64,000 nt of DNA from a virus, in IMG/VR virus record IMGVR_UViG_3300030104_003796, positions 1 through 64,000 of that record; one strand, given 5' to 3'. Made by a program: the position numbers and the translations under genes. Shown here in pieces: positions 1 to 64,000 of the stretch. The notes beneath the pieces are model-generated. The model ran no database searches and had not been told where the DNA came from. It worked only from the letters and a program-made list of their open reading frames with translations. Position 1 is the first letter of the stretch; every line of letters starts with the position of its first letter.

Positions 1-2
1 TT

Positions 3-155
3 TACCAACTCGCGGTGTTATGGGAAGGTCTTACCGATACACAAAAAACAGAATTACGGAATTATCGGATTGCGTTATTAGATTTACCGCAAAATTACGA
101 TGACCCCGATATAGCATATAGTAATATGCCTACAAAACCAACATGGATGGGATGA
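3..155 (+). CDS. tail assembly chaperone-like protein, C-terminal end (partial)
   Basis: The frame is open from the window edge and ends at TGA 153-155. The visible 50 residues include LRNYRIALLDLPQNYDDPD and end MPTKPTWMG. A YR.AL.DLPQ core followed by a P.P.W ending is characteristic of small phage tail-fibre/tail assembly chaperone proteins (Phage_tail_APC type), which usually sit beside the fibre gene. Here the giant fibre gene starts 48 bp downstream. The N-terminus is outside the window, so the family call rests on the tail end only. Confidence 0.55.
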   Translation, partial: YQLAVLWEGLTDTQKTELRNYRIALLDLPQNYDDPDIAYSNMPTKPTWMG

Positions 156-203
156 AACGTTAATACAACACACATAACACAATACAGGTAGGGAGCGATT
201 AGC

Positions 204-3200
204 ATGGTTGATGTTTTAACAGACAACAAAAACCTTCTTTTTACTACACAAGCCGATAGGCTGAGTGTAACACCACACGCCGCACAGATATTCAAGGATG
301 CGGATAGCGGATTCGTTTTCTTCGGTGATGGTAGCACCACCGCCGGACAATCGGCTGATGTAAGACCCGTTGTTGATAAAACCGATGATTACACTTTTAC
401 ACGCACAGACGAGGGCCGAGTAGTAATGGCTAACAAGGGTTCGGGTATTTCTTTTACCGTTCCACCAAATAGTAGTGTTGCTTTTCCTGTTGATAAAACA
501 GAATTAAAGGTTATGAACAAAGGGGCTGGAACACTAACGCTTGCCGCAGGTGGTGGCGTTACAGTTAGTGGAACAACAAGTATCGCTCAATATGCTCTTG
601 CTACTATTCGTAAAGTAGGGTCTGACGCATGGGTAGTCTTTTCTTCTGTTGGTGTTACAGGTCCAGCAGGTCCAACCGGCCCGACAGGCCCAACCGGACC
701 ACAAGGTAATACAGGACCTACGGGAACCACAGGAAGCACCGGTTCGACAGGACCAACAGGGCCAACAGGACCAAGTGGCCCGACAGGACCAACAGGTCCG
801 GCGGGTGCAGTAGGACCGGAAGGATTAGTCTTTGAGGGTGCGTGGAGTAGCGGCACATCTTATTCTATTGACGATGCAGTTACTCACAATGGAAATTCAT
901 ATATTGCTACGGCGGCGCATTCCGGCCAAGAGCCACCTAACGCATCTTATTGGGCGGTATTATCTGCTAAGGGTGATACCGGCGCAACAGGACCTACGGG
1001 TCCAACCGGTCCGACAGGGCCGACCGGCCCTGCGGGTTCTAATGGTTCAACCGGACCTACCGGTCCAACAGGTCCTACAGGTCCAACAGGAAGTGCCGCC
1101 GGATTTGGAACGCCAACGGCTTCGACAGGCCCAATAGGTATTACATCAAGCGGCCCCGATACCGCAAAAATCTTTGCTTTTACAATTCCAGCCGGTGCTA
1201 CAGGACCAACAGGGCCAACAGGTCCGAGCGGTTCAACCGGTCCTCAAGGACCTACAGGAGATACGGGCGCAACCGGCCCAACCGGTCCTCAAGGACCTAC
1301 GGGAAGCACAGGACCTACCGGCGCGGCGGCAGGTTTTGGAACGCCTACTGCAACCACAGGCCCAATAAGTGTAACATCAAGTGGACCAAACACCGCTAAA
1401 GTTTTTGCTTTTGAAATTCCTCAAGGTGCAGTAGGACCAACAGGTCCGACAGGACCAACAGGGCCTACGGGTCCGACAGGCCCAAGTGGACCAGCAGGTT
1501 CAGATGGGTCGGATGGTTCAACAGGTCCTACCGGACCGACAGGTCCGACAGGAACAGCCGCAGGGTTTGGAACGCCCACTGCAAGCACAGGGCCTATTGG
1601 AGTAACAGGTAGCGGGCCGGACACCGCTAAGGTTTTCGCGTTTAGCATACCTGCTGGTGCTACAGGTCCTACAGGACCGGCTGGACCTACAGGACCAAGT
1701 GGCCCCACAGGACCAAGTGGCCCCACAGGTCCGGCTGGAAGTGATGGGTCGGATGGTAGCACAGGGCCTACAGGTCCAACAGGACCAAGTGGTCCGGCGG
1801 GTTCAACAGGGCCGACAGGTCCTACAGGACCGGAAGGTCTTATATGGGAAGGCTCATGGTCTTCTTCGACTACTTATTCTATTGATGATGCGGTTATACA
1901 CAACGGCACATCATATATCGCAACCGCCTCACATACCGACGAAGAACCACCAAACGCTTCTTATTGGAATATACTTGCCTCCAAAGGAAATACAGGTAAC
2001 ACAGGACCAAGCGGTCCAACGGGGCCAGCAGGACCTACCGGACCAAGTGGGCCAACGGGTCCAAGTGGTCCAGCAGGAAGTGATGGCTCAGATGGTAGCG
2101 ATGGCTCAACAGGTCCTACGGGTCCTACGGGTCCAACCGGACCTACGGGTTCAGCAGGTGCGGCGGCAGGGTTTGATACACCAACTGCCTCAACAGGACC
2201 TATTGGGGTGACGGCTTCCGGTCCTGCTACGGCTAAAGTGTTTGCTTTCTCAATACCCGCAGGGGCAACAGGACCAACCGGACCAGCAGGGCCAAGTGGT
2301 TCCGCAGGTTCAACAGGCCCAACAGGACCAGCAGGTCCAACAGGACCTACAGGACCAAGTGGACCAGCAGGAAGCGATGGTTCAGACGGCTCAGACGGCT
2401 CAACAGGACCTACAGGCCCTACGGGGCCAACGGGACCTACAGGGTCCGGCGGTTCAACCGGACCGACAGGACCGACAGGACCTCAAGGTTCCTTTGGTGG
2501 TGCTACTTTCAAGTATGATTTTAGCACTACTACAAGTAAGGCTGACCCAACCGCAGGAAAACTAAGGCTTGATAATTCCACACAAAATACTGCAACAGGT
2601 ATTTACATTGACGATTCTGATTTAGACGGCACAGATATTCAATCATTCCTTCGCACGATTGATGATTCGACTTCGACTATTAAAGGTCATGTAAAGATAA
2701 GTAATTTAACCGACTCAAGCCAATTCGTCTTATTCACTATATCTTCTCTTACAGAAGAAAGCGGCTACTTTGATATTACAGTAAGTGCCGTTGATTCATC
2801 GGCTTCTTCGCCGTTTTCAGACGGTGAAGATATTGCCGTAACCTTTGCCCGAACCGGTGATAAAGGAGATACCGGTTCAACAGGGCCTACGGGACCTACC
2901 GGTCCTGCTGGCCCTACAGGTCCTACAGGACCAAGTGGACCTGCTGGCTCAGACGGGTCTGATGGTTCGGATGGTTCAACAGGACCTACCGGTCCTGCTG
3001 GTGGAACAGGACCCACCGGCCCTACCGGCCCAAGTGGTTCAACCGGTCCTGCTGGCGCGGCGGCTGGATTCGGCACACCTACTGCAAGCACAGGACCTAT
3101 AGGTATTACTGCATCCGGCCCCGATACCGCTAAAGTATTCGCGTTTAGTATTCCGGCGGGTGCGGCAGGACCTACCGGCCCTACAGGACCCACAGGACCC

Positions 3201-5426
3201 ACAGGTCCAACCGGACCTGCTGGTAGTGACGGTTCTGACGGTTCAACCGGACCTGCTGGTCCTACGGGTTCATCCGGTCCTACAGGACCAAGTGGTCCTA
3301 CAGGTCCTACAGGCCCAACAGGGCCGGAAGGCTTAAAATGGGAAGGCACATGGAATAGTAGTAAGACTTATGCTATTGATGACGCGGTTATCCATAGTGG
3401 AACGTCATATATCGCAACGGCAAGTCATACCGACCAAGCCCCACCTAATGCTTCTTATTGGAATGTTTTGGCTTCAAAGGGAGATACAGGAAATACCGGC
3501 TCAACAGGACCCACAGGACCTACCGGTCCTACAGGCCCTACAGGTCCTAATGGGCCGACCGGACCTGCCGGTAGCGATGGTTCGGATGGTTCGGATGGTT
3601 CCACAGGCCCAACGGGTCCTACCGGACCTACAGGTCCTACCGGACCAACCGGAACGGCGGCTGGCTTTGGAACACCTACCGCTTCCACCGGACCTATTGG
3701 CGTTACTGCAAGCGGCCCTGCTACGGCAAAGGTATTTGCTTTTAGTATTCCTGCTGGCGCGGCTGGCCCAACAGGACCTACCGGCCCAACGGGTCCTACA
3801 GGACCCACCGGACCTACAGGACCTGCTGGTTCAGATGGGTCAGACGGTAGCGATGGTTCAACAGGGCCTACAGGGCCAAGCGGCGGAACAGGACCTACGG
3901 GACCAACAGGACCGACAGGACCAAGTGGGGGAACGGGCGCTATTGGTGGCTTAGATGATGTAATGATGGATGCTACTAATTTCGTTGATGGTATTTTGAT
4001 TCAAACAAATAGTGATGGTTCAGCGCCAACAACGGGAACATTAAGTGGCGCAACCGAAAACATTGGTATTGGTAAAGATGTATTAAAGGCATTAACAAGT
4101 GCTGATTACAACGTAGTTATTGGGCCTGATGCCGGAGAAGCAATTACTTCCGGTGGATATAACACATTGATTGGTAGGGAAACAGGGCAATATATTTCCA
4201 CCACAAGTAATACTGTAGCAATAGGAGATAATGCAGGTAGGTTTAATACAGGCGGAACTAACACATTTGTTGGGGTAAATGCAGGTAAAAGAGGAACAAC
4301 AGGCGCGACTACTAATAATACAATGATTGGTAATTCAGCAGGTGGAAATAACACAGGCGGGAATAACACAGTTGTAGGACACCAAGCACTTACTTTTGGT
4401 GCAGGTGGGGCGAACAATGTCGTTATGGGTTATTTAGCCGCACAAGATTTAACTTCAGATTATAACGTAGCAATAGGTTCAAGTGCGGCATTAAATGTAA
4501 CATCGGGAACAAGAAATATCAGCATTGGTGCAAATAGCATGGATGCTGCTACAACAGAAAGCGATAACATAGCAATTGGTTATGATGCTTTAGGTGGCGC
4601 AGTTAGTGGTGGAGAAAAGAATATCGCAATTGGAAGTTATGCCGGAGATGCAATAACTTCTGCTGATAAATCGGTATTAGTCGGACATCAAGCGGGAAGC
4701 ACGATAACTGATGGTAGCGATAGTGTAGCAATTGGGCATCAATCAATGTTATATGGAACAGGACAGCAAAATGTAGTAATTGGTAGTGAAGCAGGTTTAG
4801 GTGTAAGTGGTTCTTCAACAGGTCAATACAACGTAATAGTAGGAAAAGAAGCGGGGTATGCTTATACTACTGCATCAAGCCTAACTTTACTTGGAAAAGG
4901 TGCGGGAGTAGCAATTACCACAGGAAGCAGTAATACCGCAGTAGGGAGAAATAGTCTATATGGAACTGTTGATGGTGCTAAAAATATCGGCATAGGATAT
5001 ACTGCCGGAGATAACATCACAAGTGGCGATTTCAATGTTGTAATTGGTGATGGTCAAGTTCCAAGTGCAACAGGAGATAGTCAATTAGTAATTGCTTCGG
5101 GTAATGGTGGTGTAACGTGGTTAAGCGGAGATGCTAACGGTTTAGTAGCACATAAAATAAGTGTAGTAGCAGTAACAGGCTCAACAACACTAACAGACGC
5201 ACAATCCGGCTCGTATGTGTATTGCACAAGTAGCGGTGCGCCTACCCTACCTGCAACGGCAGAAGTGGGCCAACAATACACTATCATTAACAACACAGGT
5301 TCAGATTTAACACCCGGATTGGGAGCAAGCAATAGCACCGTTCCAAGTAGCCACACCGCCATATCTGACGATAAAGCAAGAACCTATGTTGCAGTTGCCG
5401 CGAATACATGGTTCTTCGTGGGGTGA
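204..5426 (+). CDS. giant collagen-like tail fibre / host-recognition protein
   Basis: This 1740-residue protein is probably the long tail or side fibre. Residues ~1-150 form a beta-rich head ([12 protein letters not shown] region). Residues ~152-1247 are dominated by collagen triplets ([12 protein letters not shown]), broken by three copies of a ~45-residue aromatic module starting EGL.(F/W)EG.W and resembling small carbohydrate-binding modules, six copies of a ~30-residue [15 protein letters not shown] module, and one unique globular insert near residues 760-885. Residues ~1285-1625 hold ~20-residue repeats of the type N.AIG..AG..., as in trimeric adhesin or fibre head domains. The C-terminus (last ~90 residues) is a separate small domain. 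A collagen triple helix needs three chains, so a trimer is expected. An aminopropyltransferase-like protein and a 2OG oxygenase follow and might modify it. ATG at 204 follows GTAGGGAG. Confidence 0.85.
660..3945 (+). repeat. collagen-triplet coding repeats within the fibre gene
   Basis: Degenerate 9-bp units (ggT-CCx-ACx and variants) encode hundreds of G-P-T/G-P-A/G-P-S triplets. Codon choice varies strongly between neighbouring triplets (CCA, CCT, CCG, CCC), which limits perfect DNA repeats and slippage. The opposite strand carries spurious proline/valine-rich reading frames. Confidence 0.9.
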
Positions 5427-5430
5427 TTAA

Positions 5431-6006
5431 GTGGCCTCAATTAACTTAGGTGTTGTTGGTTGTATAGCCGCAAGCGCGGCGACCGTATCTGCACCAACAG
5501 GCGTTAGTATTGCAGAAGACGCAAGTAGCGGTCAAAATAATGCGTTTAGAATTGTTGATTCAGGAGAAGATATAATGACCGTTGATTATTCCGATTGGTC
5601 GAGCGCAACGAGTGAATCTTTCGGAACACAATATGAAAAAGAAGTTAGCGCGGGTGATTTAGGAGATTTCAACACTTATGGAGTTATAAATATGGATGTT
5701 TATGCTTATTTGAGAGCGACAGGGGCTACATCTTTTTCATGGAGTGGTGCGGTGTATTCAAACAGTTTTGGTTCGGGTAGTGGTGCGCCAAGCGCGAGTA
5801 TATCTGGCGCAGGGGGCGCCGGTCAAGACGGAACGAGTAGCGGTGTTGGTATTAGGCTTATAATAAGTCCGGGTTCGGGCAGGGGCGGCGCAAACAATTG
5901 GCCGAGTGCAGGAATGAATGTTATTTACAAATTAACAGGAACGGCTACTAATTCAGGCGGTAGCACCGCCGCAGATTTATACTTGAAGTATTCATTCACA
6001 AGTTGA
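5431..6006 (+). CDS. putative virion/tail protein, glycine-serine rich
   Basis: This 191-residue protein begins with GTG 5 bp after the fibre stop codon, so it is probably translated together with the fibre. It is rich in G, S, A and T, includes a low-complexity stretch near residues 110-150 (SGSGAPSAS...GAGGAGQDG), and ends in a beta-rich segment. It has no cysteine cluster, membrane span or enzymatic motif. A glycine-rich tip protein or fibre accessory adhesin is plausible from position and composition. I do not recognise the family. Confidence 0.6.
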   Translation: MASINLGVVGCIAASAATVSAPTGVSIAEDASSGQNNAFRIVDSGEDIMTVDYSDWSSATSESFGTQYEKEVSAGDLGDFNTYGVINMDVYAYLRATGATSFSWSGAVYSNSFGSGSGAPSASISGAGGAGQDGTSSGVGIRLIISPGSGRGGANNWPSAGMNVIYKLTGTATNSGGSTAADLYLKYSFTS

Positions 6007-6010
6007 TAAC

Positions 6011-6547
6011 ATGAAAATAGATATTAGTATTCCTGCTGGCGTATCAGGTGATTTTGAAATAGCACACTATACTAAAGATACAACTGATAATAAATGGCCG
6101 TTATATTTGCTTCATACCAATGAGGCTTATGATAACTATACTGTATTATTAAAAAAGGGTTGCGATATGCCGATAATGCAGGACTCAGAAGCAGAATATA
6201 ACGACCACGAATGGCTGTGGAATAACGCAAAAGGAGATGTGTTAATCGGTGGTTTGGGAATCGGTATGACTCATCATATCTTAATAGAAAATCCAAACAT
6301 TACATCAATTACCATTATTGAAAAATATCAAGATGTGATAGATTTAGTATGGGATAACTGCGTTAAAGATGAACGCTTTAATTTAATCCACGCAGACATA
6401 AACACATGGGAGATACCTGCTGATAGTCATTGGGATATTGGTTGGTTTGATACATGGATTTCAGATGGTGATTGGGGCGAATATAAAACCAACATGAAAG
6501 AAAAATATGGTCCTTATATTACAGAAATAAATGGTTGGTGTTGGTAA
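6011..6547 (+). CDS. Rossmann-fold aminopropyltransferase/methyltransferase-like protein
   Basis: This 178-residue protein has the order of motifs of the spermidine synthase / SAM-methyltransferase fold. The glycine-rich loop VLIGGLGIGMTHHIL is near residue 80. It is followed by ITIIEKYQDVI (acidic residue after beta-2), then RFNLIHADI, then WDIGWFDTW in the position of the motif IV strand. The N-terminal half may be the small beta domain typical of SpeE-like proteins. It starts 4 bp after the preceding stop. Substrate is not evident: polyamine synthesis for DNA charge neutralisation, or modification of a fibre residue, would both fit. The last ~30 residues are shorter than in a full methyltransferase, so it may be a divergent or reduced enzyme. 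Confidence 0.6.
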   Translation: MKIDISIPAGVSGDFEIAHYTKDTTDNKWPLYLLHTNEAYDNYTVLLKKGCDMPIMQDSEAEYNDHEWLWNNAKGDVLIGGLGIGMTHHILIENPNITSITIIEKYQDVIDLVWDNCVKDERFNLIHADINTWEIPADSHWDIGWFDTWISDGDWGEYKTNMKEKYGPYITEINGWCW

Positions 6548-6550
6548 AAC

Positions 6551-6566
6551 CCATTAAATATACACC
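6551..6566 (+). promoter_or_regulatory. TATA box for the 2OG oxygenase gene
   Basis: CCATTAAATATACACC lies with its TATA centre about 26-28 nt before the ATG at 6585, and no Shine-Dalgarno is seen. This is the geometry of an archaeal leaderless transcript and matches other promoters in this window. Confidence 0.5.
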
Positions 6567-6584
6567 ATATTTTCTTAACATATA

Positions 6585-7133
6585 ATGGACCACCCAAATT
6601 GGTTACTATACGAAGGAATCCTTAGCGAAGGAGATTGCGAGCGTTGGCTTGACTTAGGCAGACAAGCACCCATCCAAGATGCAAAAACCTTTGGCGGGCA
6701 TGATACCCACCGTAAAACAGACATTAGGTGGCTTCCTAATGTTGCACCATACGCGGAAATGCACGATTTTTTAATGAAGGTTGCTATGGATGCTAACAAA
6801 CAATTTAACCTTACGCTTACAGATTTACCGCCCCTGCAATTTACTGAGTATGCAGACGTAGGCCATAAGTATGATATGCACCATGATGTTGATTTCAACA
6901 GGCAAGACGGCAAGCACAGAAAATTAAGTATTGTTGTGCAATTAACCGACCCCGATGATTACGAAGGCGGAATCTTATCTTTTGCTCACACACAAAATCC
7001 CGACCCCGAAGCACTAATTAAGCGCGGTTCTATTATATGCTTTCCTTCTTACTTAGAACACGGCGTATCGCCTATTACTTCCGGCTCAAGAACGAGCCTT
7101 GTTGGGTGGTTTGAAGGTCCTCGCTGGCGATAA
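6585..7133 (+). CDS. 2-oxoglutarate/Fe(II)-dependent oxygenase (prolyl-4-hydroxylase-like)
   Basis: This 182-residue enzyme matches the PKHD/P4H-type double-stranded beta-helix dioxygenases. The iron ligands are visible as H.D in YDMHHDVD (about residues 105-110) and the distal H in YLEHGV (~163). The 2OG-binding arginine is in GSRTSLVGWF (~173), and the protein ends GP.WR as in PKHD hydroxylases. The N-terminal LSEGDCERWLDLG is the usual helical lead-in. The nearest structural substrate is the collagen-like fibre encoded just upstream, so a hydroxylase acting on that fibre is possible but unproven. It has its own leaderless-type promoter, so expression may be timed separately from the fibre. 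Confidence 0.85.
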   Translation: MDHPNWLLYEGILSEGDCERWLDLGRQAPIQDAKTFGGHDTHRKTDIRWLPNVAPYAEMHDFLMKVAMDANKQFNLTLTDLPPLQFTEYADVGHKYDMHHDVDFNRQDGKHRKLSIVVQLTDPDDYEGGILSFAHTQNPDPEALIKRGSIICFPSYLEHGVSPITSGSRTSLVGWFEGPRWR

Positions 7134-7162
7134 TTTAACTATCGGTATTACGACCATAAAAC

Positions 7163-7519
7163 ATGGAAAAAGAGGATAAGCAATTCGTTGCGGTGATTCT
7201 TTTTTTAATCTTTTTTTTAAGCAATCATTCTGTTAGTTTTGACCTTGCGGAATCAAAACACCATACGCTCCCATGCTATACAGTAAAGGGAGAAGTAATA
7301 GAAAAAGAAGAAAATAATAATAATTATATTTTGTATGTTATCACTGAAATAGATGGTGAAAAACAAGGCTACAGTTTGCACGTTGCAGAAGAAACATATA
7401 AGAATCACGATGTAGGAGACACATACGAGCGGATAACCTGCGAATTAGCGTATCTAAATGAGATAAAAACCATAATTGATGAATTATTAGACGCAGGTAT
7501 TATGGAAGTGAATGAGTGA
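7163..7519 (+). CDS. small exported or membrane-anchored protein, unknown
   Basis: This 118-residue protein has a hydrophobic N-terminal segment (FVAVILFLIFFLSNHSVSF, residues ~8-26) that could be a signal anchor, then a polar alpha/beta domain with two cysteines. ATTTAACTATC about 27 nt upstream is a possible TATA box, giving a leaderless start. It is the first of a run of small proteins with membrane segments between the fibre enzymes and the connector genes, a place where lysis or envelope functions would fit. Family not recognised. Confidence 0.5.
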   Translation: MEKEDKQFVAVILFLIFFLSNHSVSFDLAESKHHTLPCYTVKGEVIEKEENNNNYILYVITEIDGEKQGYSLHVAEETYKNHDVGDTYERITCELAYLNEIKTIIDELLDAGIMEVNE

Positions 7520-7683
7520 AAAGAAAAGGAAAAATAGTCTATACCCCACCCGAAAAGTCATGGACTAACATAAACATTGAAGAAACACCTCATGGGTATA
7601 AACTTTATCGGGGTAGCGATAACAGACATTTTGCCGTCATTCCTATTTCCGCAGTAAAACAAATTGTATATGAGAGAGATTAA
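7516..7683 (+). CDS. small basic protein, 55 aa
   Basis: GTG at 7516 overlaps the preceding stop as GTGA, indicating translational coupling. The product starts MKRKGKIVYTPPEKSW and ends SAVKQIVYERD; it looks like a compact beta-rich domain (TPHGYKLYRGSDNRHFAVIP). The stop TAA is 1 bp before the next ATG. Function unknown. Confidence 0.5.
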   Translation: MKRKGKIVYTPPEKSWTNINIEETPHGYKLYRGSDNRHFAVIPISAVKQIVYERD

Positions 7684-7684
7684 G

Positions 7685-8062
7685 ATGCAAGAGAATAATA
7701 CCACAATAATTGAAGATTGTATAGATTGTGTAAGCGAATCGTCATCCTTATTGGATGATATAGAAGTAGTGCTTGTAGCGATAGCCGCACTTTTGGCTAT
7801 TGGCGCATGGGCCTACAAAAAGTATCAGATATTGAATGCTGACGGTAAGATTACACTTGACGAAGTAATTGATTCTATGGGAGAAGTAAAAGAAAAGGTA
7901 TCAGAAGCAAAGGCTGAATTGAAAACCATTGAAGACACATTGGAATCACGAAATGTTGCTGAATTAAAGGCTATGTTGAAGGAAAAGGGCCTTGCTGTAA
8001 CCGGCAAAAAGGCCGACCTAATCGCCCGACTTGAAGCAAGCATGGGTGACGATAGTGAGTGA
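7685..8062 (+). CDS. membrane protein with C-terminal SAP domain
   Basis: I place the start at ATG 7685, just after the preceding stop, giving 125 residues. Order: acidic, Cys-containing N-terminus; one hydrophobic span (VVLVAIAALLAIGAWAY, ~residues 29-45); a charged coiled-coil region (~60-95); and a C-terminal SAP-type helix-loop-helix (NVAELKAMLKEKGLAVTGKK...LIARLE). SAP domains usually bind DNA, and their fusion to a membrane span is unusual. It could be a holin-like or DNA-to-membrane tethering protein. The SAP assignment is by motif pattern. Confidence 0.55.
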   Translation: MQENNTTIIEDCIDCVSESSSLLDDIEVVLVAIAALLAIGAWAYKKYQILNADGKITLDEVIDSMGEVKEKVSEAKAELKTIEDTLESRNVAELKAMLKEKGLAVTGKKADLIARLEASMGDDSE

Positions 8063-8297
8063 CGAAGTAATAGATTTAAGACTTGATAACTTAGAAGAAA
8101 CCGCAAAAAGACATGAAAGACTAATCGAACAATTGGTTCAGTCTAACATGGATATGAAAACCGGTTTGGCTCAAGTGGCTACTGAATTAGAAGTTACTAA
8201 CGGTCTTATCGCATCCTATATGTCTAACACACAAAAGATTACTTTAGCACTTATCGCAATTGTAGCAGGTGCTATGGGTATTTCAACGCAGATGTGA
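8055..8297 (+). CDS. small coiled-coil membrane protein (XhlA/holin-like)
   Basis: I choose GTG at 8055, overlapping the preceding stop by 8 bp, which gives 80 residues (MSDEVIDLRLDNLEET...). A charged amphipathic coiled coil (~residues 5-55) is followed by a C-terminal hydrophobic span (ITLALIAIVAGAMGIS). This is the layout of XhlA-type phage lysis accessory proteins. Its neighbours have similar layouts, suggesting a lysis or membrane cassette. Identity is inferred from architecture. Confidence 0.5.
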   Translation: MSDEVIDLRLDNLEETAKRHERLIEQLVQSNMDMKTGLAQVATELEVTNGLIASYMSNTQKITLALIAIVAGAMGISTQM

Positions 8298-8301
8298 TAA
8301 A

Positions 8302-8469
8302 ATGGACCAAAACCAATGGTACGCATGGTGTCGTAATGTGGTTGAAAGGCTCACAAATGTTGAAAAGACACTAACAATCATAAACAAACGACAGAAGCGA
8401 ATGCTTTATGTGGTATTGATAGGATTTGTGGCGGTGTTGTGTAATGGCTTATTATTGTTCTATAAGTGA
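8302..8469 (+). CDS. small coiled-coil membrane protein, 55 aa
   Basis: ATG 8302 follows the previous stop by 4 bp. MDQNQWYAWCRNVVERLTNVEK begins an amphipathic helix, then a basic patch (NKRQKRM), then a C-terminal membrane span (YVVLIGFVAVLCNGLLLFY). It repeats the coiled coil plus C-terminal span architecture of the preceding gene and may be a diverged paralogue or holin partner. It overlaps the next gene by 26 bp. Confidence 0.5.
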   Translation: MDQNQWYAWCRNVVERLTNVEKTLTIINKRQKRMLYVVLIGFVAVLCNGLLLFYK

Positions 8470-8980
8470 TGTTGGCTCTCGATTGGGCTTGAATAGCGGC
8501 CAGCGAGATAAGGCTAACACACGATTAACTTCGGCTATACGCAGGGCTACAATAGACATAGACCAATGCTTTCGTGATTATGGACGTGATGTGCCGTCAA
8601 GAGAAATCGCAAGCACTACACTTAGCGGCGCAGTAGCGGCTGGTGCTAACACTATTACTTTGACTTCTGCGAGCGCATTTTCTTCTGCTGGTAATGGTAA
8701 CATTGACGGTGATTCTATCTCATGGACCGGCAAATCTTCTAACGATTTGACCGGCGTAGCGGGTATTTCATTTGACCACGCAGACGGTGTAACCGTTGAA
8801 GAAGGAGAGTTTGCTCATGTGCTTAGAGAAGTATGCGCTGATTTGGCGGCTTCATATTATTTTGAAGATGAGTCTATGTTTCAAACAGGGGGAACAGAAG
8901 GCTCTTTGCGTGGCTCAAGTCTTCGTGATAGAGGCACAATGAACCTTCGCCGGTTGGCCCATTTAGGGTCGGTTGATTGA
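8444..8980 (+). CDS. head-tail connector / adaptor-like protein
   Basis: The start is placed at ATG 8444 (MAYYCSISDVGSRLG), giving 178 residues. The N-terminal LTSAIRRATIDIDQCFRDYG and C-terminal EVCADLAASYYFEDE helices flank a beta-rich insert. That pattern, short helices with an R/D-rich face around a variable insert, is typical of siphovirus head completion adaptors (gp6/gp15 type). It is followed by a neck-like protein and then tail genes, consistent with the usual order. Sequence alone does not prove the fold. Confidence 0.5.
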   Translation: MAYYCSISDVGSRLGLNSGQRDKANTRLTSAIRRATIDIDQCFRDYGRDVPSREIASTTLSGAVAAGANTITLTSASAFSSAGNGNIDGDSISWTGKSSNDLTGVAGISFDHADGVTVEEGEFAHVLREVCADLAASYYFEDESMFQTGGTEGSLRGSSLRDRGTMNLRRLAHLGSVD

Positions 8981-8990
8981 GGGTGATTTT

Positions 8991-9659
8991 ATGCTAAAAA
9001 TAGAAGTGCATGAAGATTTCCCCGATGCCTTCGGTAAAGAAATAAAGAAAATATCTTCTGATATAGCCCGAGAGGTAGTTAATGCTCTAAACAAAGCACT
9101 ACAGAAAGAAAAAGACAAATACGAAAAGGCTTTGAAAAGAACAGCAAAACCTCTTATCCGTCAAAAAAGATTTGTAAGAGGCTCTTGGGCTGAATTTTAC
9201 AAGGTATTAGCCGATGAATTATATGCAGAAAAAATGGAAACAACACCCGTTATGTCTATGGTAACTATGACCGGAACAGGCGAAGAAATGTTTAGTGTTA
9301 AAACCGGTTTTTTTTCACATAAAGGAAGCGGAGGCGCGGATATACCAAGCCTATATTTTGGGGGTAAAAAGAGAGGAAAACCAACGACTCCTAAAAATCC
9401 CGAATGGGAAGGTGTTTATGTTAAAGCAACCAAAGGTAACCCTGTTAGCCACACTTTGATACGCGGTGCATCAAGAGGCCGAAGGTCAAATAAATTTACA
9501 CAAAGTAAAGGTAGTCGAGGAAAATATGTAATACCAAAGGGTTACCAAAGCCCCGCTTGGAAAAACGATGGAAAAGAAAGGTTTGAAAAATATATCGCTT
9601 CTATCGAACAAGCATTCCAAAGAGAATCTAAAAGAGTATTGTCGGAGATGAATAGATAA
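8991..9659 (+). CDS. putative neck / tail completion protein (HK97 gp10-like position)
   Basis: ATG 8991 preceded by GAGGGTGA is preferred to the TTG at 8973; this gives 222 residues. The N-terminal helix (KEIKKISSDIAREVVNALNK) followed by a basic, glycine-rich middle (GSGGADIPSLYF, RGASRGRRSNKF) and a C-terminal helix fits gp10-like neck proteins, which follow adaptors in siphoviruses. It overlaps the next ATG by 1 bp (TAATG). Role is inferred from position and length. Confidence 0.45.
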   Translation: MLKIEVHEDFPDAFGKEIKKISSDIAREVVNALNKALQKEKDKYEKALKRTAKPLIRQKRFVRGSWAEFYKVLADELYAEKMETTPVMSMVTMTGTGEEMFSVKTGFFSHKGSGGADIPSLYFGGKKRGKPTTPKNPEWEGVYVKATKGNPVSHTLIRGASRGRRSNKFTQSKGSRGKYVIPKGYQSPAWKNDGKERFEKYIASIEQAFQRESKRVLSEMNR

Positions 9660-10732
9660 TGGCCGTAGCAACAAAGACTCAGTATTGGAATAGCCGTATG
9701 AACGGCACAGACCCCACTTCACTAACCGGTTCGTTTAATGATGATTGGTCCGGTAGCGGTGGTTCTGCATCGGGCGATTATTGGTTGGCTACATCATCCA
9801 CTACCTATTCTATCACGCCAGCCGCAGACGATAATGATTTAACATTGTTAGCCGTTTTTTCTTTTAGTAATACATCGGATATACCGGCGGCTGGAACGGT
9901 GCTTATGGCCCTCGACAACGGAACGAAAAGGGTTGAAGTAAGGTCTAAAGGCAACGGTGATAAATTAGATTTGGTCGGCGCATCAACAGTAACTACACGC
10001 AGTTTAGATATTACAAAACAAGAAAATGACGCAATAGATTTAATCCTTAGATTAACTCTTGACTCAAGTGGAAATGGTAAATTATACGCAAGAGAAATGA
10101 TTTACGATGACGATACTAATACTGTGTTTTATTCGGTGGTTGGTTCGTCTTCATCAAGTGCTACTGCATCATGGGGCAATACTGACGGAACGGTAAAATG
10201 GGCTTCTGTGTATTACAGTAAATTTGGCGCATTTACACCGGAAGAATTGATGCCTTCTGATTTTGCACAGGACACGCTATCTCGTATGGGTATAGCCATT
10301 GTTAATCAGATTAAAAATAGTAAGCGAATGTATTTGAAAACGCAGGTTGATGACGATTCTATCGTGTATGGTTATGATGTTTCTATGGTTAGATTAACAA
10401 AAATGATGCCGCCTGTTATTCATGTGTTGATAGAAAACATAGATTCTCCATCATTTGATACATTAGGTGGTTCAAAAGTTAGACAAAATTACGATGTGCG
10501 AGTATTAGTTACAACAAGAGGAACGAATTACGAAGACGCATACCGTGAAGGAATAAATATACTCGGTGAAGTTTTTGATGAAATTTATACAAATACAGGG
10601 GTTTTAGGAACGACAGACAGTATTATTTCTTATACATCTGAATTAGATGTAAAAATAGATGATGACGATACAGTTTGCACCCACCAAATGTTATTTACTT
10701 ATCAAAGGCTCATAGACATGAGGCATCGTTGA
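9659..10732 (+). CDS. tail terminator-like protein with N-terminal LamG-like domain
   Basis: This 357-residue protein starts at an ATG overlapping the preceding TAA. Residues ~1-190 look like a LamG/concanavalin-type beta sandwich (alternating hydrophobic strands, VEVRSKGNGDKLDLVGA). Residues ~200-357 (from FAQDTLSRMGIAIVNQI) show helix, strands and the phrase NYDVRVLVTTRG...YREGINILGEVFDEI, resembling small tail terminator or DUF3168-like proteins. Fusion of a sugar-binding-like sandwich to a terminator would decorate the head-tail junction. It directly precedes the tail tube gene. Assignment is moderate for the position and low for the domain names. Confidence 0.45.
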   Translation: MAVATKTQYWNSRMNGTDPTSLTGSFNDDWSGSGGSASGDYWLATSSTTYSITPAADDNDLTLLAVFSFSNTSDIPAAGTVLMALDNGTKRVEVRSKGNGDKLDLVGASTVTTRSLDITKQENDAIDLILRLTLDSSGNGKLYAREMIYDDDTNTVFYSVVGSSSSSATASWGNTDGTVKWASVYYSKFGAFTPEELMPSDFAQDTLSRMGIAIVNQIKNSKRMYLKTQVDDDSIVYGYDVSMVRLTKMMPPVIHVLIENIDSPSFDTLGGSKVRQNYDVRVLVTTRGTNYEDAYREGINILGEVFDEIYTNTGVLGTTDSIISYTSELDVKIDDDDTVCTHQMLFTYQRLIDMRHR

Positions 10733-10735
10733 TAA

Positions 10736-10763
10736 CCTTTAAATGACGCATGATTCGTGCGTC
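10736..10763 (+). promoter_or_regulatory. possible TATA box and perfect hairpin before the tail tube gene
   Basis: CTTTAAATG at ~10738-10746 could be a TATA box. It is followed by an inverted repeat GACGCA (10745-10750) / TGCGTC (10758-10763) with a 7-nt loop. The tail tube ATG follows at 10785 with GGTGAT upstream. The hairpin could stabilise or process mRNA of this abundant structural protein. Confidence 0.35.
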
Positions 10764-10784
10764 TATACAATAATAGGTGATAAT

Positions 10785-11798
10785 ATGGCTGATGACTTTC
10801 TAAATCGTTATGTCGGAATAGTAAAAGAATCTTCCTATGGAACAGACCCTACATCGGGTTATCTCTATGGGGAAGTGGATGAAGAATCTCTCGGACACAA
10901 GTTCGACTTGATGGTTCGTGAAGACATGAGTAAGCCGATTTCCTCAAAAGCAGTAACCGGTAAGGAATACAGCGAAGGAGATATTAACCTTGCTATGCAA
11001 GTGGATGACTTCGTAGCGACCTGTCTTTTGGGCTTTTTCCCAACCGATAGCGTATCGGGTAGCGGTCCATACACACATACATTACTTGAACCGTCTTCTG
11101 CTTCTGATGAATACCCTTCTTATACTATCAAGGTTGGTCGTGAGCAAAAGCAACACACCTTCACCGGTATGTGTGCTAACACACTAAATGTCGCCGCAAA
11201 TGTAGGCGAGTATGTTATGATGAGCGTTGGTTTTTACGGTAAGGGAGAATCTGCCGTAGCCGCTCTCGCTACACCTACTTATGATGGTGCGGCTCTTGAC
11301 GCACTTTACTTCGCAAACGGCGAAGTCAAGTTTGGAAGCGGTAGCGCAGTAGCAACCGTTAAGTCATTTTCTTTTGATATTAACCTAAACCAAGACCCCG
11401 ACAACGCTTACGCTCTCGGTGGCGCAGGACCACAAAGAAAGATACCTAAGCAACGCAGGGAGATTACAGGAACAATCGAGTTTAACCAAGTCCTATACAC
11501 CGCTACTGATGGTGAACCAACATACAGCACACTAATTGCGGCTGATGGTGATGTGGATAACCCAAGCGGCGCAGATGCGGCTATGACTCTTGTATTAAAG
11601 GATGAGGGCGGCACAGAAAGCATAACCTTTGATTTCAAAAAGGTTTTCTTTGAAGCACCGGAAGCATCAGTAAGTGGTCGAGATACAAACACAATGACCG
11701 TCAATTTTAGAGGACTATACGATTCAACAAGCGGCGGTGCGGCTAAGGCTATGACTTGTGTTCTAACAGGAAACAGTCTGCAATCCGGCGCATACTGA
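10785..11798 (+). CDS. major tail tube protein
   Basis: ATG 10785 preceded by GGTGATAAT gives 337 residues (MADDFLNRYVGIVKESSYG). Tail tube proteins often begin with such a segment followed by a conserved proline-free beta sandwich. Here DMSKPISSKAVTGKEYSEGDI, GFFPTDSV and the middle TGTIEFNQVLY strands fit a tube monomer with inserted loops. The position, between the terminator and tail chaperones, and the size both support the call. Codon use is even and GC-richer than in the leftward accessory genes, as expected for a highly expressed gene. Confidence 0.65.
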   Translation: MADDFLNRYVGIVKESSYGTDPTSGYLYGEVDEESLGHKFDLMVREDMSKPISSKAVTGKEYSEGDINLAMQVDDFVATCLLGFFPTDSVSGSGPYTHTLLEPSSASDEYPSYTIKVGREQKQHTFTGMCANTLNVAANVGEYVMMSVGFYGKGESAVAALATPTYDGAALDALYFANGEVKFGSGSAVATVKSFSFDINLNQDPDNAYALGGAGPQRKIPKQRREITGTIEFNQVLYTATDGEPTYSTLIAADGDVDNPSGADAAMTLVLKDEGGTESITFDFKKVFFEAPEASVSGRDTNTMTVNFRGLYDSTSGGAAKAMTCVLTGNSLQSGAY

Positions 11799-11808
11799 TG
11801 GTGGTTAA

Positions 11809-12000
11809 ATGAGTCATACAATTGCTGACCCGACAAAAATGACGGTCCATGAGATTAAGACTACTATGGAGTCTGCAAACACAGACCTACAGACTTTCTT
11901 AAGAACCCTCGCGGCAAGTGATGATGTAGTAAGCATCAATTATATGCAAAACAAAAATTCAAATCGTATCGTTATCAATGTAACATACGAAGACCAATGA
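11809..12000 (+). CDS. small tail-module protein, 63 aa
   Basis: It starts at ATG 11809, 10 bp after the tail tube stop, with GGTGGTTAA upstream. MSHTIADPTKMTVHEIKTTME leads into an amphipathic helix and then a beta hairpin (NSNRIVINVTYED). It sits between the tube and the chaperone genes. No family recognised. Confidence 0.55.
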   Translation: MSHTIADPTKMTVHEIKTTMESANTDLQTFLRTLAASDDVVSINYMQNKNSNRIVINVTYEDQ

Positions 12001-12011
12001 TGGTGAGATAA

Positions 12012-12185
12012 ATGACTGAAAGATATGAAGACGAACACGGCGTTTGGGAAAAGAGAGTTATCGAAGGCCGAGTCAAAGATGTTTTGGTTGAACCAAAAGT
12101 AGTGAAAAAGGCGGCTAAGAAAGCCGCACCAAAGAAAAAGAAAGCGAAGGTGAGTGAAAGTGCCGGTTCTGCAAAAGGAAATTGA
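12012..12185 (+). CDS. small lysine/alanine-rich protein, 57 aa
   Basis: ATG 12012 with GGTGAGAT upstream. The product (MTERYEDEHGVWEKRVIEGR, then a KKAAKKAAPKKKKAK tail) has an acidic start and a very basic histone-like tail. It overlaps the next gene by 32 bp in a different frame. The tail could bind nucleic acid or an acidic tail protein; function unknown. Confidence 0.5.
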   Translation: MTERYEDEHGVWEKRVIEGRVKDVLVEPKVVKKAAKKAAPKKKKAKVSESAGSAKGN

Positions 12186-12513
12186 ATTGAACGACGAAAG
12201 AAAAATACTTGTGCGCCAAGCATCGGGTATTGAAAAGATTAGGCTTGAGAGTAAGCAAGCAAAAGTGCTAAGAAAATTTAGGCACTTTGGCGAACCTACC
12301 TCATGGTCCGAAGAACAACAAATGGAGTTTTCGGATGCCCTCGATGAAGAAGGATGCGGGATAGCCGACCAAATAGATGCGTGGCTTCCTAACTGTATTC
12401 TATCAGAAGATATTACAATCAATGACCTAAACACAGAAGAATTACTGCGTGTTTTAACCTTTGTTAGAGGCGACGAAACCATAGCACCGGAAGGTGCGCC
12501 CCCTTTGGAGTAG
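12154..12513 (+). CDS. tail assembly chaperone, short form (gpG-like)
   Basis: The GTG start at 12154 gives 119 residues (MKVPVLQKEIELNDERKIL...), mostly helical and acidic, ending PEGAPPLE. It lies between the tail tube and tape measure genes, where tailed phages encode gpG. Just before its TAG the sequence CCCTTTG (12501-12507) fits the X-XXY-YYZ rule in the reading frame (C-CCT-TTG). A -1 slip there would join this protein to the following reading frame, as in lambda G/GT. Confidence 0.6.
   Translation: MKVPVLQKEIELNDERKILVRQASGIEKIRLESKQAKVLRKFRHFGEPTSWSEEQQMEFSDALDEEGCGIADQIDAWLPNCILSEDITINDLNTEELLRVLTFVRGDETIAPEGAPPLE
12501..12507 (+). other. probable programmed -1 ribosomal frameshift site (CCCTTTG)
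   Basis: In the frame of the gene starting at 12154, codons CCT (12502-12504) and TTG (12505-12507) re-pair as CCC and TTT after a -1 slip. The -1 frame then reads GGA GTA GTG GCC and stays open to 12827. The stop of the zero frame is only 4 bp away. Tail chaperone frameshifts are among the most conserved in tailed phages. Confidence 0.55.
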
Positions 12514-12827
12514 TGGCCCACGCCGCCCCGACTTTGTGTATGGCGTTTAAGGGCCAAACGGCCTCAGATTTTTTTTGGAGATACCAAGAAGAAGGCGGTA
12601 TGCAAAGCCTCAATTTAGACTTACTCGTAGCGGCTGAAATGAGCGAGAGAATAAACGAAGCATCAGAAAGCGCAAAAGGTTCTGCGGCGGCTAAGAAAGC
12701 CGTAGCAAGGCGCGACCGTAGGAGAGAGCAACGCAAACGCATAAATAACAACCGTGATTTATTTCAAATGATGAGCGATAGCGGTGTTCCGATTCAAGCC
12801 GCAGATAGTGAGAGCGTGGGTGAATGA
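12513..12827 (+). CDS. tail assembly chaperone extension (gpT-like), probably made by frameshift
   Basis: The reading frame contains 104 residues from the GTG at 12513, but it is open upstream into the CCCTTTG site, so it may be expressed mainly as a fusion to the preceding protein (~220 residues). The segment has an FFWRYQEEGG region, a helical middle and a very basic stretch (KKAVARRDRRREQRKR). It overlaps the tape measure start by 4 bp. Independent initiation at GTG (TAGTG overlap) is also possible. Confidence 0.55.
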   Translation: MAHAAPTLCMAFKGQTASDFFWRYQEEGGMQSLNLDLLVAAEMSERINEASESAKGSAAAKKAVARRDRRREQRKRINNNRDLFQMMSDSGVPIQAADSESVGE

Positions 12828-15760
12828 TAGAACCGGTCCTTTTCTTTTCTCCAATTTGGGTTATCGCTACTGCGGCAGTAGCCATGATTGTTCTTCGTGG
12901 TGGTGTATCTCGGTTATTCTTTAACCTTGTAGGAACATTCCAAGCCAGCAGACTTATTCACGATGCGGAAGCCGCATCCATAGCACTTCAAGGTCTTTTT
13001 GTTGATGCCCTTTCCGGTGTGTTAGAAAGCGCACAAGAATTAAATCAACAAATCGTTGAAATCGAACAAGCGGTTATCCCTATTGCGAGAGAAGTCGAGA
13101 TTGCGACCATTGAATTTGAGAAATTCTTTGATACTACCGTTATTACCACAAATCAATTAGACAAAATGGCCCGAAGCGTTAAGGCTATTGGTGCTGAATT
13201 TGGTTTCGTAGGTGATGAAGCATTAGCCGCAGGTGGTAGGGCGGCGCAATTGCAGGCTCTTTACGGTCCGGGTGTTGTCGAGCCACTAACAAGGGGTGGT
13301 TTGGCTCTCGGATTCGTTGGTGATATGGGCGGTGCAGATGCACAACAGGCTTTAATTTCTCTAATGCAACAGAATGCTCTTGTAACAGGAGATTTAACAC
13401 AGGCTCAATTCTCTCTCTTATCCTCATACGAACAAAGAGATGTGGTTACTGCATCTGTAGCCGACACACTAAACAAACTAAACAGCGTTGAAGATAGGTC
13501 GGCGGCTCGTATGCCGGAAATCATTGAAGCCATGAATCATTTTGGTGGTGTAGCAAGATTAGCCGGAGAAGACATAGGGTTTATGGCCGCTATGACGGCG
13601 ACATTGATTGAGCGTGGTATTCGCGCGGAAACTGCGGGAACGGCTCTTAGATTTACTTACGCAAGAGTCGGTGGTGATATTAACGGCGCAGGTCAAGCGT
13701 TAAGAGATTTAGGCGTGGCGACACACGACGCAAACGGCGAATTAAGACCAATGCAACAGGTTCTCAATGATTTAGCACCGGCATTTAGTCAAATGAACGA
13801 CCAACAACAACAGGCTCTCGCTCAGACTATGGCTGGTAACAGACATTATGCTCGTTTGCTTCTTTTGATGCAAGACCTTGAAAGAGCAAATATGCTTTTC
13901 AATGAGGCTCAACAACAAACCGGAAAAGTAATGGAAGAAAACGGAGAGGCCGCAGGTTATCTTGCTGACCTATTCGCAGATACCGCTTTCCAAATAGAAC
14001 AGACAGAAGCAAGGATTACAAACTTACAAGCCGCAATCGGTGAGCGATTATTACCGGCGCAGTTAGCCGCTCTTGAAGCACAAGAGGATATGCTTATCGC
14101 CATAGAGGGTATCATAGGTGCATTTGAAGGAACGGCAATAGGTGGATTCTTAGAACAATTATACGAAGCAAGACTTGTGATAATGAATATCTATGCGCCG
14201 TTCTTCCAATTATACCTAAATATCTATGCCGCTTCAATTGCGCTATCCGGTTTCAGACAGGTTATGAGGGCTATTAACGGAGAGCAGATAGCGTTTATTA
14301 TGGGGCAACAAACAAACAACGCAGTTACTCTCGCTCAGGAAGATTTGAGAGCAAAAAAATTAACGATAAATAATTTAAAGCAACAGTCTTCTGCGAAGTT
14401 AGCGCAAATAAACGCAAGAACAAGTGTGTTAAGAAATAAATTATTAGATAATAGATTAAAGAAAAATGGTGTTGAAGTAAAACAAAAACAATTAGTCTTA
14501 CTAATAGACCGACAAACCGCTTTAGTAGCATTGAAAAAAGAAAAAGGACAAAAATCAATGGTTAAATTAACTGCGATAAATAAAGAAATTAAAAATCTTG
14601 AAAAAGAAATAGAGAAGCAAATACTCAATACAAAGAATGCAGAAGCCGGAACAATGAAAAAAATAACCGCTTTAGAAAAAGAGCATTTAACATTGGTTGA
14701 TTTGATAGCCCACCACACTAAAGATTTAGTTTTATTACAAGAAAAACTCACCGCCGAAATAGAGCAAATGAATGCCGAGTTAAAAGAACAAGGCGCAATC
14801 TTAACCGGAAACCAACACGCTTTGACCGGTGCGGTATCGGGCGCGATGGCCTTTAGTGGTGTGGCTATGATTATGTCTATGATATTGATGGTTGTTGGAG
14901 AAAACATAAATAAAATACTCCCTAAACAATTAGAATTTGCGAACAACGCAGAAATTATGATGGTCGCTATGGTATTCTTAGCGGCTTCCTTTGCACCGAT
15001 GATAGGTCAAATGATAACAACTATTGGTTTATTAACCGTAAAAGCAGGTATGACTTTGTTTAACATTGTTAGAAATGTTTATCTCGCCGCTTCTAATTTT
15101 ATGGTAGCGGTAAGTGAGGGTGGCCTTGTAACCTCGCTTAAGGCTTCTATTTTTGCTATGGGCGCAAAATTGAAGGCTATGGTGTCGGCGACGTGGGCGG
15201 CGGCGACGTTGGCCATTTCTAATATAGGGTTGGCGGCGAGTGAAGGTATAGCGGCGGGGGGTGCAACGGCATTAGCGGCGGCATTACAGGCTGTATTTTT
15301 AACAATAGTTGGTATTCTTGGTTTAACAGGTATAGGTCTTGCTCTTGTTGCGTTAGCGGCGGTGGCGATAGTGGCGGCAAAAAAATTATTGCCTTTTAAT
15401 TTAGAGATGCAAGATACTATGACTAACATGGAAGATTTCGCAGATATAGATGTGCCTACTTTCGATACAGGGTGGATGGATACTTATACTGATGGATTAA
15501 ATCAAGCGAATGATGCACAAGAAAAATTCAACAACAGTCGAGAAGAAATGTTCTTTGGATTCAAAGCAGGTAATGTGCAGGGCGCATTAGTAAAGCAGAT
15601 TCGACAACAAGGCGTTGAAACATTCATAGCCAACACAGAAGTTATACAGACTAATAATTTTAACGGTATGACTACAAAAGAGATGGCTAACATCGTTCTT
15701 GATGCGATAGAGAGTGAAGCGGGCGCAAGAGGCATAAACCTCTCCGGTGTGAGTGTGTGA
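12824..15760 (+). CDS. tail tape measure protein
   Basis: This 978-residue protein carries a TP901/PhageMin-type tape measure core at about residues 90-380. Its features are AIGAEFGFVGDEALAAGGRAAQLQ, then glutamine-rich helices and the ETAGTALRFTYARVGGD motif. A long lysine-rich coiled coil covers ~500-660. Several hydrophobic segments lie between ~675 and 870, with one more at the N-terminus (PIWVIATAAVAMIVL). It determines tail length and is threaded through the tube during DNA entry. By length it predicts a tail roughly 140-150 nm long using the usual ~1.5 angstrom per residue rule. It overlaps the preceding gene by 4 bp. Confidence 0.85.
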   Translation: MIEPVLFFSPIWVIATAAVAMIVLRGGVSRLFFNLVGTFQASRLIHDAEAASIALQGLFVDALSGVLESAQELNQQIVEIEQAVIPIAREVEIATIEFEKFFDTTVITTNQLDKMARSVKAIGAEFGFVGDEALAAGGRAAQLQALYGPGVVEPLTRGGLALGFVGDMGGADAQQALISLMQQNALVTGDLTQAQFSLLSSYEQRDVVTASVADTLNKLNSVEDRSAARMPEIIEAMNHFGGVARLAGEDIGFMAAMTATLIERGIRAETAGTALRFTYARVGGDINGAGQALRDLGVATHDANGELRPMQQVLNDLAPAFSQMNDQQQQALAQTMAGNRHYARLLLLMQDLERANMLFNEAQQQTGKVMEENGEAAGYLADLFADTAFQIEQTEARITNLQAAIGERLLPAQLAALEAQEDMLIAIEGIIGAFEGTAIGGFLEQLYEARLVIMNIYAPFFQLYLNIYAASIALSGFRQVMRAINGEQIAFIMGQQTNNAVTLAQEDLRAKKLTINNLKQQSSAKLAQINARTSVLRNKLLDNRLKKNGVEVKQKQLVLLIDRQTALVALKKEKGQKSMVKLTAINKEIKNLEKEIEKQILNTKNAEAGTMKKITALEKEHLTLVDLIAHHTKDLVLLQEKLTAEIEQMNAELKEQGAILTGNQHALTGAVSGAMAFSGVAMIMSMILMVVGENINKILPKQLEFANNAEIMMVAMVFLAASFAPMIGQMITTIGLLTVKAGMTLFNIVRNVYLAASNFMVAVSEGGLVTSLKASIFAMGAKLKAMVSATWAAATLAISNIGLAASEGIAAGGATALAAALQAVFLTIVGILGLTGIGLALVALAAVAIVAAKKLLPFNLEMQDTMTNMEDFADIDVPTFDTGWMDTYTDGLNQANDAQEKFNNSREEMFFGFKAGNVQGALVKQIRQQGVETFIANTEVIQTNNFNGMTTKEMANIVLDAIESEAGARGINLSGVSV

Positions 15761-15764
15761 TGGT

Positions 15765-18700
15765 ATGGTAAGAACGGTCAATAGTAAATATGGTGCTTGG
15801 TTAGCAACCTATTACGATGACTTCGCAAGTGCGAGAGCCATAGCCAATGACGACAATTCACCTTCTGCTACCGCCTCATACGACAAAGATAAAACACACT
15901 ATGGAAATCCGATGAACGGCGAGGCTATTCTCAACCCCCGCTACCGTTGGTCTAACAACGAAATGAATAAAAATAATGGTTATAATACTGCTCTAATTGG
16001 TTCAAGCGATGAAACCAAAGAATTGTCTAATCGCGGAACATTTGAATGGTTATCTCTTGATACGACACGGCAGAAAGCCAGCGAATACGAAGGGAGAGCG
16101 CAATTACAATATCCCGATGGGAATGTCGGTAACAAATGGCGATTCGATGCGAGCGGTAGTGATGCTTACCTTCTTTTTTCTAACGGGCATGATTCTTTAG
16201 GAAAATACATCGTTCCTCTTGGTGGGGATGACTCAACCTTTGGTCGAGCCACTATGAATAACTACAATGTAGCAAACCACGATACAAATAAAAACGCGGG
16301 TGTGCATACTCAGACGGCAGGGTTTGTTCAGCGAGCGCATCTTGCTGGCGTTTGGATGGGAGAAACAACAGAATACGCACACAAAGATGGCGGCACAGTC
16401 GAAAGCCCACGAAACGTATTCCAGCCCGTTAAATCACCATCGGGGCAACCATTTCTTGTAGTGCAATCATTTCACGCCAGCGATTCATCAAAGGCTTCAA
16501 CCATTCCTTCTATTGCTTATGACGGTTCGTTGAATAGCGTTGGTGATGACGATGTATTTACAGTTAGATTTGCGGTCCGAGCATATAGCGGGGCTACATC
16601 AAACGAAGGTAAATTAACACCTACTGCTACAGTTAAATTTGGATATACAGGTAGTGGTGCAGGAACAGACCTTGAAGATGGAATAAGTGGTGCGCCTAAA
16701 GTAGCATGGGAGATTGACCTTTCTTCTTACAACACACACCCGTTCAAATATGGTGATAGCACCACAGAAACAGACGAAGTAACGCATTGGATTGACCTTG
16801 ATTTTGTCCTTGATTACACCAACAGTAAATTTAAGGTTTATCAAGATGGAACAGAAGTAACTTCAACAAACTCTCTCGGTGGTTCTTATTCATCCGGCTA
16901 CGCTTTGACGAGCGCAACGGCGGCTGATATGTATGGTTGGGAAATGGAAGTCAAACCCGCATCATCACAAACAAATGTAAATTGTGTATTGATGCTTGAC
17001 CGAGCCGCTATGTATAGACCGCTCACAGACCACCCCGACGGTAGGGAATTACCCCCTTTAGAACAAATGAAAATGATACAACCGGTAAATGGTTTTTCAT
17101 CTTTGTCTGTAAAATTATCAGATGAACCCGCGCCGGAAGGTGGGGCGAATGTTGGAGTTAATACCGATGACTACGCACACCATTTAATATCTCTTTTTAA
17201 TCGCTCGGCTATATCAGATATTTACCTATTATTATTTACAAATCCCACAAGAGGATTTACAAACGAAACGCATACGATAGATAGACCAACATGGATGGGT
17301 GTTGTTGAAGATATGAAAATCCAACAAGAAACCAAAGATAGAAGAATCGAGTTAAAGGCAAGGGATATGACTTCTTTACTTGATAGACAAATCCCATTAT
17401 GGGAAGTAGGACAAAAGGGATTGAATGAAGACGAATCACAAACGCCTTATTGGTTATATGACGCACAAGGCATGAGAAGTATAATGAATCTCGGCGCAAC
17501 CCCATTAAAAACATTAGATAATTCAGTAGGGTTTGACGTTGATGACGATTATAAAGAATTGAAAAATCAAAGATTACAATTAAACTCGGCTCACCCTATC
17601 CAAATGTATAATAACGAAAACACAGATTACGGACCTAATGATATAGAAACTGAATATGAAGGTGCAGGTATTTTAGGATTCGGACAAGAATGGAGTAATG
17701 CAGTATCTCCGACTTCTATGACTAAAATACTTTTCAACGGAACAGTATCGTTTTCATCGGGAGATACATTTAAGATAACAGATTCCACAAATCATAATGG
17801 ACCAACAATAGGTAATGCTACGGTTCAATCCTTTGGTTCGGGAACAGAAAACGGTAATTCATTTGTAACTATTGATACTCCAAATTATGTTTCTGAATCC
17901 CCTAAAATTTTATACGCCGGTCAAGGTAAATTTGTTAGAATAACAAGAACAATTCCGGGTTTCTTTACACATGATTATCAAGATGAAATAACTTCTTACC
18001 CCACAGCAAACGACCCTCTAAGTGAAAACTTAGTAATAGCGTTTGACGCAGACCCACAATTGCTACCAAATGATACAATTTATATTTCTAATTATGATTT
18101 ATCAACAAGCGGCACTAAAGCAAGCAGACAGATAACACCACAAGCGTTGGCCGGTTTGCACAAAATAAAAAAGGTTACTAAAATTTGGAATTATTATTCG
18201 ACATACTCAACCCAAGCATACATTTGGGTTGCTGATACCTTTACAAAATATACAGATGTTGGGGCTGAATTTGGAACATATACAAGCAACACAGGATTAA
18301 AAAGCGGAGATGATAGAGGCTCTTTTTCAACGGACAGGGGTATAACAAATACTATACCTACTGCACAAGATAAAAATTTAGACAATAAAGCGGTTCACGC
18401 TGTTTGGATGCGAGATTTACCTAAGTCTTTATGGTTTCAATATCATTTTGGGGATATACAAAAAGGCCCTACCGCTACCGCAAACTTAGGTGCTACTGCT
18501 TCATTCGGAACAGACGAAATACAAGTTAATTTCACATCAGACCAATTCAACGCCATACCGGATTCCGGCATAGGTGAGATAGACGACAAAGGTAGGTTAG
18601 AAAAAAATAGAATACGCGATAAATTTATCTATCGAGCAAAGGTAAATGATAGCGGCACTTATTGGTTGGTGGGTGTATCTTATTTATCTAAACCACACGC

Positions 18701-21700
18701 TACAACATATTCCGAAGTAGGGGTATCTTTAGCAACACAAGTCCATATATGCAACATAAGTAATGATTACAAACACATTTGGTTGCTTTGGTCTGATATG
18801 AGAAACAATGGTAAGGCAGATGCAGACGGCGCATATAGAAAAGAAGATTTTGGCCTTATTTATCCTACGAACGATAACTACGAAGTAAGTATGTTTTACA
18901 CCGACCAAGATACTAACGCAGACGGAAAGCCCGATAGATTTACGGAATTAAAATTAGGAGAAGAAATAGACCTTTGGAATATCAATTCAAATAATGACCC
19001 TTCAACAAACGGCGCATTTTCAAAGCCAGCAGATTACGCAAACAAAGTAAGTATATCTTCTCTTAGCGATAATAGCGGTAAATTAAGAATTGCTACTTCT
19101 AATACCGGCTCAATAACTACTAATGATTATATTCATCTAATTAACACCGGAAGCCACGATGGGTTACACAAGGTAACGAATGTATCTTCTAACACACATT
19201 TTGATGTTGATACTGATTTTATTTCCACAACAATAAATACCAAAGGTGGGTTTTATGCGCCAACAACGGGAAGCGACCAAGACTTATCACAGTATCAAGA
19301 TTGGGAAGACAAAGGCGGCTCTTTCTTAACCATTGATTGTTCTAAATTTTTCAACATGAATACTTTGGCTAATAGTGGTAAAACCGGACAATTTGCCGGT
19401 GGTAAAACAGACTTAGGGGATTTTATAGCGACCATAAAAGGTTACCCAACACTTATAGATAATTATTGGGCGGAGATAACTTCAAACCCCGAAAATACAA
19501 ATAGTCCTTACGCTTCTCACCGCAATAAAGACTTTTTAATAAACGAACCAAAAGTAATTAACAACGATATAGAGAAAGGAGATTTCTTCATAAAATTAGA
19601 TAGCACACAAGGGTTTGATGAAAAAGGCGGATATGGTATTTTATTAGGCGTTAATAATGATTCCACGACCAACCAAACTACAACAAAAAGATACCTAAAT
19701 TACAACCACTTATTAAATACAGAAGTTAGCGGAACATTAACTGCTAAATCTGCAAGCACTACAACATATACATTAACTGATTCTTCACAAACATTTCAAA
19801 CAAAAGGTGTAAAGGCAGGTATGTTAATCGAAAACACTACTACCTCTTTAACAAATTATACACAAACTATATTAGGTGTAACATACACTATGAAAAGATT
19901 GTTTAGAATTAAATCTGTTGATAGCGAAACACAATTAACAGTCCAATTGATGTATTACCTATCTTCTGAATTTGGCCCTGCTGGAACAAGCGCATTGGCC
20001 ATAGGTCTTCACGATTTATCAAGCGTAAGAAACTTAACTGCGGGAGAACAGGCGTTATGGGGTAGCACAAATAACTATTCTATACCTATTCAATTATCCA
20101 ACGTATCAACATTTGATGTGCCGGAAGATTATGCTTTGGATACTTCCGAGTTAGTAAATAAAGTAGCCGAAGCATATTTCAATTTAACCGAAGCCGACCA
20201 TCATATAACAACATCTTTTTCAACATCTGCTTTTGATACGATACAAATACATACGAGTTTATCACCGTTATTTTTGCTTAGATTGATGATGGATATTGAC
20301 GGATTCGTGCGCTCACCTAACATGGGTTCTTTTTGGGATAGCGACAAATTCCGTTTGCTTTGGAATGCTGGTCTCATGCAGACATGGATGCCGCAAACGA
20401 GGTTACCTGTTGTGTTCGACATTAACAATGTGCCTATTACCACAAACATGACTACATACAACGACAAGACAAGCAACGATTCATACGGTTCAATCGTTGA
20501 TAGCAGGGGTAAAGCACTATGGGAAACAATAAGGCGTATAAAAGAAGGTTCGGGCGTTGGATATACTAATGGTTTAGCGACTACATTTTCTTATTTAGTC
20601 GGTAAAGACGGCAGAATAGAATACAGACCTAAATACAATTCCGGCCACGACTTATCGAGAGATAACATACAAATAAATAGTCTTAAGACAAATATAGCAG
20701 GTCGAATATCTCATGTTAGATTGTATTATAGGAACGGTCAATCGTTTGTTGATTTTCCCGAAGCGGCACTTACTGATACAACAAGATGGAAGATATTAGA
20801 ATATCCCGAAGTGAACGGTGATTTAGAAGCCTTATCATTAGCAAAGAAGGAATACAATTCATTGAAGGAATCGAGATTGTCTGTTAAGGCATCTCCTATG
20901 CGTGATACAAGCACAGACGACATAATGCTTACACACGGTAGGTATGGCTACATAGCAGACCCATACAGGGCTATACAGGGCTACAATAACGCCATAGCCG
21001 GTGGTTCGTCATGGACTTCCTTTGCGGCTGGTGGTGCGCCCTTCACAGGTATGTCTAACGCCCTAAACGGCAATCTAAAGACTTCAACAGACATATACAA
21101 CAGATACGGCAATTCTGCGTCTGCCGGTAGTAGTAGCACAATAAATTATGATGATAATTATTATTTCTATGGTGCTAACTCATTGGCTCATGCGGTGCAA
21201 ATAGTCCATGTGCCTTCTAAGTGTCCTTTAGTTAGCGGCACGACAGGAGAGGAATTGAGAGTAGCGGTCCATCTTTCGGGCGGCACAACAATTGACGATG
21301 CACAATTCACAATCGGGCTTTACGATTACAGTTATTCAACAAGCAGTAGCGCAAAAGGTGGCGGTGCGCCGACAATGGTTGCGAGTCTTGCTACTAACGG
21401 CTATGAGAAGGCTGATGCGGTCCAAAGCGGATTCTATGAAATCAAAGTGCCGGACAGTTATGATGCAGACGGAATACTAAATGATGGTTCTATTGTTGTC
21501 TCATTCAACGCCGACTATTGCAGGGCTTTGTTGCGCCACAGATGCGGCGACCCAACCCACGCTAACATTCTAAAGAATGCTCACGATATTACAGGCATAA
21601 CTTCGTTTGGTTCTCCATACAACACAAATAGCATATTTCCTATTGGTATGAGAAAATTCACAGAAATGTCTTCATTTGCAGACGACAGAACGGAATGGTA

Positions 21701-22760
21701 TGCACCAAGAGTCCATATCACTTATGATTATAATTATGTTCCAGCAACCTTTGTAAAATATACGGATGCGGGTTTGGGGCTTAACAATGAAACAATGGTT
21801 ATACGCCGCATAGATTGGTCGGTCAAAGGAAGAAATATAGAAGAAGTTAATTTAGAATTAGAACGTGATGAATCATTATCAGCCGGTGGTATTACATCAT
21901 ATCTTTTCCCGACTTTCCCCGCTAATTCAAAAATACCAAGAAACACTATGCCGGAAGCGTCTTCTTCCGGTCAAGACGGCGTGGTCGTTGTAAAGTCTAT
22001 GCGAGAACCAATAGGTGAAATGGGCGATGATAACGATGCGAACCCTACCGGTGGTGGGAATGCAGGAAGTGGTAATAGAGGCGCAGGAAACGGTGTCGTG
22101 TATTCACCAACAGTTAGCGTCAATCAATTTAACCCTAATTTCATTTCAAGAGTAAAGGGCCGTATGGCTATGGATGGGGATAAATTCGCACCTCAAGGTG
22201 AATTTGGTATCTTAGGTGGTGCAAGGCCAAGTGTAGCGGCATCCTCGATGCGTTCAATCGGCGGTTTAGAATACTTTATTCCAACAGAAGGTGCGGCAAG
22301 CAAAACGCCGGAAGGTATAAGTTTATCAGCCGGTAATTTTTCTGTTGATACATCTTCAAGCGTGTTATCAGAAATAAAAGGAGTATTTACTGTTGCTTCG
22401 GATGTAATCACAGATGAGATAGGCTTACAAGTAAAATTAAGTCATGGGGCATTAAGTAAATACAGTAAAACCGCTACTTTGTATGCCGAGATAAAATGTG
22501 TTGAAACAGATACTAACATTACAACAGCAATCAGTATAAATTCTGGGATTGAAAATAAAACCTATTCAATCATACCAAGTGAAAGCCTGTCCGGTGCTTC
22601 GACAAAAGGCAATACATTAGAAATAAAATTGTATAGAAAGTATGGGGAAGGTGATGACGATTCAAATAGTGCAATTAGGATTAGTGAAGTTATGGTTAAT
22701 CAAAGAAGGTCTGCTTTCCCATCTGCTAACCAATCAAAAGATTTTTCTCAATTCTCGTAA
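15765..22760 (+). CDS. giant tail hub / baseplate protein
   Basis: This is a ~2331-residue protein from ATG 15765; a GTG at 15753 overlapping the tape measure stop would add four residues. Residues ~80-430 look like concanavalin/LamG-type beta sandwiches. Residues ~440-560 (SVKLSDEPAPEGG, WMGVVEDMKIQQETKDRRIELKARDMTSLLDR) resemble the hub core of siphovirus tail proteins, in which local coordinate and property evaluation domains form the baseplate. The rest alternates beta-rich domains, and a C-terminal region has glycine/asparagine-rich linkers. The gene follows the tape measure, where distal tail and hub proteins are encoded, and may fuse both. It is unusually large and converges with the leftward repair module, overlapping the last 13 bp of the nuclease gene. 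Confidence 0.6.
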   Translation: MVRTVNSKYGAWLATYYDDFASARAIANDDNSPSATASYDKDKTHYGNPMNGEAILNPRYRWSNNEMNKNNGYNTALIGSSDETKELSNRGTFEWLSLDTTRQKASEYEGRAQLQYPDGNVGNKWRFDASGSDAYLLFSNGHDSLGKYIVPLGGDDSTFGRATMNNYNVANHDTNKNAGVHTQTAGFVQRAHLAGVWMGETTEYAHKDGGTVESPRNVFQPVKSPSGQPFLVVQSFHASDSSKASTIPSIAYDGSLNSVGDDDVFTVRFAVRAYSGATSNEGKLTPTATVKFGYTGSGAGTDLEDGISGAPKVAWEIDLSSYNTHPFKYGDSTTETDEVTHWIDLDFVLDYTNSKFKVYQDGTEVTSTNSLGGSYSSGYALTSATAADMYGWEMEVKPASSQTNVNCVLMLDRAAMYRPLTDHPDGRELPPLEQMKMIQPVNGFSSLSVKLSDEPAPEGGANVGVNTDDYAHHLISLFNRSAISDIYLLLFTNPTRGFTNETHTIDRPTWMGVVEDMKIQQETKDRRIELKARDMTSLLDRQIPLWEVGQKGLNEDESQTPYWLYDAQGMRSIMNLGATPLKTLDNSVGFDVDDDYKELKNQRLQLNSAHPIQMYNNENTDYGPNDIETEYEGAGILGFGQEWSNAVSPTSMTKILFNGTVSFSSGDTFKITDSTNHNGPTIGNATVQSFGSGTENGNSFVTIDTPNYVSESPKILYAGQGKFVRITRTIPGFFTHDYQDEITSYPTANDPLSENLVIAFDADPQLLPNDTIYISNYDLSTSGTKASRQITPQALAGLHKIKKVTKIWNYYSTYSTQAYIWVADTFTKYTDVGAEFGTYTSNTGLKSGDDRGSFSTDRGITNTIPTAQDKNLDNKAVHAVWMRDLPKSLWFQYHFGDIQKGPTATANLGATASFGTDEIQVNFTSDQFNAIPDSGIGEIDDKGRLEKNRIRDKFIYRAKVNDSGTYWLVGVSYLSKPHATTYSEVGVSLATQVHICNISNDYKHIWLLWSDMRNNGKADADGAYRKEDFGLIYPTNDNYEVSMFYTDQDTNADGKPDRFTELKLGEEIDLWNINSNNDPSTNGAFSKPADYANKVSISSLSDNSGKLRIATSNTGSITTNDYIHLINTGSHDGLHKVTNVSSNTHFDVDTDFISTTINTKGGFYAPTTGSDQDLSQYQDWEDKGGSFLTIDCSKFFNMNTLANSGKTGQFAGGKTDLGDFIATIKGYPTLIDNYWAEITSNPENTNSPYASHRNKDFLINEPKVINNDIEKGDFFIKLDSTQGFDEKGGYGILLGVNNDSTTNQTTTKRYLNYNHLLNTEVSGTLTAKSASTTTYTLTDSSQTFQTKGVKAGMLIENTTTSLTNYTQTILGVTYTMKRLFRIKSVDSETQLTVQLMYYLSSEFGPAGTSALAIGLHDLSSVRNLTAGEQALWGSTNNYSIPIQLSNVSTFDVPEDYALDTSELVNKVAEAYFNLTEADHHITTSFSTSAFDTIQIHTSLSPLFLLRLMMDIDGFVRSPNMGSFWDSDKFRLLWNAGLMQTWMPQTRLPVVFDINNVPITTNMTTYNDKTSNDSYGSIVDSRGKALWETIRRIKEGSGVGYTNGLATTFSYLVGKDGRIEYRPKYNSGHDLSRDNIQINSLKTNIAGRISHVRLYYRNGQSFVDFPEAALTDTTRWKILEYPEVNGDLEALSLAKKEYNSLKESRLSVKASPMRDTSTDDIMLTHGRYGYIADPYRAIQGYNNAIAGGSSWTSFAAGGAPFTGMSNALNGNLKTSTDIYNRYGNSASAGSSSTINYDDNYYFYGANSLAHAVQIVHVPSKCPLVSGTTGEELRVAVHLSGGTTIDDAQFTIGLYDYSYSTSSSAKGGGAPTMVASLATNGYEKADAVQSGFYEIKVPDSYDADGILNDGSIVVSFNADYCRALLRHRCGDPTHANILKNAHDITGITSFGSPYNTNSIFPIGMRKFTEMSSFADDRTEWYAPRVHITYDYNYVPATFVKYTDAGLGLNNETMVIRRIDWSVKGRNIEEVNLELERDESLSAGGITSYLFPTFPANSKIPRNTMPEASSSGQDGVVVVKSMREPIGEMGDDNDANPTGGGNAGSGNRGAGNGVVYSPTVSVNQFNPNFISRVKGRMAMDGDKFAPQGEFGILGGARPSVAASSMRSIGGLEYFIPTEGAASKTPEGISLSAGNFSVDTSSSVLSEIKGVFTVASDVITDEIGLQVKLSHGALSKYSKTATLYAEIKCVETDTNITTAISINSGIENKTYSIIPSESLSGASTKGNTLEIKLYRKYGEGDDDSNSAIRISEVMVNQRRSAFPSANQSKDFSQFS

Positions 22761-23446
22761 TCTTTTCTAAGGGCAAGTATTTTTCTCGCCATCGTGCGGG
22801 TTATCCCGTCTATCTCCATCAATTGCTTCTGTGTAGTTTTCTTGAGAAGAAGGTTTGGTATCGAACTAAATTTCTTCAAGACGGCTTCTGCCCTCTCCGG
22901 CGTGATACCATGTATGTGTGTTAGAGCCGCTACTCGCGGGTCAAGGGGCTTTCCGGCAACGGGGCGTGGTTGTTTGGCCTTCTTGACTATCTCCATCTGT
23001 GTGTGCGACACCGCTAAGAAATCAACAAATTCTTCCATCGTAGCAAATTCCATATATTTGATTCGTGGGAATCGTTGATAGAAAGTTTGCTTGAATGATA
23101 GGATAGTCTTCTTCATCTTAGCGGTTTCGATAGCGTAATCTCGCTTAGTCATCTTACCTCGCACATAGGGCTTGAGGGTTGTTCCATAGACGACAAGCAT
23201 AGGCTCGTCAAATTCCTCGTCTAAATCTCTCAATTGGTCTAAGATTGTCCGTGTCCTTCCCATGCCGAGAATAGAACGGTAAAGGTCATTTATCTCCTTA
23301 GCCTCTATACCACGATTACCTATGATGTAATCCGCCGCACTTAATCTTCTGACTTTGGCCTTGCCGCCTTTAGCATCGGCATCACCTAATTTAGCCATTA
23401 TTTTATTTATGACGACTTCGTTTTCTCGGTCATCCACTACCAACAT
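22748..23446 (-). CDS. XPF/ERCC4-type structure-specific nuclease with C-terminal HhH
   Basis: This 232-residue protein has the ERCC4 nuclease signature: DDREN at residues ~5-9, then ADYIIGNRGIEAKEINDLYRSI, matching the GDY...ERK...D...S pattern with A and E-A-K variants. Two helix-hairpin-helix motifs follow at ~175-225 (LTHIHGITPERAEAVLKKF and LMEIDGITRTMARKILA). Archaeal XPF/Hef and viral relatives cut branched DNA at forks. It is the last gene of the leftward replication module. ATATAT at 23468-23473 lies 25 nt before the ATG, so it may also have its own leaderless promoter. The GDY to ADY and ERK to EAK changes deserve a check of activity. Confidence 0.8.
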   Translation of the reverse strand: MLVVDDRENEVVINKIMAKLGDADAKGGKAKVRRLSAADYIIGNRGIEAKEINDLYRSILGMGRTRTILDQLRDLDEEFDEPMLVVYGTTLKPYVRGKMTKRDYAIETAKMKKTILSFKQTFYQRFPRIKYMEFATMEEFVDFLAVSHTQMEIVKKAKQPRPVAGKPLDPRVAALTHIHGITPERAEAVLKKFSSIPNLLLKKTTQKQLMEIDGITRTMARKILALRKDYEN

Positions 23447-23479
23447 ACCACTAAAAAATAACGGTGAATATATGAAGGG

Positions 23480-23620
23480 TTAGTCTGAACAACCCTCGCA
23501 TCTCATCATACTTAATTCTCTATAACAAGCGGGGCATATTGGTTTGCCGTGTTGCATCAATACGCCAACCTCTCCGGTCCATCCACAAAAGCAAGTCTTT
23601 ATCGTTCCTAATATCTGCAT
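23480..23620 (-). CDS. zinc-ribbon miniprotein, 46 aa
   Basis: ATG at 23620 and TAA at 23480 give MQILGTIKTCFCGWTGEV...ICPACYREL...CEGCSD. Three Cys pairs (CFC, CPAC, CEGC) suggest one or two zinc-binding knuckles. It starts 4 bp after the primase stop, so it is co-transcribed. Function unknown; a partner or regulator in the replication module is possible. Confidence 0.6.
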   Translation of the reverse strand: MQILGTIKTCFCGWTGEVGVLMQHGKPICPACYRELSMMRCEGCSD

Positions 23621-23624
23621 CTTA

Positions 23625-24626
23625 TCATCTCAGTGTTCCGTCATCGCGCCAGCAAGACCCCATGCACAAACCGTTGGATTGTATTTTGGCGCAAGTGGGG
23701 GTGTTGTCGTAGCCAATGACTGATTTAATATGTTTTCGGCTCACACCCTCGTTGAAATCACGCCAACCTAATTTACTTATGAATGAAAGAATCTCCGTAG
23801 TCATCTGCTCTATCTGCTCGGTAGTTAGAGATTCGGGATTAGCAAACCAACGCAGGTTTTCTGCAAGGTGAGTAGCCAAAAATATGCGTGTAAAATGGCG
23901 TGGATTTTCTTCGTGTATAGCGCGTTCTAAACAGGGGGGTAGGGGTATGTCGCCCGAACCCCCAATGTCGCCCTCAAACGCCGTTAAAACGGGTAAAACA
24001 GGCAAAGGATTAGAAGCCGCCCACCTAACAAGACTGAATGTTCCGTTTGGTTCAGAACCTCTAAAGGGGTCATGCTTAGAAAGAGATGAAATCGGTTGTT
24101 TTGGAATAGCATATCCCATCGGGTCTTGTCTAAATAATACAGGGTCTATATTTACCGCCCACCTACCCCGCTTTGGATTGTATGTGTCCGGTATGCGTGT
24201 AAGTTTAGATGGATTACCCACACCGTCTAAGGTCTTCAAACCCTTAGAGATTTCTCGTTGGTATCTATCGAGATGTTTTACCATTCCTGTTCCGTGAACA
24301 GGTCGGTCAAAGAATTGATAGACATGGAACCCTCGCCCTGTGGCTACAATTCTAATATCACCTTCAAGACGATTAACTAACACGCCCACATCTGAGCGCA
24401 CATCGTCAAAGGTAGTGTCGTCTGTAATATCAAAATCCCACCACGCTTTATCTATCACTACCGACTCGGTATCAGCCCGCCATGAGCGGCGAGGGTCAGC
24501 CTTCTCATAGAAATAGAGAGATGTATAGCAGGATGATTTACCATTGACCGAAGAAATATAACGGTTAAAATCACTACGGTTGGTGCAAAGGCTACGCCTA
24601 AGACCTATCTCTCGCGGGAACAACAT
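23625..24626 (-). CDS. PriS/PriL-type fused DNA primase
   Basis: I choose ATG 24626, which has GGTGGTGAT upstream, giving 333 residues. The catalytic AEP core shows WWDFDI (Asp 64 and 66), ATGRGFHVY (residues ~95-103; nucleotide-binding GRGxHxY) and TRIPDTYNPKRG (~144-154). The C-terminal ~110 residues carry HFTRIFLATHLAENLRW and four cysteines at 232, 312, 321 and 325. The first two are separated by 80 residues, as in PriL, where such cysteines hold a 4Fe-4S cluster. This suggests a single-chain primase joining a PriS catalytic domain to a PriL-type domain, as known from a few archaeal plasmids. It makes primers for the viral PolB. Confidence 0.8.
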   Translation of the reverse strand: MLFPREIGLRRSLCTNRSDFNRYISSVNGKSSCYTSLYFYEKADPRRSWRADTESVVIDKAWWDFDITDDTTFDDVRSDVGVLVNRLEGDIRIVATGRGFHVYQFFDRPVHGTGMVKHLDRYQREISKGLKTLDGVGNPSKLTRIPDTYNPKRGRWAVNIDPVLFRQDPMGYAIPKQPISSLSKHDPFRGSEPNGTFSLVRWAASNPLPVLPVLTAFEGDIGGSGDIPLPPCLERAIHEENPRHFTRIFLATHLAENLRWFANPESLTTEQIEQMTTEILSFISKLGWRDFNEGVSRKHIKSVIGYDNTPTCAKIQSNGLCMGSCWRDDGTLR

Positions 24627-24634
24627 ATCACCAC

Positions 24635-24799
24635 CTATGCTTCTTGTTCGTGGCCGCATTCACAAGTGATAAGCAGTATTTGTTCGGGTATCGAACCTTC
24701 TTCTCCGGTAACGCGATACACAACGCGCTCATCAACCCATACACCCGCATCTTCACAACCAGCACATACAGTTATTCTTTCATCATCCATTGTTTTCAT
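24635..24799 (-). CDS. zinc-ribbon miniprotein, ~54 aa
   Basis: The start is ATG 24799 or 24790 (MKTMDDERITV...), overlapping the end of the Cas4-like gene. A CAGC pair near the N-terminus and a CECGH pair near the C-terminus suggest a single zinc ribbon. It precedes the primase by 8 bp. No function recognised. Confidence 0.55.
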   Translation of the reverse strand: MKTMDDERITVCAGCEDAGVWVDERVVYRVTGEEGSIPEQILLITCECGHEQEA

Positions 24800-25634
24800 C
24801 TCCAAATAATTTATCCCCAAATAGCATTTCTTCTTCGCACGATAGGTGGAAATCGCACCATGTCGTGCAGAAGTAATCATTCCATTTCATAGTATAGTCT
24901 TCACTAAGGAGTTTTTCAATTGTAGTAGCAAGTGATTTCTCAAACGCATTAACTGTCCTTGAAGACACTTGTTCCATAATAGCAACGCCATATTCAGAAC
25001 CCAACCACACAGTCTTACCACGCTTGTTAATCTCATCAAGAAGTTTATCTGACGCATATATGTCCGGCACGATGTAGTCCGGTGTAATGTAAAGGAAATG
25101 AGTTATTTCCTCGTTCTTGTATTCGGGGTGCAGGGATAGAACCCTTCGATAGAAGGCTAACTCCTTTCGTGTCCTACCGAGTTTGCCTGTGTTCATGTTG
25201 CCTGTCTTCAATTCAACGAGAATCAAACCACCATCGGGATGCCGAAGCACACCGTCAATAATAGCAACCCACATAATATTTTGCCCGTTATATTCTTCTG
25301 CGATTTCGTGCTTGACTTCACATTCAACCACTTCTAATCCGCCTAATTCGTTGGCGATAGCATGGAGTAATTCGGACATAGCCATAACGCCGTTGTCTTC
25401 ATCGTAGCCTAATTCTGCGGCCTTGTTCCATAGTGCTTCGACACCATCAGTTAGTCCTTCTTCCATGACCGTGTGGATATGTGTTCCTCTAATCATTTCA
25501 TCAGTCGGCGGTATGCTCGGCAATTCCGCACAGTATCGCCAATAAAACTGACGCGGGCATTTTACATAGGTCATGTATGATGACTTAGCCACCCGTAGGT
25601 ATGGCGCAGTATGCGGAATATAACTCGACTCCAT
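24783..25634 (-). CDS. Cas4/RecB-like PD-(D/E)XK nuclease with Fe-S cysteines
   Basis: This 283-residue protein has the RecB-family layout: VKCPRQFYWRY near residue 24, RGTHIHTVMEEG near 49, IDGVLRHPDGGLILVELKTGN (D and E-L-K catalytic residues) near 126-146, and LAFYRRVL. Cysteines at the start (CPR) and the end (C-X3-C-X5-C in CTTWCDFHLSC) match the iron-sulfur cage of Cas4/AddB-type exonucleases. Such virus-encoded enzymes process DNA ends for recombination or replication. A good Shine-Dalgarno (GGGAGAG) precedes ATG 25634. It lies in the replication operon, not beside any CRISPR genes. Confidence 0.8.
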   Translation of the reverse strand: MESSYIPHTAPYLRVAKSSYMTYVKCPRQFYWRYCAELPSIPPTDEMIRGTHIHTVMEEGLTDGVEALWNKAAELGYDEDNGVMAMSELLHAIANELGGLEVVECEVKHEIAEEYNGQNIMWVAIIDGVLRHPDGGLILVELKTGNMNTGKLGRTRKELAFYRRVLSLHPEYKNEEITHFLYITPDYIVPDIYASDKLLDEINKRGKTVWLGSEYGVAIMEQVSSRTVNAFEKSLATTIEKLLSEDYTMKWNDYFCTTWCDFHLSCEEEMLFGDKLFGDENNG

Positions 25635-25656
25635 AAATTTCTCTCCCTTCTTTGGT

Positions 25657-26598
25657 TTATAACCATTCCGTTATCCGCTTTTGGGGAACCAATGTATCTG
25701 ATTCTGTTATTTCATAATCACCCCAATGTGCTATTCGATGACGGGCTATTTCTAAATAATCCTCATCTAATTCAATACCCACGAAGTTAAACCCTTCAAG
25801 ACAAGCGGCTATGCCTGTCGTGCCGCTACCCATGAACGGGTCAAGGACTATGCCTTCGGGCGGCGTGATTAGGCGACATAGATACCTCATCAAATCAATG
25901 GGCTTTACTGTCGGGTGATTGTTCCTTTGTTCTCTTGTTCTGTTTTCGGGGTTGCGGTTATTGTTTCTCAGCCCTTCATCTGTTTGCATACCGTAGGTCG
26001 AGTTTTTATTTAATTTAAGGGGTAAATTATCGCACCCTGCATTTCTCTCATTTTGGTTAGCCTTGATACAGTAAAAATAACGAGATTGTTCCAACCCACC
26101 TGCCGCTTCTTCATCAAAGATTACATTAGCGGGCCAACGGCTTTCTTCTTCTATTCTGCAACCATCTATATTCATAGCCCCTGTTCCGTATTCATCCATG
26201 TTATCAAGCACTTTACCTATCAATGGTTTGCGAGCAAGACAAATAGGTTCATTGGCGGGTTTTAATTGCGTTCCCCAACCACCACCCACATTGAGCGACT
26301 TAGGGAATCCTTCGCCGTAAATCCATTGGATTTGGTCGCGTATCTCAAACCCTGCGTCTTCGATATTTACTACGACTCGGTGATAGGTTCGTGTGCCGGA
26401 GAAAGCCAACAAATGACCACCATGCTTTAACACACGCAGACATTCTCGCCATATCTCAACAGACGGCACATCGTAATCCCATTTGGATTGCATGAAAAGT
26501 AATCCGTATGGTGGGTCGCAGACGATAGAATCAATGGAGTTATCATCCATCTCCTTGAGGACACGAAGACAATTACCCAATCTCAAATCTATATCCAT
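25657..26598 (-). CDS. DNA adenine/cytosine-N4 methyltransferase (beta class)
   Basis: This 313-residue protein has the catalytic motif IV DPPYG at ~residues 28-32 (SIVCDPPYGLL). The SAM-binding motif DPFMGSGTTGIA is near 255-266, followed by FVGIELDEDYLEIARHRI. Motif IV before motif I is the beta-class order used by many N6A and N4C enzymes. It lies at the end of the PolB gene (10-bp overlap), so it is probably co-expressed with replication and used to protect viral DNA. No cognate endonuclease is visible, so it is an orphan. Confidence 0.88.
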   Translation of the reverse strand: MDIDLRLGNCLRVLKEMDDNSIDSIVCDPPYGLLFMQSKWDYDVPSVEIWRECLRVLKHGGHLLAFSGTRTYHRVVVNIEDAGFEIRDQIQWIYGEGFPKSLNVGGGWGTQLKPANEPICLARKPLIGKVLDNMDEYGTGAMNIDGCRIEEESRWPANVIFDEEAAGGLEQSRYFYCIKANQNERNAGCDNLPLKLNKNSTYGMQTDEGLRNNNRNPENRTREQRNNHPTVKPIDLMRYLCRLITPPEGIVLDPFMGSGTTGIAACLEGFNFVGIELDEDYLEIARHRIAHWGDYEITESDTLVPQKRITEWL

Positions 26599-28847
26599 GA
26601 TACCTCACCAACCCCATTCAATGCGTTTTCTAACGGTTGTTTATTCCAACCCAATACCTCATAATAAGGAGATACCTTATCGAAGATAAATTTCTGAGCA
26701 ATATATCTTCTGCCTATTTCGGCTACACCCTGTAAATCATCGGGGTCATCGAATGCTATGTATTTACCCGACTTATCTAAAGCAACGGAAAAGAAAGAAC
26801 CCTTACGATAATTCTTGCCTATGGTTTCGTTAGCCCACTTAGCGGCGGCAGACGAGCCGGATAGCACCTTGTATTGGTGCAAGTCGCGCTCAAGTTTTCC
26901 TTTCATACACAGGTTCTCAATCGGTTCTTCGCCATCCAATACATCTTCAATTAGAGTCTGTAAATTGCCGGACACATACCCTTCTTCTGCACCACCCAAT
27001 ACTTGAAGAACAGTCGTCATTGACTCCTTCATTATTTCCGGCATCCTTGATTGTTTCAATTCAATACCCTTAACATAAAGTTTAGGTTCGTCAAGCCATT
27101 TACCGTTCTCCCACGATACATTACCTGCATAACGGTTCTTAGCCATGAGAACCATACGGTCGCAGTATCTTTCAAATTCGACCTCTATTGGGTGCATCAT
27201 TTCGTTTATCTCGCGTATCTTCGGCGAGGGGTCTGAATCGTTTTCAAAGGGAACAAAACTTTGGCCCCGCACAAAAATACTGTCTGTGTGTCCGTAAATA
27301 GTTTCTAAGCCCTGTTTTTCTGCAACCTTTCTTAATTTGTATAGCGTCTGTCTTGATGTAAATGTGATAGCCGCCGCCACTTCGGGGTGATACATTCCAT
27401 ACTTAGAATCACCACACACACCATACATAGAGGCCACTAAAGATTTACAGGCAAATTGCATACAATCCCAACGGAAATAATTTTGCGGGTCATCCTTCAT
27501 CAATTGCTTGAATTTATTGCGAAGATTAGTCATGTAATCCATCTGTCTAATTAAAAGCCCCTTATCTTTTCTTGAGAATTTCGTTCCGTTGCCGCAATCA
27601 ACGCCGTTCTCATCGAGAGAATCCCACGATATATTGTGCATCGAAGCATTACTGTGATACATGGCCTTCACATCGAGAATACCAACGCCTTCATACAGAC
27701 CAGCATTTACTTCCATTACATCTGCACCCTCATAATCCACCTTCTCAAATTGCGGGCTTGTTGGTATTCTCCTGTCGAACAGGGGGTCGGCCAGCACTAA
27801 TGAAGAAAACATCTTCGTGATAAATGGTGTTGAGCGCATATCGCATTGGACTAAGTGTTGTAATGCCGTGTAATAATCAAGGGCATTTACTTTACGGTCA
27901 AGGCGGGGCAAAAGCCTCACATCTTGTCGGCAGTAATGCACATAGAGGGGGAAATCGGTATGGTATGTGTCGTGTCCATCGGGCAATTCGACCTTCGCTT
28001 CACCTAAGACTTCTTGCGCCACATCACCTAACCCATACGAAGGCAATTTACCGTTCTTCAATTCCCACAATTTAGAGAATCCAACCATCAAGTCAATACA
28101 ATTCACGCCGACAATCGGTTGCGCCCAATCCTTGTATGAATAGCGTAGCCGATTCATAGGGGATAGCGAGCGAGCATCAATACCGTTAGCATCTAAACGA
28201 GTAATAAATTGCTTAATGTCTGCACCGACAACGAACCATCCTGTGATTATGTCGGGGTCTTGCTTTTTCATGTGTTGCACGAAGTCTTTTAGCATACCCG
28301 ATTCGGAATAGAATAATTTAGCGGGTATTTTATATTCATAATCCCCTAATTCATTAGTAAGACCCATACGCCATTCAGTCTGTTGAGTTGGCGGAACAAC
28401 CGCCCACACATATTCATTTCCGGTGAATGAATCATAAACAACAATAACCCTTAATCTTCCTGTGGCCGGACACCACTCGGCATCGAGATACCATTTGCGG
28501 TGTTCGTAATTCTTGATAGGAGATTCGCCGTTGTTTATTCTGTCTGCAAGGACCCGATTAACAAAAGGTATGTTTGCTTCCCATGTATGGTCGAACATAT
28601 TTCTAATAACCCGTATATCTTTCGGATGATACACAGATACTTTGCTTAGTGCTTCGCCGTAAAGACCCATAAAACCATCTTCTATGGTTATTACATCAAT
28701 AGGTTGGTTCGGCACTTTAAAGATAGCCGCATCTTCCTCTCGCAAAAAGCAATAAGGATAGGCACTTAATTTAGTGGTTATTCTTTTCCCGTCTTCATCC
28801 CTGTGCCGCACGACAACATTTCTTCCGTTTATGTTTTCTATAATCAT
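26589..28847 (-). CDS. polB: family B DNA polymerase
   Basis: The start is ATG 28847, overlapping the upstream stop as ATGA with GGTGGGG upstream; 752 residues. The proofreading domain shows Exo I as YLDAEW (~120), Exo II near DIITGWFVVGADIKQF (~205) and Exo III as YCRQDV (~310). Polymerase motif A is ILDVKAMYHSNAS (~390), motif B is CKSLVASMYGV (~475) and motif C is TIYGHTDSIF (~515; encoded near 27273-27302). Motif C normally reads YGDTDS; here His replaces the first Asp, while the metal-binding second Asp is kept. This is the viral replicative polymerase, working with the clamp, RFC-like loader and primase encoded around it. Confidence 0.93.
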   Translation of the reverse strand: MIIENINGRNVVVRHRDEDGKRITTKLSAYPYCFLREEDAAIFKVPNQPIDVITIEDGFMGLYGEALSKVSVYHPKDIRVIRNMFDHTWEANIPFVNRVLADRINNGESPIKNYEHRKWYLDAEWCPATGRLRVIVVYDSFTGNEYVWAVVPPTQQTEWRMGLTNELGDYEYKIPAKLFYSESGMLKDFVQHMKKQDPDIITGWFVVGADIKQFITRLDANGIDARSLSPMNRLRYSYKDWAQPIVGVNCIDLMVGFSKLWELKNGKLPSYGLGDVAQEVLGEAKVELPDGHDTYHTDFPLYVHYCRQDVRLLPRLDRKVNALDYYTALQHLVQCDMRSTPFITKMFSSLVLADPLFDRRIPTSPQFEKVDYEGADVMEVNAGLYEGVGILDVKAMYHSNASMHNISWDSLDENGVDCGNGTKFSRKDKGLLIRQMDYMTNLRNKFKQLMKDDPQNYFRWDCMQFACKSLVASMYGVCGDSKYGMYHPEVAAAITFTSRQTLYKLRKVAEKQGLETIYGHTDSIFVRGQSFVPFENDSDPSPKIREINEMMHPIEVEFERYCDRMVLMAKNRYAGNVSWENGKWLDEPKLYVKGIELKQSRMPEIMKESMTTVLQVLGGAEEGYVSGNLQTLIEDVLDGEEPIENLCMKGKLERDLHQYKVLSGSSAAAKWANETIGKNYRKGSFFSVALDKSGKYIAFDDPDDLQGVAEIGRRYIAQKFIFDKVSPYYEVLGWNKQPLENALNGVGEVSWI

Positions 28848-29179
28848 TGTTTTCCCCACCGACCGCGAGGGCGGGTGGGTATGCCGTGTTTCTTAAGCCA
28901 CTTGTATATCGTCATAGGAGATAAGCCAAACATATTTCCTATGGCTGAACAAGGCAAACCTTCGACTACATACTTCTCATGTAGCCAATCCTTGTCCTTA
29001 TACATCGGGTCTTGTTCTCGCTTAACGACAACCAACTTCGCCCTGTATTCGTATTCTGTATCGGGGTCAATCCATGTGATTTCATCCGAACCAATGTCTT
29101 TAATTTCAACATGAAGTCGGAGTATTGTCTTATCAGACAAATTAACATTCTCCGCTAACTTAGTAATTTTAACGGACAT
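28844..29179 (-). CDS. helix-turn-helix DNA-binding protein
   Basis: This 111-residue protein has a beta-rich N-terminal half and a C-terminal HTH: DKDWLHEKYVVEGLPCSAIG, then LSPMTIYKWLKKHGI with a basic tail PTRPRGRWG. The W/L-H-.-KY-V..GLS..-IA pattern is common in HNH-type and resolvase-type HTH of viruses. It overlaps the clamp gene start side by 11 bp and PolB by 4 bp, so all three are made from one message. It could be a regulator of the module. Confidence 0.65.
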   Translation of the reverse strand: MSVKITKLAENVNLSDKTILRLHVEIKDIGSDEITWIDPDTEYEYRAKLVVVKREQDPMYKDKDWLHEKYVVEGLPCSAIGNMFGLSPMTIYKWLKKHGIPTRPRGRWGKQ

Positions 29180-30038
29180 ATTTTATTTCCCCCAAATTAG
29201 CGGCTTGATAGATTAACTCATGTGTGGGTGTAGTAATCACCACAGGGTAGCCCATATCCGCTTCTGTGAAGTCAAATACCGATACCCCAATCTCACCGTC
29301 TATGTGCTTCAAGACATTCTCAAGACCACCATTAACAGTAGTCTGTGTATTATAGAATCCCGAATACTCATAGACTAAAGATTCTGTCTGTCCTTTCAAT
29401 TCGTTGCCGACCTGCACATAAAATCCATCATCTTCCTTAAATTTTAATGTGTAATTATTTAACTTCTGTCCGTTGATACCATCACATCTCAATGCTTCAT
29501 AGAGAATATTGGCGGAGATTTTAACATGATAAATAGGCGTTAAAATTTCACCGTCATTCTTAGTGTAAGTGGGGCAAGGATATTCTAAATCACTATTTGT
29601 GTGAATAAATTTACCCGCTATCCTTTTGGACTTCTCGTTCCATTCCTTCATCAAGTCCGGTGAATGCGGGAATGCTAAAGCATTTTCAGACATCGCTAAA
29701 GTAGTCTGTTTGCCGCCCGACTTGATACGAAGTTTCCCGTCTGTGTATGTTAGATTAACAGGCGTGTTGTGCATAGACAATACGCCCAACAAATCGTTGA
29801 TGTTAGGCACAGGGATTTGCCCCTCTCCGTGTATTTCTTCTGCGTATTCCCTAAAGGTGGAAACAGAAGTAACACCATCCTTGACTAATGAGCAGGTGTA
29901 TATTGTGTCTTCCGGCACAGATGATATTTCAATCATACAACCATAGACTTGTTCCATACTCTTACCCGCAACGGTTTGTGGGCGTTGAGTCTTCTTGAGA
30001 AGACGGATTAAATTATTACGGTCTATTTTAATCTGCAT
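29169..30038 (-). CDS. DNA polymerase sliding clamp (PCNA-like)
   Basis: This 289-residue protein starts MQIKIDRNNLIRLLKKTQ and shows repeated helix plus beta-sheet units typical of processivity clamps. PVPNINDLLGVLSMHNTPVN followed by LRIKSGGKQTTLAM resembles the interior of a clamp domain, and the C-terminal half repeats the pattern. It is slightly longer than cellular PCNA (~245). Position between PolB and RFC-like genes strongly supports the role. A distant T4 gp45- or DnaN-like fold cannot be excluded from sequence alone. Confidence 0.7.
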   Translation of the reverse strand: MQIKIDRNNLIRLLKKTQRPQTVAGKSMEQVYGCMIEISSVPEDTIYTCSLVKDGVTSVSTFREYAEEIHGEGQIPVPNINDLLGVLSMHNTPVNLTYTDGKLRIKSGGKQTTLAMSENALAFPHSPDLMKEWNEKSKRIAGKFIHTNSDLEYPCPTYTKNDGEILTPIYHVKISANILYEALRCDGINGQKLNNYTLKFKEDDGFYVQVGNELKGQTESLVYEYSGFYNTQTTVNGGLENVLKHIDGEIGVSVFDFTEADMGYPVVITTPTHELIYQAANLGEIKYVR

Positions 30039-30216
30039 CTTCTATCATCTCCGTTAGTCTTTGGCTTATGCCCGATGTGGTAAATATAGTGCCGGACTTC
30101 ATGTGAATATCGTATCTCACAGAAGAACCAACGCTTCGGGTAGTGATAGCCGCTACTTCGGCATAAGCAATCATGCTCAAACCACTATCAGTAGCACAAA
30201 CGAAATAATCAGCCAT
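30028..30216 (-). CDS. small protein, 62 aa, unknown
   Basis: I prefer ATG 30216 (MADYFVCATDSGLSMIAYAE), preceded by GGTGATTAC, over the longer frame. The product looks like a single small beta/alpha domain (VRYDIHMKSGTIFTTSGIS, then a helix). It overlaps the clamp by 11 bp and follows the recombinase-like ATPase by 4 bp. Function unknown. Confidence 0.6.
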   Translation of the reverse strand: MADYFVCATDSGLSMIAYAEVAAITTRSVGSSVRYDIHMKSGTIFTTSGISQRLTEMIEDAD

Positions 30217-30220
30217 GTAA

Positions 30221-31168
30221 TCACCACGCAAACGGATAGCCCTTCCATTCAACCTTACCGTCATTAACAGATAAGATAGTGTGTGTTGAGCCTACATACT
30301 CCATGTTCTGACCCTTCATTTCCTCGACTGTTCCCTTGACGACCCATTGGCCTTCTGCAAGTTTCTTATCACCCTTGACTCCGGCGGCAGGGTCGGCTTT
30401 CTTCATGTATCGAGTCAAGAAAATTTGCTGACTAAAATATCTCATTGTTCCTTTATCCCATTCCGGTCTTTCACCAACGGTCATTAGAACCTTCTTGCCT
30501 GTGCCGTCATCCATATATTCTTGAATTTTCTTTAGATGGAATGTAAAGAATGCCTTAGCGACAGGCAGACTGTGGATTCGGCTAATCGTATCTCGGAACA
30601 GTTTGTTTCGGACTCGCCATTCGGCTTGATTGAATTTCTCTCCGTCTTCCACATTTACAGGATTCTTAGAGCGGTTCATCAGCCAATCAGTCATAGCGTG
30701 TTCGCACCACTTTAGATATGTTGAGCCGCCATCAAGGATTACTGCATCGTAATCATCGGGGTTGGCTTTCATATCGTCAGCGAGAATGTTGATGTAAAAA
30801 TTCAATTTGTCGAGAAGCGCAGTATAATTTACTGTGTTATCCTCATTGAAGATTGAATCATCGGTTTCATCGTGCAAAGGAATACAGATTATATTTTCAT
30901 TGTCGGGATATACATGGTCTATTGTCGCCTTAGCGGAATTGTCTATATCAAAAATAACAACCTTCTTATTTGTATCACAGAAGGATAATGCTGAACCCGT
31001 CTTAACGGTGTTCTCCGCACCAACGAGAGCCATCCTCACAGGCACAGATTGAGAGCGCACATTAGCGAACCTTTGGCGGTAGTAGTCCTCGCCATAGATA
31101 GGCTTCGCAGAACCCGTATCAGACTTAGCAGGAGCGGCGGTTGAGGCCGCTTGACCCCAACCGCTCAC
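30221..31168 (-). CDS. RecA-like ATPase (Sak4/phage AAA recombinase type)
   Basis: GTG at 31168 overlaps the preceding stop (GTGA), giving 315 residues. A P-loop-like segment ALVGAENTVKTGSAL occurs near residue 49. A Walker B-type strand DYDAVILDGGSTYLKW follows at ~140, then AFFTFHLKKIQEYMDD and a C-terminal WVVKGTVEEM beta region. This is the plan of Sak4-type single-strand annealing/recombination ATPases common in phages and magrovirus-like genomes. Its P-loop is degenerate (N-T-V before K-T). It is placed between the OB-fold protein and the clamp, suggesting a role in recombination-dependent replication or repair. Confidence 0.7.
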   Translation of the reverse strand: MSGWGQAASTAAPAKSDTGSAKPIYGEDYYRQRFANVRSQSVPVRMALVGAENTVKTGSALSFCDTNKKVVIFDIDNSAKATIDHVYPDNENIICIPLHDETDDSIFNEDNTVNYTALLDKLNFYINILADDMKANPDDYDAVILDGGSTYLKWCEHAMTDWLMNRSKNPVNVEDGEKFNQAEWRVRNKLFRDTISRIHSLPVAKAFFTFHLKKIQEYMDDGTGKKVLMTVGERPEWDKGTMRYFSQQIFLTRYMKKADPAAGVKGDKKLAEGQWVVKGTVEEMKGQNMEYVGSTHTILSVNDGKVEWKGYPFAW

Positions 31169-32346
31169 GCATCCCACCCCTCGCCTTCAACATCGGGTGA
31201 TGCAACGATAGGTGCTATCTTGTCGAAAGCCCACCAACCATTGACGCTCATGCGGTCATCACCCTCGCGGGTTCGCCATACCTGTCCGGTCAATAGAACC
31301 TTAGTGCCGACCGCGAAATCAACCAAATGAGATTGTGAGGCCGGAACATACACATCGAGCGGTTCAGCCATAGACATAATATCGGGGTCTGAACAGACCA
31401 TGATAAATCCGCCGTTATCTCGCGGGTCAATGTGGATTATTTCTGCGACTACGCCACAGATTCTATCCCACCAACCATCTTTGCCGTAGTAATTATCGTA
31501 GTATTCTCCGAGATTAGTTAAAGCAGGTAGGAAATCATCAGGCAAAAATTCCTGCATCAATTCTAATGGTGGGGAAGAAAACATAGAGGTTAAGTTTTCA
31601 TCTTCTGTAAATTCCGACACCCTCGTTAGATAACCTGTCGCGCCATCTCTTGATGGGCGCACACCGATTGTTCCTGTGGTAAAGGTCGGGAATTGCATAT
31701 CGGCTGAATTACTGCTACCCTTGATTAGGATAGGCGACCATTCGCCATTAGAGCCTTGAGGGCGACCAAAGAATAGTGAAGTGCGCTCTCGCTCATCGTG
31801 TGGTCGAGCCGCCCCATACTTGAAATTCTTATCGCCGGATGGGAACGTAGGGTTATTTGAATCCCACACAATGTAATAGTGTGTGCTTTCATCTAACTTC
31901 TGTGTAGTTCTCGGCAGGTCTGATACTTCGGATTCGGATGCACCGAAGAAATCCTCACGCGCATATCGAGTAAAAGAACCATCGTGGTTATCCTCAAAGA
32001 TAACAATAGAACCATTCTCAATCAAAGTATTCTTTACTTCATCAGTCGCATTAGCCAATTGGCCCTGCATCTTGTTGTATAGAATCTTACCCCATTCCTT
32101 AGCCTTTGGAACATGAACGAACATTCCTTCGTATAAGGTCGCACCGCTTCTTCGCAGTTTGGCTTGTTCATTGGCTATTTGGCGGGCGGCAACACGGAGA
32201 GCAAGCACCGATGCTTCCTCTCCCGTTTTACCTGCATTAAGCCAAGCCGCGCTTTGTGCTTCAAACACTTCTTCGGCCTTCTCTCTAAGTGTGTCGGGCG
32301 ACACACCAACAGTCTTCGCTACTTTCTCTAACATATCTTCGGTCAT
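31165..32346 (-). CDS. OB-fold single-stranded DNA-binding protein (RPA-like)
   Basis: ATG 32346 overlaps the RFC stop as ATGA; 393 residues. The N-terminal ~70 residues are helical (MTEDMLEKVAKTVGVSPDTL...). They are followed by OB-like beta barrels at ~80-130 (TLYEGMFVHVPKAKEWGKIL) and ~300-385 (ICGVVAEIIHIDPRDNGGFI, KVLLTGQVWRT). Archaeal RPAs combine OB folds in this way and coat single strands at the fork. No zinc finger is seen. Assignment follows from fold pattern plus the neighbours RFC, clamp and PolB. Confidence 0.65.
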   Translation of the reverse strand: MTEDMLEKVAKTVGVSPDTLREKAEEVFEAQSAAWLNAGKTGEEASVLALRVAARQIANEQAKLRRSGATLYEGMFVHVPKAKEWGKILYNKMQGQLANATDEVKNTLIENGSIVIFEDNHDGSFTRYAREDFFGASESEVSDLPRTTQKLDESTHYYIVWDSNNPTFPSGDKNFKYGAARPHDERERTSLFFGRPQGSNGEWSPILIKGSSNSADMQFPTFTTGTIGVRPSRDGATGYLTRVSEFTEDENLTSMFSSPPLELMQEFLPDDFLPALTNLGEYYDNYYGKDGWWDRICGVVAEIIHIDPRDNGGFIMVCSDPDIMSMAEPLDVYVPASQSHLVDFAVGTKVLLTGQVWRTREGDDRMSVNGWWAFDKIAPIVASPDVEGEGWDA

Positions 32347-33326
32347 ATCATTACACCCTGTTTGGTTATCCTTTCCGCATTTTCTCCGGTATATAACTGT
32401 GTTGTGTTGCAACACATTACTACAAAGTTATGCTTAACAATGTCTTCATCAACACCGATAAGCAAATCTCGTTCCGACTGAACCGCCGCCTCAATGACTC
32501 TCATTTTGGCCGCAGGTTTAGCGTTGCTATCCACCGCATAAGAAAATATGGAATTTATTGTTTTTCGTATTGGCCTGTCGCCAATATAGGTCATAGCCTT
32601 CTCGTAGTCGCCTTCGGCTACACAGGACTTGAGAAAAGAATTAGCGTCTATTTCTTGTGGCGCGAGCGACAATAGGAATCGCTCACCATCCTTTTCATCA
32701 AGACCAGCAAACGCTTGTAGTGCGTTTATCGAATTGCGTAAGTCGCCCTTGTGTGCTTTGGCGATTGTATTCAAAGGTCGGTAGTCTTTCAACGCTACCC
32801 CTTCATTCGCCGCAATATGGGCTAATCTATTGACTACTTCATCTTCGGGTATCGGCTCAAACCTAAGTGTCCTACATCGTGATTGTAGCCAGCGAGATAC
32901 CTTAGACAAATCATTACAGGTCAGAATAAAATAACCTTGAGCGTTTTCTATAACACCCTTTAGTGCCGACTGTGCGGCAGGAGTTAATTGGTCTGCTTCG
33001 TCAAGCAAATAGATTTGGCGATAATTACCATTCCTACTCATAGGGAGTAATTCATTCTCCACGAAGTCAATACCCCGCTCATGCTTTGTTGAGGCATTGT
33101 ATGAGAATAATTGCATACCCAATTTCTCGGCTATGATTCTCGCCAATGTGGTTTTACCGACTCCCGCTTCGGGAGAATAGAACAAGTAGTGTTGCATTGT
33201 ATATTTCGGTTTAGTCGAATTATAGTCGTCATCTAAAAGTGAATCAAATTCACTCAATAACTGATGTTGCCCCACCATATCTTGTAATCTTTGCGGCCTA
33301 TATTTTTGCGACCATACTTCGGTCAT
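32343..33326 (-). CDS. rfcS: replication factor C small subunit-like clamp loader
   Basis: This 327-residue AAA+ protein starts MTEVWSQKYRPQRLQDMVGQ, the RFC-S N-terminus. It has Walker A SPEAGVGKTT (51-60), Walker B LLDEAD (107-112) and the SRC box LQSRCRTLRF (148-157), which contributes the arginine finger. The C-terminal ~120 residues form the helical collar. It loads the viral clamp onto primed DNA. Only one clear RFC subunit is present, so it may act as a homo-oligomer or with host RFC-L. Confidence 0.92.
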   Translation of the reverse strand: MTEVWSQKYRPQRLQDMVGQHQLLSEFDSLLDDDYNSTKPKYTMQHYLFYSPEAGVGKTTLARIIAEKLGMQLFSYNASTKHERGIDFVENELLPMSRNGNYRQIYLLDEADQLTPAAQSALKGVIENAQGYFILTCNDLSKVSRWLQSRCRTLRFEPIPEDEVVNRLAHIAANEGVALKDYRPLNTIAKAHKGDLRNSINALQAFAGLDEKDGERFLLSLAPQEIDANSFLKSCVAEGDYEKAMTYIGDRPIRKTINSIFSYAVDSNAKPAAKMRVIEAAVQSERDLLIGVDEDIVKHNFVVMCCNTTQLYTGENAERITKQGVMI

Positions 33327-33338
33327 TCCAAACCCCCC

Positions 33339-33668
33339 TCATAATTCTCCCCCGATTTTCTTTTCCATTAAGATAACTTCTAATGCAGAATAAATATTCG
33401 TTATTTCTTTACTCAGAACACTATCTGAATGGAATCTGTGTAGCATCATAGCCAAAGATAGCATCATGCCTTGAATGTAATCGCCCGATAAATCGTCAAT
33501 GACCGCAGTAATGTCTGCTTCAAATTCGGGGTCATCCGAGTCAGGGTCAATCTTATGTTTGATTGCCTCCATAACAACCGTCAAGTAAAGGCGGTTATCA
33601 TCGGTCAAAATCTGTCCGGCTTTACCCGTCAGTTTAGCCCCATAGGTTGCACTGTTTAACATACCCAT
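33339..33668 (-). CDS. helical protein, ~109 aa, unknown
   Basis: I choose ATG 33668 with GGGGGTATTTC upstream (MGMLNSATYGAKLTGK...). It is almost wholly helical and acidic, with a Met-rich stretch (YIQGMMLSLAMMLHRF). It precedes RFC by 12 bp in the same transcript. It may be an accessory of the clamp loader; no family recognised. Confidence 0.55.
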   Translation of the reverse strand: MGMLNSATYGAKLTGKAGQILTDDNRLYLTVVMEAIKHKIDPDSDDPEFEADITAVIDDLSGDYIQGMMLSLAMMLHRFHSDSVLSKEITNIYSALEVILMEKKIGGEL

Positions 33669-33769
33669 GAAATACCCCCATTCATCGCGCACGACATTAC
33701 ATTACCCGCACCGATAATTAAGGATTCGGGCGTAATGCTGAAAGGAAAATAATCTCTATAAATAATCAT
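33656..33769 (-). CDS. small protein, 37 aa
   Basis: ATG 33769 overlaps the stop of the gene beginning at 34026 (ATGA), and the frame ends inside the next gene. Product MIIYRDYFPFSITPESLIIG...ISWVC. Start-stop coupling on both sides supports translation; function unknown. Confidence 0.4.
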   Translation of the reverse strand: MIIYRDYFPFSITPESLIIGAGNVMSCAMNGGISWVC

Positions 33770-34026
33770 TCGACATATCTCCATTCGGTCGGGCTTGTGT
33801 TAGGCACTTTCTCCATATTCTTGTTTCGTGCCGCATGGTTGCTTAATTGATGCACAGTAAAGTCCAATCTCCTACACGGTTTGTATTTATCCTTGCGTAT
33901 ATCATTGAATTCCCATGATGTGTATAATGTGTTAGTGCGAACATTTTGTAGTATTCCTCTAAGAGTCTTGGGTCCTTTAACGCTTAGATATTGAACAATC
34001 GCTCGCATCTGAATATCGTTCCTCAT
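33766..34026 (-). CDS. winged-helix-like protein, 86 aa
   Basis: MRNDIQMRAIVQYLSVKGPKTLRGILQNV is a typical opening of a winged-helix domain, followed by a basic second helix and wing (RKDKYKPCRRLDFTVHQLSN). Several similar short wHTH proteins occur in this virus (41493, 37337, 39692, 35066), suggesting a paralogous set of DNA-binding regulators. Confidence 0.6.
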   Translation of the reverse strand: MRNDIQMRAIVQYLSVKGPKTLRGILQNVRTNTLYTSWEFNDIRKDKYKPCRRLDFTVHQLSNHAARNKNMEKVPNTSPTEWRYVE

Positions 34027-34100
34027 TGTTCCACCTTCTTACAAGAATACATCGAACAATAGCCGATTGATTGATTGCACTTAGGGCAAATCGGAATCAT
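34023..34100 (-). CDS. zinc-knuckle microprotein, 25 aa
   Basis: ATG 34100 and TGA 34023 both form ATGA overlaps with the neighbouring genes, which is strong evidence for translation of so short a frame. The product begins MIPICPKCNQSIGYCSMYSC and ends KKVEQ. Its C-X2-C...C-X4-C pattern is a minimal zinc-binding module. Confidence 0.5.
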   Translation of the reverse strand: MIPICPKCNQSIGYCSMYSCKKVEQ

Positions 34101-34300
34101 TGTTTCATCTCCTTTACAAATGCCTTCTCTCGGTCTGCAATTGTGCGAGGCAACGATTCAAACCACTTCTTGACTCTCGCCTCATTCCAATTACCGTTAT
34201 TATCTGCAAATTTAGACTTCATTAAATTATACCGTTTCTTTATTCTATCTAAAGCGTATTTATCTCTCGCAGGTTGTCTGCTATTCCAACTACTTCCCAT
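34097..34300 (-). CDS. basic helical protein, 67 aa
   Basis: MGSSWNSRQPARDKYALDRI opens a basic helical protein with W and K/R-rich segments (RIKKRYNLMKSKF). It ends overlapping the 25-residue zinc microprotein. It may bind nucleic acid. No family recognised. Confidence 0.5.
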   Translation of the reverse strand: MGSSWNSRQPARDKYALDRIKKRYNLMKSKFADNNGNWNEARVKKWFESLPRTIADREKAFVKEMKQ

Positions 34301-34301
34301 T

Positions 34302-34586
34302 TTATTTAATCCCCCTTTGTCTTTCTATATGCCTAACTCGTTCTATATCTTTTTCATAACATGAGTCGCATATATTTGATACATTACAAAAGTCTTCAAA
34401 CATCTTCCAATCGCCGCAGGATTCGCATTCGACACAATCGCATTCCTCAATACCAAATTCCTTTAAATCTTGGTGCGGCATAGCCTTGTCGCATACAGGG
34501 CATACATCGTGGTCGAAAACCCTTGAGGGCAATTCGTCCTCATCAATACATGGGTCTGAACCATACCATACATCTTCGCTTCTCAT
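34302..34586 (-). CDS. double zinc-ribbon protein, 94 aa
   Basis: Cys pairs CPVC (~29), CDC/CVEC/CESC (~49-58) and CNVSNICDSC (~68-77) imply two zinc sites. The N-terminus is acidic and the C-terminus basic (IERVRHIERQRGIK). Overlaps the next gene upstream by 4 bp. Likely a protein- or DNA-binding adapter; unknown. Confidence 0.55.
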   Translation of the reverse strand: MRSEDVWYGSDPCIDEDELPSRVFDHDVCPVCDKAMPHQDLKEFGIEECDCVECESCGDWKMFEDFCNVSNICDSCYEKDIERVRHIERQRGIK

Positions 34587-34792
34587 AGTGCCGACCTCAA
34601 ATATAATGGCTTCTTCTCCGGTATATCAATCTGTGCTTTAACACGCTTCGCTGGCGATACTATCCTCCCTTCGGAAAAACATACAGGACATTTCTCCCAT
34701 GTCTGATATACTTCATCAGACACATAGCCATACTGTGTATCATCTCCGCATATTCGCTTGAATGTCGTTCCGTCTATGATGTGTTGCCTCAT
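34583..34792 (-). CDS. zinc-containing small protein, 69 aa
   Basis: One CPVC pair (residues ~35-38) plus an upstream Cys in KRICGDD. It is translationally coupled by 4-bp overlaps at both ends (ATGA). Unknown function. Confidence 0.5.
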   Translation of the reverse strand: MRQHIIDGTTFKRICGDDTQYGYVSDEVYQTWEKCPVCFSEGRIVSPAKRVKAQIDIPEKKPLYLRSAL

Positions 34793-35019
34793 TCAACCCT
34801 CTCCTTGTAGTCGGGGTGTTGTTCCGGCAATCGGTGTAGTCTGCGCTCACATAGATTGTTAATCAAGTTAGCCGCCGATTCAAAACCTTTCTCAAATCGT
34901 TCCTTAGCCACCTTATCTCCAACAGGACATAAACGATGGCGTAGTGGTTCAATATCCACCGTATCTAAAAGATGGTTAAATATTTCATACTCAACATGGG
35001 GTATCGTCTTCGCTCTCAT
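34789..35019 (-). CDS. small helical protein, 76 aa, first gene of a leftward operon
   Basis: Its ATG lies exactly 25 nt from the TATA centre of a conserved promoter (35039-35067), giving a leaderless message. The product (MRAKTIPHVEYEIFNHLL...) is helical and charged. As first gene of the operon leading into RFC, clamp and PolB, it marks an early transcription unit. Confidence 0.6.
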   Translation of the reverse strand: MRAKTIPHVEYEIFNHLLDTVDIEPLRHRLCPVGDKVAKERFEKGFESAANLINNLCERRLHRLPEQHPDYKERVE

Positions 35020-35038
35020 ATATTTACATCATACCCAA

Positions 35039-35067
35039 AGTATTTAACCTTTTTTATCGTGAGTTTT
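35039..35067 (-). promoter_or_regulatory. conserved early-type promoter, copy a
   Basis: On the minus strand it reads AACTCACGATAAAAAAGG, then TATA TTAAATACT. The same block recurs at 41782, 46137, 47919 and 48598. The TATA centre is 25 nt from ATG 35019, so transcription should start at or next to the start codon. Confidence 0.75.
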
Positions 35068-35473
35068 ACATTTCCGGTTCACGATAACAATGTAGGCACA
35101 TATCGGGGGAATACGGCGGAAATACACGCAATTTACCACATGAACACTTCTGAGCCGCCGCTCGTTGCTTAGGAGTCATCACAGTCGGACTTCTTGTATA
35201 GGTTAAGTCCTCTTTCTCACGCACAAGGTATCGGTCAATATCATAGACAAGATGTTTAGCCGACACACCAACGGCATTCTCGACCTTCTCCGTTCCAACA
35301 ACAATAACCTGTGTATTTTTTCTCAAGATAGACGAGAGAGAATGTGGGGATGGTATGTTCCTAACGGATTTGTGTTTAGCCAAAAGTTTAGCCATGCGCT
35401 CTTTCGTGCTTTCGCCATGTTCCCACAACAAATCAACAACAATTCGGCGTATGCGCCGATTGTTCGCGCTCAT
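35066..35473 (-). CDS. winged-helix plus zinc-ribbon protein, 135 aa
   Basis: Residues ~1-60 form an HTH (RIVVDLLWEHGESTKERMAK, then SVRNIPSPHSLSSILRK). The C-terminus has CSCGK...CLHCY, a zinc ribbon. TATTTAA at 35497-35503 is 27 nt before its ATG, suggesting a separate leaderless promoter. Its stop falls at the edge of promoter a. Probably a transcription regulator. Confidence 0.6.
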   Translation of the reverse strand: MSANNRRIRRIVVDLLWEHGESTKERMAKLLAKHKSVRNIPSPHSLSSILRKNTQVIVVGTEKVENAVGVSAKHLVYDIDRYLVREKEDLTYTRSPTVMTPKQRAAAQKCSCGKLRVFPPYSPDMCLHCYREPEM

Positions 35474-35499
35474 AACATTTAAGAATCAATGATGGTTAT

Positions 35500-35685
35500 T
35501 TAATCACTTCCCAAATCGAACCACATCATACCCTCAAGTGTAGCATCTGAATCCACATTAGAGGGTGATTTAAGATTTACAATGTATTTAGGCGCACCAA
35601 AAATAAGCACTATAAATAATTGAAGGATTGGTCCTAATAATGGGATTAGAAGTAAAATAAAACAGGTTGTTAGACTCATAGCCAC
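35500..35685 (-). CDS. small membrane protein, 61 aa
   Basis: A strongly hydrophobic N-terminal half (CFILLLIPLLGPILQLFIVL) is followed by a polar acidic tail. It overlaps the upstream gene by 10 bp. No function recognised. Confidence 0.5.
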   Translation of the reverse strand: MAMSLTTCFILLLIPLLGPILQLFIVLIFGAPKYIVNLKSPSNVDSDATLEGMMWFDLGSD

Positions 35686-36335
35686 TTATGCACCCTCTCC
35701 TTCCGCTTTTTAATCACGGTTGGTATGTCTTTATTAACGGCTCTAACTTGATTGGCTACGGTAGGTTGATTTTGGATAATCAAATCCCAATACAAATCAT
35801 CCGACCTAAACGGCTTTGGTGTCTTATCAACCTTCTTTTTTCTCTTAGGCCACTTCATCCTACCGTTGGTAGGTTCAACACCATAAGAAAGAATAGCCTT
35901 TGTCTTTTTATCATCGAGGACTAAATTAGTAGCGGCAACAAGACGATGCAATCGAATATCCTTGTTATTCTCCTTTAGGAAAGAAAAAATAAGGGGTATA
36001 GGAACATCAGCAATCTGATGTAGCACCCGTCTTCTATCAGTCCAGCCGAATAACCATTCTATTCTGCGAGAATAATTGTCGTTGTTTTTCTTTAGGCTCG
36101 GATGGATTGCTATTCTCTCATCGTGATTCTTAGATAACTTAGGGTATTTGTCTGTGATTACCACTAATCGGTGTGAGATAATAGGCAACCATTCGTTAGC
36201 CTTCTTTTCGGTGAAATTATCTGCGTGTAAAATAAAGGTTATATTTGGAGTCGTTGGTAATGTGTCTATCTCACCATACATCTCAATACAGTTTTCCGTT
36301 CTGAATGGTTCGGGGTCAGAAGAAAAAATAATCAT
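35676..36335 (-). CDS. unknown protein, 219 aa, possibly clamp-loader-like
   Basis: The N-terminal region alternates hydrophobic strands (NITFILHADNF, HRLVVITDKY) as in an alpha/beta core. A helical segment resembling a clamp-loader collar follows (RRRVLHQIADVPIPLIFSFL). The C-terminus is very basic. There is no P-loop. A delta-like non-ATPase loader subunit is one possibility, but this is weak pattern evidence. Confidence 0.5.
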   Translation of the reverse strand: MIIFSSDPEPFRTENCIEMYGEIDTLPTTPNITFILHADNFTEKKANEWLPIISHRLVVITDKYPKLSKNHDERIAIHPSLKKNNDNYSRRIEWLFGWTDRRRVLHQIADVPIPLIFSFLKENNKDIRLHRLVAATNLVLDDKKTKAILSYGVEPTNGRMKWPKRKKKVDKTPKPFRSDDLYWDLIIQNQPTVANQVRAVNKDIPTVIKKRKERVHKWL

Positions 36336-36460
36336 TAGATAACCTCAAACACCTTAAGGATAACCAAAACAGAAAGAAAAAGATTAACAACACTTATTCC
36401 TGTTCTGTAAAACGCCATCGTTCCCATGTGGCCGTTAGCCCATTCCTCATCTCCCACCAT
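36335..36460 (-). CDS. single-span membrane microprotein, 41 aa
   Basis: ATG 36460 overlaps the upstream TAA, and its own TAA overlaps the next ATG (TAATG at both ends). The product starts MVGDEEWANGHMGTMAFYRT and ends in a hydrophobic span (ISVVNLFLSVLVILKVFEVI). Coupling on both sides argues that it is real. Confidence 0.5.
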   Translation of the reverse strand: MVGDEEWANGHMGTMAFYRTGISVVNLFLSVLVILKVFEVI

Positions 36461-36717
36461 TATTCATCCCTCATAAACGGGTCATTGACTAAGATGTAAT
36501 CCTTGAGCCTATCCATTTGTTTTCGGTTAATGTTCCACGCTTCACACACGGAAACATCAGTTAGTTTGTAGCCACCCACATACCATCTAACGCCATCAGA
36601 TTGTATGACGGCGAGAAGCCCATCATCCTTCATGGCTTGGATTAACTTAGGCCATTCGTGTTCGTAAATCGGCCTCGCCCATAGGCTTCTGCGAGAACCA
36701 CTACGCCATGTCTTCAT
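36460..36717 (-). CDS. small basic protein, 85 aa
   Basis: MKTWRSGSRRSLWARPIYEH then an alpha/beta region and a helical C-terminus (NRKQMDRLKDYI). Overlaps the upstream gene by 4 bp. Possibly winged-helix-like. Unknown. Confidence 0.5.
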   Translation of the reverse strand: MKTWRSGSRRSLWARPIYEHEWPKLIQAMKDDGLLAVIQSDGVRWYVGGYKLTDVSVCEAWNINRKQMDRLKDYILVNDPFMRDE

Positions 36718-37340
36718 TCAACCACCTTAAATTTAGCGTCTATTATATTTGGTTCATTTAACAACCGCATTTTATTTTCTATACGGTCTAATAATTCGGG
36801 TTGCTCAATCAAAGTATCAACGAGTATTCTATTCATCTGATTGAGTCGTGCTTCCGCGAGAAGCAATTGAGAATCAACGCCTATTTCTTTCTTCAATTGA
36901 CCTACCAATTTCAGACTTGAATTAGCCTGTGCAATCAGACGGGCGGCATCGGCTACAAATTCTGATGTGATACCATCACCGCTTGCTTCCTTTTCATCCT
37001 CTAACTCATCAAGATAGCCACGAATACGGAATACAATGTCTTCTGCGGCATCTAACGTGTTGATAGATTGTCTTCGTGCATCCTCTATGTGTTCGGCCTC
37101 AGACGGGTCGTAATCAATATGATTTTCCATGTGTTCCATGATTGTTCCTTCAGCCCACCCATGCTTCACTTCTAAAAAATGAGGGCCTATTTCTTCTGTG
37201 TGAATCTGTATCTCGTATTCCTTCCGGTCTTTGTGTTTGCACATAGGGCAACCACCATCGAGAACCCACCTTAGAACCTCAACGGTGAATGGGTCATCCT
37301 CACGCACCATTCGGTCTTCTATCTCTCGTCTTGTTCTCAT
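36714..37340 (-). CDS. zinc-knuckle coiled-coil protein, 208 aa
   Basis: An N-terminal C-X2-C...H...H module (GCPMCKHKDRKEYEIQIHTE, later TIMEHMENH) is followed by a long coiled coil (~75-190). The pattern C..C....R.EIE...H..NH occurs in phage DNA-binding proteins, including some annotated as small terminase-like. Here it sits next to the helicase operon rather than the terminase, so a replication or partition role is equally possible. Confidence 0.5.
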   Translation of the reverse strand: MRTRREIEDRMVREDDPFTVEVLRWVLDGGCPMCKHKDRKEYEIQIHTEEIGPHFLEVKHGWAEGTIMEHMENHIDYDPSEAEHIEDARRQSINTLDAAEDIVFRIRGYLDELEDEKEASGDGITSEFVADAARLIAQANSSLKLVGQLKKEIGVDSQLLLAEARLNQMNRILVDTLIEQPELLDRIENKMRLLNEPNIIDAKFKVVE

Positions 37341-37666
37341 GTATTGAACCCCCTTAATGGGTCATCAGCCCACCACTTATCGTAAGTTTCCTTGTCGCAG
37401 GAGAATACATACGGTTCTCTTGAGTTCATTCTTTTTTTCTTGAAAGCAGGACACCGTAACATTCTCATAGAAACCTGCATATAACTTTGTGCGCTTCTAT
37501 TTACCCTGTAAAAATTACCAATTTCACCCGACCTTAAATCGTTCTTGTATCTCATGTTATCATACACAGTAGCGGCAGTAAGTGGTCTGCCTTCTTGCAC
37601 AAGGTATCGGGCCGCACATTCAAGGGCTTTACTCCTACTCCATTTTGCCCTTTTGGTTTTACTCAT
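37337..37666 (-). CDS. winged-helix protein, 109 aa
   Basis: The start is ATG 37666 (MSKTKRAKWSRSKALECAAR), overlapping the helicase stop by 8 bp. The KALECAARYLVQEGRPLTAATVYDNM region matches a wHTH with a basic recognition helix and wing, as in the other small wHTH proteins of this virus. Likely DNA-binding. Confidence 0.6.
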   Translation of the reverse strand: MSKTKRAKWSRSKALECAARYLVQEGRPLTAATVYDNMRYKNDLRSGEIGNFYRVNRSAQSYMQVSMRMLRCPAFKKKRMNSREPYVFSCDKETYDKWWADDPLRGFNT

Positions 37667-38990
37667 TATTTTCACCCCACTTCTGAGTCTTAACAGGTTC
37701 AGCAGGATTGCCGAATCTGCAAGTAACACCTTTCCTACCTCGACCTGTTTTTGTTGGCGTGTATTCTGAATACCATGCTCGACCCTCAAGGTTTTCTTCT
37801 ATCCACACCTTAGCCATTTGGTAGTCGCCATTTGTAATCATTCTGCTAATCTCCTTGACTAACTGCGACTTTGGTAGGTCTTTCATCCAAAAGGTCGAGC
37901 GTATCAATTCAAGGTCTGCATCCATAACCCTACGCCTCATATCCAACGATTGATTAAGAATAGCCCTTAATTTTTCATCGAGTTTAACAATCAATGGGCC
38001 TCCGCCTTCGTAATCTTCCTGCATCATGGCGTAGCCGATAGCAAGCCTTCGGAATAAGTCTGCCTCAAAAGAGCGAACATCGGGTCGGTCAATCCATTCC
38101 GCTAAGTCGTCATCAAAAATAATACCCGTTGGTGGATTTGCTACGGCCTGTTCCATGCGTTGCCTAAACCATGTGCGAATTGCTATGGTTCTATTGGCTA
38201 TGTCTAATCGCATCTCCGGCGAAGTGTTCGCCTGTCGGTGTTGAGCCTGTTTGAATAACCTTTCTTTTTCGGGAGTCATCTGTATGTCTATGATGAAGAA
38301 CCTTCGGTCAAGCCCCGAATCTAATTCAAATCGTGCTGGTTGCGTTCCAGCCCATACTGTGTAGCGTGTAGTGTATCTAACCCAACCTGCTCTCATAGCC
38401 TTGTTCACCCTTCCATTGTCGAGAGAAGTAAGTAATTGATTCTTCATGTCGAGGCTATGGTCTTTCTTAGCCGCATCAGACATTGATGAAAATTCTTCAA
38501 ACCCTAAGAAGCCGCCGCACATCTCCCTCGCTAAAGGTCGGCCCACAATTTCTCCTTCTTCACCAACAGAACCAAACATACCTGCTTCTGTGATAGAGTT
38601 AGGCGCAAGCATGGTTCTAAACCCTTCTCCGAAGTCTGCGTTTTGATAATAAAGAAGCCCTGTTCTTTCTGCTAAGAACAGATTGATTAAAACGGATTTA
38701 CCCGAACCCTTGTTGCCTCTAATTAGTATATGTATGCGCGTGTCCGGTAATTGAGCCATAGGTGTGTAAAAGGGCATATTGGGGTGGCGTAAAGGACAAG
38801 CCTCGATTGCGTAATCCCCTTCTTCATAATTTATCAACGGGCTATCGGGGTCGAAGTCGCATCGGCTACACTTGTTAAGTGCATTGAAAATGTGTGCGCC
38901 AATAGAACAGATGAATATGTCTAACTTATCTTCAACATCAACATAATGGTTGTCTTGAACGAATTTGTGTAGCGAATCAAATATCTTCAT
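37659..38990 (-). CDS. MCM-like AAA+ replicative helicase
   Basis: This 443-residue protein has Walker A IRGNKGSGKSVL (90-101), a Walker B-like GGFLGFEEFSSM (159-170; Glu-Glu in place of Asp-Glu) and an arginine-finger-type SGLDRRFF (225-232). The segment LLTSLDNGRVNKAMRAG...YTVWAGTQPARFELD parallels the MCM pre-sensor region (LLEAME...G...ANP...D). A Cys pair (CSRC) and CPLRH near residues 41-68 could bind zinc in a reduced N-terminal domain. It is shorter than cellular MCM (~600-700). It is likely the viral fork helicase, supported by the replisome nearby. Confidence 0.65.
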   Translation of the reverse strand: MKIFDSLHKFVQDNHYVDVEDKLDIFICSIGAHIFNALNKCSRCDFDPDSPLINYEEGDYAIEACPLRHPNMPFYTPMAQLPDTRIHILIRGNKGSGKSVLINLFLAERTGLLYYQNADFGEGFRTMLAPNSITEAGMFGSVGEEGEIVGRPLAREMCGGFLGFEEFSSMSDAAKKDHSLDMKNQLLTSLDNGRVNKAMRAGWVRYTTRYTVWAGTQPARFELDSGLDRRFFIIDIQMTPEKERLFKQAQHRQANTSPEMRLDIANRTIAIRTWFRQRMEQAVANPPTGIIFDDDLAEWIDRPDVRSFEADLFRRLAIGYAMMQEDYEGGGPLIVKLDEKLRAILNQSLDMRRRVMDADLELIRSTFWMKDLPKSQLVKEISRMITNGDYQMAKVWIEENLEGRAWYSEYTPTKTGRGRKGVTCRFGNPAEPVKTQKWGENNE

Positions 38991-39720
38991 CGAACATCCC
39001 CCCTAAAAATGGCTCATCAATTTTATACTGATTATTTAATATATCATACAATTCATCTATTATCAATTGCTCATGCGTCAAGTCGTGAGTATCAGACAAG
39101 AAGCGGCAAAGTGTATTCGCCGCCTTACGGTCTATTAAAGTGTCGGCTTTGATATTTATTGTGAATAACCCCTCTATATCCGGCAGTATAGCCTTCGCCA
39201 CCATAGGGATAGACCATGAGAAACCATCAACAGGTATCGTGTCTGTGATTAGTCCTTTGTTGGTAGTCATTATCACGCCTTTACGGGCTTCAATAGCCCA
39301 ATCATAAACATACAAATCCCCTATGCCTAATTTTTCTGTTTCACCCGCATACGAAAGACAAGTGATGACCTCAACCCCTTTATCTTCTAACAAAGGTAAC
39401 AACCAATTCATCACCTTGAATAGAACATTAGGCTTCTGTGTTTGTCCGGTCATCCTTAGAACCCAACAACGCTCATCTAATTCATTGTATGTTTCATACA
39501 ACAACCAACAAACGGGGATGGGGTCGGGAAAGATATTTTCATCATCTATCTCTAAATCAGATGAATAAATTTCAGCGATAGGTTTTTCTATTCCCTCTTT
39601 TTTTACAATAGCCATTCCAGCCATGAATGCCGAATGACTCGGATGCTCGTTCTCCTGCACGATAATTAGATGCGTGGATTCAGCGAATACATCATTCTTC
39701 AACCATACTATTTTCTGCAT
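38977..39720 (-). CDS. PAC2-like protein (archaeal proteasome-assembly chaperone family)
   Basis: This 247-residue protein resembles the COG2047/PAC2 layout: VITCLSYAGETEKLGIGDLYVY in the first half, GVIMTTNKGLITDTIPVDGFSW in the middle, then DRKAANTLCRFLSDTHDL and a helical C-terminus. In archaea these proteins bind the proteasome. A viral homologue could interfere with host protein turnover. It overlaps the helicase by 14 bp. Family assignment is by pattern only. Confidence 0.45.
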   Translation of the reverse strand: MQKIVWLKNDVFAESTHLIIVQENEHPSHSAFMAGMAIVKKEGIEKPIAEIYSSDLEIDDENIFPDPIPVCWLLYETYNELDERCWVLRMTGQTQKPNVLFKVMNWLLPLLEDKGVEVITCLSYAGETEKLGIGDLYVYDWAIEARKGVIMTTNKGLITDTIPVDGFSWSIPMVAKAILPDIEGLFTINIKADTLIDRKAANTLCRFLSDTHDLTHEQLIIDELYDILNNQYKIDEPFLGGMFDEDI

Positions 39721-40066
39721 TCAATCTCCCCCTTTCTTGCACTATTGCATCTTTGAAAAATTTAGGTAAAGTATTACCCGTATTATTTGTTATCATGGCT
39801 CTATCGACTATTTCTCTTAGCGACCTTGCTCGCCATGTATATGTCGTTGAATTATTACCGGATGTATTCTTGTATTTTATTGCCTCTCCTTTTTCAAAGA
39901 GTGGGGAGTGAGATAAAATCAAACCTAAATTTACTAATCTTGGTAAATGAAACCGCGTATTGTTGTCCTTCAAAAAATCATACACTTCGACTGTTGTTCC
40001 ACCATTGTTCCGTTTGAGAAATTTATAAGCCTCATTCATTACTCGTCTATTCCGCCTTTGCGCCAT
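39692..40066 (-). CDS. winged-helix protein, 124 aa
   Basis: MAQRRNRRVMNEAYKFLKRN with TVEVYDFLKDNNTRFHLPRL and a beta wing (TTYTWRARSLREIVDR) fits a wHTH. It lies 72 bp downstream of the structured element at 40138-40253, which is duplicated at 56748 upstream of the portal gene, so it may be controlled by that element. GATGAGGT precedes the ATG. Confidence 0.6.
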   Translation of the reverse strand: MAQRRNRRVMNEAYKFLKRNNGGTTVEVYDFLKDNNTRFHLPRLVNLGLILSHSPLFEKGEAIKYKNTSGNNSTTYTWRARSLREIVDRAMITNNTGNTLPKFFKDAIVQERGRLNAENSMVEE

Positions 40067-40137
40067 ACCTCATCCTTCATTCTCCCCTTCTTAATTGTTT
40101 CAATGTGTTGGAAAAATAGAAAAAGAAATAATCGTGG

Positions 40138-40253
40138 TACTGCGAGCCTATGCTGTATTTATTTTATTTCTTCAAAGGTATGTAAGATAGGTAAGTATTC
40201 CTAACTATCTTTGAAGTAAAAAAAGAATTAACGAAACCGCATTACTGCGAGGC
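40138..40253 (-). repeat. structured intergenic element, copy 1 (inverted relative to 56748)
   Basis: Two boxes (TACTGCGAGCC at 40138-40148 and TACTGCGAGGC at 40243-40253) flank an inverted repeat CTTCAAAG (40170-40177) / CTTTGAAG (40209-40216). Read on the minus strand it matches the 56748 copy in order and in sequence, including a ~20-bp identical stretch TTTGAAGAAATAAAATAAAT. It lies 72 bp upstream of the leftward wHTH gene. Confidence 0.7.
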
Positions 40254-40763
40254 ATTTATTTTTTCTCGCGGTTCTGCAAAGTGCCGAAATAAATCATGTT
40301 CAAATTGGTTTTGCTCCTGAGATGTGCGTACCACATCTCTTGACTTGATAGCCCAATCCCGATTCATGCGAAATATTAACGGTTGCTTTTCTGTTGCGAT
40401 ATACCATTCTTCGATTAGGGCTAAGAAATAATTAGTGATTATTCCTTTTATCTGCTCTTTACTCAGAAGGTTTGGTGGTTTGTATGCCTGTGCCTTCAAG
40501 GGTTGAAGGGGCATTCGCATCTGCTTGTCGTCAGACCATATCGCCATAAAGCGGCGACCACGCACAAGCATTTGCTTCTTAGTGATTGTAAATTGTATCT
40601 GATGAGTCAAAGGATAATCATGCACAAGAATTTTAATGCTTGTTTCTTTTGACGCTTGCGAATCGTATTCGACTTCTAATCTATTATCAACGCTCAAAAG
40701 CGACTGATTTATTTCTTCACAGATATTTTTTAGGGTGTAAAAAAACCCTTTATGGTGCATCAT
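40242..40763 (-). CDS. unknown protein, 173 aa
   Basis: ATG 40763 overlaps the upstream stop (ATGA), giving MMHHKGFFYTLKNICEEI.... It is alpha/beta with a conserved-looking W/R-rich middle (MLVRGRRFMAIW) and a helical C-terminus. The stop codon abuts a TACTGCGAGG box. No family recognised. Confidence 0.5.
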   Translation of the reverse strand: MMHHKGFFYTLKNICEEINQSLLSVDNRLEVEYDSQASKETSIKILVHDYPLTHQIQFTITKKQMLVRGRRFMAIWSDDKQMRMPLQPLKAQAYKPPNLLSKEQIKGIITNYFLALIEEWYIATEKQPLIFRMNRDWAIKSRDVVRTSQEQNQFEHDLFRHFAEPREKINASQ

Positions 40764-40882
40764 AGCATCGTTCCTACGACAATAGAACATAATGCGAGTA
40801 TAATTAAAGAGATTGTCTGTAAATAATCAACGGTTGTTTCTTTTTCCCTCTCAAACAATTCTTTAAAAGATTCACGAATCAT
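40760..40882 (-). CDS. small membrane protein, 40 aa
   Basis: ATG 40882 overlaps the upstream stop (ATGA) and its TGA overlaps the next ATG. A charged helix (MIRESFKELFEREKETT) is followed by one span (ISLIILALCSIVVGTML). Coupling supports translation. Confidence 0.5.
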   Translation of the reverse strand: MIRESFKELFEREKETTVDYLQTISLIILALCSIVVGTML

Positions 40883-41496
40883 GCAAGCACCGCCTGTTGC
40901 TCAAGGCTGAACCAATCGGGCATAGGTCGCCCCTTCTTCCACTTAGCGAATGCCTTAGCGTGGTAGTAGCGGCGGTATGCTTGAACCGCATCATCACCGC
41001 TTGCGTGGCTATCACCCTTTACTTCGGAACGATACATCATTTTGCCTTTCCCTTGCCCGTATTTTGGATTGAATGTTGGTCTTATCTCCGGTAGGTGATT
41101 AGGTCTGAACTTATCGGGCATAGCGAGAGCAAACGGTGTTAGGTCGCCTTCGGGTATGAGATAGGATAGACCATACAGAATCTCGATACCGTTAGCACAG
41201 TAATGCTCTTTGCCGAATCTCTTTGTGTATTCCTCGCATAGAGCCGCACCGTGATGCGCCGCCCATAGGTAGTTATCTCTCGTCATAGACACCCAAATGG
41301 TGCAAGGGTGGTTGTGATAGCCGCCCTTGAGAGGCGTTCCCTTCTTAGTGAGGGGCATCATGTCGGGTGTAGCACCATGTTTGATAACACTTGAACCTAA
41401 TTGTTGGTAAAGTTCGACTACCATTTTCGGGATATGAATATCGCAATACATCTTAGCCGCCGCTATCGGGTCTTCGTCTAACACAAATATGTTCAT
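40879..41496 (-). CDS. phage-conserved pyrimidine-excision (Pyr_excise)-like protein
   Basis: This 205-residue protein starts MNIFVLDEDPIAAAKMYCD and continues IHIPKMVVELYQQLGSS. It has H-N-HPCTIWVSMTRDNYLW, LCEEYTKRFGKEHYC, then AVQAYRRYYHAKAFAKW and PDWF. This order matches a family widespread in marine phages and related to the pyrimidine-dimer glycosylase fold (T4 endonuclease V-like). If active it would repair UV damage. The catalytic residue is not certain, because the canonical N-terminal Thr is replaced here. Confidence 0.6.
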   Translation of the reverse strand: MNIFVLDEDPIAAAKMYCDIHIPKMVVELYQQLGSSVIKHGATPDMMPLTKKGTPLKGGYHNHPCTIWVSMTRDNYLWAAHHGAALCEEYTKRFGKEHYCANGIEILYGLSYLIPEGDLTPFALAMPDKFRPNHLPEIRPTFNPKYGQGKGKMMYRSEVKGDSHASGDDAVQAYRRYYHAKAFAKWKKGRPMPDWFSLEQQAVLA

Positions 41497-41762
41497 TTCT
41501 TATTCACCCACTCATCGAATGCTTTTTTATTAGTCATTACATATTGTCGTGCCGCACCAATCCTCGCACCGGATGGGTAGCAGGTATCAACGCCACGCGC
41601 ACCCCGTAGTATTCCAGCAATTATATTAACACTATAATTTACCTGCTTCTTGCTTTTCCTATATCCTATACGGTCTGCAATCTGTCCTGCGAATAGTGGC
41701 CCGTTGGCTTCCGCCAACACCTCGCCTACCTCGCGTCTTAGTAGTATCTTTTGTCTTCCCAT
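41493..41762 (-). CDS. winged-helix protein, 89 aa, first gene of an operon
   Basis: ATG 41762 (MGRQKILLRREVGEVLAEAN) lies exactly 25 nt from the TATA centre of conserved promoter b, so I prefer it to the upstream ATGs. GPLFAGQIADRIGYRKSKKQ is a clear HTH. Probably a regulator. Confidence 0.65.
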   Translation of the reverse strand: MGRQKILLRREVGEVLAEANGPLFAGQIADRIGYRKSKKQVNYSVNIIAGILRGARGVDTCYPSGARIGAARQYVMTNKKAFDEWVNKK

Positions 41763-41781
41763 AACTAAACCTCGCATCAAT

Positions 41782-41810
41782 AGTATTTAAACTTTTTTAT
41801 CGTGAGTTTT
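41782..41810 (-). promoter_or_regulatory. conserved early-type promoter, copy b
   Basis: Minus-strand AACTCACGATAAAAAAG followed by TATA TTTAAATACT; the TATA centre is 25 nt from ATG 41762. A pyrimidine-rich stretch (TTTCTTCTTCTTCTTG on the minus strand, ~41840-41860) upstream may terminate the preceding operon. Confidence 0.75.
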
Positions 41811-41896
41811 GGGTGGGCCGGTTTGTGTTGAGGTAATAACACAAGAAGAAGAAGAAATTTACCCTTCGTTTTTTATACCGACTTCACCCCAAAGGG

Positions 41897-42202
41897 TTAG
41901 ACTAATCCACCTGTTGATTTAAAGGTGGAAATGAATTGTGTATCTTCTCCGCTCTTGACGATTAGGACCTGCCCGCCGTTGGCGAGAACCCATCCTGTGT
42001 TCATCTTTCGGAGTTTATCGAATCTTTCGTAGTCCTTCAATGGTAATCCATTCAATGCTCGGAATACCAATTCTTCGGTCATGTGTAAATGCTGGAATAA
42101 AACAACGCTTTTATTTTCGTGGCTGACGATAGGCAGGAATACATCATACATAGCATCGGTCAATGTTAATTTGCCTTCTTTGAATCTATCTATTATACTC
42201 AT
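41897..42202 (-). CDS. small protein, 101 aa, unknown
   Basis: ATG 42202 (MSIIDRFKEGKLTLTDAMYD) overlaps the upstream stop. Alpha/beta, ending in a glycine-rich tail. Last gene of its operon before promoter b. Unknown. Confidence 0.5.
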   Translation of the reverse strand: MSIIDRFKEGKLTLTDAMYDVFLPIVSHENKSVVLFQHLHMTEELVFRALNGLPLKDYERFDKLRKMNTGWVLANGGQVLIVKSGEDTQFISTFKSTGGLV

Positions 42203-42426
42203 TCCCAAAACCTCTTATTCCAAATTATCTTATACATTCCTTTGTAGCGACCACTTTTCAAAGGGCCAACTCCTTTAACGGGTTTTCCTTCTTCTCTGAA
42301 CTTAGTTCTTATTGCGTCCATTTCGGCGTATGTTTTTACGTAGCCAAAATGACGGCCCATAATAACGTCCTCGTCATCTATACCTGTGGTGAATCCCATT
42401 GATTTACAAATAGCGATTTCTATCAT
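42199..42426 (-). CDS. small protein, 75 aa, unknown
   Basis: MIEIAICKSMGFTTGIDDED... contains a helix (TYAEMDAIRTKFREEGK) and an aromatic basic end (GMYKIIWNKRFWE). Coupled to both neighbours by 4-bp overlaps. Confidence 0.5.
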   Translation of the reverse strand: MIEIAICKSMGFTTGIDDEDVIMGRHFGYVKTYAEMDAIRTKFREEGKPVKGVGPLKSGRYKGMYKIIWNKRFWE

Positions 42427-42575
42427 CGTTCCACCCTGCCTGTGTATTCTGTTCCGTCTTCCATGATTATTTTAACCGTTAATTTTCTTGGATTTACACC
42501 CTTAGCCAATCGGGCTAATTCTTTGTAATTCGGTTTGAAATAAACCTCGCAATTAGGTTCAAAATTTTTAGTCAT
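42423..42575 (-). CDS. small beta-rich protein, 50 aa
   Basis: ATG 42575 overlaps the preceding TAA (TAATG), and GGGGGAAGAAG lies upstream. The product (MTKNFEPNCEVYFKPNYKEL...) ends VKIIMEDGTEYTGRVER. Unknown. Confidence 0.5.
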   Translation of the reverse strand: MTKNFEPNCEVYFKPNYKELARLAKGVNPRKLTVKIIMEDGTEYTGRVER

Positions 42576-42670
42576 TATTCTTCTTCCCCCATCATTTCGT
42601 GTGCTATTCGTGCCTTGAATTTCTGTCTGTATAACCAACGTCGAGCGGCCTTCTGTCTTCCTGTCGGCAC
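42575..42670 (-). CDS. basic microprotein, 31 aa
   Basis: GTG 42670 forms TAGTG with the upstream stop and its TAA forms TAATG with the next start. The product begins MPTGRQKAARRWLYRQKFK and is strongly basic with an acidic end. Likely nucleic-acid binding. Confidence 0.45.
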   Translation of the reverse strand: MPTGRQKAARRWLYRQKFKARIAHEMMGEEE

Positions 42671-43065
42671 TATTCATCCTCTCCTTTTATACAATCTTCA
42701 ATTATTGTGGTATTGCTGAAATCTAAAAAGTATGGGTTGATGTATGAATCCATATTCGCTTTCCACCATGTGAGAGCGATATTGTGCATGAAGGCTTGTT
42801 GCATACGTGATTTCGGTTCTGTTCTAACTCTAATCGTGGTTTTATCCTGCATCCCCCATATCTTCAATCTAAAAGAAAAGAGGGTATTATTTTTTATGAA
42901 ATCTTCAAGGGACTCAAAGATAGTCAATTGGTCGAAGTATATGTTTTCCACCAAACCCCATTTCGTGTTGAATAAAAATTGGTATAGACTCTCCATCGCT
43001 TCTTCATCTGTCTTATTTTCATAAACCCAAAAGCCTGTTTCTCTTGTAAAATTAGTTATGCTCAT
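42670..43065 (-). CDS. unknown protein, 131 aa
   Basis: MSITNFTRETGFWVYENKTD with an alpha/beta fold, aromatic-rich middle (TLFSFRLKIWGMQDK) and a C-terminal acidic tail. Coupled downstream to the 31-residue basic protein. Family not recognised. Confidence 0.5.
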   Translation of the reverse strand: MSITNFTRETGFWVYENKTDEEAMESLYQFLFNTKWGLVENIYFDQLTIFESLEDFIKNNTLFSFRLKIWGMQDKTTIRVRTEPKSRMQQAFMHNIALTWWKANMDSYINPYFLDFSNTTIIEDCIKGEDE

Positions 43066-43135
43066 TTTTTTCCATCTCCTTCATGTCTTGTTCCCATTTC
43101 TTTCTGATTGCGTGTTCAACCGGACAACGACTCAC
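43052..43135 (-). CDS. charged microprotein, 27 aa
   Basis: GTG 43135 overlaps the upstream stop (GTGA). The product starts MSRCPVEHAIRKKWEQDMKE and forms a charged helix. It overlaps the next start by 14 bp. Plausible but short. Confidence 0.35.
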   Translation of the reverse strand: MSRCPVEHAIRKKWEQDMKEMEKNEHN

Positions 43136-43404
43136 TTTACCACTACCCATTCGCCTTCTTCGTTTATCGCTATCCATTCGCCTTTTTCGTTCTTCTGCAA
43201 CGGTTGACCTAATGTTCCCCCTGCTATCGCATCCAATTGGTCGCGCACGTAGTGTCTTAGCAAATTAGTTAATGTGTGTATATTTGCTATGATTTTAGGG
43301 TCGCTAAAATCTTCGACACAATCTCCGGCATCTATCACATTGAGCATCATTGAAAATCGCTCTAATGCGTGTTCGTTTTCGTTTATTTCTTTTTCTTCTA
43401 TCAT
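43132..43404 (-). CDS. small acidic protein, 90 aa
   Basis: MIEEKEINENEHALERFSMM... helical and acidic, then a tandem KGEWIAINEEGEW beta hairpin. GGAGAATGAAAT lies upstream. It is the first gene after a TATA element near 43490-43500. Unknown. Confidence 0.5.
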   Translation of the reverse strand: MIEEKEINENEHALERFSMMLNVIDAGDCVEDFSDPKIIANIHTLTNLLRHYVRDQLDAIAGGTLGQPLQKNEKGEWIAINEEGEWVVVK

Positions 43405-43489
43405 ATTTCATTCTCCTTATTTTTTGGTGTAGTTGGTGGCTTATGCTTTCGATAACCTCGCCATTCCTCCTACAAATTAACGCTAATAA

Positions 43490-43508
43490 CTCCGGTATAT
43501 AACCGTGT
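43490..43508 (-). promoter_or_regulatory. TATA-type promoter, palindromic core
   Basis: Minus-strand ACACGGTTATATACCGGAG lies between the genes at 43509 and 43404. The stretch CGGTTATATACCG is nearly symmetrical. A near-identical 19-mer occurs at 32384-32402 in front of the RPA-like gene. The interval 43405-43489 otherwise shows only a ribosome-binding site and a very short frame. Confidence 0.4.
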
Positions 43509-44189
43509 CTATTCTTCCCCCTCGCAATCACGGCAGGTACAGGTAATAGTATCACCATACCAATCAGCCCTACGATGTTCTTCGCACATTTTACCGCAAT
43601 TTTCACAGGTAAAACAACCACAATTACCATAGCAATCATCGCATTGTGAGTTGCCGCAATTATCACAATAATAAATATAATACTTATCTAATGTTTGGCC
43701 GCAATCACACATAGTAATGTCGTCTGTGTCGTAGGTGTCTAACCGCATACCCCCTGCTAAGTGCTCAGATACCTCAAGAAAAGGTGGCTCTTGGCCGGAA
43801 AATAAAATCCCTAAATTTCTTTGTCCGGCTTCTTCTTGTTTGGCTGGCGTTAGTATTTCTCTTGGAATGATGGCTACGATTCCTGCGTCAAGATAGATAG
43901 TATCTCCCTTGACCCATCCATCCATAGACTGTGCGCTATTCTTCCACGACCATGAACCATCTCCGCCTGTGTCTGTGTAAATATCTATCGTCTTCGATAT
44001 GCGAGTCTTTTGTGGGCTGTGTGAGAAAATTTCCCTTGTCCATGTAATCGTAGGATTGTTGCTAATGATATTCAAATTTTTTAACTCCTGTTCTTTTTGG
44101 TTGAGAGCCTCGCAAAATTCATACCACCTTTCGTCTTCTATCACATAGCATGGGTCACCCACATACCAATCCCATTCTAACTCCCTCAT
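43509..44189 (-). CDS. cysteine-rich zinc-binding protein, 226 aa
   Basis: The N-terminal GDPCYVIEDERWYEF motif is common in phage proteins of unknown role. The C-terminal ~75 residues hold many Cys pairs (CDCG, CDNC, CDDC, CFTCENC, CTCRDC), enough for several zinc sites, resembling a RING- or DnaJ-type cross-brace. It could be a protein-protein adaptor. Unknown. Confidence 0.55.
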   Translation of the reverse strand: MRELEWDWYVGDPCYVIEDERWYEFCEALNQKEQELKNLNIISNNPTITWTREIFSHSPQKTRISKTIDIYTDTGGDGSWSWKNSAQSMDGWVKGDTIYLDAGIVAIIPREILTPAKQEEAGQRNLGILFSGQEPPFLEVSEHLAGGMRLDTYDTDDITMCDCGQTLDKYYIYYCDNCGNSQCDDCYGNCGCFTCENCGKMCEEHRRADWYGDTITCTCRDCEGEE

Positions 44190-44377
44190 TCGTGAATCAC
44201 CTCAAGTATCTCAAGGATTTTTCCATTAGTATCGAACCGCCCTTTACTTTCGATTTCTGCTTCGCAAAGGTAGGTTATCTCAGCGAGTTTATTTTTTAAC
44301 TCCTTGATTTCGACATCTTTTATTAGTGCTGTCGTTGTTATCAATCTCTTTATTTTTTGTCTATCATAATTACTCAT
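44186..44377 (-). CDS. coiled-coil protein, 63 aa
   Basis: ATG 44377 overlaps the upstream stop (ATGA). MSNYDRQKIKRLITTTALIK then a charged helix with a heptad-like pattern (ELKNKLAEITYLCEAEI). Unknown. Confidence 0.5.
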   Translation of the reverse strand: MSNYDRQKIKRLITTTALIKDVEIKELKNKLAEITYLCEAEIESKGRFDTNGKILEILEVIHE

Positions 44378-44718
44378 TCTTCTCTCTCCTTTTCTGCTCT
44401 CCAATTGCGAAGCACCAATGCTGAATCTTTCATAACCTGTAAATATTCGTTGGCTTGCCCTGATACTCTTTGTGCCTTCGGCGCACGAACACCTATCCAC
44501 GAATACATACGCTCGATAAGCGTTAGGTGCGCTTCTCTTTCGGGGTAGTCATCCATATTCCCGTCTATGGTTCTCACATTAGGTTCGTGTCCTGCAAAGC
44601 CGCAGGTCGAACAAACATATAACGGTAGGAAATATTGGTGCGACACATACAATGTGCCTTCATCACACTCACAATGGTCGTGTCTTTTGAAATTCGGTGG
44701 TGGACTATACTTTCTCAT
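44374..44718 (-). CDS. zinc-ribbon protein, 114 aa
   Basis: MRKYSPPPNFKRHDHCECDE and CSTCGF give a C-X-C...C-X2-C zinc site within the first 45 residues. The C-terminal half is a charged helix. Coupled by 4-bp overlaps at both ends. Confidence 0.5.
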   Translation of the reverse strand: MRKYSPPPNFKRHDHCECDEGTLYVSHQYFLPLYVCSTCGFAGHEPNVRTIDGNMDDYPEREAHLTLIERMYSWIGVRAPKAQRVSGQANEYLQVMKDSALVLRNWRAEKEREE

Positions 44719-45065
44719 TCACTTTCACCCCTCTTTTTTTTAGGCAGTATTAAATTCACATATCTAAACCCATATCTGCCCTCAACGAAGGGATTTCCAC
44801 GAACCCAACGGTTTTCGCCTTCATCCGTTTCAACCATGAAATTAGGTCGCGGCCAAATGCAAGCGGGCAATCCATATCCTTCGGGTTCAAAGAATATCAC
44901 TTCTTTTTGAACAAGGGTTGAAATCAACGCCCTAACCTGCCGCATTGGGAGGCTAAACCAATGCTCGCTCACCCAACAGGAGAAGCCCATCCCATCACTA
45001 CTATGGTCTGTGTATGCTATATCCTCAAGCAATTGCATTTCTAACTGTGTAATTTTTACTTTCAT
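44715..45065 (-). CDS. winged-helix-like protein, 116 aa
   Basis: MKVKITQLEMQLLEDIAYTD, then SLPMRQVRALISTLVQKEVI and a wing region with PRPNFMVETDEGENRW. It matches a wHTH plan used by phage regulators. GGAGTGAAAAAAAATG upstream. Confidence 0.55.
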   Translation of the reverse strand: MKVKITQLEMQLLEDIAYTDHSSDGMGFSCWVSEHWFSLPMRQVRALISTLVQKEVIFFEPEGYGLPACIWPRPNFMVETDEGENRWVRGNPFVEGRYGFRYVNLILPKKKRGESE

Positions 45066-45078
45066 TTTTTTTCACTCC

Positions 45079-45339
45079 TTATTTTTTTTGTTCAATTATT
45101 TCCAATATCTTATCCATACCGATTTTCTCGACTCTATCTTTGAATCTCAATAATTCTAATGCGGTTTTTTTCGTTTCGATTTCGTGCCGCATATCCTCAA
45201 TAAACATCCTCAATTTTCCATCAAAGATTCGTAAAATATCAAGACTTATTACATCGGTTCGTTCATCCAACCCGCTCACGATATCATCTATCGTGCGGAT
45301 TTTCTCATCAATCTTATCTGCGATGTTTGTTATTCTCAT
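45079..45339 (-). CDS. coiled-coil protein, 86 aa
   Basis: ATG 45339 with AAGGAGTGAAAAAT upstream. The protein (MRITNIADKIDEKIRTIDD...) is almost entirely a charged heptad helix. Unknown. Confidence 0.5.
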   Translation of the reverse strand: MRITNIADKIDEKIRTIDDIVSGLDERTDVISLDILRIFDGKLRMFIEDMRHEIETKKTALELLRFKDRVEKIGMDKILEIIEQKK

Positions 45340-45359
45340 ATTTTTCACTCCTTATTTTT

Positions 45360-45662
45360 TTAATCGTAACCCCTATATCCTCTCGATAATTTTCTAATGA
45401 AATCGCCGTATTTACTCCCAAATTCTAAACCCATAAATTCTGATACATCTTTAGGCACTACGCGGCTCAAAGCCAAAACCATTTTTATTTCATCGGCATT
45501 TAATTCTGCCTTGTATGGTCGGAATCTCTTGAAGGTAGGGTATTTCGGTCCTTTGATTCTATGCCCGCAAGAACAAACAATCATTATCAATTCTGCGTTT
45601 TTTTCTTCTTCCGCAATATCCGTTAGGTCTTCTCCACATTTTTTACAAATTATACTCTCCAT
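45360..45662 (-). CDS. zinc-ribbon protein, 100 aa
   Basis: ATG 45662 gives MESIICKKCGEDLTDIAEEE; CKKC and CSCG form a zinc ribbon (~6-33), then a basic linker and helical C-terminus (KYGDFIRKLSRGYRG). Starts 5 bp after the upstream stop. Unknown. Confidence 0.55.
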   Translation of the reverse strand: MESIICKKCGEDLTDIAEEEKNAELIMIVCSCGHRIKGPKYPTFKRFRPYKAELNADEIKMVLALSRVVPKDVSEFMGLEFGSKYGDFIRKLSRGYRGYD

Positions 45663-45667
45663 TTTTT

Positions 45668-46000
45668 TCACGCCACCTTTTCGTATTCTAATTCTCCGGT
45701 ATGAACATTCAATGTGTATAACCATTCAATGTCGCCGTGAATATCTGTTGTATATTGAAATGGTTTGTATGTTTTTTGAAACCGATTACCCATAATGAAA
45801 TAGGTTTCTTCTATACTCTCTATTTTTTCTGCAACATAAGCCGCGAATACATCTCCTTTGCGAGTGTCGAATTGTTTTATTTCGCTAATGATAGGCTCAA
45901 GCGCAGGTAATACGGATTCGGGGTAGCCATCACAATGACGATACATGAATATTCTATAACCGCTATTATTTTCAACGATAACATTACATCGGGTGGACAA
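45668..46000 (-). CDS. phage-conserved protein starting STRCNV, 110 aa
   Basis: A TTG start at 46000 with GAGGGGTGA upstream gives MSTRCNVIVENNSGYRIFMY and RHCDGYPESVLPALE. Proteins beginning STR(C/A)NI and carrying YRH-DGYP are widespread in phages and bacteria without known function. Here a non-ATG start is used, which gene callers may move. Confidence 0.6.
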   Translation of the reverse strand: MSTRCNVIVENNSGYRIFMYRHCDGYPESVLPALEPIISEIKQFDTRKGDVFAAYVAEKIESIEETYFIMGNRFQKTYKPFQYTTDIHGDIEWLYTLNVHTGELEYEKVA

Positions 46001-46117
46001 TCAATCACCCCTCTTTTTGAATAGGCCGTTGCCGATGTGCATATAGTCATCGTTAGGGTAGCCCCATTCGTTTAGGTCAGTCGCAGGTAGGTCTTCTTTC
46101 TTGTAGGTCTTAGCCAT
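46001..46117 (-). CDS. small protein, 38 aa, first gene of an operon
   Basis: ATG 46117 lies exactly 25 nt from the TATA centre of promoter c. Product MAKTYKKEDLPATDLNEWGY...FKKRGD. The leaderless geometry fixes this start, much shorter than the longest frame. Confidence 0.6.
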   Translation of the reverse strand: MAKTYKKEDLPATDLNEWGYPNDDYMHIGNGLFKKRGD

Positions 46118-46136
46118 GTTTAATCCTCCTGTTGAT

Positions 46137-46165
46137 AGTATATAGTCTTTTTTATCGTGAGTTTT
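46137..46165 (-). promoter_or_regulatory. conserved early-type promoter, copy c
   Basis: Minus-strand AACTCACGATAAAAAAGAC then TATA TATATACT; centre 25 nt from ATG 46117. The stop codon of the upstream 44-residue gene overlaps its upstream edge. Confidence 0.75.
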
Positions 46166-46298
46166 ATTCTTCCTCACTCCTGCTTCTTTTGCATATCCGG
46201 CAATAATTTTCACCGCTTATTTTTGGGTGGTGTATCTTACAACTCATAGGGTCTGTTTTTTTAGTCATGTCCGTGTAAAATATATTAGTCTGATTCAT
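46164..46298 (-). CDS. small zinc-binding protein, 44 aa
   Basis: ATG 46298 with ACGGAGAG upstream, TAA at 46164. MNQTNIFYTDMTKKTDPMSC begins the protein; C...HH...C-X2-C (CKIHH, CRIC) could bind zinc. The stop codon lies within promoter c. Confidence 0.45.
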   Translation of the reverse strand: MNQTNIFYTDMTKKTDPMSCKIHHPKISGENYCRICKRSRSEEE

Positions 46299-46319
46299 AA
46301 TTTTTACTCTCCGTTTTTT

Positions 46320-46532
46320 TTACTTCCTATTTATTATCCCATGATATACCAAACGAGCGTAATTCTCCATCCATGAAGACAGCACATCGCGCGCCTCGCC
46401 TTTTTTAAGGCCGAAATCCCTTTGAAGATAAGGTGCTGCGCCGTACATATTAGTGTCGCCGGATGCCCTCAAATCCTCAAGGTATTGGTAGTATTCTGTC
46501 CATTCTTTTTTGTATTTTTTATTTTTAGTCAT
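46320..46532 (-). CDS. small helical protein, 70 aa
   Basis: ATG 46532 preceded by AAGGAGAAAAAATA gives MTKNKKYKKEWTEYYQYLED.... Contains a GLKKGEARDVLSSW helix. An intrinsic terminator lies 47 bp upstream, so this gene needs its own promoter or readthrough. Unknown. Confidence 0.5.
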   Translation of the reverse strand: MTKNKKYKKEWTEYYQYLEDLRASGDTNMYGAAPYLQRDFGLKKGEARDVLSSWMENYARLVYHGIINRK

Positions 46533-46578
46533 TATTTTTTCTCCTTTTGTGAATGTGATAATAAAAAAATAGTGTTTG

Positions 46579-46612
46579 AAAAAAAGAGGGCGGGGGATTT
46601 TACGCTTCCCCC
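46579..46612 (-). terminator. intrinsic terminator (GGGGG/CCCCC hairpin plus T run)
   Basis: On the minus strand a GGGGG-(11 nt)-CCCCC stem is followed by GCCCTC and TTTTTTT. It would stop leftward transcripts coming from the DUF932 gene or from a possible RNA gene at 46613-46740. Confidence 0.5.
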
Positions 46613-46780
46613 GAAAGCGGAGTATCATTTATTCGTAGCCGCAACTCAAGCCCAAATTACCCGAAGGCAGGGTGGGCGAGTCTGCGATTGCTCACGATTG
46701 GCTGATTCTCAAAGCATACCCCGTTTTTTATTGGGGTTATATTTTTACGACCTGTGAGATACACGGTCGTTTAATGAAGA
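46613..46780 (-). other. structured intergenic region, possible small RNA
   Basis: No credible frame. It holds a hairpin ACGACC/GGTCGT extended by GTG/CAC (46747-46770), a hairpin ACCCC/GGGGT (718-722 and 733-737 of 46xxx), and minus-strand AAAATATAACC near 46741 that could be a TATA box. A transcript starting near 46717 would end at the terminator at 46579. Its first 7 nt (GGGGTAT) can pair with ATACTCC near 46618. No tRNA arms can be drawn. Confidence 0.3.
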
Positions 46781-47800
46781 TTATAGGTGTGCATCAACGA
46801 GTCTGCCCCAAGCCTTAGTCATCATCTTATCACCAACACCAAAGACCGCGTTTTCTGCGGTTTTTTGTTTGATACTTCCTTCGGAACCAAAGACGGCGTT
46901 AGCCTTTTGGAATGAATGATGCGTTACGTGTTCGGTCAGCGTATTATACGCCGCCCACGCAGTATCAGCCATTCCGCCTGTGGTGTTCGTTGGTGCAGTT
47001 TCTAACTCAAGCAATTCGTCAAGTTTGCGGTTGCCCTGTGCAGATAGACCATAAATATTAGTCGTATCTTTTTTAGTGCGTTCCGCATCAGCCTTACCGA
47101 GATAACCTGTGTCGATATAGAATTCTATTCTATCCGCCATATCCATGTGGACCTCAAGCAAACCGTTGGCTTGCTCGGCCCATTTTTTATTTAGGGTGTT
47201 GGTCAATTTCAAAGCCCTGCTAAGGTGCTTGATTTTGTCGTGCATTCTTGACGAATGACGAATAACCAAATCAGATGGTTTGATGCCCATTTCCCTCATG
47301 TTATGAAGGACCGCGCTCGTCTGATTTCTGCAAAACAGACGGTTAAGAGTCGGAAGGACTCTAAAGGCTTGTGAGCCATCATAGGCATTCGACAGATAGA
47401 TTTTAGCGTTGGAGACGTCGTTATCACCAATGGTGATATGTTCGGGCAGTGCTAACTGCGCAAAAATTCTCGCGCCGCCATCAGTCTGCCCGACTCTCTC
47501 CCACTCCGCTTGACCTGCGCCGACTAATCCATCGGCAACCGAAAACATTTCTGTTGGTTGGAGGTTGGTATAATTTTTACCAACCGCACCTAACGGTTGC
47601 CCTGTGTCGGACCGGAAATTTACGCTATACCTTTCGGGTAGCAATTCCCCTGTGTCTGGGTGTGGGATTCGCCGCTTCTCAACGGTGAAGTCCAAACCTG
47701 CGTTCTTCATTACTTCTTCATTTGTTCGGCCAACGGCTTCCTGCCCCATCAATAGATGAGCAGGAATCGTCTTACCGATTCTTTGTCTAAAATAATCCAA
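46781..47800 (-). CDS. DUF932 / phage-plasmid-like protein (TIGR03299 type)
   Basis: I place the start at TTG 47800, which has AGAGGTG 6 nt upstream, giving 339 residues (LDYFRQRIGKTIPAH...). HLLMGQEAVGRTNEEVMKNA, YSVNFRSDTGQPLGAVGKNY, TNLQPTEMFSVAD and the later FCRNQTSAVLHN are the DUF932 hallmarks. The family is widespread in phages and plasmids; the molecular role is unknown, with links to replication or defence proposed. It is transcribed from conserved promoter d with a ~100-nt leader that contains a hairpin and a 14-codon frame. Confidence 0.75.
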   Translation of the reverse strand: MDYFRQRIGKTIPAHLLMGQEAVGRTNEEVMKNAGLDFTVEKRRIPHPDTGELLPERYSVNFRSDTGQPLGAVGKNYTNLQPTEMFSVADGLVGAGQAEWERVGQTDGGARIFAQLALPEHITIGDNDVSNAKIYLSNAYDGSQAFRVLPTLNRLFCRNQTSAVLHNMREMGIKPSDLVIRHSSRMHDKIKHLSRALKLTNTLNKKWAEQANGLLEVHMDMADRIEFYIDTGYLGKADAERTKKDTTNIYGLSAQGNRKLDELLELETAPTNTTGGMADTAWAAYNTLTEHVTHHSFQKANAVFGSEGSIKQKTAENAVFGVGDKMMTKAWGRLVDAHL

Positions 47801-47875
47801 ATTTTTCACCTCTTTTTTTTTCAAACACTCAACCGCTATCATCGCCCTTGACTTCAAAGGCTCAATAGGTTGGTA

Positions 47876-47896
47876 GGGAGATTTTTTAGTTCTCCC
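47876..47896 (-). promoter_or_regulatory. 5' leader hairpin at the start of the DUF932 transcript
   Basis: On the minus strand GGGAGA (47896-47891), a 9-nt A-rich loop and TCTCCC (47881-47876) form a perfect 6-bp stem. It is inside the first codons of a 14-codon leaderless frame (ATG 47898 to TGA 47854: MGELKNLPTNLLSL) located 26 nt from the TATA centre. Possible translational control. Confidence 0.35.
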
Positions 47897-47918
47897 ATAA
47901 TATATACTAATAACTAAT

Positions 47919-47947
47919 AGTATTTAAGGTTTTTTATCGTGAGTTAT
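47919..47947 (-). promoter_or_regulatory. conserved early-type promoter, copy d
   Basis: Minus-strand AACTCACGATAAAAAACC then TATA TTAAATACT. The first TTATGTAAC copy (47947-47955) abuts it directly upstream, as also at copy e. Confidence 0.75.
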
Positions 47948-47969
47948 TATGTAACATCTTTTTTTCCGC

Positions 47970-48010
47970 AAAAAAAATCACCGACCCGCTCCCCGAAGGG
48001 AACGAGTCGG
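47970..48010 (-). terminator. intrinsic terminator with UUCG loop
   Basis: Minus-strand RNA: CCGACUCGUUCCC, loop UUCG, GGGAGCGGGUCGG, then UGA and eight U. The 13-bp stem includes two G-U pairs that are A-C mismatches on the opposite strand, so the structure is made only by leftward RNA. It ends the operon of the genes at 48053 and 48292. Confidence 0.75.
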
Positions 48011-48052
48011 CTTACGTATTTCAGAATCTATTTTTTCAGTCGTTGTTTTTTT

Positions 48053-48247
48053 TCACTCAACGATTTCAAGAATGCTCGGATGCTTTGCGACTCTCCATAC
48101 TTCGCCGCTTGCGCTACGGCCATTTATGCCTCTCGCCTCATGCGTCTTCACCTTGACTGATTTTTGGTTCACTTTGATAACTTCACCTACGGTCTTTTGA
48201 CCATTGGCTCTCCCAAATCTGACCTTCATTCCAATTTTCAAATCCAT
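48053..48247 (-). CDS. small beta-barrel (KOW/SH3-like) protein, 64 aa
   Basis: ATG 48247 preceded by GGGGGTGAAAAAAG gives MDLKIGMKVRFGRANGQKTV. GMKVRFGRANGQKTVGEVIK resembles a KOW- or SH3-type small barrel that binds RNA or DNA. Unknown function. Confidence 0.5.
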   Translation of the reverse strand: MDLKIGMKVRFGRANGQKTVGEVIKVNQKSVKVKTHEARGINGRSASGEVWRVAKHPSILEIVE

Positions 48248-48291
48248 TCTTTTTTCACCCCCTTTTTTTTTAACGGTTGATTTTTTCTGTT

Positions 48292-48570
48292 TCACTCAAT
48301 GACTATGTATTCGCCCGATGCGACTTTAGCCCGAACATCTTTGATGCTCATTTCGCCCAAAAATCTTAACAGGTATTTATTTGTCGTTGCGCTATACATA
48401 TTCCAATATGGTTCAAACAAAGTTATTTGGTTTCCACCTTTAGGCCCGATTTCGCCGTAATCTCTCACGGCTACTATGGACTCGTACGACTGAAAAATTT
48501 TCCGCGCACCCTCACTAATGATGTATTGGTTTTTTGCTATCGTTCTTACTCTTGATGTAATTCTATTCAT
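48292..48570 (-). CDS. small protein, 92 aa, unknown
   Basis: ATG 48570 (MNRITSRVRTIAKNQYIISE) is the first good start downstream of promoter e; the TATA centre is 33 nt away. Alpha/beta, with the end KVASGEYIVIE. Unknown. Confidence 0.5.
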   Translation of the reverse strand: MNRITSRVRTIAKNQYIISEGARKIFQSYESIVAVRDYGEIGPKGGNQITLFEPYWNMYSATTNKYLLRFLGEMSIKDVRAKVASGEYIVIE

Positions 48571-48597
48571 AATCCTCAATATGAAGTATATAGTCAT

Positions 48598-48624
48598 AGT
48601 ATTTAACTTTTTTTATCGTGAGTT
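48598..48624 (-). promoter_or_regulatory. conserved early-type promoter, copy e
   Basis: Minus-strand AACTCACGATAAAAAAAG then TATA TTAAATACT. Three TTATGTAAC copies in 19-bp tandem units (48626, 48645, 48664) lie immediately upstream. Confidence 0.75.
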
Positions 48625-48721
48625 ATTATGTAACTTCTTTTTTATTATGTAACTTCTTTTTTATTATGTAACTTACCTGTGCTACCAAGATAAAAATTAT
48701 GTAACTTTATATTTTTATCGC

Positions 48722-48758
48722 AAAAAAAAATAGGGGGGAGATTTACTCAAACATCTCC
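48722..48758 (-). terminator. intrinsic terminator overlapping the end of a microgene
   Basis: Minus-strand GGAGAT, 10-nt loop, ATCTCC, then CCCCTA and nine T. The loop contains the stop codon of the 23-residue gene. Confidence 0.55.
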
Positions 48759-48814
48759 TTCAATCTGCGCTCAAATCGCGCCCACATTTTTTCGGTTGAT
48801 AATTTTTTAGTCAT
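48743..48814 (-). CDS. charged microprotein, 23 aa
   Basis: ATG 48814 forms TAATG with the preceding stop. Product MTKKLSTEKMWARFERRLKE + MFE, an amphipathic helix. The stop lies in the loop of the terminator hairpin. Confidence 0.4.
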   Translation of the reverse strand: MTKKLSTEKMWARFERRLKEMFE

Positions 48815-49338
48815 TATTTTTTCTCCTTGCAGTTTTTACAGATGCCGACTTTCTCGGCGGCGTTCCACATCACGAAGTCGCGCACAGGTGCGCGGGCATT
48901 ACATGATGAGCAGGAAAGATAGACGGCAATATCAATGCCGTTTGTTGGTTGCATCGTGCGCGTGTAGTCGCGCATCTGCGCGGCAATTTTTGCCGCCTGT
49001 CTGAGTCGTGCGGCCTCTCTTTTCTCGGCCCTATTTTTATTGACCCACGCTATGCGCTCGTTGGTGTCGTCTTCTTTTGGTGGGGTGAATGACCTTGACT
49101 TCGGACATGATGGGCGGTGCTTGCGAGAAGGACAACCACAGGCACGGAGTTTGACTTTACCGCGTCCGCCCATGTGCTGACCTTTTTTTCTCTTGATACC
49201 GTGTCGAGGATTTTCGGCGGGTAATTTTTTGCATGGCTCACACATGACGCGAGAGCGACCCTTGAGATTCTGTTCAAATTCTTTAGAGCATCGGCGGCAG
49301 GTGAAATATCTTATCTTTATCTTTTTATTCTGAGGCAT
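48814..49338 (-). CDS. multi-zinc-finger basic protein, 174 aa
   Basis: ATG 49338 has a strong Shine-Dalgarno (AGGAG). Three Cys clusters: CRRC...CEPC (~14-35), CGC...C (~67-78) and CSSC...CKNC (~143-170), separated by very basic stretches (GIKRKKGQHMGGRGKVK). The layout suggests a nucleic-acid-binding protein. A TATA element near 49403-49415 gives a ~45-nt leader, and two TTATGTAAC copies lie upstream of it. It could be the protein that binds the array, but this is unproven. Confidence 0.6.
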   Translation of the reverse strand: MPQNKKIKIRYFTCRRCSKEFEQNLKGRSRVMCEPCKKLPAENPRHGIKRKKGQHMGGRGKVKLRACGCPSRKHRPSCPKSRSFTPPKEDDTNERIAWVNKNRAEKREAARLRQAAKIAAQMRDYTRTMQPTNGIDIAVYLSCSSCNARAPVRDFVMWNAAEKVGICKNCKEKK

Positions 49339-49400
49339 TGTTTTTTCTCCTGTGTTGTTCGCGGGTGTGTGTGTGTCTGTCCATAATATACCATCTTTTT

Positions 49401-49418
49401 CATAGTATATAATACTAT
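49401..49418 (-). promoter_or_regulatory. TATA promoter of the multi-zinc-finger gene
   Basis: Minus-strand AGTATTATATACTATG. Transcription would begin near 49383 and give a ~45-nt leader, unlike the leaderless genes nearby. Two TTATGTAAC copies (49437, 49450) lie within 40 bp upstream. Confidence 0.45.
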
Positions 49419-49552
49419 CTTAGTGCGATTCTCCTTTTATGTAACATTATTATGTAACTTTTTTTCTCTTTTTTTTACACAGAATCAAGATACGAATTAT
49501 GTAACTTATCTGCTGTGCTGGTCCAAAAAAAAATAAGGTCAAAAAATTATTT

Positions 49553-49963
49553 TCAATCCTCACGCGGTCGCTCATGAGGCGGGAGAGAAAATTTACAGCG
49601 CCTAAATCTGCTTCGGCGAATGGTTTTGCTTCCGGCTTCGGTTTCCGGCTCTTGTGCTGGTTGGTTTCGGTGGGCTATTCGCTCTCGTAACTCGACGTTA
49701 CTGATGCGGTAGGGCATCGGATTATCATTGACCGAACATTTCCATTGGTATCTCCGCTCATCACAGAAGCAATCAGCGAGGGTGTATCTTGAGCCGCTTC
49801 GCGGGCATCGGTAGGGCTTGCGTATTTTTTCCCCGTTTTCATCCTCAACCATTGGGTTGAATTTTCGGTTGAACCTTCGGATTATTTCGGGGGTTATTTT
49901 TCCAGCATGAGGCCCCATTTTTTCAGCATCACCACATAACCTACACCAACGACTTCGGCACAT
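49553..49963 (-). CDS. cysteine-rich zinc-binding protein, 136 aa
   Basis: ATG 49963 is 25 nt from the centre of TTAAATAT (49984-49991), so the message is leaderless; the longer TTG frame is rejected. MCRSRWCRLCGDAEKMG gives a Cys cluster, with CPRSGS...CFC...CSV further on. Basic C-terminus (TIRRSRFRRCKFSL). The first leftward gene beside the TTATGTAAC core, hence a candidate for origin or regulatory function. A T run (~49522-49548) after it could stop transcription. Confidence 0.55.
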   Translation of the reverse strand: MCRSRWCRLCGDAEKMGPHAGKITPEIIRRFNRKFNPMVEDENGEKIRKPYRCPRSGSRYTLADCFCDERRYQWKCSVNDNPMPYRISNVELRERIAHRNQPAQEPETEAGSKTIRRSRFRRCKFSLPPHERPRED

Positions 49964-50853
49964 AAACAAGCGTTATTTTTTTTATATTTAAGGTCGGCGA
50001 TTTCCCATTCTCCTTTTATGTAACTCTTTTATGTAACTTTAGTTTAATTCAAAAGTTTATGTAACTTTCTTTTGTGATTTAAAAAATTATGTAACCTTCT
50101 TTTTTTCTGCCCCCTTTTTTTATGTAACTAAATGTAACTATAATCGTAATTTATGTAACGTTTTTTTATGTAACTAATTTTATCCGCCTTATTATGTAAC
50201 TTTTCTTATGTAACTTTTTTCTTATGTAACTTTTATTATGTAACGCTACCTACACAAGCACACGCGCGGATTTTTTTTGTTACATAATATGGTTACATAA
50301 TTTTTTGAGATACACAATATGGTTACATAATTTTTGATTGGTGTTACATAATATCAGATTGGAGTTACATAAGGTGTTACAATGAGTTACATAATGCCCG
50401 AAAAAAAAGTTACATAATACTATTGGGGTTTTAGGTCCTTTTTTTGGGGTTTTTGGCTATTATGTAACTAACGAAATGGCTGTCTCTCGATTAGGGGGTA
50501 AAACGATGATGGGTTTCATTAGTTACATAATCGAAATCCGAAAATCGGCTCAATTGTGGTGAACAGGCTCGCAGTATAGCGTTTTCATGTGGTATTTAGG
50601 GCGACCTAAACTCCGAAAAACACCCCGAAATTATGTAACTTTATTTTGGCGCATTATGTAACTCTAAATCGAGATTGCTCAATCGTGCATACTATATACT
50701 ATGACTTCCTCTCAGAAGCGGGCCGGACTCGCAAAATATTATGTAACATTCTTGATTCCACTAAAAAATTATGTAACTTCGCTAAATCATAGAAATTATG
50801 TAACATATTATGTAACACGCCGGTTCTTAAGTGGAGGCTTGTTCGCTCATAAT
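49964..50853. other. gene-free core of the array, candidate replication origin / control region
   Basis: About 890 bp with no credible gene between leftward and rightward units. Eleven forward TTATGTAAC copies (50016-50244) face seven reverse copies (50279-50417) around a GC-rich axis near 50255-50270 (CACACGCGCGG). A G-rich tract (50425-50456) and a GGCTCGCAGTA box (50566-50576) follow. It is AT-rich, repeat-dense and at a divergence of transcription, as expected for an origin with iterons. No Orc1/Cdc6 gene is visible. Confidence 0.5.
50686..50700 (+). promoter_or_regulatory. TATA promoter of the rightward unknown operon
   Basis: GCATACTATATACTA. Transcription would begin near 50720, giving a ~130-nt leader with four TTATGTAAC copies before ATG 50854. 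Confidence 0.45.
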
Positions 50854-51063
50854 ATGTCGGAAGACAGGGAGAAAACGAAGCAAGAACAACGAAAGCAATC
50901 GCTTGTTAATGCGCTAATCATCGTGAAGTTGATTGGCCCTAATATGCGAAAGACTCAACCGGAGTCATCATGGTCCACAGACCTACGAGATGACCCCGAT
51001 ATTGAGGCGGTAATCACGGCCCACATATCAGAAGATGTGAACATGAATTGTGAGGTGTATTGA
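50854..51063 (+). CDS. unknown protein, 69 aa, beside the array
   Basis: I choose ATG 50854 (MSEDREKTKQEQRKQSLVNA), because the longer frame from 50701 merely translates array repeats. The start region ATGTCGGAAGACA is shared with the gene at 51807. The protein is helical with a charged start, then LIIVKLIGPNM and an acidic C-terminus. It ends 1 bp before the next ATG. Unknown. Confidence 0.55.
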   Translation: MSEDREKTKQEQRKQSLVNALIIVKLIGPNMRKTQPESSWSTDLRDDPDIEAVITAHISEDVNMNCEVY

Positions 51064-51441
51064 ATGACGTTCCGCATCACTACAAGGGGCGCGGATGCGT
51101 CAAAGGATGGTGAGAGATACCGAAAGGAGGTGGATGCAAACGATACGAAGACGTCATCATGGCGGCTCGTATTGCGAGATGACGGCAAGCACTTCATGGA
51201 ATCATGGGTTGAAACATATCATCACCACTCCGGCAAGTCAAGGACGAGTTATGTAACTATCAGATTATCAGATGAAGAAGTCGCAGACATGGGAGATGCA
51301 ATCAACGGATTCAATATCCATCATCACCCATTACATCAATTAACGGGTGAATACGAGATTCCAACCACGCACCTATATGCTGGCGATGAAATCACAGGCT
51401 CACACCAAACCAACGAAGACCTAAAGATTCAGAATGACTGA
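51064..51441 (+). CDS. unknown protein, 125 aa, beside the array
   Basis: MTFRITTRGADASKDGERYR starts immediately after the previous stop. Beta-rich (SSWRLVLRDDGKHFMESWVE, SYVTIRLSDEEV) with many His residues (YHHHSGK, NIHHHPLHQ). One array copy (51249) is read within it as S-Y-V-T. Unknown; may be part of a complex with its neighbours. Confidence 0.55.
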   Translation: MTFRITTRGADASKDGERYRKEVDANDTKTSSWRLVLRDDGKHFMESWVETYHHHSGKSRTSYVTIRLSDEEVADMGDAINGFNIHHHPLHQLTGEYEIPTTHLYAGDEITGSHQTNEDLKIQND

Positions 51442-51628
51442 TTATGTAACTTAATGGGGGGTAGGGCCGCTTCATTCCTGCCCCCCAACCAAGTTATGTA
51501 ACTTTGTCCTTTTTTGTAACTCCGCTATTATGTAACTTCGCTCTTTTTTAAGAAACCAATATTATGTAACATCAGAAACCTGCGAAACTGGCTCAAATTT
51601 CAAGGTTGAAAAATTATGTAACTAAGGG

Positions 51629-51640
51629 AGTATATAAGCA
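51629..51640 (+). promoter_or_regulatory. strong TATA box inside the array
   Basis: AGTATATAAGCA, a near-consensus archaeal TATA box, 14 bp after an array copy (51614-51622). The start would be near 51655, beside ATG 51653. Confidence 0.45.
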
Positions 51641-51777
51641 ACGGACCGAAAAATGGCCTCGCGTTGTGCAAAAAGTCCGTTCAGAAAAATTGCGATTATG
51701 TAACGACTCAAGGGGTATAAACGATGCACTGCGAGCCGGAAATTCGGAAACGGGGCTTATGTAACTAAACTGCCCGA

Positions 51778-51791
51778 TTCATATACTACTA
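51778..51791 (+). promoter_or_regulatory. TATA promoter of the 466-aa gene
   Basis: TTCATATACTACTA; centre ~24 nt before ATG 51807 with no Shine-Dalgarno, so leaderless. An array copy (51757-51765) lies 15 bp upstream. Confidence 0.5.
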
Positions 51792-51806
51792 TAGGAACGG
51801 CGGGCC

Positions 51807-53207
51807 ATGTCGGAAGACATAGGAGAAAATGAAGCAATAAGAACGATTGCAGCAGACGCGCTTAACGCGCCGTCTGCTGTTGTGGTGTTGGGGGCCTTGC
51901 TGCCTACCTTCGTCAAATCCTTAATGGCTCTACCAGCCATCAAGGTCAAGGAGTTAGGTCAAACCTTACTCAGGAACCACCCCAAAACCACCACAAAGAA
52001 GAGCACGGTTGAGGCCATTGTTCAGAACGCCAAAGACCGCGTTAATCTAATCCCAATATGGGGTAAGCCGATTGACGTTAAGACGGCTAACAAGTGGGCG
52101 GCGAATGGTGTATTCGGTGATAGGGTCGGTGAGGTTGTAAAAATCCATCATTGGGATTCATCAGACTCAGACGACCGATGGAATGAAGCGGCTCGATTCG
52201 TCAAGTCATCAAAGACACTTGACGCACTGTATCAAACCCTTGATGCACCGTTGAAGATTGTTAGAACTACAAGGACAGCAATCGAGCGCCGAAGTAATGC
52301 GGCGGGAATGTACGACACAACAACCGTTACCACGAAAGGCGAATCACACGGAACAGGTCAGCAAATGAGGCACGAATACCGGCTACGCTGTATTCACCAC
52401 CTATGTGCTACCGCCTCCGGTGTTCAATCATTCGTAAGGGGTGTCGGAATGGGTGCATCCATTGAATTGAATCCACCTATTGAGAGAGGTTCGGAAGACT
52501 ACAACCGAGCATCAAGAGACGTGATTCATCCACCTTCGACACTGTATGGTGATGAAGGCGACGTGGTGGTCTATGATACACAAGAAGCGAAGAAAAACTG
52601 CAAGTGTCCAACTTGCGGCGGTGCTGTGCTTTGGGATTGGAGGCTTGCAGGTTCAGCAAGGTCTAATTCTCAGCCTGTCGGCGGTTGGGGTTCGGTTCTG
52701 AAACTGCCTTCAATCAAGATGATTCACAGGACAAAGGAGGCAGGTTATCAAGTGGTTGAGGAAGGTATCGAATCAAACCGCTTAGTCAATTGTGAGATGA
52801 ATGACGGGTCGCCGAGAATATCAACCACATTCAACCGAATGCTCGGATACCCTGCATACGGTCGATATGGTCAAGGTGAAAATCAGCGAGTAGGATACGA
52901 AGCAGACCCCGAAGCATACACGATAGACCACAAGGGAAGGAGAAAGGGAATCCCAAAGACGGTTCACCTACCAGCGTCAATTCAGCGTAGGGTCATACCA
53001 ATTCAGACCCCCGCCGGTATGTGCTATATGCTCGGATGGGTTGCTGTCCATGATATTGATGGATTGGCTCGCGGCATTGAATCAACCAGCCTCGATTCAG
53101 TCGCCTTAATGGTCAACATCATTCGTCATCAATTAGATGCAGGAAACGAAAAGGCTCAAGCGGGTTCTAACCTGCTTGATGCAATCAGCAATTTGACCGA
53201 TTACTGA
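51807..53207 (+). CDS. large unknown protein next to the array, 466 aa
   Basis: Starts MSEDIGENEAIRTIAADALN with a helical N-terminus, then a mixed alpha/beta body. A zinc-knuckle-like CKCPTCGG occurs at ~residues 266-273, and a basic DHKGRRKGIPKTVH follows at ~372-385. Motifs of known polymerases, helicases, integrases and Orc proteins were not found. Codon use is richer in GC than most leftward genes. It is the longest gene in the array zone, with a leaderless promoter; a role as an initiator, repressor or partition protein that recognises TTATGTAAC is a reasonable guess but unproven. A strong hairpin follows its stop. Confidence 0.65.
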   Translation: MSEDIGENEAIRTIAADALNAPSAVVVLGALLPTFVKSLMALPAIKVKELGQTLLRNHPKTTTKKSTVEAIVQNAKDRVNLIPIWGKPIDVKTANKWAANGVFGDRVGEVVKIHHWDSSDSDDRWNEAARFVKSSKTLDALYQTLDAPLKIVRTTRTAIERRSNAAGMYDTTTVTTKGESHGTGQQMRHEYRLRCIHHLCATASGVQSFVRGVGMGASIELNPPIERGSEDYNRASRDVIHPPSTLYGDEGDVVVYDTQEAKKNCKCPTCGGAVLWDWRLAGSARSNSQPVGGWGSVLKLPSIKMIHRTKEAGYQVVEEGIESNRLVNCEMNDGSPRISTTFNRMLGYPAYGRYGQGENQRVGYEADPEAYTIDHKGRRKGIPKTVHLPASIQRRVIPIQTPAGMCYMLGWVAVHDIDGLARGIESTSLDSVALMVNIIRHQLDAGNEKAQAGSNLLDAISNLTDY

Positions 53208-53219
53208 TTGCAGAAATTC

Positions 53220-53251
53220 GGGTGGTCGTAGGTTAGAACCTGCGGCCACCC
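53220..53251 (+). terminator. 14-bp hairpin after the 466-aa gene
   Basis: GGGTGGTCGTAGGT, loop TAGA, ACCTGCGGCCACCC. As plus-strand RNA all 14 positions pair, two as G-U. On the minus strand those two are A-C mismatches, so selection is for rightward RNA. No T run follows, so processing or protection is as likely as termination. Confidence 0.55.
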
Positions 53252-53477
53252 ACCATTCTGATTCGACCTTGATTTGGTGAGCAGTGGTAGCGGTCGCCTT
53301 TGCTGTTTCTGATATCGTAGCGTCAAACGTAGCGCACGAAACCCCCTCACAGGATGCAAAGCACCACAAGAAGCCCCCGCCTCTTAGGCAACGGCATATC
53401 AGCCGCCAAATATTAGAGCGGCACGACGACGTATGTTGGCTACCCCCACGCGAAATTTTTTACAAAATTTTTAATAA
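53252..53477. other. intergenic stretch between convergent genes, no gene seen
   Basis: GC-rich relative to its surroundings, with A/T runs near 53455-53475 (AATTTTTTACAAAATTTTTA) that could terminate both directions. A plus-strand frame (53284-53538) overlaps the leftward gene and shows no domain, so I do not annotate it. Confidence 0.4.
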
Positions 53478-53765
53478 TCACTTTGGGTCATCAGTGTTTG
53501 AGCCGACTCCCTCATTCCCCTCGTTGGCTCGCCATTGAAGTCTTTGGTCTTTACTTCGTGTTTCAAGTGGTAGTTTATTTCGCAGTAGTGCGAATCTAAC
53601 TGCTTCGGGTCGGAATTTGCCCCAATACTTCGGAATGTTTTTACTGATTTCCTCAGAAATTTCACGCGCTATACGCCATTCTTCAAAGTAGCCTTCGTTA
53701 AACAATCTCATTATTGCTTCGTTTGCTAACTCTTTTCTTGTCTTCGGCCCAAATTTCGTTCTCAT
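53478..53765 (-). CDS. small DNA-binding-like protein beside the terminase, 95 aa
   Basis: MRTKFGPKTRKELANEAIMR with IAREISEEISKNIPKYWGKF resembles an HTH/wHTH with a basic end. It overlaps the large terminase stop by 4 bp (ATGA). Position makes it a candidate small terminase subunit, though it is encoded after, not before, the large subunit. Confidence 0.5.
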   Translation of the reverse strand: MRTKFGPKTRKELANEAIMRLFNEGYFEEWRIAREISEEISKNIPKYWGKFRPEAVRFALLRNKLPLETRSKDQRLQWRANEGNEGVGSNTDDPK

Positions 53766-55258
53766 CTCTTAATCACCTTTCCGCCTATACCTTTTGCTCC
53801 CCGATTTACTTTAGAACCACTACCACCGAGCCATTCTCCGGCTTCTGCCTTTTTCATAATAACGGGCATTTCAAATCCCTTAGCAGTAAATTGGTCTATT
53901 GCGTGTGCAAACGCCATTACACAATCGTTATGTTTTCCTAAGTCTTCAATAAGACCGTTTTTCCATGCGTGTGTTTCTAATTCGTCAAAGAGGGTGTTCA
54001 CTTGCATTCGTGTGTTATGGTCGCCGTATGGGAATATAATTAACTCGCGCTCAAACCAAACACGAAGTCTATTGAGTATTCCCTGCTTTAGTGTGCGGTT
54101 GCTAACTTTGCTACCTCGATAATCCACATTTGCATTTTTCTGTTCAATAAGACTCTTGTATAACTGCTGGAATCCCACATCTTCGGATGCAAAGGCAGGA
54201 TAACCATATCTCTTATTCCATTCAATAATCATGTCTGCCTGTCTGTCCGGTGGAAAATCATTACGTCGCCACATATTTACAAAGTGGATAAAGCCCTCTT
54301 GGTCTTGCTTAAGGACAATCATAACTGAAAAGTCCTTTCCTAAACCATGTGCGGGGTCAAACCCAATACTATACTTGCAGTTATCATCTTTTTCTGTTTG
54401 AAATATATCATCCATGTTAAGATGTTTTCTAACTAACTCTCTCGGATATACTGCGGCTTCGTCATCAATAACCCTGCACAAATACTCCTGCACAAAAGCC
54501 AATTCACCCATACCTTCTCGTTGCTCAAGGAGATAAGCCGCACTTCGATATTCTTCCCAAAGCACTTCGGGTTTTATTTCACCATCACTTGCTCGCCATT
54601 CGTCATAGTTAGTGATAGCGGAATACACGGCTGATTTCCAAACGGGGTTTTCTAACATTTCCGTGTGGTATAAATCAACCATACTCATTGGTGTTCCCAC
54701 GCAGTAAAACCACGAATCGGGGCTTAACATAGGGATAATTGCTTTCTTATACCATGATTGCAGGGCCTTAGGGTTGGTATCGTCTGAATCAACCAACACA
54801 TCGTCAAATGCTACACAGGCAGGATGCGCCCCACGAATCGCAGAACCAACAGATGTAGCACGAATCCATGCACCGTTGGTAAAATGCAATTCTAATTTGT
54901 TGCCTTTGGAGGGGCTAATGTATTTTCTTAACTGTGGGTGCTTCTTTAGGTCGGCTCGTATTTCCTCAAGCCTTTGAGCGGCAGTATCTTTACTCGCTGA
55001 GATGAGCCAACAGGTAAAGGGTGAACCATCACCCTTCTTCTCATAGAGGCATTGGTGCAATAATTTAACACGAAGGGTTGTTGATTTGGAATGGTCGCGT
55101 GGTGCAATAATACAGACACGATGAACGGATGCGCCTTTTCTATCTGAATATAGGTCCATCCATTCTCCGATGTGCTTACCCCATGTGTAGCCGAGCCATT
55201 TATAGAAATAGGCAATATCTTTCCTACTTCTTTCCATAGAAAAATTAGTATTACTCAT
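53762..55258 (-). CDS. terL: terminase large subunit
   Basis: This 498-residue protein has a Walker A-type IAPRDHSKSTT (51-61), Walker B CVAFDDVL (148-155), the coupling motif VGTPMS (~187-192) and the RNase H-like nuclease start SIGFDPAHGLGKDFS (297-311, catalytic Asp301). Later acidic residues lie in SEDVGF and HNDCVMAFAHA. It packages DNA into the procapsid at the portal and cuts it. It overlaps the phosphoesterase gene by 8 bp and is transcribed away from the portal gene, which is unusual but seen in some archaeal viruses. Confidence 0.92.
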   Translation of the reverse strand: MSNTNFSMERSRKDIAYFYKWLGYTWGKHIGEWMDLYSDRKGASVHRVCIIAPRDHSKSTTLRVKLLHQCLYEKKGDGSPFTCWLISASKDTAAQRLEEIRADLKKHPQLRKYISPSKGNKLELHFTNGAWIRATSVGSAIRGAHPACVAFDDVLVDSDDTNPKALQSWYKKAIIPMLSPDSWFYCVGTPMSMVDLYHTEMLENPVWKSAVYSAITNYDEWRASDGEIKPEVLWEEYRSAAYLLEQREGMGELAFVQEYLCRVIDDEAAVYPRELVRKHLNMDDIFQTEKDDNCKYSIGFDPAHGLGKDFSVMIVLKQDQEGFIHFVNMWRRNDFPPDRQADMIIEWNKRYGYPAFASEDVGFQQLYKSLIEQKNANVDYRGSKVSNRTLKQGILNRLRVWFERELIIFPYGDHNTRMQVNTLFDELETHAWKNGLIEDLGKHNDCVMAFAHAIDQFTAKGFEMPVIMKKAEAGEWLGGSGSKVNRGAKGIGGKVIKR

Positions 55259-56660
55259 CCTTTACCACCGGTATGAAGAAGTTACCCACTACACCGAGAG
55301 TCTTGTCTATCATGTGACCGCACAGACCTTTACGCTCCATAACATAACCTGCGCGAGCGTGGTATCTATCATGGCCACTAAGACTCGGTAATTGAATTAC
55401 GGTAGCACCGTTTGTGTCGGCAATCTTCAAATGATGTAAATGTCCGTGAAACCATACATGATTACGGCATTCACCCCATGCCTCTCTTTTTTCGTTAGAC
55501 ATAATAGCAGGTAGTGTGTTTAGTCGAATCTTATCACCGTGAGTAAAACCGAGCAGGTTGTCGCCATACTGCACATATTGTCGTGATTGAGGGCTGATTA
55601 CTACTGATACATCTTCGCATTGTTCGTATGCCGCTTCAAGATACATCATAAGCATAAGAGAAGTATGCCTGTCGTGATTACCAGCCATGAGGACTACATC
55701 AACAGGTGCTACCTTTCTTAGCATATCAATATGCTGGCGAGCCAAAGAGCAACCCTTCATCAAGATTTCAGCAGGTGTCGCATCGGTATCTTGTGGTGTG
55801 CCTTTGGTTGTAGTGCTATTATCGTTATCAACATGGAACCAATCGCTACCAGCAGTTAGGATTATCTTTTGCGGCAGATGTGGTAATCGAGTTAGTAGTG
55901 CTTCGGTGCTTTCTATAAGTCGCTCTTTAGCAATATCCATATCGTATTCTTCTCCGACTTCATCCTTCCAGCCGTATTTTCCAAAGTGAAGGTCGGTGGG
56001 AGATAATACAAGAGCATATTCGTGTGCCGCCTTAGTCTTAAGTTTTTTACCCGTTGATTTAATTTTCGGCACAATGGTTTGGAAATCGTCATAGATAGTA
56101 TGCTTAAACTCTCTCCATGCCGTTGCATCAGCCTCTAAGTCCTTTTTCAATTGCTTCTGTGCCTTTAGGACTACTTCTTGTCGCTTGATTGTTAGGTAGT
56201 CTTGAACAAGTCTTGATGTTTCTTTCAAAGTGATTTCTTCATCGGTCAAAGGATTCATAGTGTGCTTCCAATTGTATGCGCGTATATAGGCAGACATTGT
56301 AATGCTATCCATTTCATATTCAACGCACATTTCATCAATGGTTAAACCGCCACCTTCATTAGAATAGGAGCGGCGCATATTCCTATGGTTTTCACCACTA
56401 ATGACTAATATGTTATCAATATGCGATAAGAAAGTCAAATAACAGTCTTTACCTTCGTCATAGTATGTGTGTATTGTTTCTTCGGTTGGTTGTTTGTAAG
56501 GATTAGCCTTACGATACCTACCGACTTTGATACGCCAAGAGTCAATAGAACGTCTTGGTTCTAATTCGTTCAGAAATACTGCAAATTCTTTATCATTTGC
56601 GAATCCTTTGTTTATGTGTTGGGCGATAAGGTCTTCTCCACCGTGATAGCGTTTCCCCAT
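55251..56660 (-). CDS. calcineurin-like phosphoesterase with N-terminal HTH region
   Basis: This 469-residue protein has a metallophosphatase core in its C-terminal half: SPTDLHFG (D-x-H), TAGSDWFHVD, AGNHDR, GFTHGDK and WFHGHLHHLK. These supply the five metal-ligand motifs, with the usual GD replaced by GSD. The N-terminal ~190 residues contain helices resembling a site-specific HTH (LTIDEMCVEYEMDSITMSAY) and a coiled coil. Phage genomes often carry such a protein next to terminase. Substrate unknown; DNA-end processing is a possibility. Confidence 0.8.
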   Translation of the reverse strand: MGKRYHGGEDLIAQHINKGFANDKEFAVFLNELEPRRSIDSWRIKVGRYRKANPYKQPTEETIHTYYDEGKDCYLTFLSHIDNILVISGENHRNMRRSYSNEGGGLTIDEMCVEYEMDSITMSAYIRAYNWKHTMNPLTDEEITLKETSRLVQDYLTIKRQEVVLKAQKQLKKDLEADATAWREFKHTIYDDFQTIVPKIKSTGKKLKTKAAHEYALVLSPTDLHFGKYGWKDEVGEEYDMDIAKERLIESTEALLTRLPHLPQKIILTAGSDWFHVDNDNSTTTKGTPQDTDATPAEILMKGCSLARQHIDMLRKVAPVDVVLMAGNHDRHTSLMLMMYLEAAYEQCEDVSVVISPQSRQYVQYGDNLLGFTHGDKIRLNTLPAIMSNEKREAWGECRNHVWFHGHLHHLKIADTNGATVIQLPSLSGHDRYHARAGYVMERKGLCGHMIDKTLGVVGNFFIPVVKDE

Positions 56661-56747
56661 GAAACTAACGATGTTCGGGTATTTATTAAAGGTTAGGTTA
56701 TATTACAATTTATTTTAATGATTTAATACCCTACAAAAAAAATAAAC

Positions 56748-56870
56748 GGCTCGCAGTAAAACGATTACCGTTATTCTTTTTTTTCTTCAAAGAGATAGAT
56801 GATTCCCCTTACCCCCTATAACTGCCTTTGAAGAAATAAAATAAATAACCAATAAATCCGCAGTAAAGCG
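56748..56870 (+). repeat. structured intergenic element, copy 2
   Basis: GGCTCGCAGTA (56748-56758), a T-rich stretch, inverted repeat CTTCAAAG (56785-56792) / CTTTGAAG (56826-56833), then AAATAAAATAAAT and TCCGCAGTAAAGCG (56857-56870). Same parts in the same order as the reverse complement of 40138-40253. It lies 80 bp upstream of the portal ATG. Confidence 0.7.
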
Positions 56871-56916
56871 TTTAATTCTTTCTAAAAGTCGCAAAAACAT
56901 AAAAAAAATAAAACCA

Positions 56917-56930
56917 ATGTTTATACGATA
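56917..56930 (+). promoter_or_regulatory. TATA promoter of the capsid operon
   Basis: ATGTTTATACGATA; centre ~26 nt before ATG 56950 with no Shine-Dalgarno, giving a leaderless capsid message. The structured element copy 2 lies just upstream and probably controls it. Confidence 0.5.
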
Positions 56931-56949
56931 GGCAACATACCTTGTAAAT

Positions 56950-58344
56950 ATGGCTGATGAGCGAAGGCGTTTCCCCTTCTTCCGGTCTTTCCGAAAGAAA
57001 GAGCCGGTGGTAGCGCAAACAAAGAGAATACCAACCAACAAATCATTTTCGGTGGCGGCGGGAATACCCGATATTGTCCGTGATACTGAGAAAATAAGAA
57101 CCGATAGTAATTTTGATAACGAGTTTGACTTGTATGATTCGATGTTAAAGTTAGACCCCGAATTGAACGGTGCGGTTCGTGCAGTATCACTAACTGCAAA
57201 CAATTACGAAATCAATTATTCACGCGGTAAAAACGGTCGCATCCGAAATGCAATTAGAGAATTAGTCGAAGAAAGCGAATTAGACTTTGACGATTTCCTA
57301 ATCAATGCTATGCGTGGCCTCATGGTATATGGGAACGACATAAATAAAATTGTAGGGCGAGCCGGTGTCGGTATCACAAACCTACAAAGCCTACCCGTAA
57401 AGCAAATCACAATCGTTGATGAGCGCGGCGGGCTTGGTTCTTACTTCGTGGCCGATGAAGATACGCCGATAACAAGAGCCGTGACCTATATGCTACGCGA
57501 AACAAAAATGACCGAAGCAGAATTTCCAGCAAACGAAATCATGCACATACGAATTGATTGTCGAAGTAATTGGTTTGTTGATAACAAAGGCCGTAAAACC
57601 TATGGTATATGGGGTGCATCCCGATTTACTTCTCTAAAGCAAGCAATACGCATGAAGTATAACACGATGAATAACAGGCTATCTCTTGAAGACGCTATGA
57701 CTAAGCAGTATGTAACAATAGACAAGTCTGCTATCGAGCATATACAAGACCCTGCCGAGCAACAAGAAAGACTCGTTCATATTATGGATGAAGTTATCTC
57801 ATTGTTTGAAGGTCTGCGTGGCGACCAAATACCTGTGTTGCCGCATTATGTTGAATTACACCACGTTAATTTGGAAAACACAATACCTAACAGTAATGAA
57901 TTTCTCGATGCAGTAAATGGTGATATTGCCGCCGTTCTTCAAGTGCCGAGAGTGGCCGCAGGTCAAGAGCGCGGTTCAACCTTTGCCGCTACATACAACG
58001 CGAACCTATGGGCGGTTGGTGCTATATCCCGTATGCACCGCATACTTTCAGATGCAGTTATGAATCTCTTTTCACTACACCTTGAATTGTTAGGCGTTGA
58101 ACACCGCAAGCAGGACCTACCCTCAATTATCTTTGACGCTATGGACACCGAAACACCGCTCAACACAATGCAAAGAGTATCGTTAGGGTATCAGTCCGGC
58201 ATTCTCACATTAAATCAATCCTTAGAAATTCTTAACCTACCGAGCGCAGGGCGAAGTGGAGATGAGAGAAAAGAATCATCAGTAGGCACAGGTGAATTAC
58301 CAAGAGAAAATTCACAACAAGGACCTTCTGATGTTATCGAATGA
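56950..58344 (+). CDS. portal protein
   Basis: This 464-residue protein has a basic N-terminus (MADERRRFPFFRSFRKKEP), then KLDPELNGAVRAVSLTANNYEI, EIMHIRIDCRSNWFVDNKGR and YGIWGASRFTSLKQA. The last part is the portal wing motif (G-S-R-f..l..A). A helical stem and crown region follow, with TVDKSAIEH- and LEDAMTKQYV-type segments. It forms the dodecameric DNA channel at one capsid vertex and receives the terminase. First gene of the capsid operon. Confidence 0.85.
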   Translation: MADERRRFPFFRSFRKKEPVVAQTKRIPTNKSFSVAAGIPDIVRDTEKIRTDSNFDNEFDLYDSMLKLDPELNGAVRAVSLTANNYEINYSRGKNGRIRNAIRELVEESELDFDDFLINAMRGLMVYGNDINKIVGRAGVGITNLQSLPVKQITIVDERGGLGSYFVADEDTPITRAVTYMLRETKMTEAEFPANEIMHIRIDCRSNWFVDNKGRKTYGIWGASRFTSLKQAIRMKYNTMNNRLSLEDAMTKQYVTIDKSAIEHIQDPAEQQERLVHIMDEVISLFEGLRGDQIPVLPHYVELHHVNLENTIPNSNEFLDAVNGDIAAVLQVPRVAAGQERGSTFAATYNANLWAVGAISRMHRILSDAVMNLFSLHLELLGVEHRKQDLPSIIFDAMDTETPLNTMQRVSLGYQSGILTLNQSLEILNLPSAGRSGDERKESSVGTGELPRENSQQGPSDVIE

Positions 58345-58855
58345 TGTATTATTACCTTTAATTCCTTTTGTTTGTGGTGTTATTTTGGTAATGATAATTG
58401 AAACCTTGATAAATCAACTCAAGGCTTGGAGGCGCATGAGTCGAATGAAAATGGGAAACCCTAACGAGGCTTTAATGCTAACTTTCGGTATGGGCGTAGT
58501 CATGGCGTGGGTAGTTATTGCCGCCACCGCATCCTACTTTAGTATTGTTGAGCAAAGAGAAATATCCGACAGTCAATTAACAGTTATCGGGCTACTTGGT
58601 GGTCCTGCGCTTCTTATTATTACATCAGTCCTTGATTTATTCAAGGGCAAAGAAACCGCAAAAATAAATGTATTGCCGGACCAACTATCTTCTGATGTTG
58701 CCGCCGCCGATGCTGAAAAGAGTCACACAAGAATGCTTGAAGAACACAAACTAAAGCACGACTTAGAAATGGAAAAGATGCAGAAGCAACACAGCCTCGA
58801 CATGGAAGCATACCAAATTACTAACGGTAAGAAGGGCGCAAAGAAGGGTGAGTGA
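58331..58855 (+). CDS. membrane protein with coiled-coil tail, 174 aa
   Basis: ATG 58331 overlaps the end of portal by 14 bp. Three hydrophobic spans (LIPFVCGVILVMIIETLI, VVMAWVVIAATASYF, TVIGLLGGPALLIITSVL) are followed by a highly charged coiled coil (MLEEHKLKHDLEMEKMQKQ). A membrane protein between portal and protease genes is unusual: holin-like, membrane tether for assembly, or internal membrane component are options. Confidence 0.6.
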   Translation: MLSNDVLLPLIPFVCGVILVMIIETLINQLKAWRRMSRMKMGNPNEALMLTFGMGVVMAWVVIAATASYFSIVEQREISDSQLTVIGLLGGPALLIITSVLDLFKGKETAKINVLPDQLSSDVAAADAEKSHTRMLEEHKLKHDLEMEKMQKQHSLDMEAYQITNGKKGAKKGE

Positions 58856-58857
58856 TT

Positions 58858-59163
58858 ATGGCTCTTACAATTAGTCTTGATACCGGAATTGGTGTATCGT
58901 TTAATACTGCACACGCAGTAATACGAGAGTTTAGAATGGATAAAGAAGTAGCAGAAGATGGTAGCAAAACTTTTACAATAACCTATAATGGTTTAGTTTA
59001 TGTGGATGCGTCAAAATATACCGCAGGTAAAACACCCGTAAGTGGGTTTAATTACCAATTTTCTCTTGATGTAACGGATGAAGCAGACCAAACTAACCTT
59101 CTAAGACAATGTTATACACACCTTAAAACTCAAGATGGTTTTACAGACGGTGTGGATGCGTGA
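58858..59163 (+). CDS. small protein, 101 aa, possible head/neck component
   Basis: ATG 58858 (MALTISLDTGIGVSFNTAHA) is preferred to the GTG at 58852. Beta-rich (FTITYNGLVYVDASKY), ending in a helix. It lies in the capsid operon. Unknown. Confidence 0.5.
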   Translation: MALTISLDTGIGVSFNTAHAVIREFRMDKEVAEDGSKTFTITYNGLVYVDASKYTAGKTPVSGFNYQFSLDVTDEADQTNLLRQCYTHLKTQDGFTDGVDA

Positions 59164-59164
59164 A

Positions 59165-59248
59165 ATGTATGAACACTTCTTATTTCTTACTATCGTTGGA
59201 TTCATCGCATACTTTTTGGAAAAATTCTTACTCTCTAAAGGATGGTGA
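59165..59248 (+). CDS. single-span microprotein, 27 aa
   Basis: ATG 59165, TGA 59246-59248. MYEHFLFLTIVGFIAYFLEK + FLLSKGW is a membrane span. Starts 2 bp after the previous stop. The length and context suggest a small membrane peptide. Confidence 0.45.
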   Translation: MYEHFLFLTIVGFIAYFLEKFLLSKGW

Positions 59249-59307
59249 GTAAGTGCGATTTGACGGCCACCCTCTTTGGGTGTCCGTTCTTCGCTTCTTT
59301 GGGGTGA
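59245..59307 (+). CDS. microprotein, 20 aa (doubtful)
   Basis: GTG 59245 overlaps the preceding stop as GTGA. MSKCDLTATLFGCPFFASLG. It could simply be a leader bringing ribosomes to the nuclease gene, whose Shine-Dalgarno (GGGGTGA) it contains. Confidence 0.3.
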   Translation: MSKCDLTATLFGCPFFASLG

Positions 59308-59314
59308 TTGTTTA

Positions 59315-59653
59315 ATGTGGGAATACCAAGCAGAAATCTTACGAGTCGTTGATGGCGACACAGTGGATGTGCGAATTGATTTAGGATTCAAGGTTCATTA
59401 CAATGTCCGTGTGCGGCTACATGGGATAAACGCTCCCGAATCTCGCACACGCGATAAAGAAGAAAAGATACGAGGACTTGCGGCTAAAGAAAGGCTTGAG
59501 CAATTAGTAGCCGATAAAACAGTAATCTTAAAATCACACGGCGTAGGTAAGTTTGGTAGGTGCTTAGGAGAATTGACGGTAGGCTCGACTAATGTAAATG
59601 CACAACTTGTTAAAGAAGGCCATGCCGTTAAGTATTTCGGTGGTAAGAGGTGA
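59315..59653 (+). CDS. staphylococcal nuclease-like (thermonuclease) protein
   Basis: ATG 59315 follows GGGGTGATTGTTTA. The protein of 112 residues has VVDGDTVDVRIDLGF (Ca-binding Asp), VRLHGINAPESRT (Arg and Glu of the active site) and GKFGRCLGEL (second catalytic Arg). It is therefore likely a Ca-dependent nuclease cutting DNA or RNA to nucleotides. No signal peptide. Virion or host-degradation role is possible. It overlaps the next gene by 4 bp. Confidence 0.88.
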   Translation: MWEYQAEILRVVDGDTVDVRIDLGFKVHYNVRVRLHGINAPESRTRDKEEKIRGLAAKERLEQLVADKTVILKSHGVGKFGRCLGELTVGSTNVNAQLVKEGHAVKYFGGKR

Positions 59654-60465
59654 ATGGGTTGTCTGAATCAGAAGTCGAATCAATTATTGAAACCGTAAAT
59701 GAGAGAGCGCAAGAAATACGCTCACTTATGATTACTCTTGCATCTATTGTCGCCCTTCTAATGCCCGGACTTGAAGCGGTTGGTATTCTTGATTTTACAC
59801 CTTACGGACAAGGTGATGATGAATGGGTTACTGACGATGATTGGGAAATGGGAGATGACTTTACCTGTGGAGATGGCTCGGTTATCCAAGCCTCTCTTGT
59901 AAATGACGGTTACAAAAATTGTCGAGATGGTTCGGACGAACCCGAATCCGATGATGAGCCGGATGGCGAAGTGATTAAAGGATGCACAGATGATGAAGCC
60001 TTAAATTACAATGAACAGGCTATAGAAGATGATGGGTCTTGTGAATACGAGGAAGAACCCGAAGAAACAGGCGGTTGCACAGACCCCGATGCAACAAACT
60101 ATGACCCATACGCAGATTATGACGATGGTTCTTGCGAGTTTAGAGAAGGGCAACCATGCGACCCTGAAATGTATGACGCTTACTTTGAATACAACAACAC
60201 TACAATTACTTTCCATTGGGATGCAGACCTTATCTGCGATAACGAACCACACAACCTTACAGTCATTTGGACTATCTATGAAAACGAAACCGGCAATTGG
60301 ACCGGACTTCAAGATGGATTAACCTATGAAACTTATTATCAAGATTGGGATTATGTAAATCTAACTATGCAAGGATTAGTTAGTGGTAAGTATGATATAT
60401 TCGCTACTTTTGAAATACACGGTGATTATACAAGAGCCGTTGATTGGTATGCAATAGAAGTTTAA
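59650..60465 (+). CDS. membrane-anchored acidic surface protein with LDL-A and GCTD-type repeats
   Basis: This 271-residue protein has an N-terminal helix, then a hydrophobic span (LMITLASIVALLMPGLEAVG, ~26-45), then an extended acidic region. FTCGDGSVIQ...YKNCRDGSDE resembles an LDL-receptor class A module (acidic calcium box D-G-S-D-E). It is followed by two GCTD...A.NY....DDGSCEY/F repeats, a motif known from surface proteins of marine bacteria and Poseidoniales archaea. The C-terminus has several N-x-T sites (NNTT, NETGNWT, NLTM) that could be glycosylated. It would sit on a membrane or virion exterior. Confidence 0.6.
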   Translation: MNGLSESEVESIIETVNERAQEIRSLMITLASIVALLMPGLEAVGILDFTPYGQGDDEWVTDDDWEMGDDFTCGDGSVIQASLVNDGYKNCRDGSDEPESDDEPDGEVIKGCTDDEALNYNEQAIEDDGSCEYEEEPEETGGCTDPDATNYDPYADYDDGSCEFREGQPCDPEMYDAYFEYNNTTITFHWDADLICDNEPHNLTVIWTIYENETGNWTGLQDGLTYETYYQDWDYVNLTMQGLVSGKYDIFATFEIHGDYTRAVDWYAIEV

Positions 60466-60492
60466 TAAATCACTATTTTTAAGCGAAAGCCA

Positions 60493-62361
60493 ATGTCTTG
60501 TGGTTGCGGTTGCGGCGGAGAAGTAATCGCCTATGAAAATTGGGAAGAAATAGATGTTGAAGCGGCAGAATATCAAGGTCGCTCGGTAACTCTAAATAAA
60601 CCATTCAGAACAAAAGGCGCGAATAAAAAATTCGGTGTCTATACTAAAAATGAAAAAGGTAATGTCGTTCTTGTAAGATTTGGCGACCCTAACATGGAAA
60701 TCAAAAGAGATGACCCCGCTAGAAGAAAATCTTTCCGCTCACGACATAACTGTGATTCTCCCGGCCCAAAATGGAAGGCTCGTTATTGGTCTTGCAGACA
60801 ATGGCGCGGTGATAAAAAGGTCGAAGCAGAAGACGGTAGCCCTTGCGGTTGCGGTTGTAATGAAGACGAATCTGTTGAAGCCAAAGACGCTGATGACCCA
60901 TGCACAGAAGGCTACGAGCAATACGGCATGAAAACAAAAAATGGTCGCCGTGTGCCTAACTGTATTCCTATTAAACAAAAAGCGGAAGCAGGGTATGATG
61001 TATGCGCTTCTTGCACATCTCAAACCTACTGTGCAGACCATAAGACTTGTAAAATGGAAAGCAAAGAGGCGGCAGAACCAACTCCAAAAGATGACGAATC
61101 ACATGAAGATTACATGAGCCGATGTATGGCTATGGGATATTCGGAAGACGAATGTATGGCCGCACACGAAGGACATGAATTTAAGGTTGAAGGCTACAAG
61201 AAAAAGAAAGATGAGTATGCTTCCCAAACCTGCGGTATCGGCGAAGAATTGATTGACGGCGAATGCCGAAAGGTCGCAGTAACTCTTGAATTAGAAATTG
61301 GAGAGGCCGAAGCAATACTTGAGGCCACCACAGGAAAAACCGTTATTGAAATTAGAGGAATAGCATTCCACGAAGGCATGAATAAAAACAATTGGTCCTT
61401 AACAAAAGAGGGCGCACAATTTGTTGCCGAGCAAATGGTTAATTCCGATTTAACACTTAACCACCCGAAGGCTACGGCTGGCGGTGGCTTTACGCGCAAT
61501 ATGAAAGGCGACATAGATGAAGCCGTTGTAGGATATATTACAGAAGCAACCTTTGAAGAAAGAGAAGAAGGCTACGTTGTTAGATACGCCGCCCATGTTG
61601 TAAGAACAGAATTATTTGAAGCATTAGAATCTGGTCTTTGGTTAAGAGCAGGGTATGGTGTAAGTATTGGTGGGTCGGGTGTACCTGTAAAGGCAGACGA
61701 TGATGGTTTAGTCTTTGGAAAAGATTTTACCTTTGACCATTTGGCTATTGTGCATAAGCCAGCCTATGAAGATGCAAACATAGAAAGCGTAAAAAGAGTC
61801 GAAGCACAGACAACTATTAAATATCACCCTGCATCTGAGGCAAATCAACAATTGGTGAAAGACATGACCGATGAAACTATTGAAGATACAAACGAAATGG
61901 AAGCCCTCGCTTCTCAAATCGAAGACTTGAAGGCTCAAGTCGTTCTTGCTAACAGTCGCGTTGCCGAATTTGAGGCCGCAGATGACGCAAGAGCGGAAGA
62001 TGACCGACAGGTTCTCGTAACTGAGGCAAGCGAAATGGGTATGAAGGGCCACGATGACCTTTCGACTGAAACGCTAAGAGGCTTGATTGCTTCGTGGGCT
62101 GAGGCACACCCTACCCCCGAACCTGTTGAGATGAAACCTGTTGAGGAAGCCGTTGCTTCTGAAACAGTAGTGGAAGCATCAAAACCAGCCCCTAAGTCGG
62201 TAATAGCAAATTACCTAAACGGAACACTAATTGAGTCCGATGAAGAAATCTATGAGAAGGCATGGAACGCATGGGCTTCTGCATGGAACAACACTCTCGC
62301 CCGCAACGAAAAAGATAATATGCGAGCAGGAAAATACTCAGAAATAAAGGAGATGATTTGA
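60493..62361 (+). CDS. prohead protease fused to Cys-rich N-domain and scaffold C-domain
   Basis: This 622-residue protein has three parts. Residues 1-260 are Cys-rich, with CGCGCGG at the start, a FGDPNMEIKRDDPARRKSFRSR segment followed by HNCDSPGPKWKARYWSC (a module seen in marine phage proteins), and further C-x-C clusters (CGCGCNED, CASC). Residues ~280-440 form the capsid protease: EIRGIAFHEG, then LTLNHPK (His), GVSIGGSG (Ser) and FDHLAIVHKPAYEDA. Residues ~450-560 contain a coiled coil (MEALASQIEDLKAQVVLAN) of scaffold type, ending in a helical tail. Such fusion would deliver scaffold, protease and zinc-binding portions as one chain, matured by self-cleavage. Confidence 0.75.
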   Translation: MSCGCGCGGEVIAYENWEEIDVEAAEYQGRSVTLNKPFRTKGANKKFGVYTKNEKGNVVLVRFGDPNMEIKRDDPARRKSFRSRHNCDSPGPKWKARYWSCRQWRGDKKVEAEDGSPCGCGCNEDESVEAKDADDPCTEGYEQYGMKTKNGRRVPNCIPIKQKAEAGYDVCASCTSQTYCADHKTCKMESKEAAEPTPKDDESHEDYMSRCMAMGYSEDECMAAHEGHEFKVEGYKKKKDEYASQTCGIGEELIDGECRKVAVTLELEIGEAEAILEATTGKTVIEIRGIAFHEGMNKNNWSLTKEGAQFVAEQMVNSDLTLNHPKATAGGGFTRNMKGDIDEAVVGYITEATFEEREEGYVVRYAAHVVRTELFEALESGLWLRAGYGVSIGGSGVPVKADDDGLVFGKDFTFDHLAIVHKPAYEDANIESVKRVEAQTTIKYHPASEANQQLVKDMTDETIEDTNEMEALASQIEDLKAQVVLANSRVAEFEAADDARAEDDRQVLVTEASEMGMKGHDDLSTETLRGLIASWAEAHPTPEPVEMKPVEEAVASETVVEASKPAPKSVIANYLNGTLIESDEEIYEKAWNAWASAWNNTLARNEKDNMRAGKYSEIKEMI

Positions 62362-62362
62362 A

Positions 62363-62785
62363 ATGGCTTACGGAGAAGGCGCAGACCCACGAAATGCAAC
62401 ATTGAAGGCATCCACCACTGTTAGCGGTGCTGGCTACCTTTTGACTAACGACAGCACTAATAACACACTTGACCTAACTGCGGTTAGCGAGGTTTGTATT
62501 GGTGTATCTGCTGGCGAATCCAGCCGAGATGCAAATCTTGATTACGAAACAACAGGTGCTACAATATCATACTACCCATTGGGCGGAATGCTGATGGTAG
62601 CGGCTACCGCTTCACAAACATGGACTACAGGCGCAACTGTTTATGCAACTAACGCTGGTCTTGCTACAACTTCAAGCGGTTCTTCCGCAAAGAAACTTGG
62701 TCTATATGTAGGAGAGGGTCAAACCACATCTTCTGCTAACGGTGATTTAATCCCCGTTATGACCGCAGGTGCGGAGATTGCTTGA
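62363..62785 (+). CDS. capsid decoration-like protein (DUF2190 type)
   Basis: This 140-residue beta-rich protein has no cysteine motif. It contains CIGVSAGESSRDANLDYET, YPLGGMLMVAATASQTW and KKLGLYVGEGQTTSSANGD, as in DUF2190 cement proteins located directly before the major capsid gene. It would stabilise the capsid exterior. Confidence 0.65.
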   Translation: MAYGEGADPRNATLKASTTVSGAGYLLTNDSTNNTLDLTAVSEVCIGVSAGESSRDANLDYETTGATISYYPLGGMLMVAATASQTWTTGATVYATNAGLATTSSGSSAKKLGLYVGEGQTTSSANGDLIPVMTAGAEIA

Positions 62786-62801
62786 ATAAGGAGATGATGA
62801 A

Positions 62802-63710
62802 ATGGCGCAAAGTTTAGAAGATATATTGAATGTTGAAGCAGCAGCAGGACCTTTCTCCACCGGAGATTCGGTCCTTGAGCAAACACTAAGAGATTTTATC
62901 CAACTACAGTCCACTACTATTGCAGTAGGAACAAATGTTGTTGGAACACGCACCGTAGGATGGCTTGAATTCAAGTGGTTCACAGGTGCAACAGGTTCAT
63001 TCTCCTACCCATTGGATGATAACGCAACCACAGACCCAACCAAGATTGGAACAGAAAACTACACCGTTAAGTTAGAGAAAGGACAGGGCCGATGCACTTT
63101 CCTTGACTCCGTAAGACTACGCGGTGAGTCCTTTGAGAACATTGACCGACAACAACTCGGAATTATTCAAGCAAGGGCAGACAAGATAGACAACCATATT
63201 CTATCCACACTCTATGCAGGTGCAGGACAGACAAAGGCCGCAACTTCGACCTTTGGTTCAGCCGCCGCAGACGAGGAACAGGATATCTTAGAGGCTATGG
63301 ACCTTATCTTTGCTAATGCAAAGGTTAGCGGTGATGAACCACTTGCTCTAATCCTACCAGCCGATAAGAGAAGCACTATGATGAACACTCAACTATACGG
63401 AAACGTTGTTGAGTCGCTACAATCCCACTTAGGGCGCGTTGCTAACCTAACAATTTACTACACCCGCGACTACGGAAGCGGAAATGCACTCGGAAACGAT
63501 GCACTACTACTAATTCCGGGTGCTGAAACTGCTGAATTCTTCCAATACAACGGACCGGGATTCATGGAAACTGAATTGACTCGACTACCGGGTGTTGGCT
63601 TCGATTGGCTACTAACTTCCTTTATGGGAAGCGTAGTGCATGAGCATCAAGACGGTGCATCAAGCGGCACTTCAAACAGGATTGTTAAACTAACAGGCGT
63701 AAGGGCATAA
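62802..63710 (+). CDS. major capsid protein, HK97 fold
   Basis: This 302-residue protein starts MAQSLEDILNVEAAAG; GGAGATGATGAA lies upstream. A long E-loop-like region, the LEKGQGRCTFLDSVRLRGES strand, a spine helix (QLGIIQARADKIDNHILSTL) and the A-domain strands (PLALILPADKRSTMM; TELTRLPGVGFDWLLTSF) match small HK97 capsid proteins. Codon use suggests high expression. No lysine-asparagine cross-link pair can be assigned. Confidence 0.85.
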   Translation: MAQSLEDILNVEAAAGPFSTGDSVLEQTLRDFIQLQSTTIAVGTNVVGTRTVGWLEFKWFTGATGSFSYPLDDNATTDPTKIGTENYTVKLEKGQGRCTFLDSVRLRGESFENIDRQQLGIIQARADKIDNHILSTLYAGAGQTKAATSTFGSAAADEEQDILEAMDLIFANAKVSGDEPLALILPADKRSTMMNTQLYGNVVESLQSHLGRVANLTIYYTRDYGSGNALGNDALLLIPGAETAEFFQYNGPGFMETELTRLPGVGFDWLLTSFMGSVVHEHQDGASSGTSNRIVKLTGVRA

Positions 63711-63725
63711 TCGGGGTGATTGAGG

Positions 63726-64000
63726 ATGCCTCAGAACCGTAAAATGCAAAATCTCCTAACCGGAGTAATGCCTAAGAGAACCGACACAGGCGGCACAAGT
63801 GGCCTAATCCCTCTTTTGTATGTATTTACAACAGATGGTGGGGCTACAGAAAGTGAGTCTGTTGCGGTTGATAGAGCAATCCGTGTTGTTGATGCACACG
63901 CAGTATTAAAGGGCGCAGGAACAACAAGCGATACATACCAAGTATTCAACGGGTCAAACGCTATTAGTGATGCAGTATCTATTGCATCCGGTGGCGATAA
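63726..64000 (+). CDS. capsid-module protein, N-terminal part (partial)
   Basis: ATG 63726 (MPQNRKMQNLLTGVMPKRTD) runs off the window after about 91 codons, with no stop. The visible part is beta-rich (TSGLIPLLYVFTTDGG, AIRVVDAHAVLKGAG). It follows the major capsid gene by 15 bp, where a capsid accessory or head protein is expected. Unknown beyond position. Confidence 0.5.
   Translation, partial: MPQNRKMQNLLTGVMPKRTDTGGTSGLIPLLYVFTTDGGATESESVAVDRAIRVVDAHAVLKGAGTTSDTYQVFNGSNAISDAVSIASGGD

Follow-up and report, generated by a model that had tools for sequence, protein, structure and literature searches.

Promoters of early genes in archaeal viruses, such as those of the Aca8 and anti-defence type, share a motif that is common to many small, poorly conserved genes and surrounds the core promoter, less than 100 bp from every start codon (PMC11065993). 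The TATA/BRE core of these motifs is similar but the surroundings are virus-specific, implying different regulators, and SMV2 carries inverted repeats near the BRE (PMC11065993). The GvpE UAS of haloarchaea consists of two 8-nt elements placed 4 nt apart next to the BRE, with a spacing that is critical for activation; GvpE, which resembles a leucine zipper, serves one or two promoters (PMC4390858). The intergenic repeats of halovirus HF2, 58 and 29 bp long, contain a TATA box and occur in nine copies genome-wide (PMC8707807). The stoperators of Cluster A mycobacteriophages are spread genome-wide and oriented with transcription (PMC6550527). The tandem sites of SSV1 F55 and the operators of AvtR and SvtR amount to one to few sites per promoter for small RHH proteins; AvtR oligomerises to protect about 100 nt, and the SvtR/AvtR repressors are also known to have distal high-affinity sites (PMC5569661).

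The window analysed here comprises 64,000 nucleotides of the 66,935-bp viral record IMGVR_UViG_3300030104_003796. The virus is tailed and probably archaeal, and its host presumably an archaeon; a search by terminase in 84,980 genomes found no relative. The 9-bp word TTATGTAAC occurs in 42 exact copies at 47947-51765, 34 forward and 8 reverse when both strands are counted, which reproduces the tally of the initial annotation. The whole record holds the same 42 copies and neither an additional one nor any comparable density outside the zone, so the absence from elsewhere claimed for the window extends to the full sequence. Dinucleotide shuffles of the window gave a mean of 0.62 copies and a maximum of 4, in line with the earlier judgement that the density exceeds chance. 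Copies with a single mismatch numbered one in the zone (TTTTGTAAC, 51512) versus nine scattered elsewhere.

As first described, the zone sits where leftward genes meet rightward genes, and nearly all copies avoid coding sequence: 41 of the 42 are noncoding, compared with a noncoding share of 34% in the zone, the exception being the copy at 51249. The sites at 50739-50816 fall inside a listed open reading frame (50701-51063) only through its first ATG, which probably is not where the gene starts; 30 nt upstream of the ATG at 50854 lies a TATA-like TTCTTAAG. Gaps between copies vary irregularly, from 3 bp up to several hundred; direct copies occur in runs, and orientation has one main flip, at 50245-50278. 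Forward sites precede leftward and rightward genes alike, so orientation is not tied to transcription. The likeness to CRISPR repeats that the initial annotation denied is indeed missing: CRISPR arrays have repeats of about 23-50 bp and regular, unique spacers, whereas the word here has 9 bp and irregular gaps. Sites and genes are listed in Table 1.

Table 1. Array sites and genes of the zone and its borders (window coordinates).
Feature	Position	Strand	Remarks
Array site upstream of the leftward DUF932 gene promoter	47947..47955	+	19 nt from TATA-like TTAAATAC (47920-47927, - strand)
4-site cluster upstream of leftward gene 48292-48597	48626..48705	+	Nearest site 19 nt from TATA-like TTAAATAC (48599-48606, - strand)
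3-site cluster upstream of leftward gene B	49437..49505	+	About 23 nt from TATA-like element (49405-49413)
Largest cluster	50016..50530	both	11 forward (50016-50244), 7 reverse (50279-50417), then 50460 (+) and 50522 (-); 24 nt separate the TATA-like element of leftward gene 49553-49963 from its nearest site
6 sites before the rightward gene at 50854	50631..50816	+	About 7 nt between the end of site 50808 and TATA-like TTCTTAAG (50824-50831)
Sole site within a credible ORF (51064-51441)	51249..51257	+	
7 sites before gene A	51442..51765	+	12-14 nt between the end of the last site (51757-51765) and TATA-like TTCATATA (51778-51785)
Gene A	51807..53207	+	466 aa, Cys-rich (CPTCGG); candidate array-binding regulator
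Gene B	48814..49338	-	174 aa, Cys-rich (R-x-CGCP-x-R-x-H-x3-C), GRG stretch
DUF932 protein gene	46781..47857	-	First array-associated gene of the leftward block; E 1.3e-32
Small array-associated gene	48292..48597	-	Homologue in L075
Small array-associated gene	49553..49963	-	No homologue among compared loci
Small rightward array-associated gene	50854..51063	+	Start re-assigned from 50701
Small rightward gene	51064..51441	+	
Small conserved gene adjoining the terminase gene	53478..53765	-	In 68 of the fetched loci
Large terminase gene	53762..55258	-	Anchor for locating the equivalent zone in relatives

Conservation in close relatives, on which the initial annotation had staked its reading, was found. 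Three relatives keep the array with 1 difference in 844 ungapped aligned site bases, against 135 in 1309 for the 9-nt flanks of the sites and 168 in 1369 for other noncoding DNA (10-12% in flanks and spacers). The TATA-like TTCATATA before gene A is likewise kept in three relatives. Further terminase relatives carry dense arrays in the equivalent zone, built from related but different words (GTTACAATA, ACTACATAAC, TGTTACAAAAC, TACTACAAATT, AACTACAAAAC and GGTTACAATT). The view that no described system has this sequence stands for the exact word, within the scope of the searches, but the word itself belongs to a family of related, lineage-specific words. Arrays reach 40-64 copies, with up to about 20 clustered in one gap, and in two fuller records they are similarly confined: all 39 copies of a 64.7-kb record lie inside the zone, and in a record of 68.5 kb a stretch of 6.2 kb holds 57 of the 60. 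The block of small genes differs in content between close relatives.

Some sequences were left out of these comparisons. Triples of TTATGTAAC in L009-L018, L020, L021, L024 and L027 were set aside, these being apparently unrelated viral contigs with few copies, some of them at a coding-like spacing such as the 39 bp in L011. The words AAATCCAAA, CTCGCAAGC and GGTATATAA of other terminase relatives were weaker and not counted as arrays; CTCGCAAGC is for the most part a coding tail, and GGTATATAA corresponds to a TATA box. The related PolB contigs L029 and L031-L037 had no TTATGTAAC, although the short ones may miss the zone and L034 and L035 are distant.

The sites are placed relative to promoters. 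In 23 of 32 promoters the nearest site ended 8-26 nt upstream of an archaeal-type TATA box, an interval picked after the distances had been seen; TATA-like boxes were counted at 23-31 nt before the ATG. The same test with random noncoding placement gave 9.2 ± 2.5 promoters and a maximum of 18 in 2000 trials. For the window promoters, the nearest site lies 7-27 nt from the TATA-like element. Start codons at 25-75 nt from a site numbered 31 versus 38.6 expected under random noncoding placement, which is not significant. Sites extend throughout intergenic regions and many of the predicted starts are incorrect, and the TATA-anchored test was substituted. Many copies are remote from promoters, a number beyond what a simple operator would require.

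In the relatives L087, L090 and L091 the sites follow the promoters one after another across 4-7 kb instead of gathering in a single core, and they include inverted pairs 9-15 nt from the TATA box. L087 has eight pairs of the form GTTACAAAA-N2-TTTTGTAAC, five of them with an ATG 41-43 nt downstream, while L090 and L091 each have four beside promoters (TACTACAAA-N4-TTTGTAGTA and ACTACAAAA-N2-TTTTGTAGT, respectively). The array word of L091 is AACTACAAAAC. The window lineage has direct copies instead of inverted pairs.

These arrays resemble Aca8-type sequences in having a shared word upstream of many small genes around a TATA/BRE core, but they differ in their 40-64 copies, their 9-bp word, their occurrence in tailed viruses and a candidate regulator of 290-470 aa. 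The paired elements upstream of the TATA box in L087 (9-N2-9), L090 (9-N4-9) and L091 recall the GvpE UAS; however, there are dozens of sites here, the window lineage has direct copies, and no GvpE homologue was recognised, gene A being without a Pfam or PHROGs match. As in HF2, a tailed archaeal virus, the repeats are intergenic and conserved in position among relatives, HF2's carrying promoters; here a 9-bp word lies upstream of the TATA box, whereas the 58/29-bp repeats of HF2 include it. The regulators F55, AvtR and SvtR act, as the candidate here would, on repeated sites in promoters, those archaeal viral proteins binding early promoters and some oligomerising, but our arrays have dozens of copies and the gene A product is not recognisably RHH.

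Gene A was present in all 17 zones with a strong array and in none of 26 zones without one, and gene A or a positional equivalent adjoins the terminase gene in every strongly arrayed virus. Array and gene A were gained or lost jointly in 7 changes on the terminase tree, at least 4 of them on well-supported branches; the 4 well-supported independent pairs give a sign-test p of 0.125. In an unbiased clustering, gene A was the most frequent array-only family, and three additional contigs fetched by gene A all carried an array (L127, 55 copies; L132, 23; L134, 17). L041 is 97% identical to the window in terminase and 25% in gene A, and has a different word, GTTACAATA. Gene A's own promoter has no nearby sites in most other lineages, as expected if gene A is expressed before its regulon. 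Gene B occurs in arrayed and array-less viruses alike and is therefore a less likely binder; it was dropped as first choice.

Across lineages the candidate regulator has no recognised fold. The zone proteins gave no match to any known regulator, and no DNA-binding domain was confidently recognised in gene A; a SAP-like segment in the L107 equivalent (E 0.012) was below Pfam's cut-off. AlphaFold2 models from two alignments were unusable (mean pLDDT 34 and 33). Homology among A proteins was shown only within clusters (window-L041, L107-L113 and the A2 group), the two main groups of gene A gave no sign of it when their profiles were compared, and the equivalents in L087, L109 and L110 are assigned by position only.

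We consider it probable that the array is a cis-regulatory operator/UAS platform through which a virus-encoded DNA-binding protein, most likely the gene A product, controls small hypervariable genes. Of the three roles proposed by the initial annotation, the binding platform of a master regulator is favoured by the distance to the TATA box, conservation to the base and co-inheritance with gene A, while an origin and a partition site found no support. The candidate gene A product would bind the 9-bp word, and the sites nearest to promoters, just upstream of TATA/BRE, would occupy the docking place of archaeal activators such as GvpE, which suggests activation rather than repression. Further copies may raise local occupancy or allow the protein to spread across each intergenic region. 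The regulator would thus switch, as a set, the promoters of the small hypervariable block and of the first gene of the neighbouring operon, presumably early in infection, with each virus lineage having its own word that would change together with gene A.

The anatomy would be identical, and the sign opposite, if the gene A product or another protein nucleated on the array, coated the promoters and silenced the block, the mode proposed for the RHH repressors SvtR and AvtR. The many tandem sites accord with such spreading, for which AvtR oligomerisation and distal high-affinity sites are a precedent (PMC5569661). However, simple archaeal repressors sit over the TATA box or the start site, whereas the nearest sites here lie upstream of TATA/BRE, and the RHH fold is not recognisable in gene A; we regard silencing as unlikely.

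We think it distinctly improbable that the words are iterons for a viral initiator, with the inverted cluster at 50016-50417 as the core of a replication origin. In favour of an origin, direct repeats are packed densely into a noncoding gap that separates divergent gene blocks and flip orientation there; the genome has replication genes (PolB, RFC-like), and GC skew changes sign near 49-51 kb. The skew, however, follows gene direction and is therefore confounded as an origin signal. Iterons are compact, regular direct repeats, but these sites are irregularly spaced, placed relative to TATA boxes and spread over 2-7 kb, recurring in relatives promoter by promoter as in L087, L090 and L091; the proteins scanned included no recognisable initiator or ParB homologue.

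Stoperator-like immunity, in which a repressor acts at scattered, asymmetric sites to keep a prophage silent and to determine superinfection immunity, is very unlikely. Dozens of short asymmetric sites, with a related lineage-specific consensus diverging together with the binding protein, are shared with stoperators (PMC6550527), the binder here being a candidate. The copies are nevertheless restricted to one 3.8-kb zone of 66.9 kb, their orientation is independent of transcription direction, and no integrase was recognised among the proteins scanned. We give still less credence to recombination hot spots for swapping small gene cassettes: the variable gene content of the block and the sites between genes would fit, but the TATA distance, the inverted pairs and the co-inheritance with gene A are left unexplained, and no recombinase was recognised in the zone. 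Least likely of all is a partition centromere or packaging site for a ParB-like or small terminase protein, since, although the sites lie near terminase genes and centromeres can have many short sites, Pfam scans recognised no ParB/ParA pair among the proteins scanned, the small terminase-adjacent gene is present regardless of the array, and neither the TATA-relative placement nor the site-rich promoters fit.

The operator/UAS platform favoured here would make the array an extreme new variant of the virus-specific early-gene regulatory sequences. Arrays of very high density next to promoters are unusual among archaeal viruses, for which the reviewed rule is one or a few sites per promoter (PMC5569661). 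More tentatively, and with somewhat less than even confidence, gene A may represent an undescribed class of viral regulator acting on 40-64-copy arrays, an enhancer-like hub over hypervariable, perhaps anti-defence, genes, whose recognition word has repeatedly changed with the sites following. With its predicted binding, the gene A family would have a recognition word that differs between close relatives and dozens of natural targets for each, and would be a ready-made set for learning how DNA-binding specificity and all of its sites change together. The word marks genes that are probably switched on together in these unculturable viruses, and could therefore serve to compile candidate anti-defence genes for a virus group without isolates.

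The 9-nt word TTATGTAAC occurs 42 times in the window as exact matches on both strands (34 forward and 8 reverse), versus a mean of 0.62 copies in shuffled sequence. The initial annotation had claimed this number and its confinement to one zone of 3.8 kb; both hold, and the full 66,935-base record adds no further copy. The set is unusually exact, with a single one-mismatch copy in the zone, and its flanks vary freely except for a mild bias to T on the 3′ side and A/T on the 5′ side. The repeats are also conserved in related viral contigs: the array recurs in three relatives (contigs behind L028, L022 and L019/L025), of which the 64.7-kb contig carries 39 copies, every one in the zone. In ungapped alignments to the window, 1 of 844 site bases had changed, compared with 135 of 1309 in the 9 nt on each side, 168 of 1369 in other noncoding DNA and 249 of 1346 in coding DNA. 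Absent copies were mostly due to deletion or alignment gaps rather than point changes. These results show strong selection on every base of TTATGTAAC. Seven copies, in both orientations within 270 bp, were also seen in an apparently unrelated contig (IMGVR_UViG_2839082394_000002; locus L016), possibly an independent iteron-like set.

We scanned terminase relatives, represented by metagenomic contigs that are fragments for the most part, for 9-mers occurring in excess. The zone after terminase proved to contain related words in dense arrays: GTTACAATA (41 copies, locus L041), ACTACATAAC (62, L075), TGTTACAAAAC (64, L087), TACTACAAATT (57-59, L090), AACTACAAAAC (63, L091; word also in L079, L094, L104 and L105), GGTTACAATT (24, L107), ACTACAAATT (24, L110), AAGTTACAAAT (16, L113) and CCTACGAAG (12, L109). 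The core (C/T)TACA is common to all except the L109 word. In the 68.5-kb record of L090, 57 of 60 copies lie inside 6.2 kb. In array-less relatives (L044, L061, L062, L068 and L071), intergenic gaps contain a weaker word, (A/G)AATCCAAAT, mainly as direct repeats, which may be the sites of a different regulator. In L082 and L057, consecutive small genes, gene B among them, share a coded tail (...DACEA/DACED) producing the apparent repeat CTCGCAAGCG, which looks like common C-termini.

Arrays scoring 60 and above were considered strong and those at 44 and below absent, the gap between serving as the divide. Gene A, with 289-468 codons and directly adjoining terminase and its small neighbour gene, was present in 17 of 17 strong-array zones and missing from 26 of 26 zones without array, with L087, L109 and L110 counted positive by position only. 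Several zones are close kin, hence a terminase tree was used: the joint array/gene A state changes seven times, at least four on well-supported branches, and L090 (array and gene A) groups with L082, L084 and L095 (neither). When all zone proteins were clustered without prior choice, two gene A clusters headed the array-only families (found in 8/18 and in 5/18 array zones versus 0/26 others). A short gene B variant also gave 5/18 versus 0/26, and gene B as a whole occurs in array-less viruses too. Searching by gene A brought three previously unused contigs (L127, L132 and L134), all three with an adjacent array. Homology among the gene A proteins was established only inside three clusters. The sharpest contrast is L041, which has another word despite a terminase 97% identical to that of the window; gene A is 25% identical between them and therefore changes together with the word. 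Structure prediction for gene A gave no usable model, and no domain was recognised in its products, bar a sub-threshold SAP-like match in L107.

In relatives, the zone consists of small genes in succession, many of which have a promoter to themselves, and upstream sequences revealed words directly 5′ of TATA boxes. The nearest site ended 8-26 nt 5′ of TATA in 23 of 32 promoters from eleven arrays, versus 9.2 on average and at most 18 when sites were placed at random in noncoding DNA, core promoters excepted; as this interval was chosen after the distances had been seen, too much weight should not be put on the exact probability. All six recognisable promoters of the window have a site 7-27 nt 5′ of TATA. 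A cruder test of sites against start codons was not significant. In L087, inverted pairs GTTACAAAA-N2-TTTTGTAAC occur eight times (start codon 41-43 nt away in five); L090 and L091 have four inverted pairs each, with N4 in L090 and N2 in L091. On the far side of the L087 pairs, GA tracts and a second, TATTaGGCTt-like recurrent element may mark the site of a further regulator. The promoter of gene A itself has no site within 150 nt in most lineages, though it does in L041, L075 and the window lineage.

Proteins encoded in the record include a family B DNA polymerase (PolB), RFC-like ATPase, terminase, portal, tail tube, tape-measure and collagen-like protein. Among named viruses, the best-covered PolB matches were haloarchaeal tailed viruses (~24% identity) and terminase had no close relative; archaeal-type TATA boxes lie 23-31 nt upstream of start codons. 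The host is therefore likely an archaeon, perhaps marine. Searches through 84,980 prokaryote genomes turned up no relative. A match to an LDL-receptor class A domain is unusual in a prokaryote virus. The palindrome TGCGCA is nearly missing from the window (1 in 64 kb versus ~19.5 expected) and almost absent from its near kin (0 in most); in more distant PolB relatives (L034, L035 and L037) it reaches 33-44 copies per 10 kb and falls in every reading frame.

Location of the array, its neighbouring genes and other features (window unless a locus is named)
Feature	Positions	Strand	Remarks
TTATGTAAC array	47947-51765		
Gene A	51807-53207	+	466 aa
Gene B	48814-49338	-	Cys-rich
Large terminase	53762-55258	-	
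DNA methyltransferase homologue	25657-26598	-	phrog_67, E 1.4e-74; adjoins DNA polymerase gene
1740-aa protein	204-5426	+	13 collagen-repeat stretches, carbohydrate-binding modules (CBM5/12); likely fibre
LDL-receptor class A domain match	59650-60465	+	E 2.8e-06, above Pfam cut-off
TTATGTAAC copies, L016	2340-2610		
Genes with shared coded tail, L082	10194-14433		
Second element and GA tracts, L087	4510-8340		

The simplest account, on evidence that is all comparative, is that the gene A product would bind the word and, from a position typical of archaeal activators, act on promoters, additional copies increasing occupancy. Its main rival, a repressor that spreads from its sites as has been suggested for SvtR and AvtR (PMC5569661), would give the same anatomy. 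Of the origin, partition site or master-regulator platform initially proposed, promoter placement and the pairing with gene A favour the regulator; an origin, centromere, packaging, stoperator or recombination role fits less well.

No description of the present array was met in the openly accessible literature searched. In the haloarchaeal GvpE UAS, two 8-nt elements stand 4 nt apart beside the BRE (PMC4390858), a layout close to the 9-N4-9 of L090. HF2 repeats carry promoters (PMC8707807), but are longer and fewer, with TATA inside the repeat itself. Stoperators likewise use lineage-specific words (PMC6550527), but are genome-wide and their orientation follows transcription. The closest known counterpart is the virus-specific regulatory sequence that archaeal viruses share among their small, poorly conserved early genes, a proposed marker of anti-defence genes (PMC11065993). 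The array departs from it in copy number, in reaching past the promoter and in its association, for several different words, with a single candidate regulator gene. On these likenesses and differences, we place the array as a variant of archaeal viral early-gene regulatory sequences.
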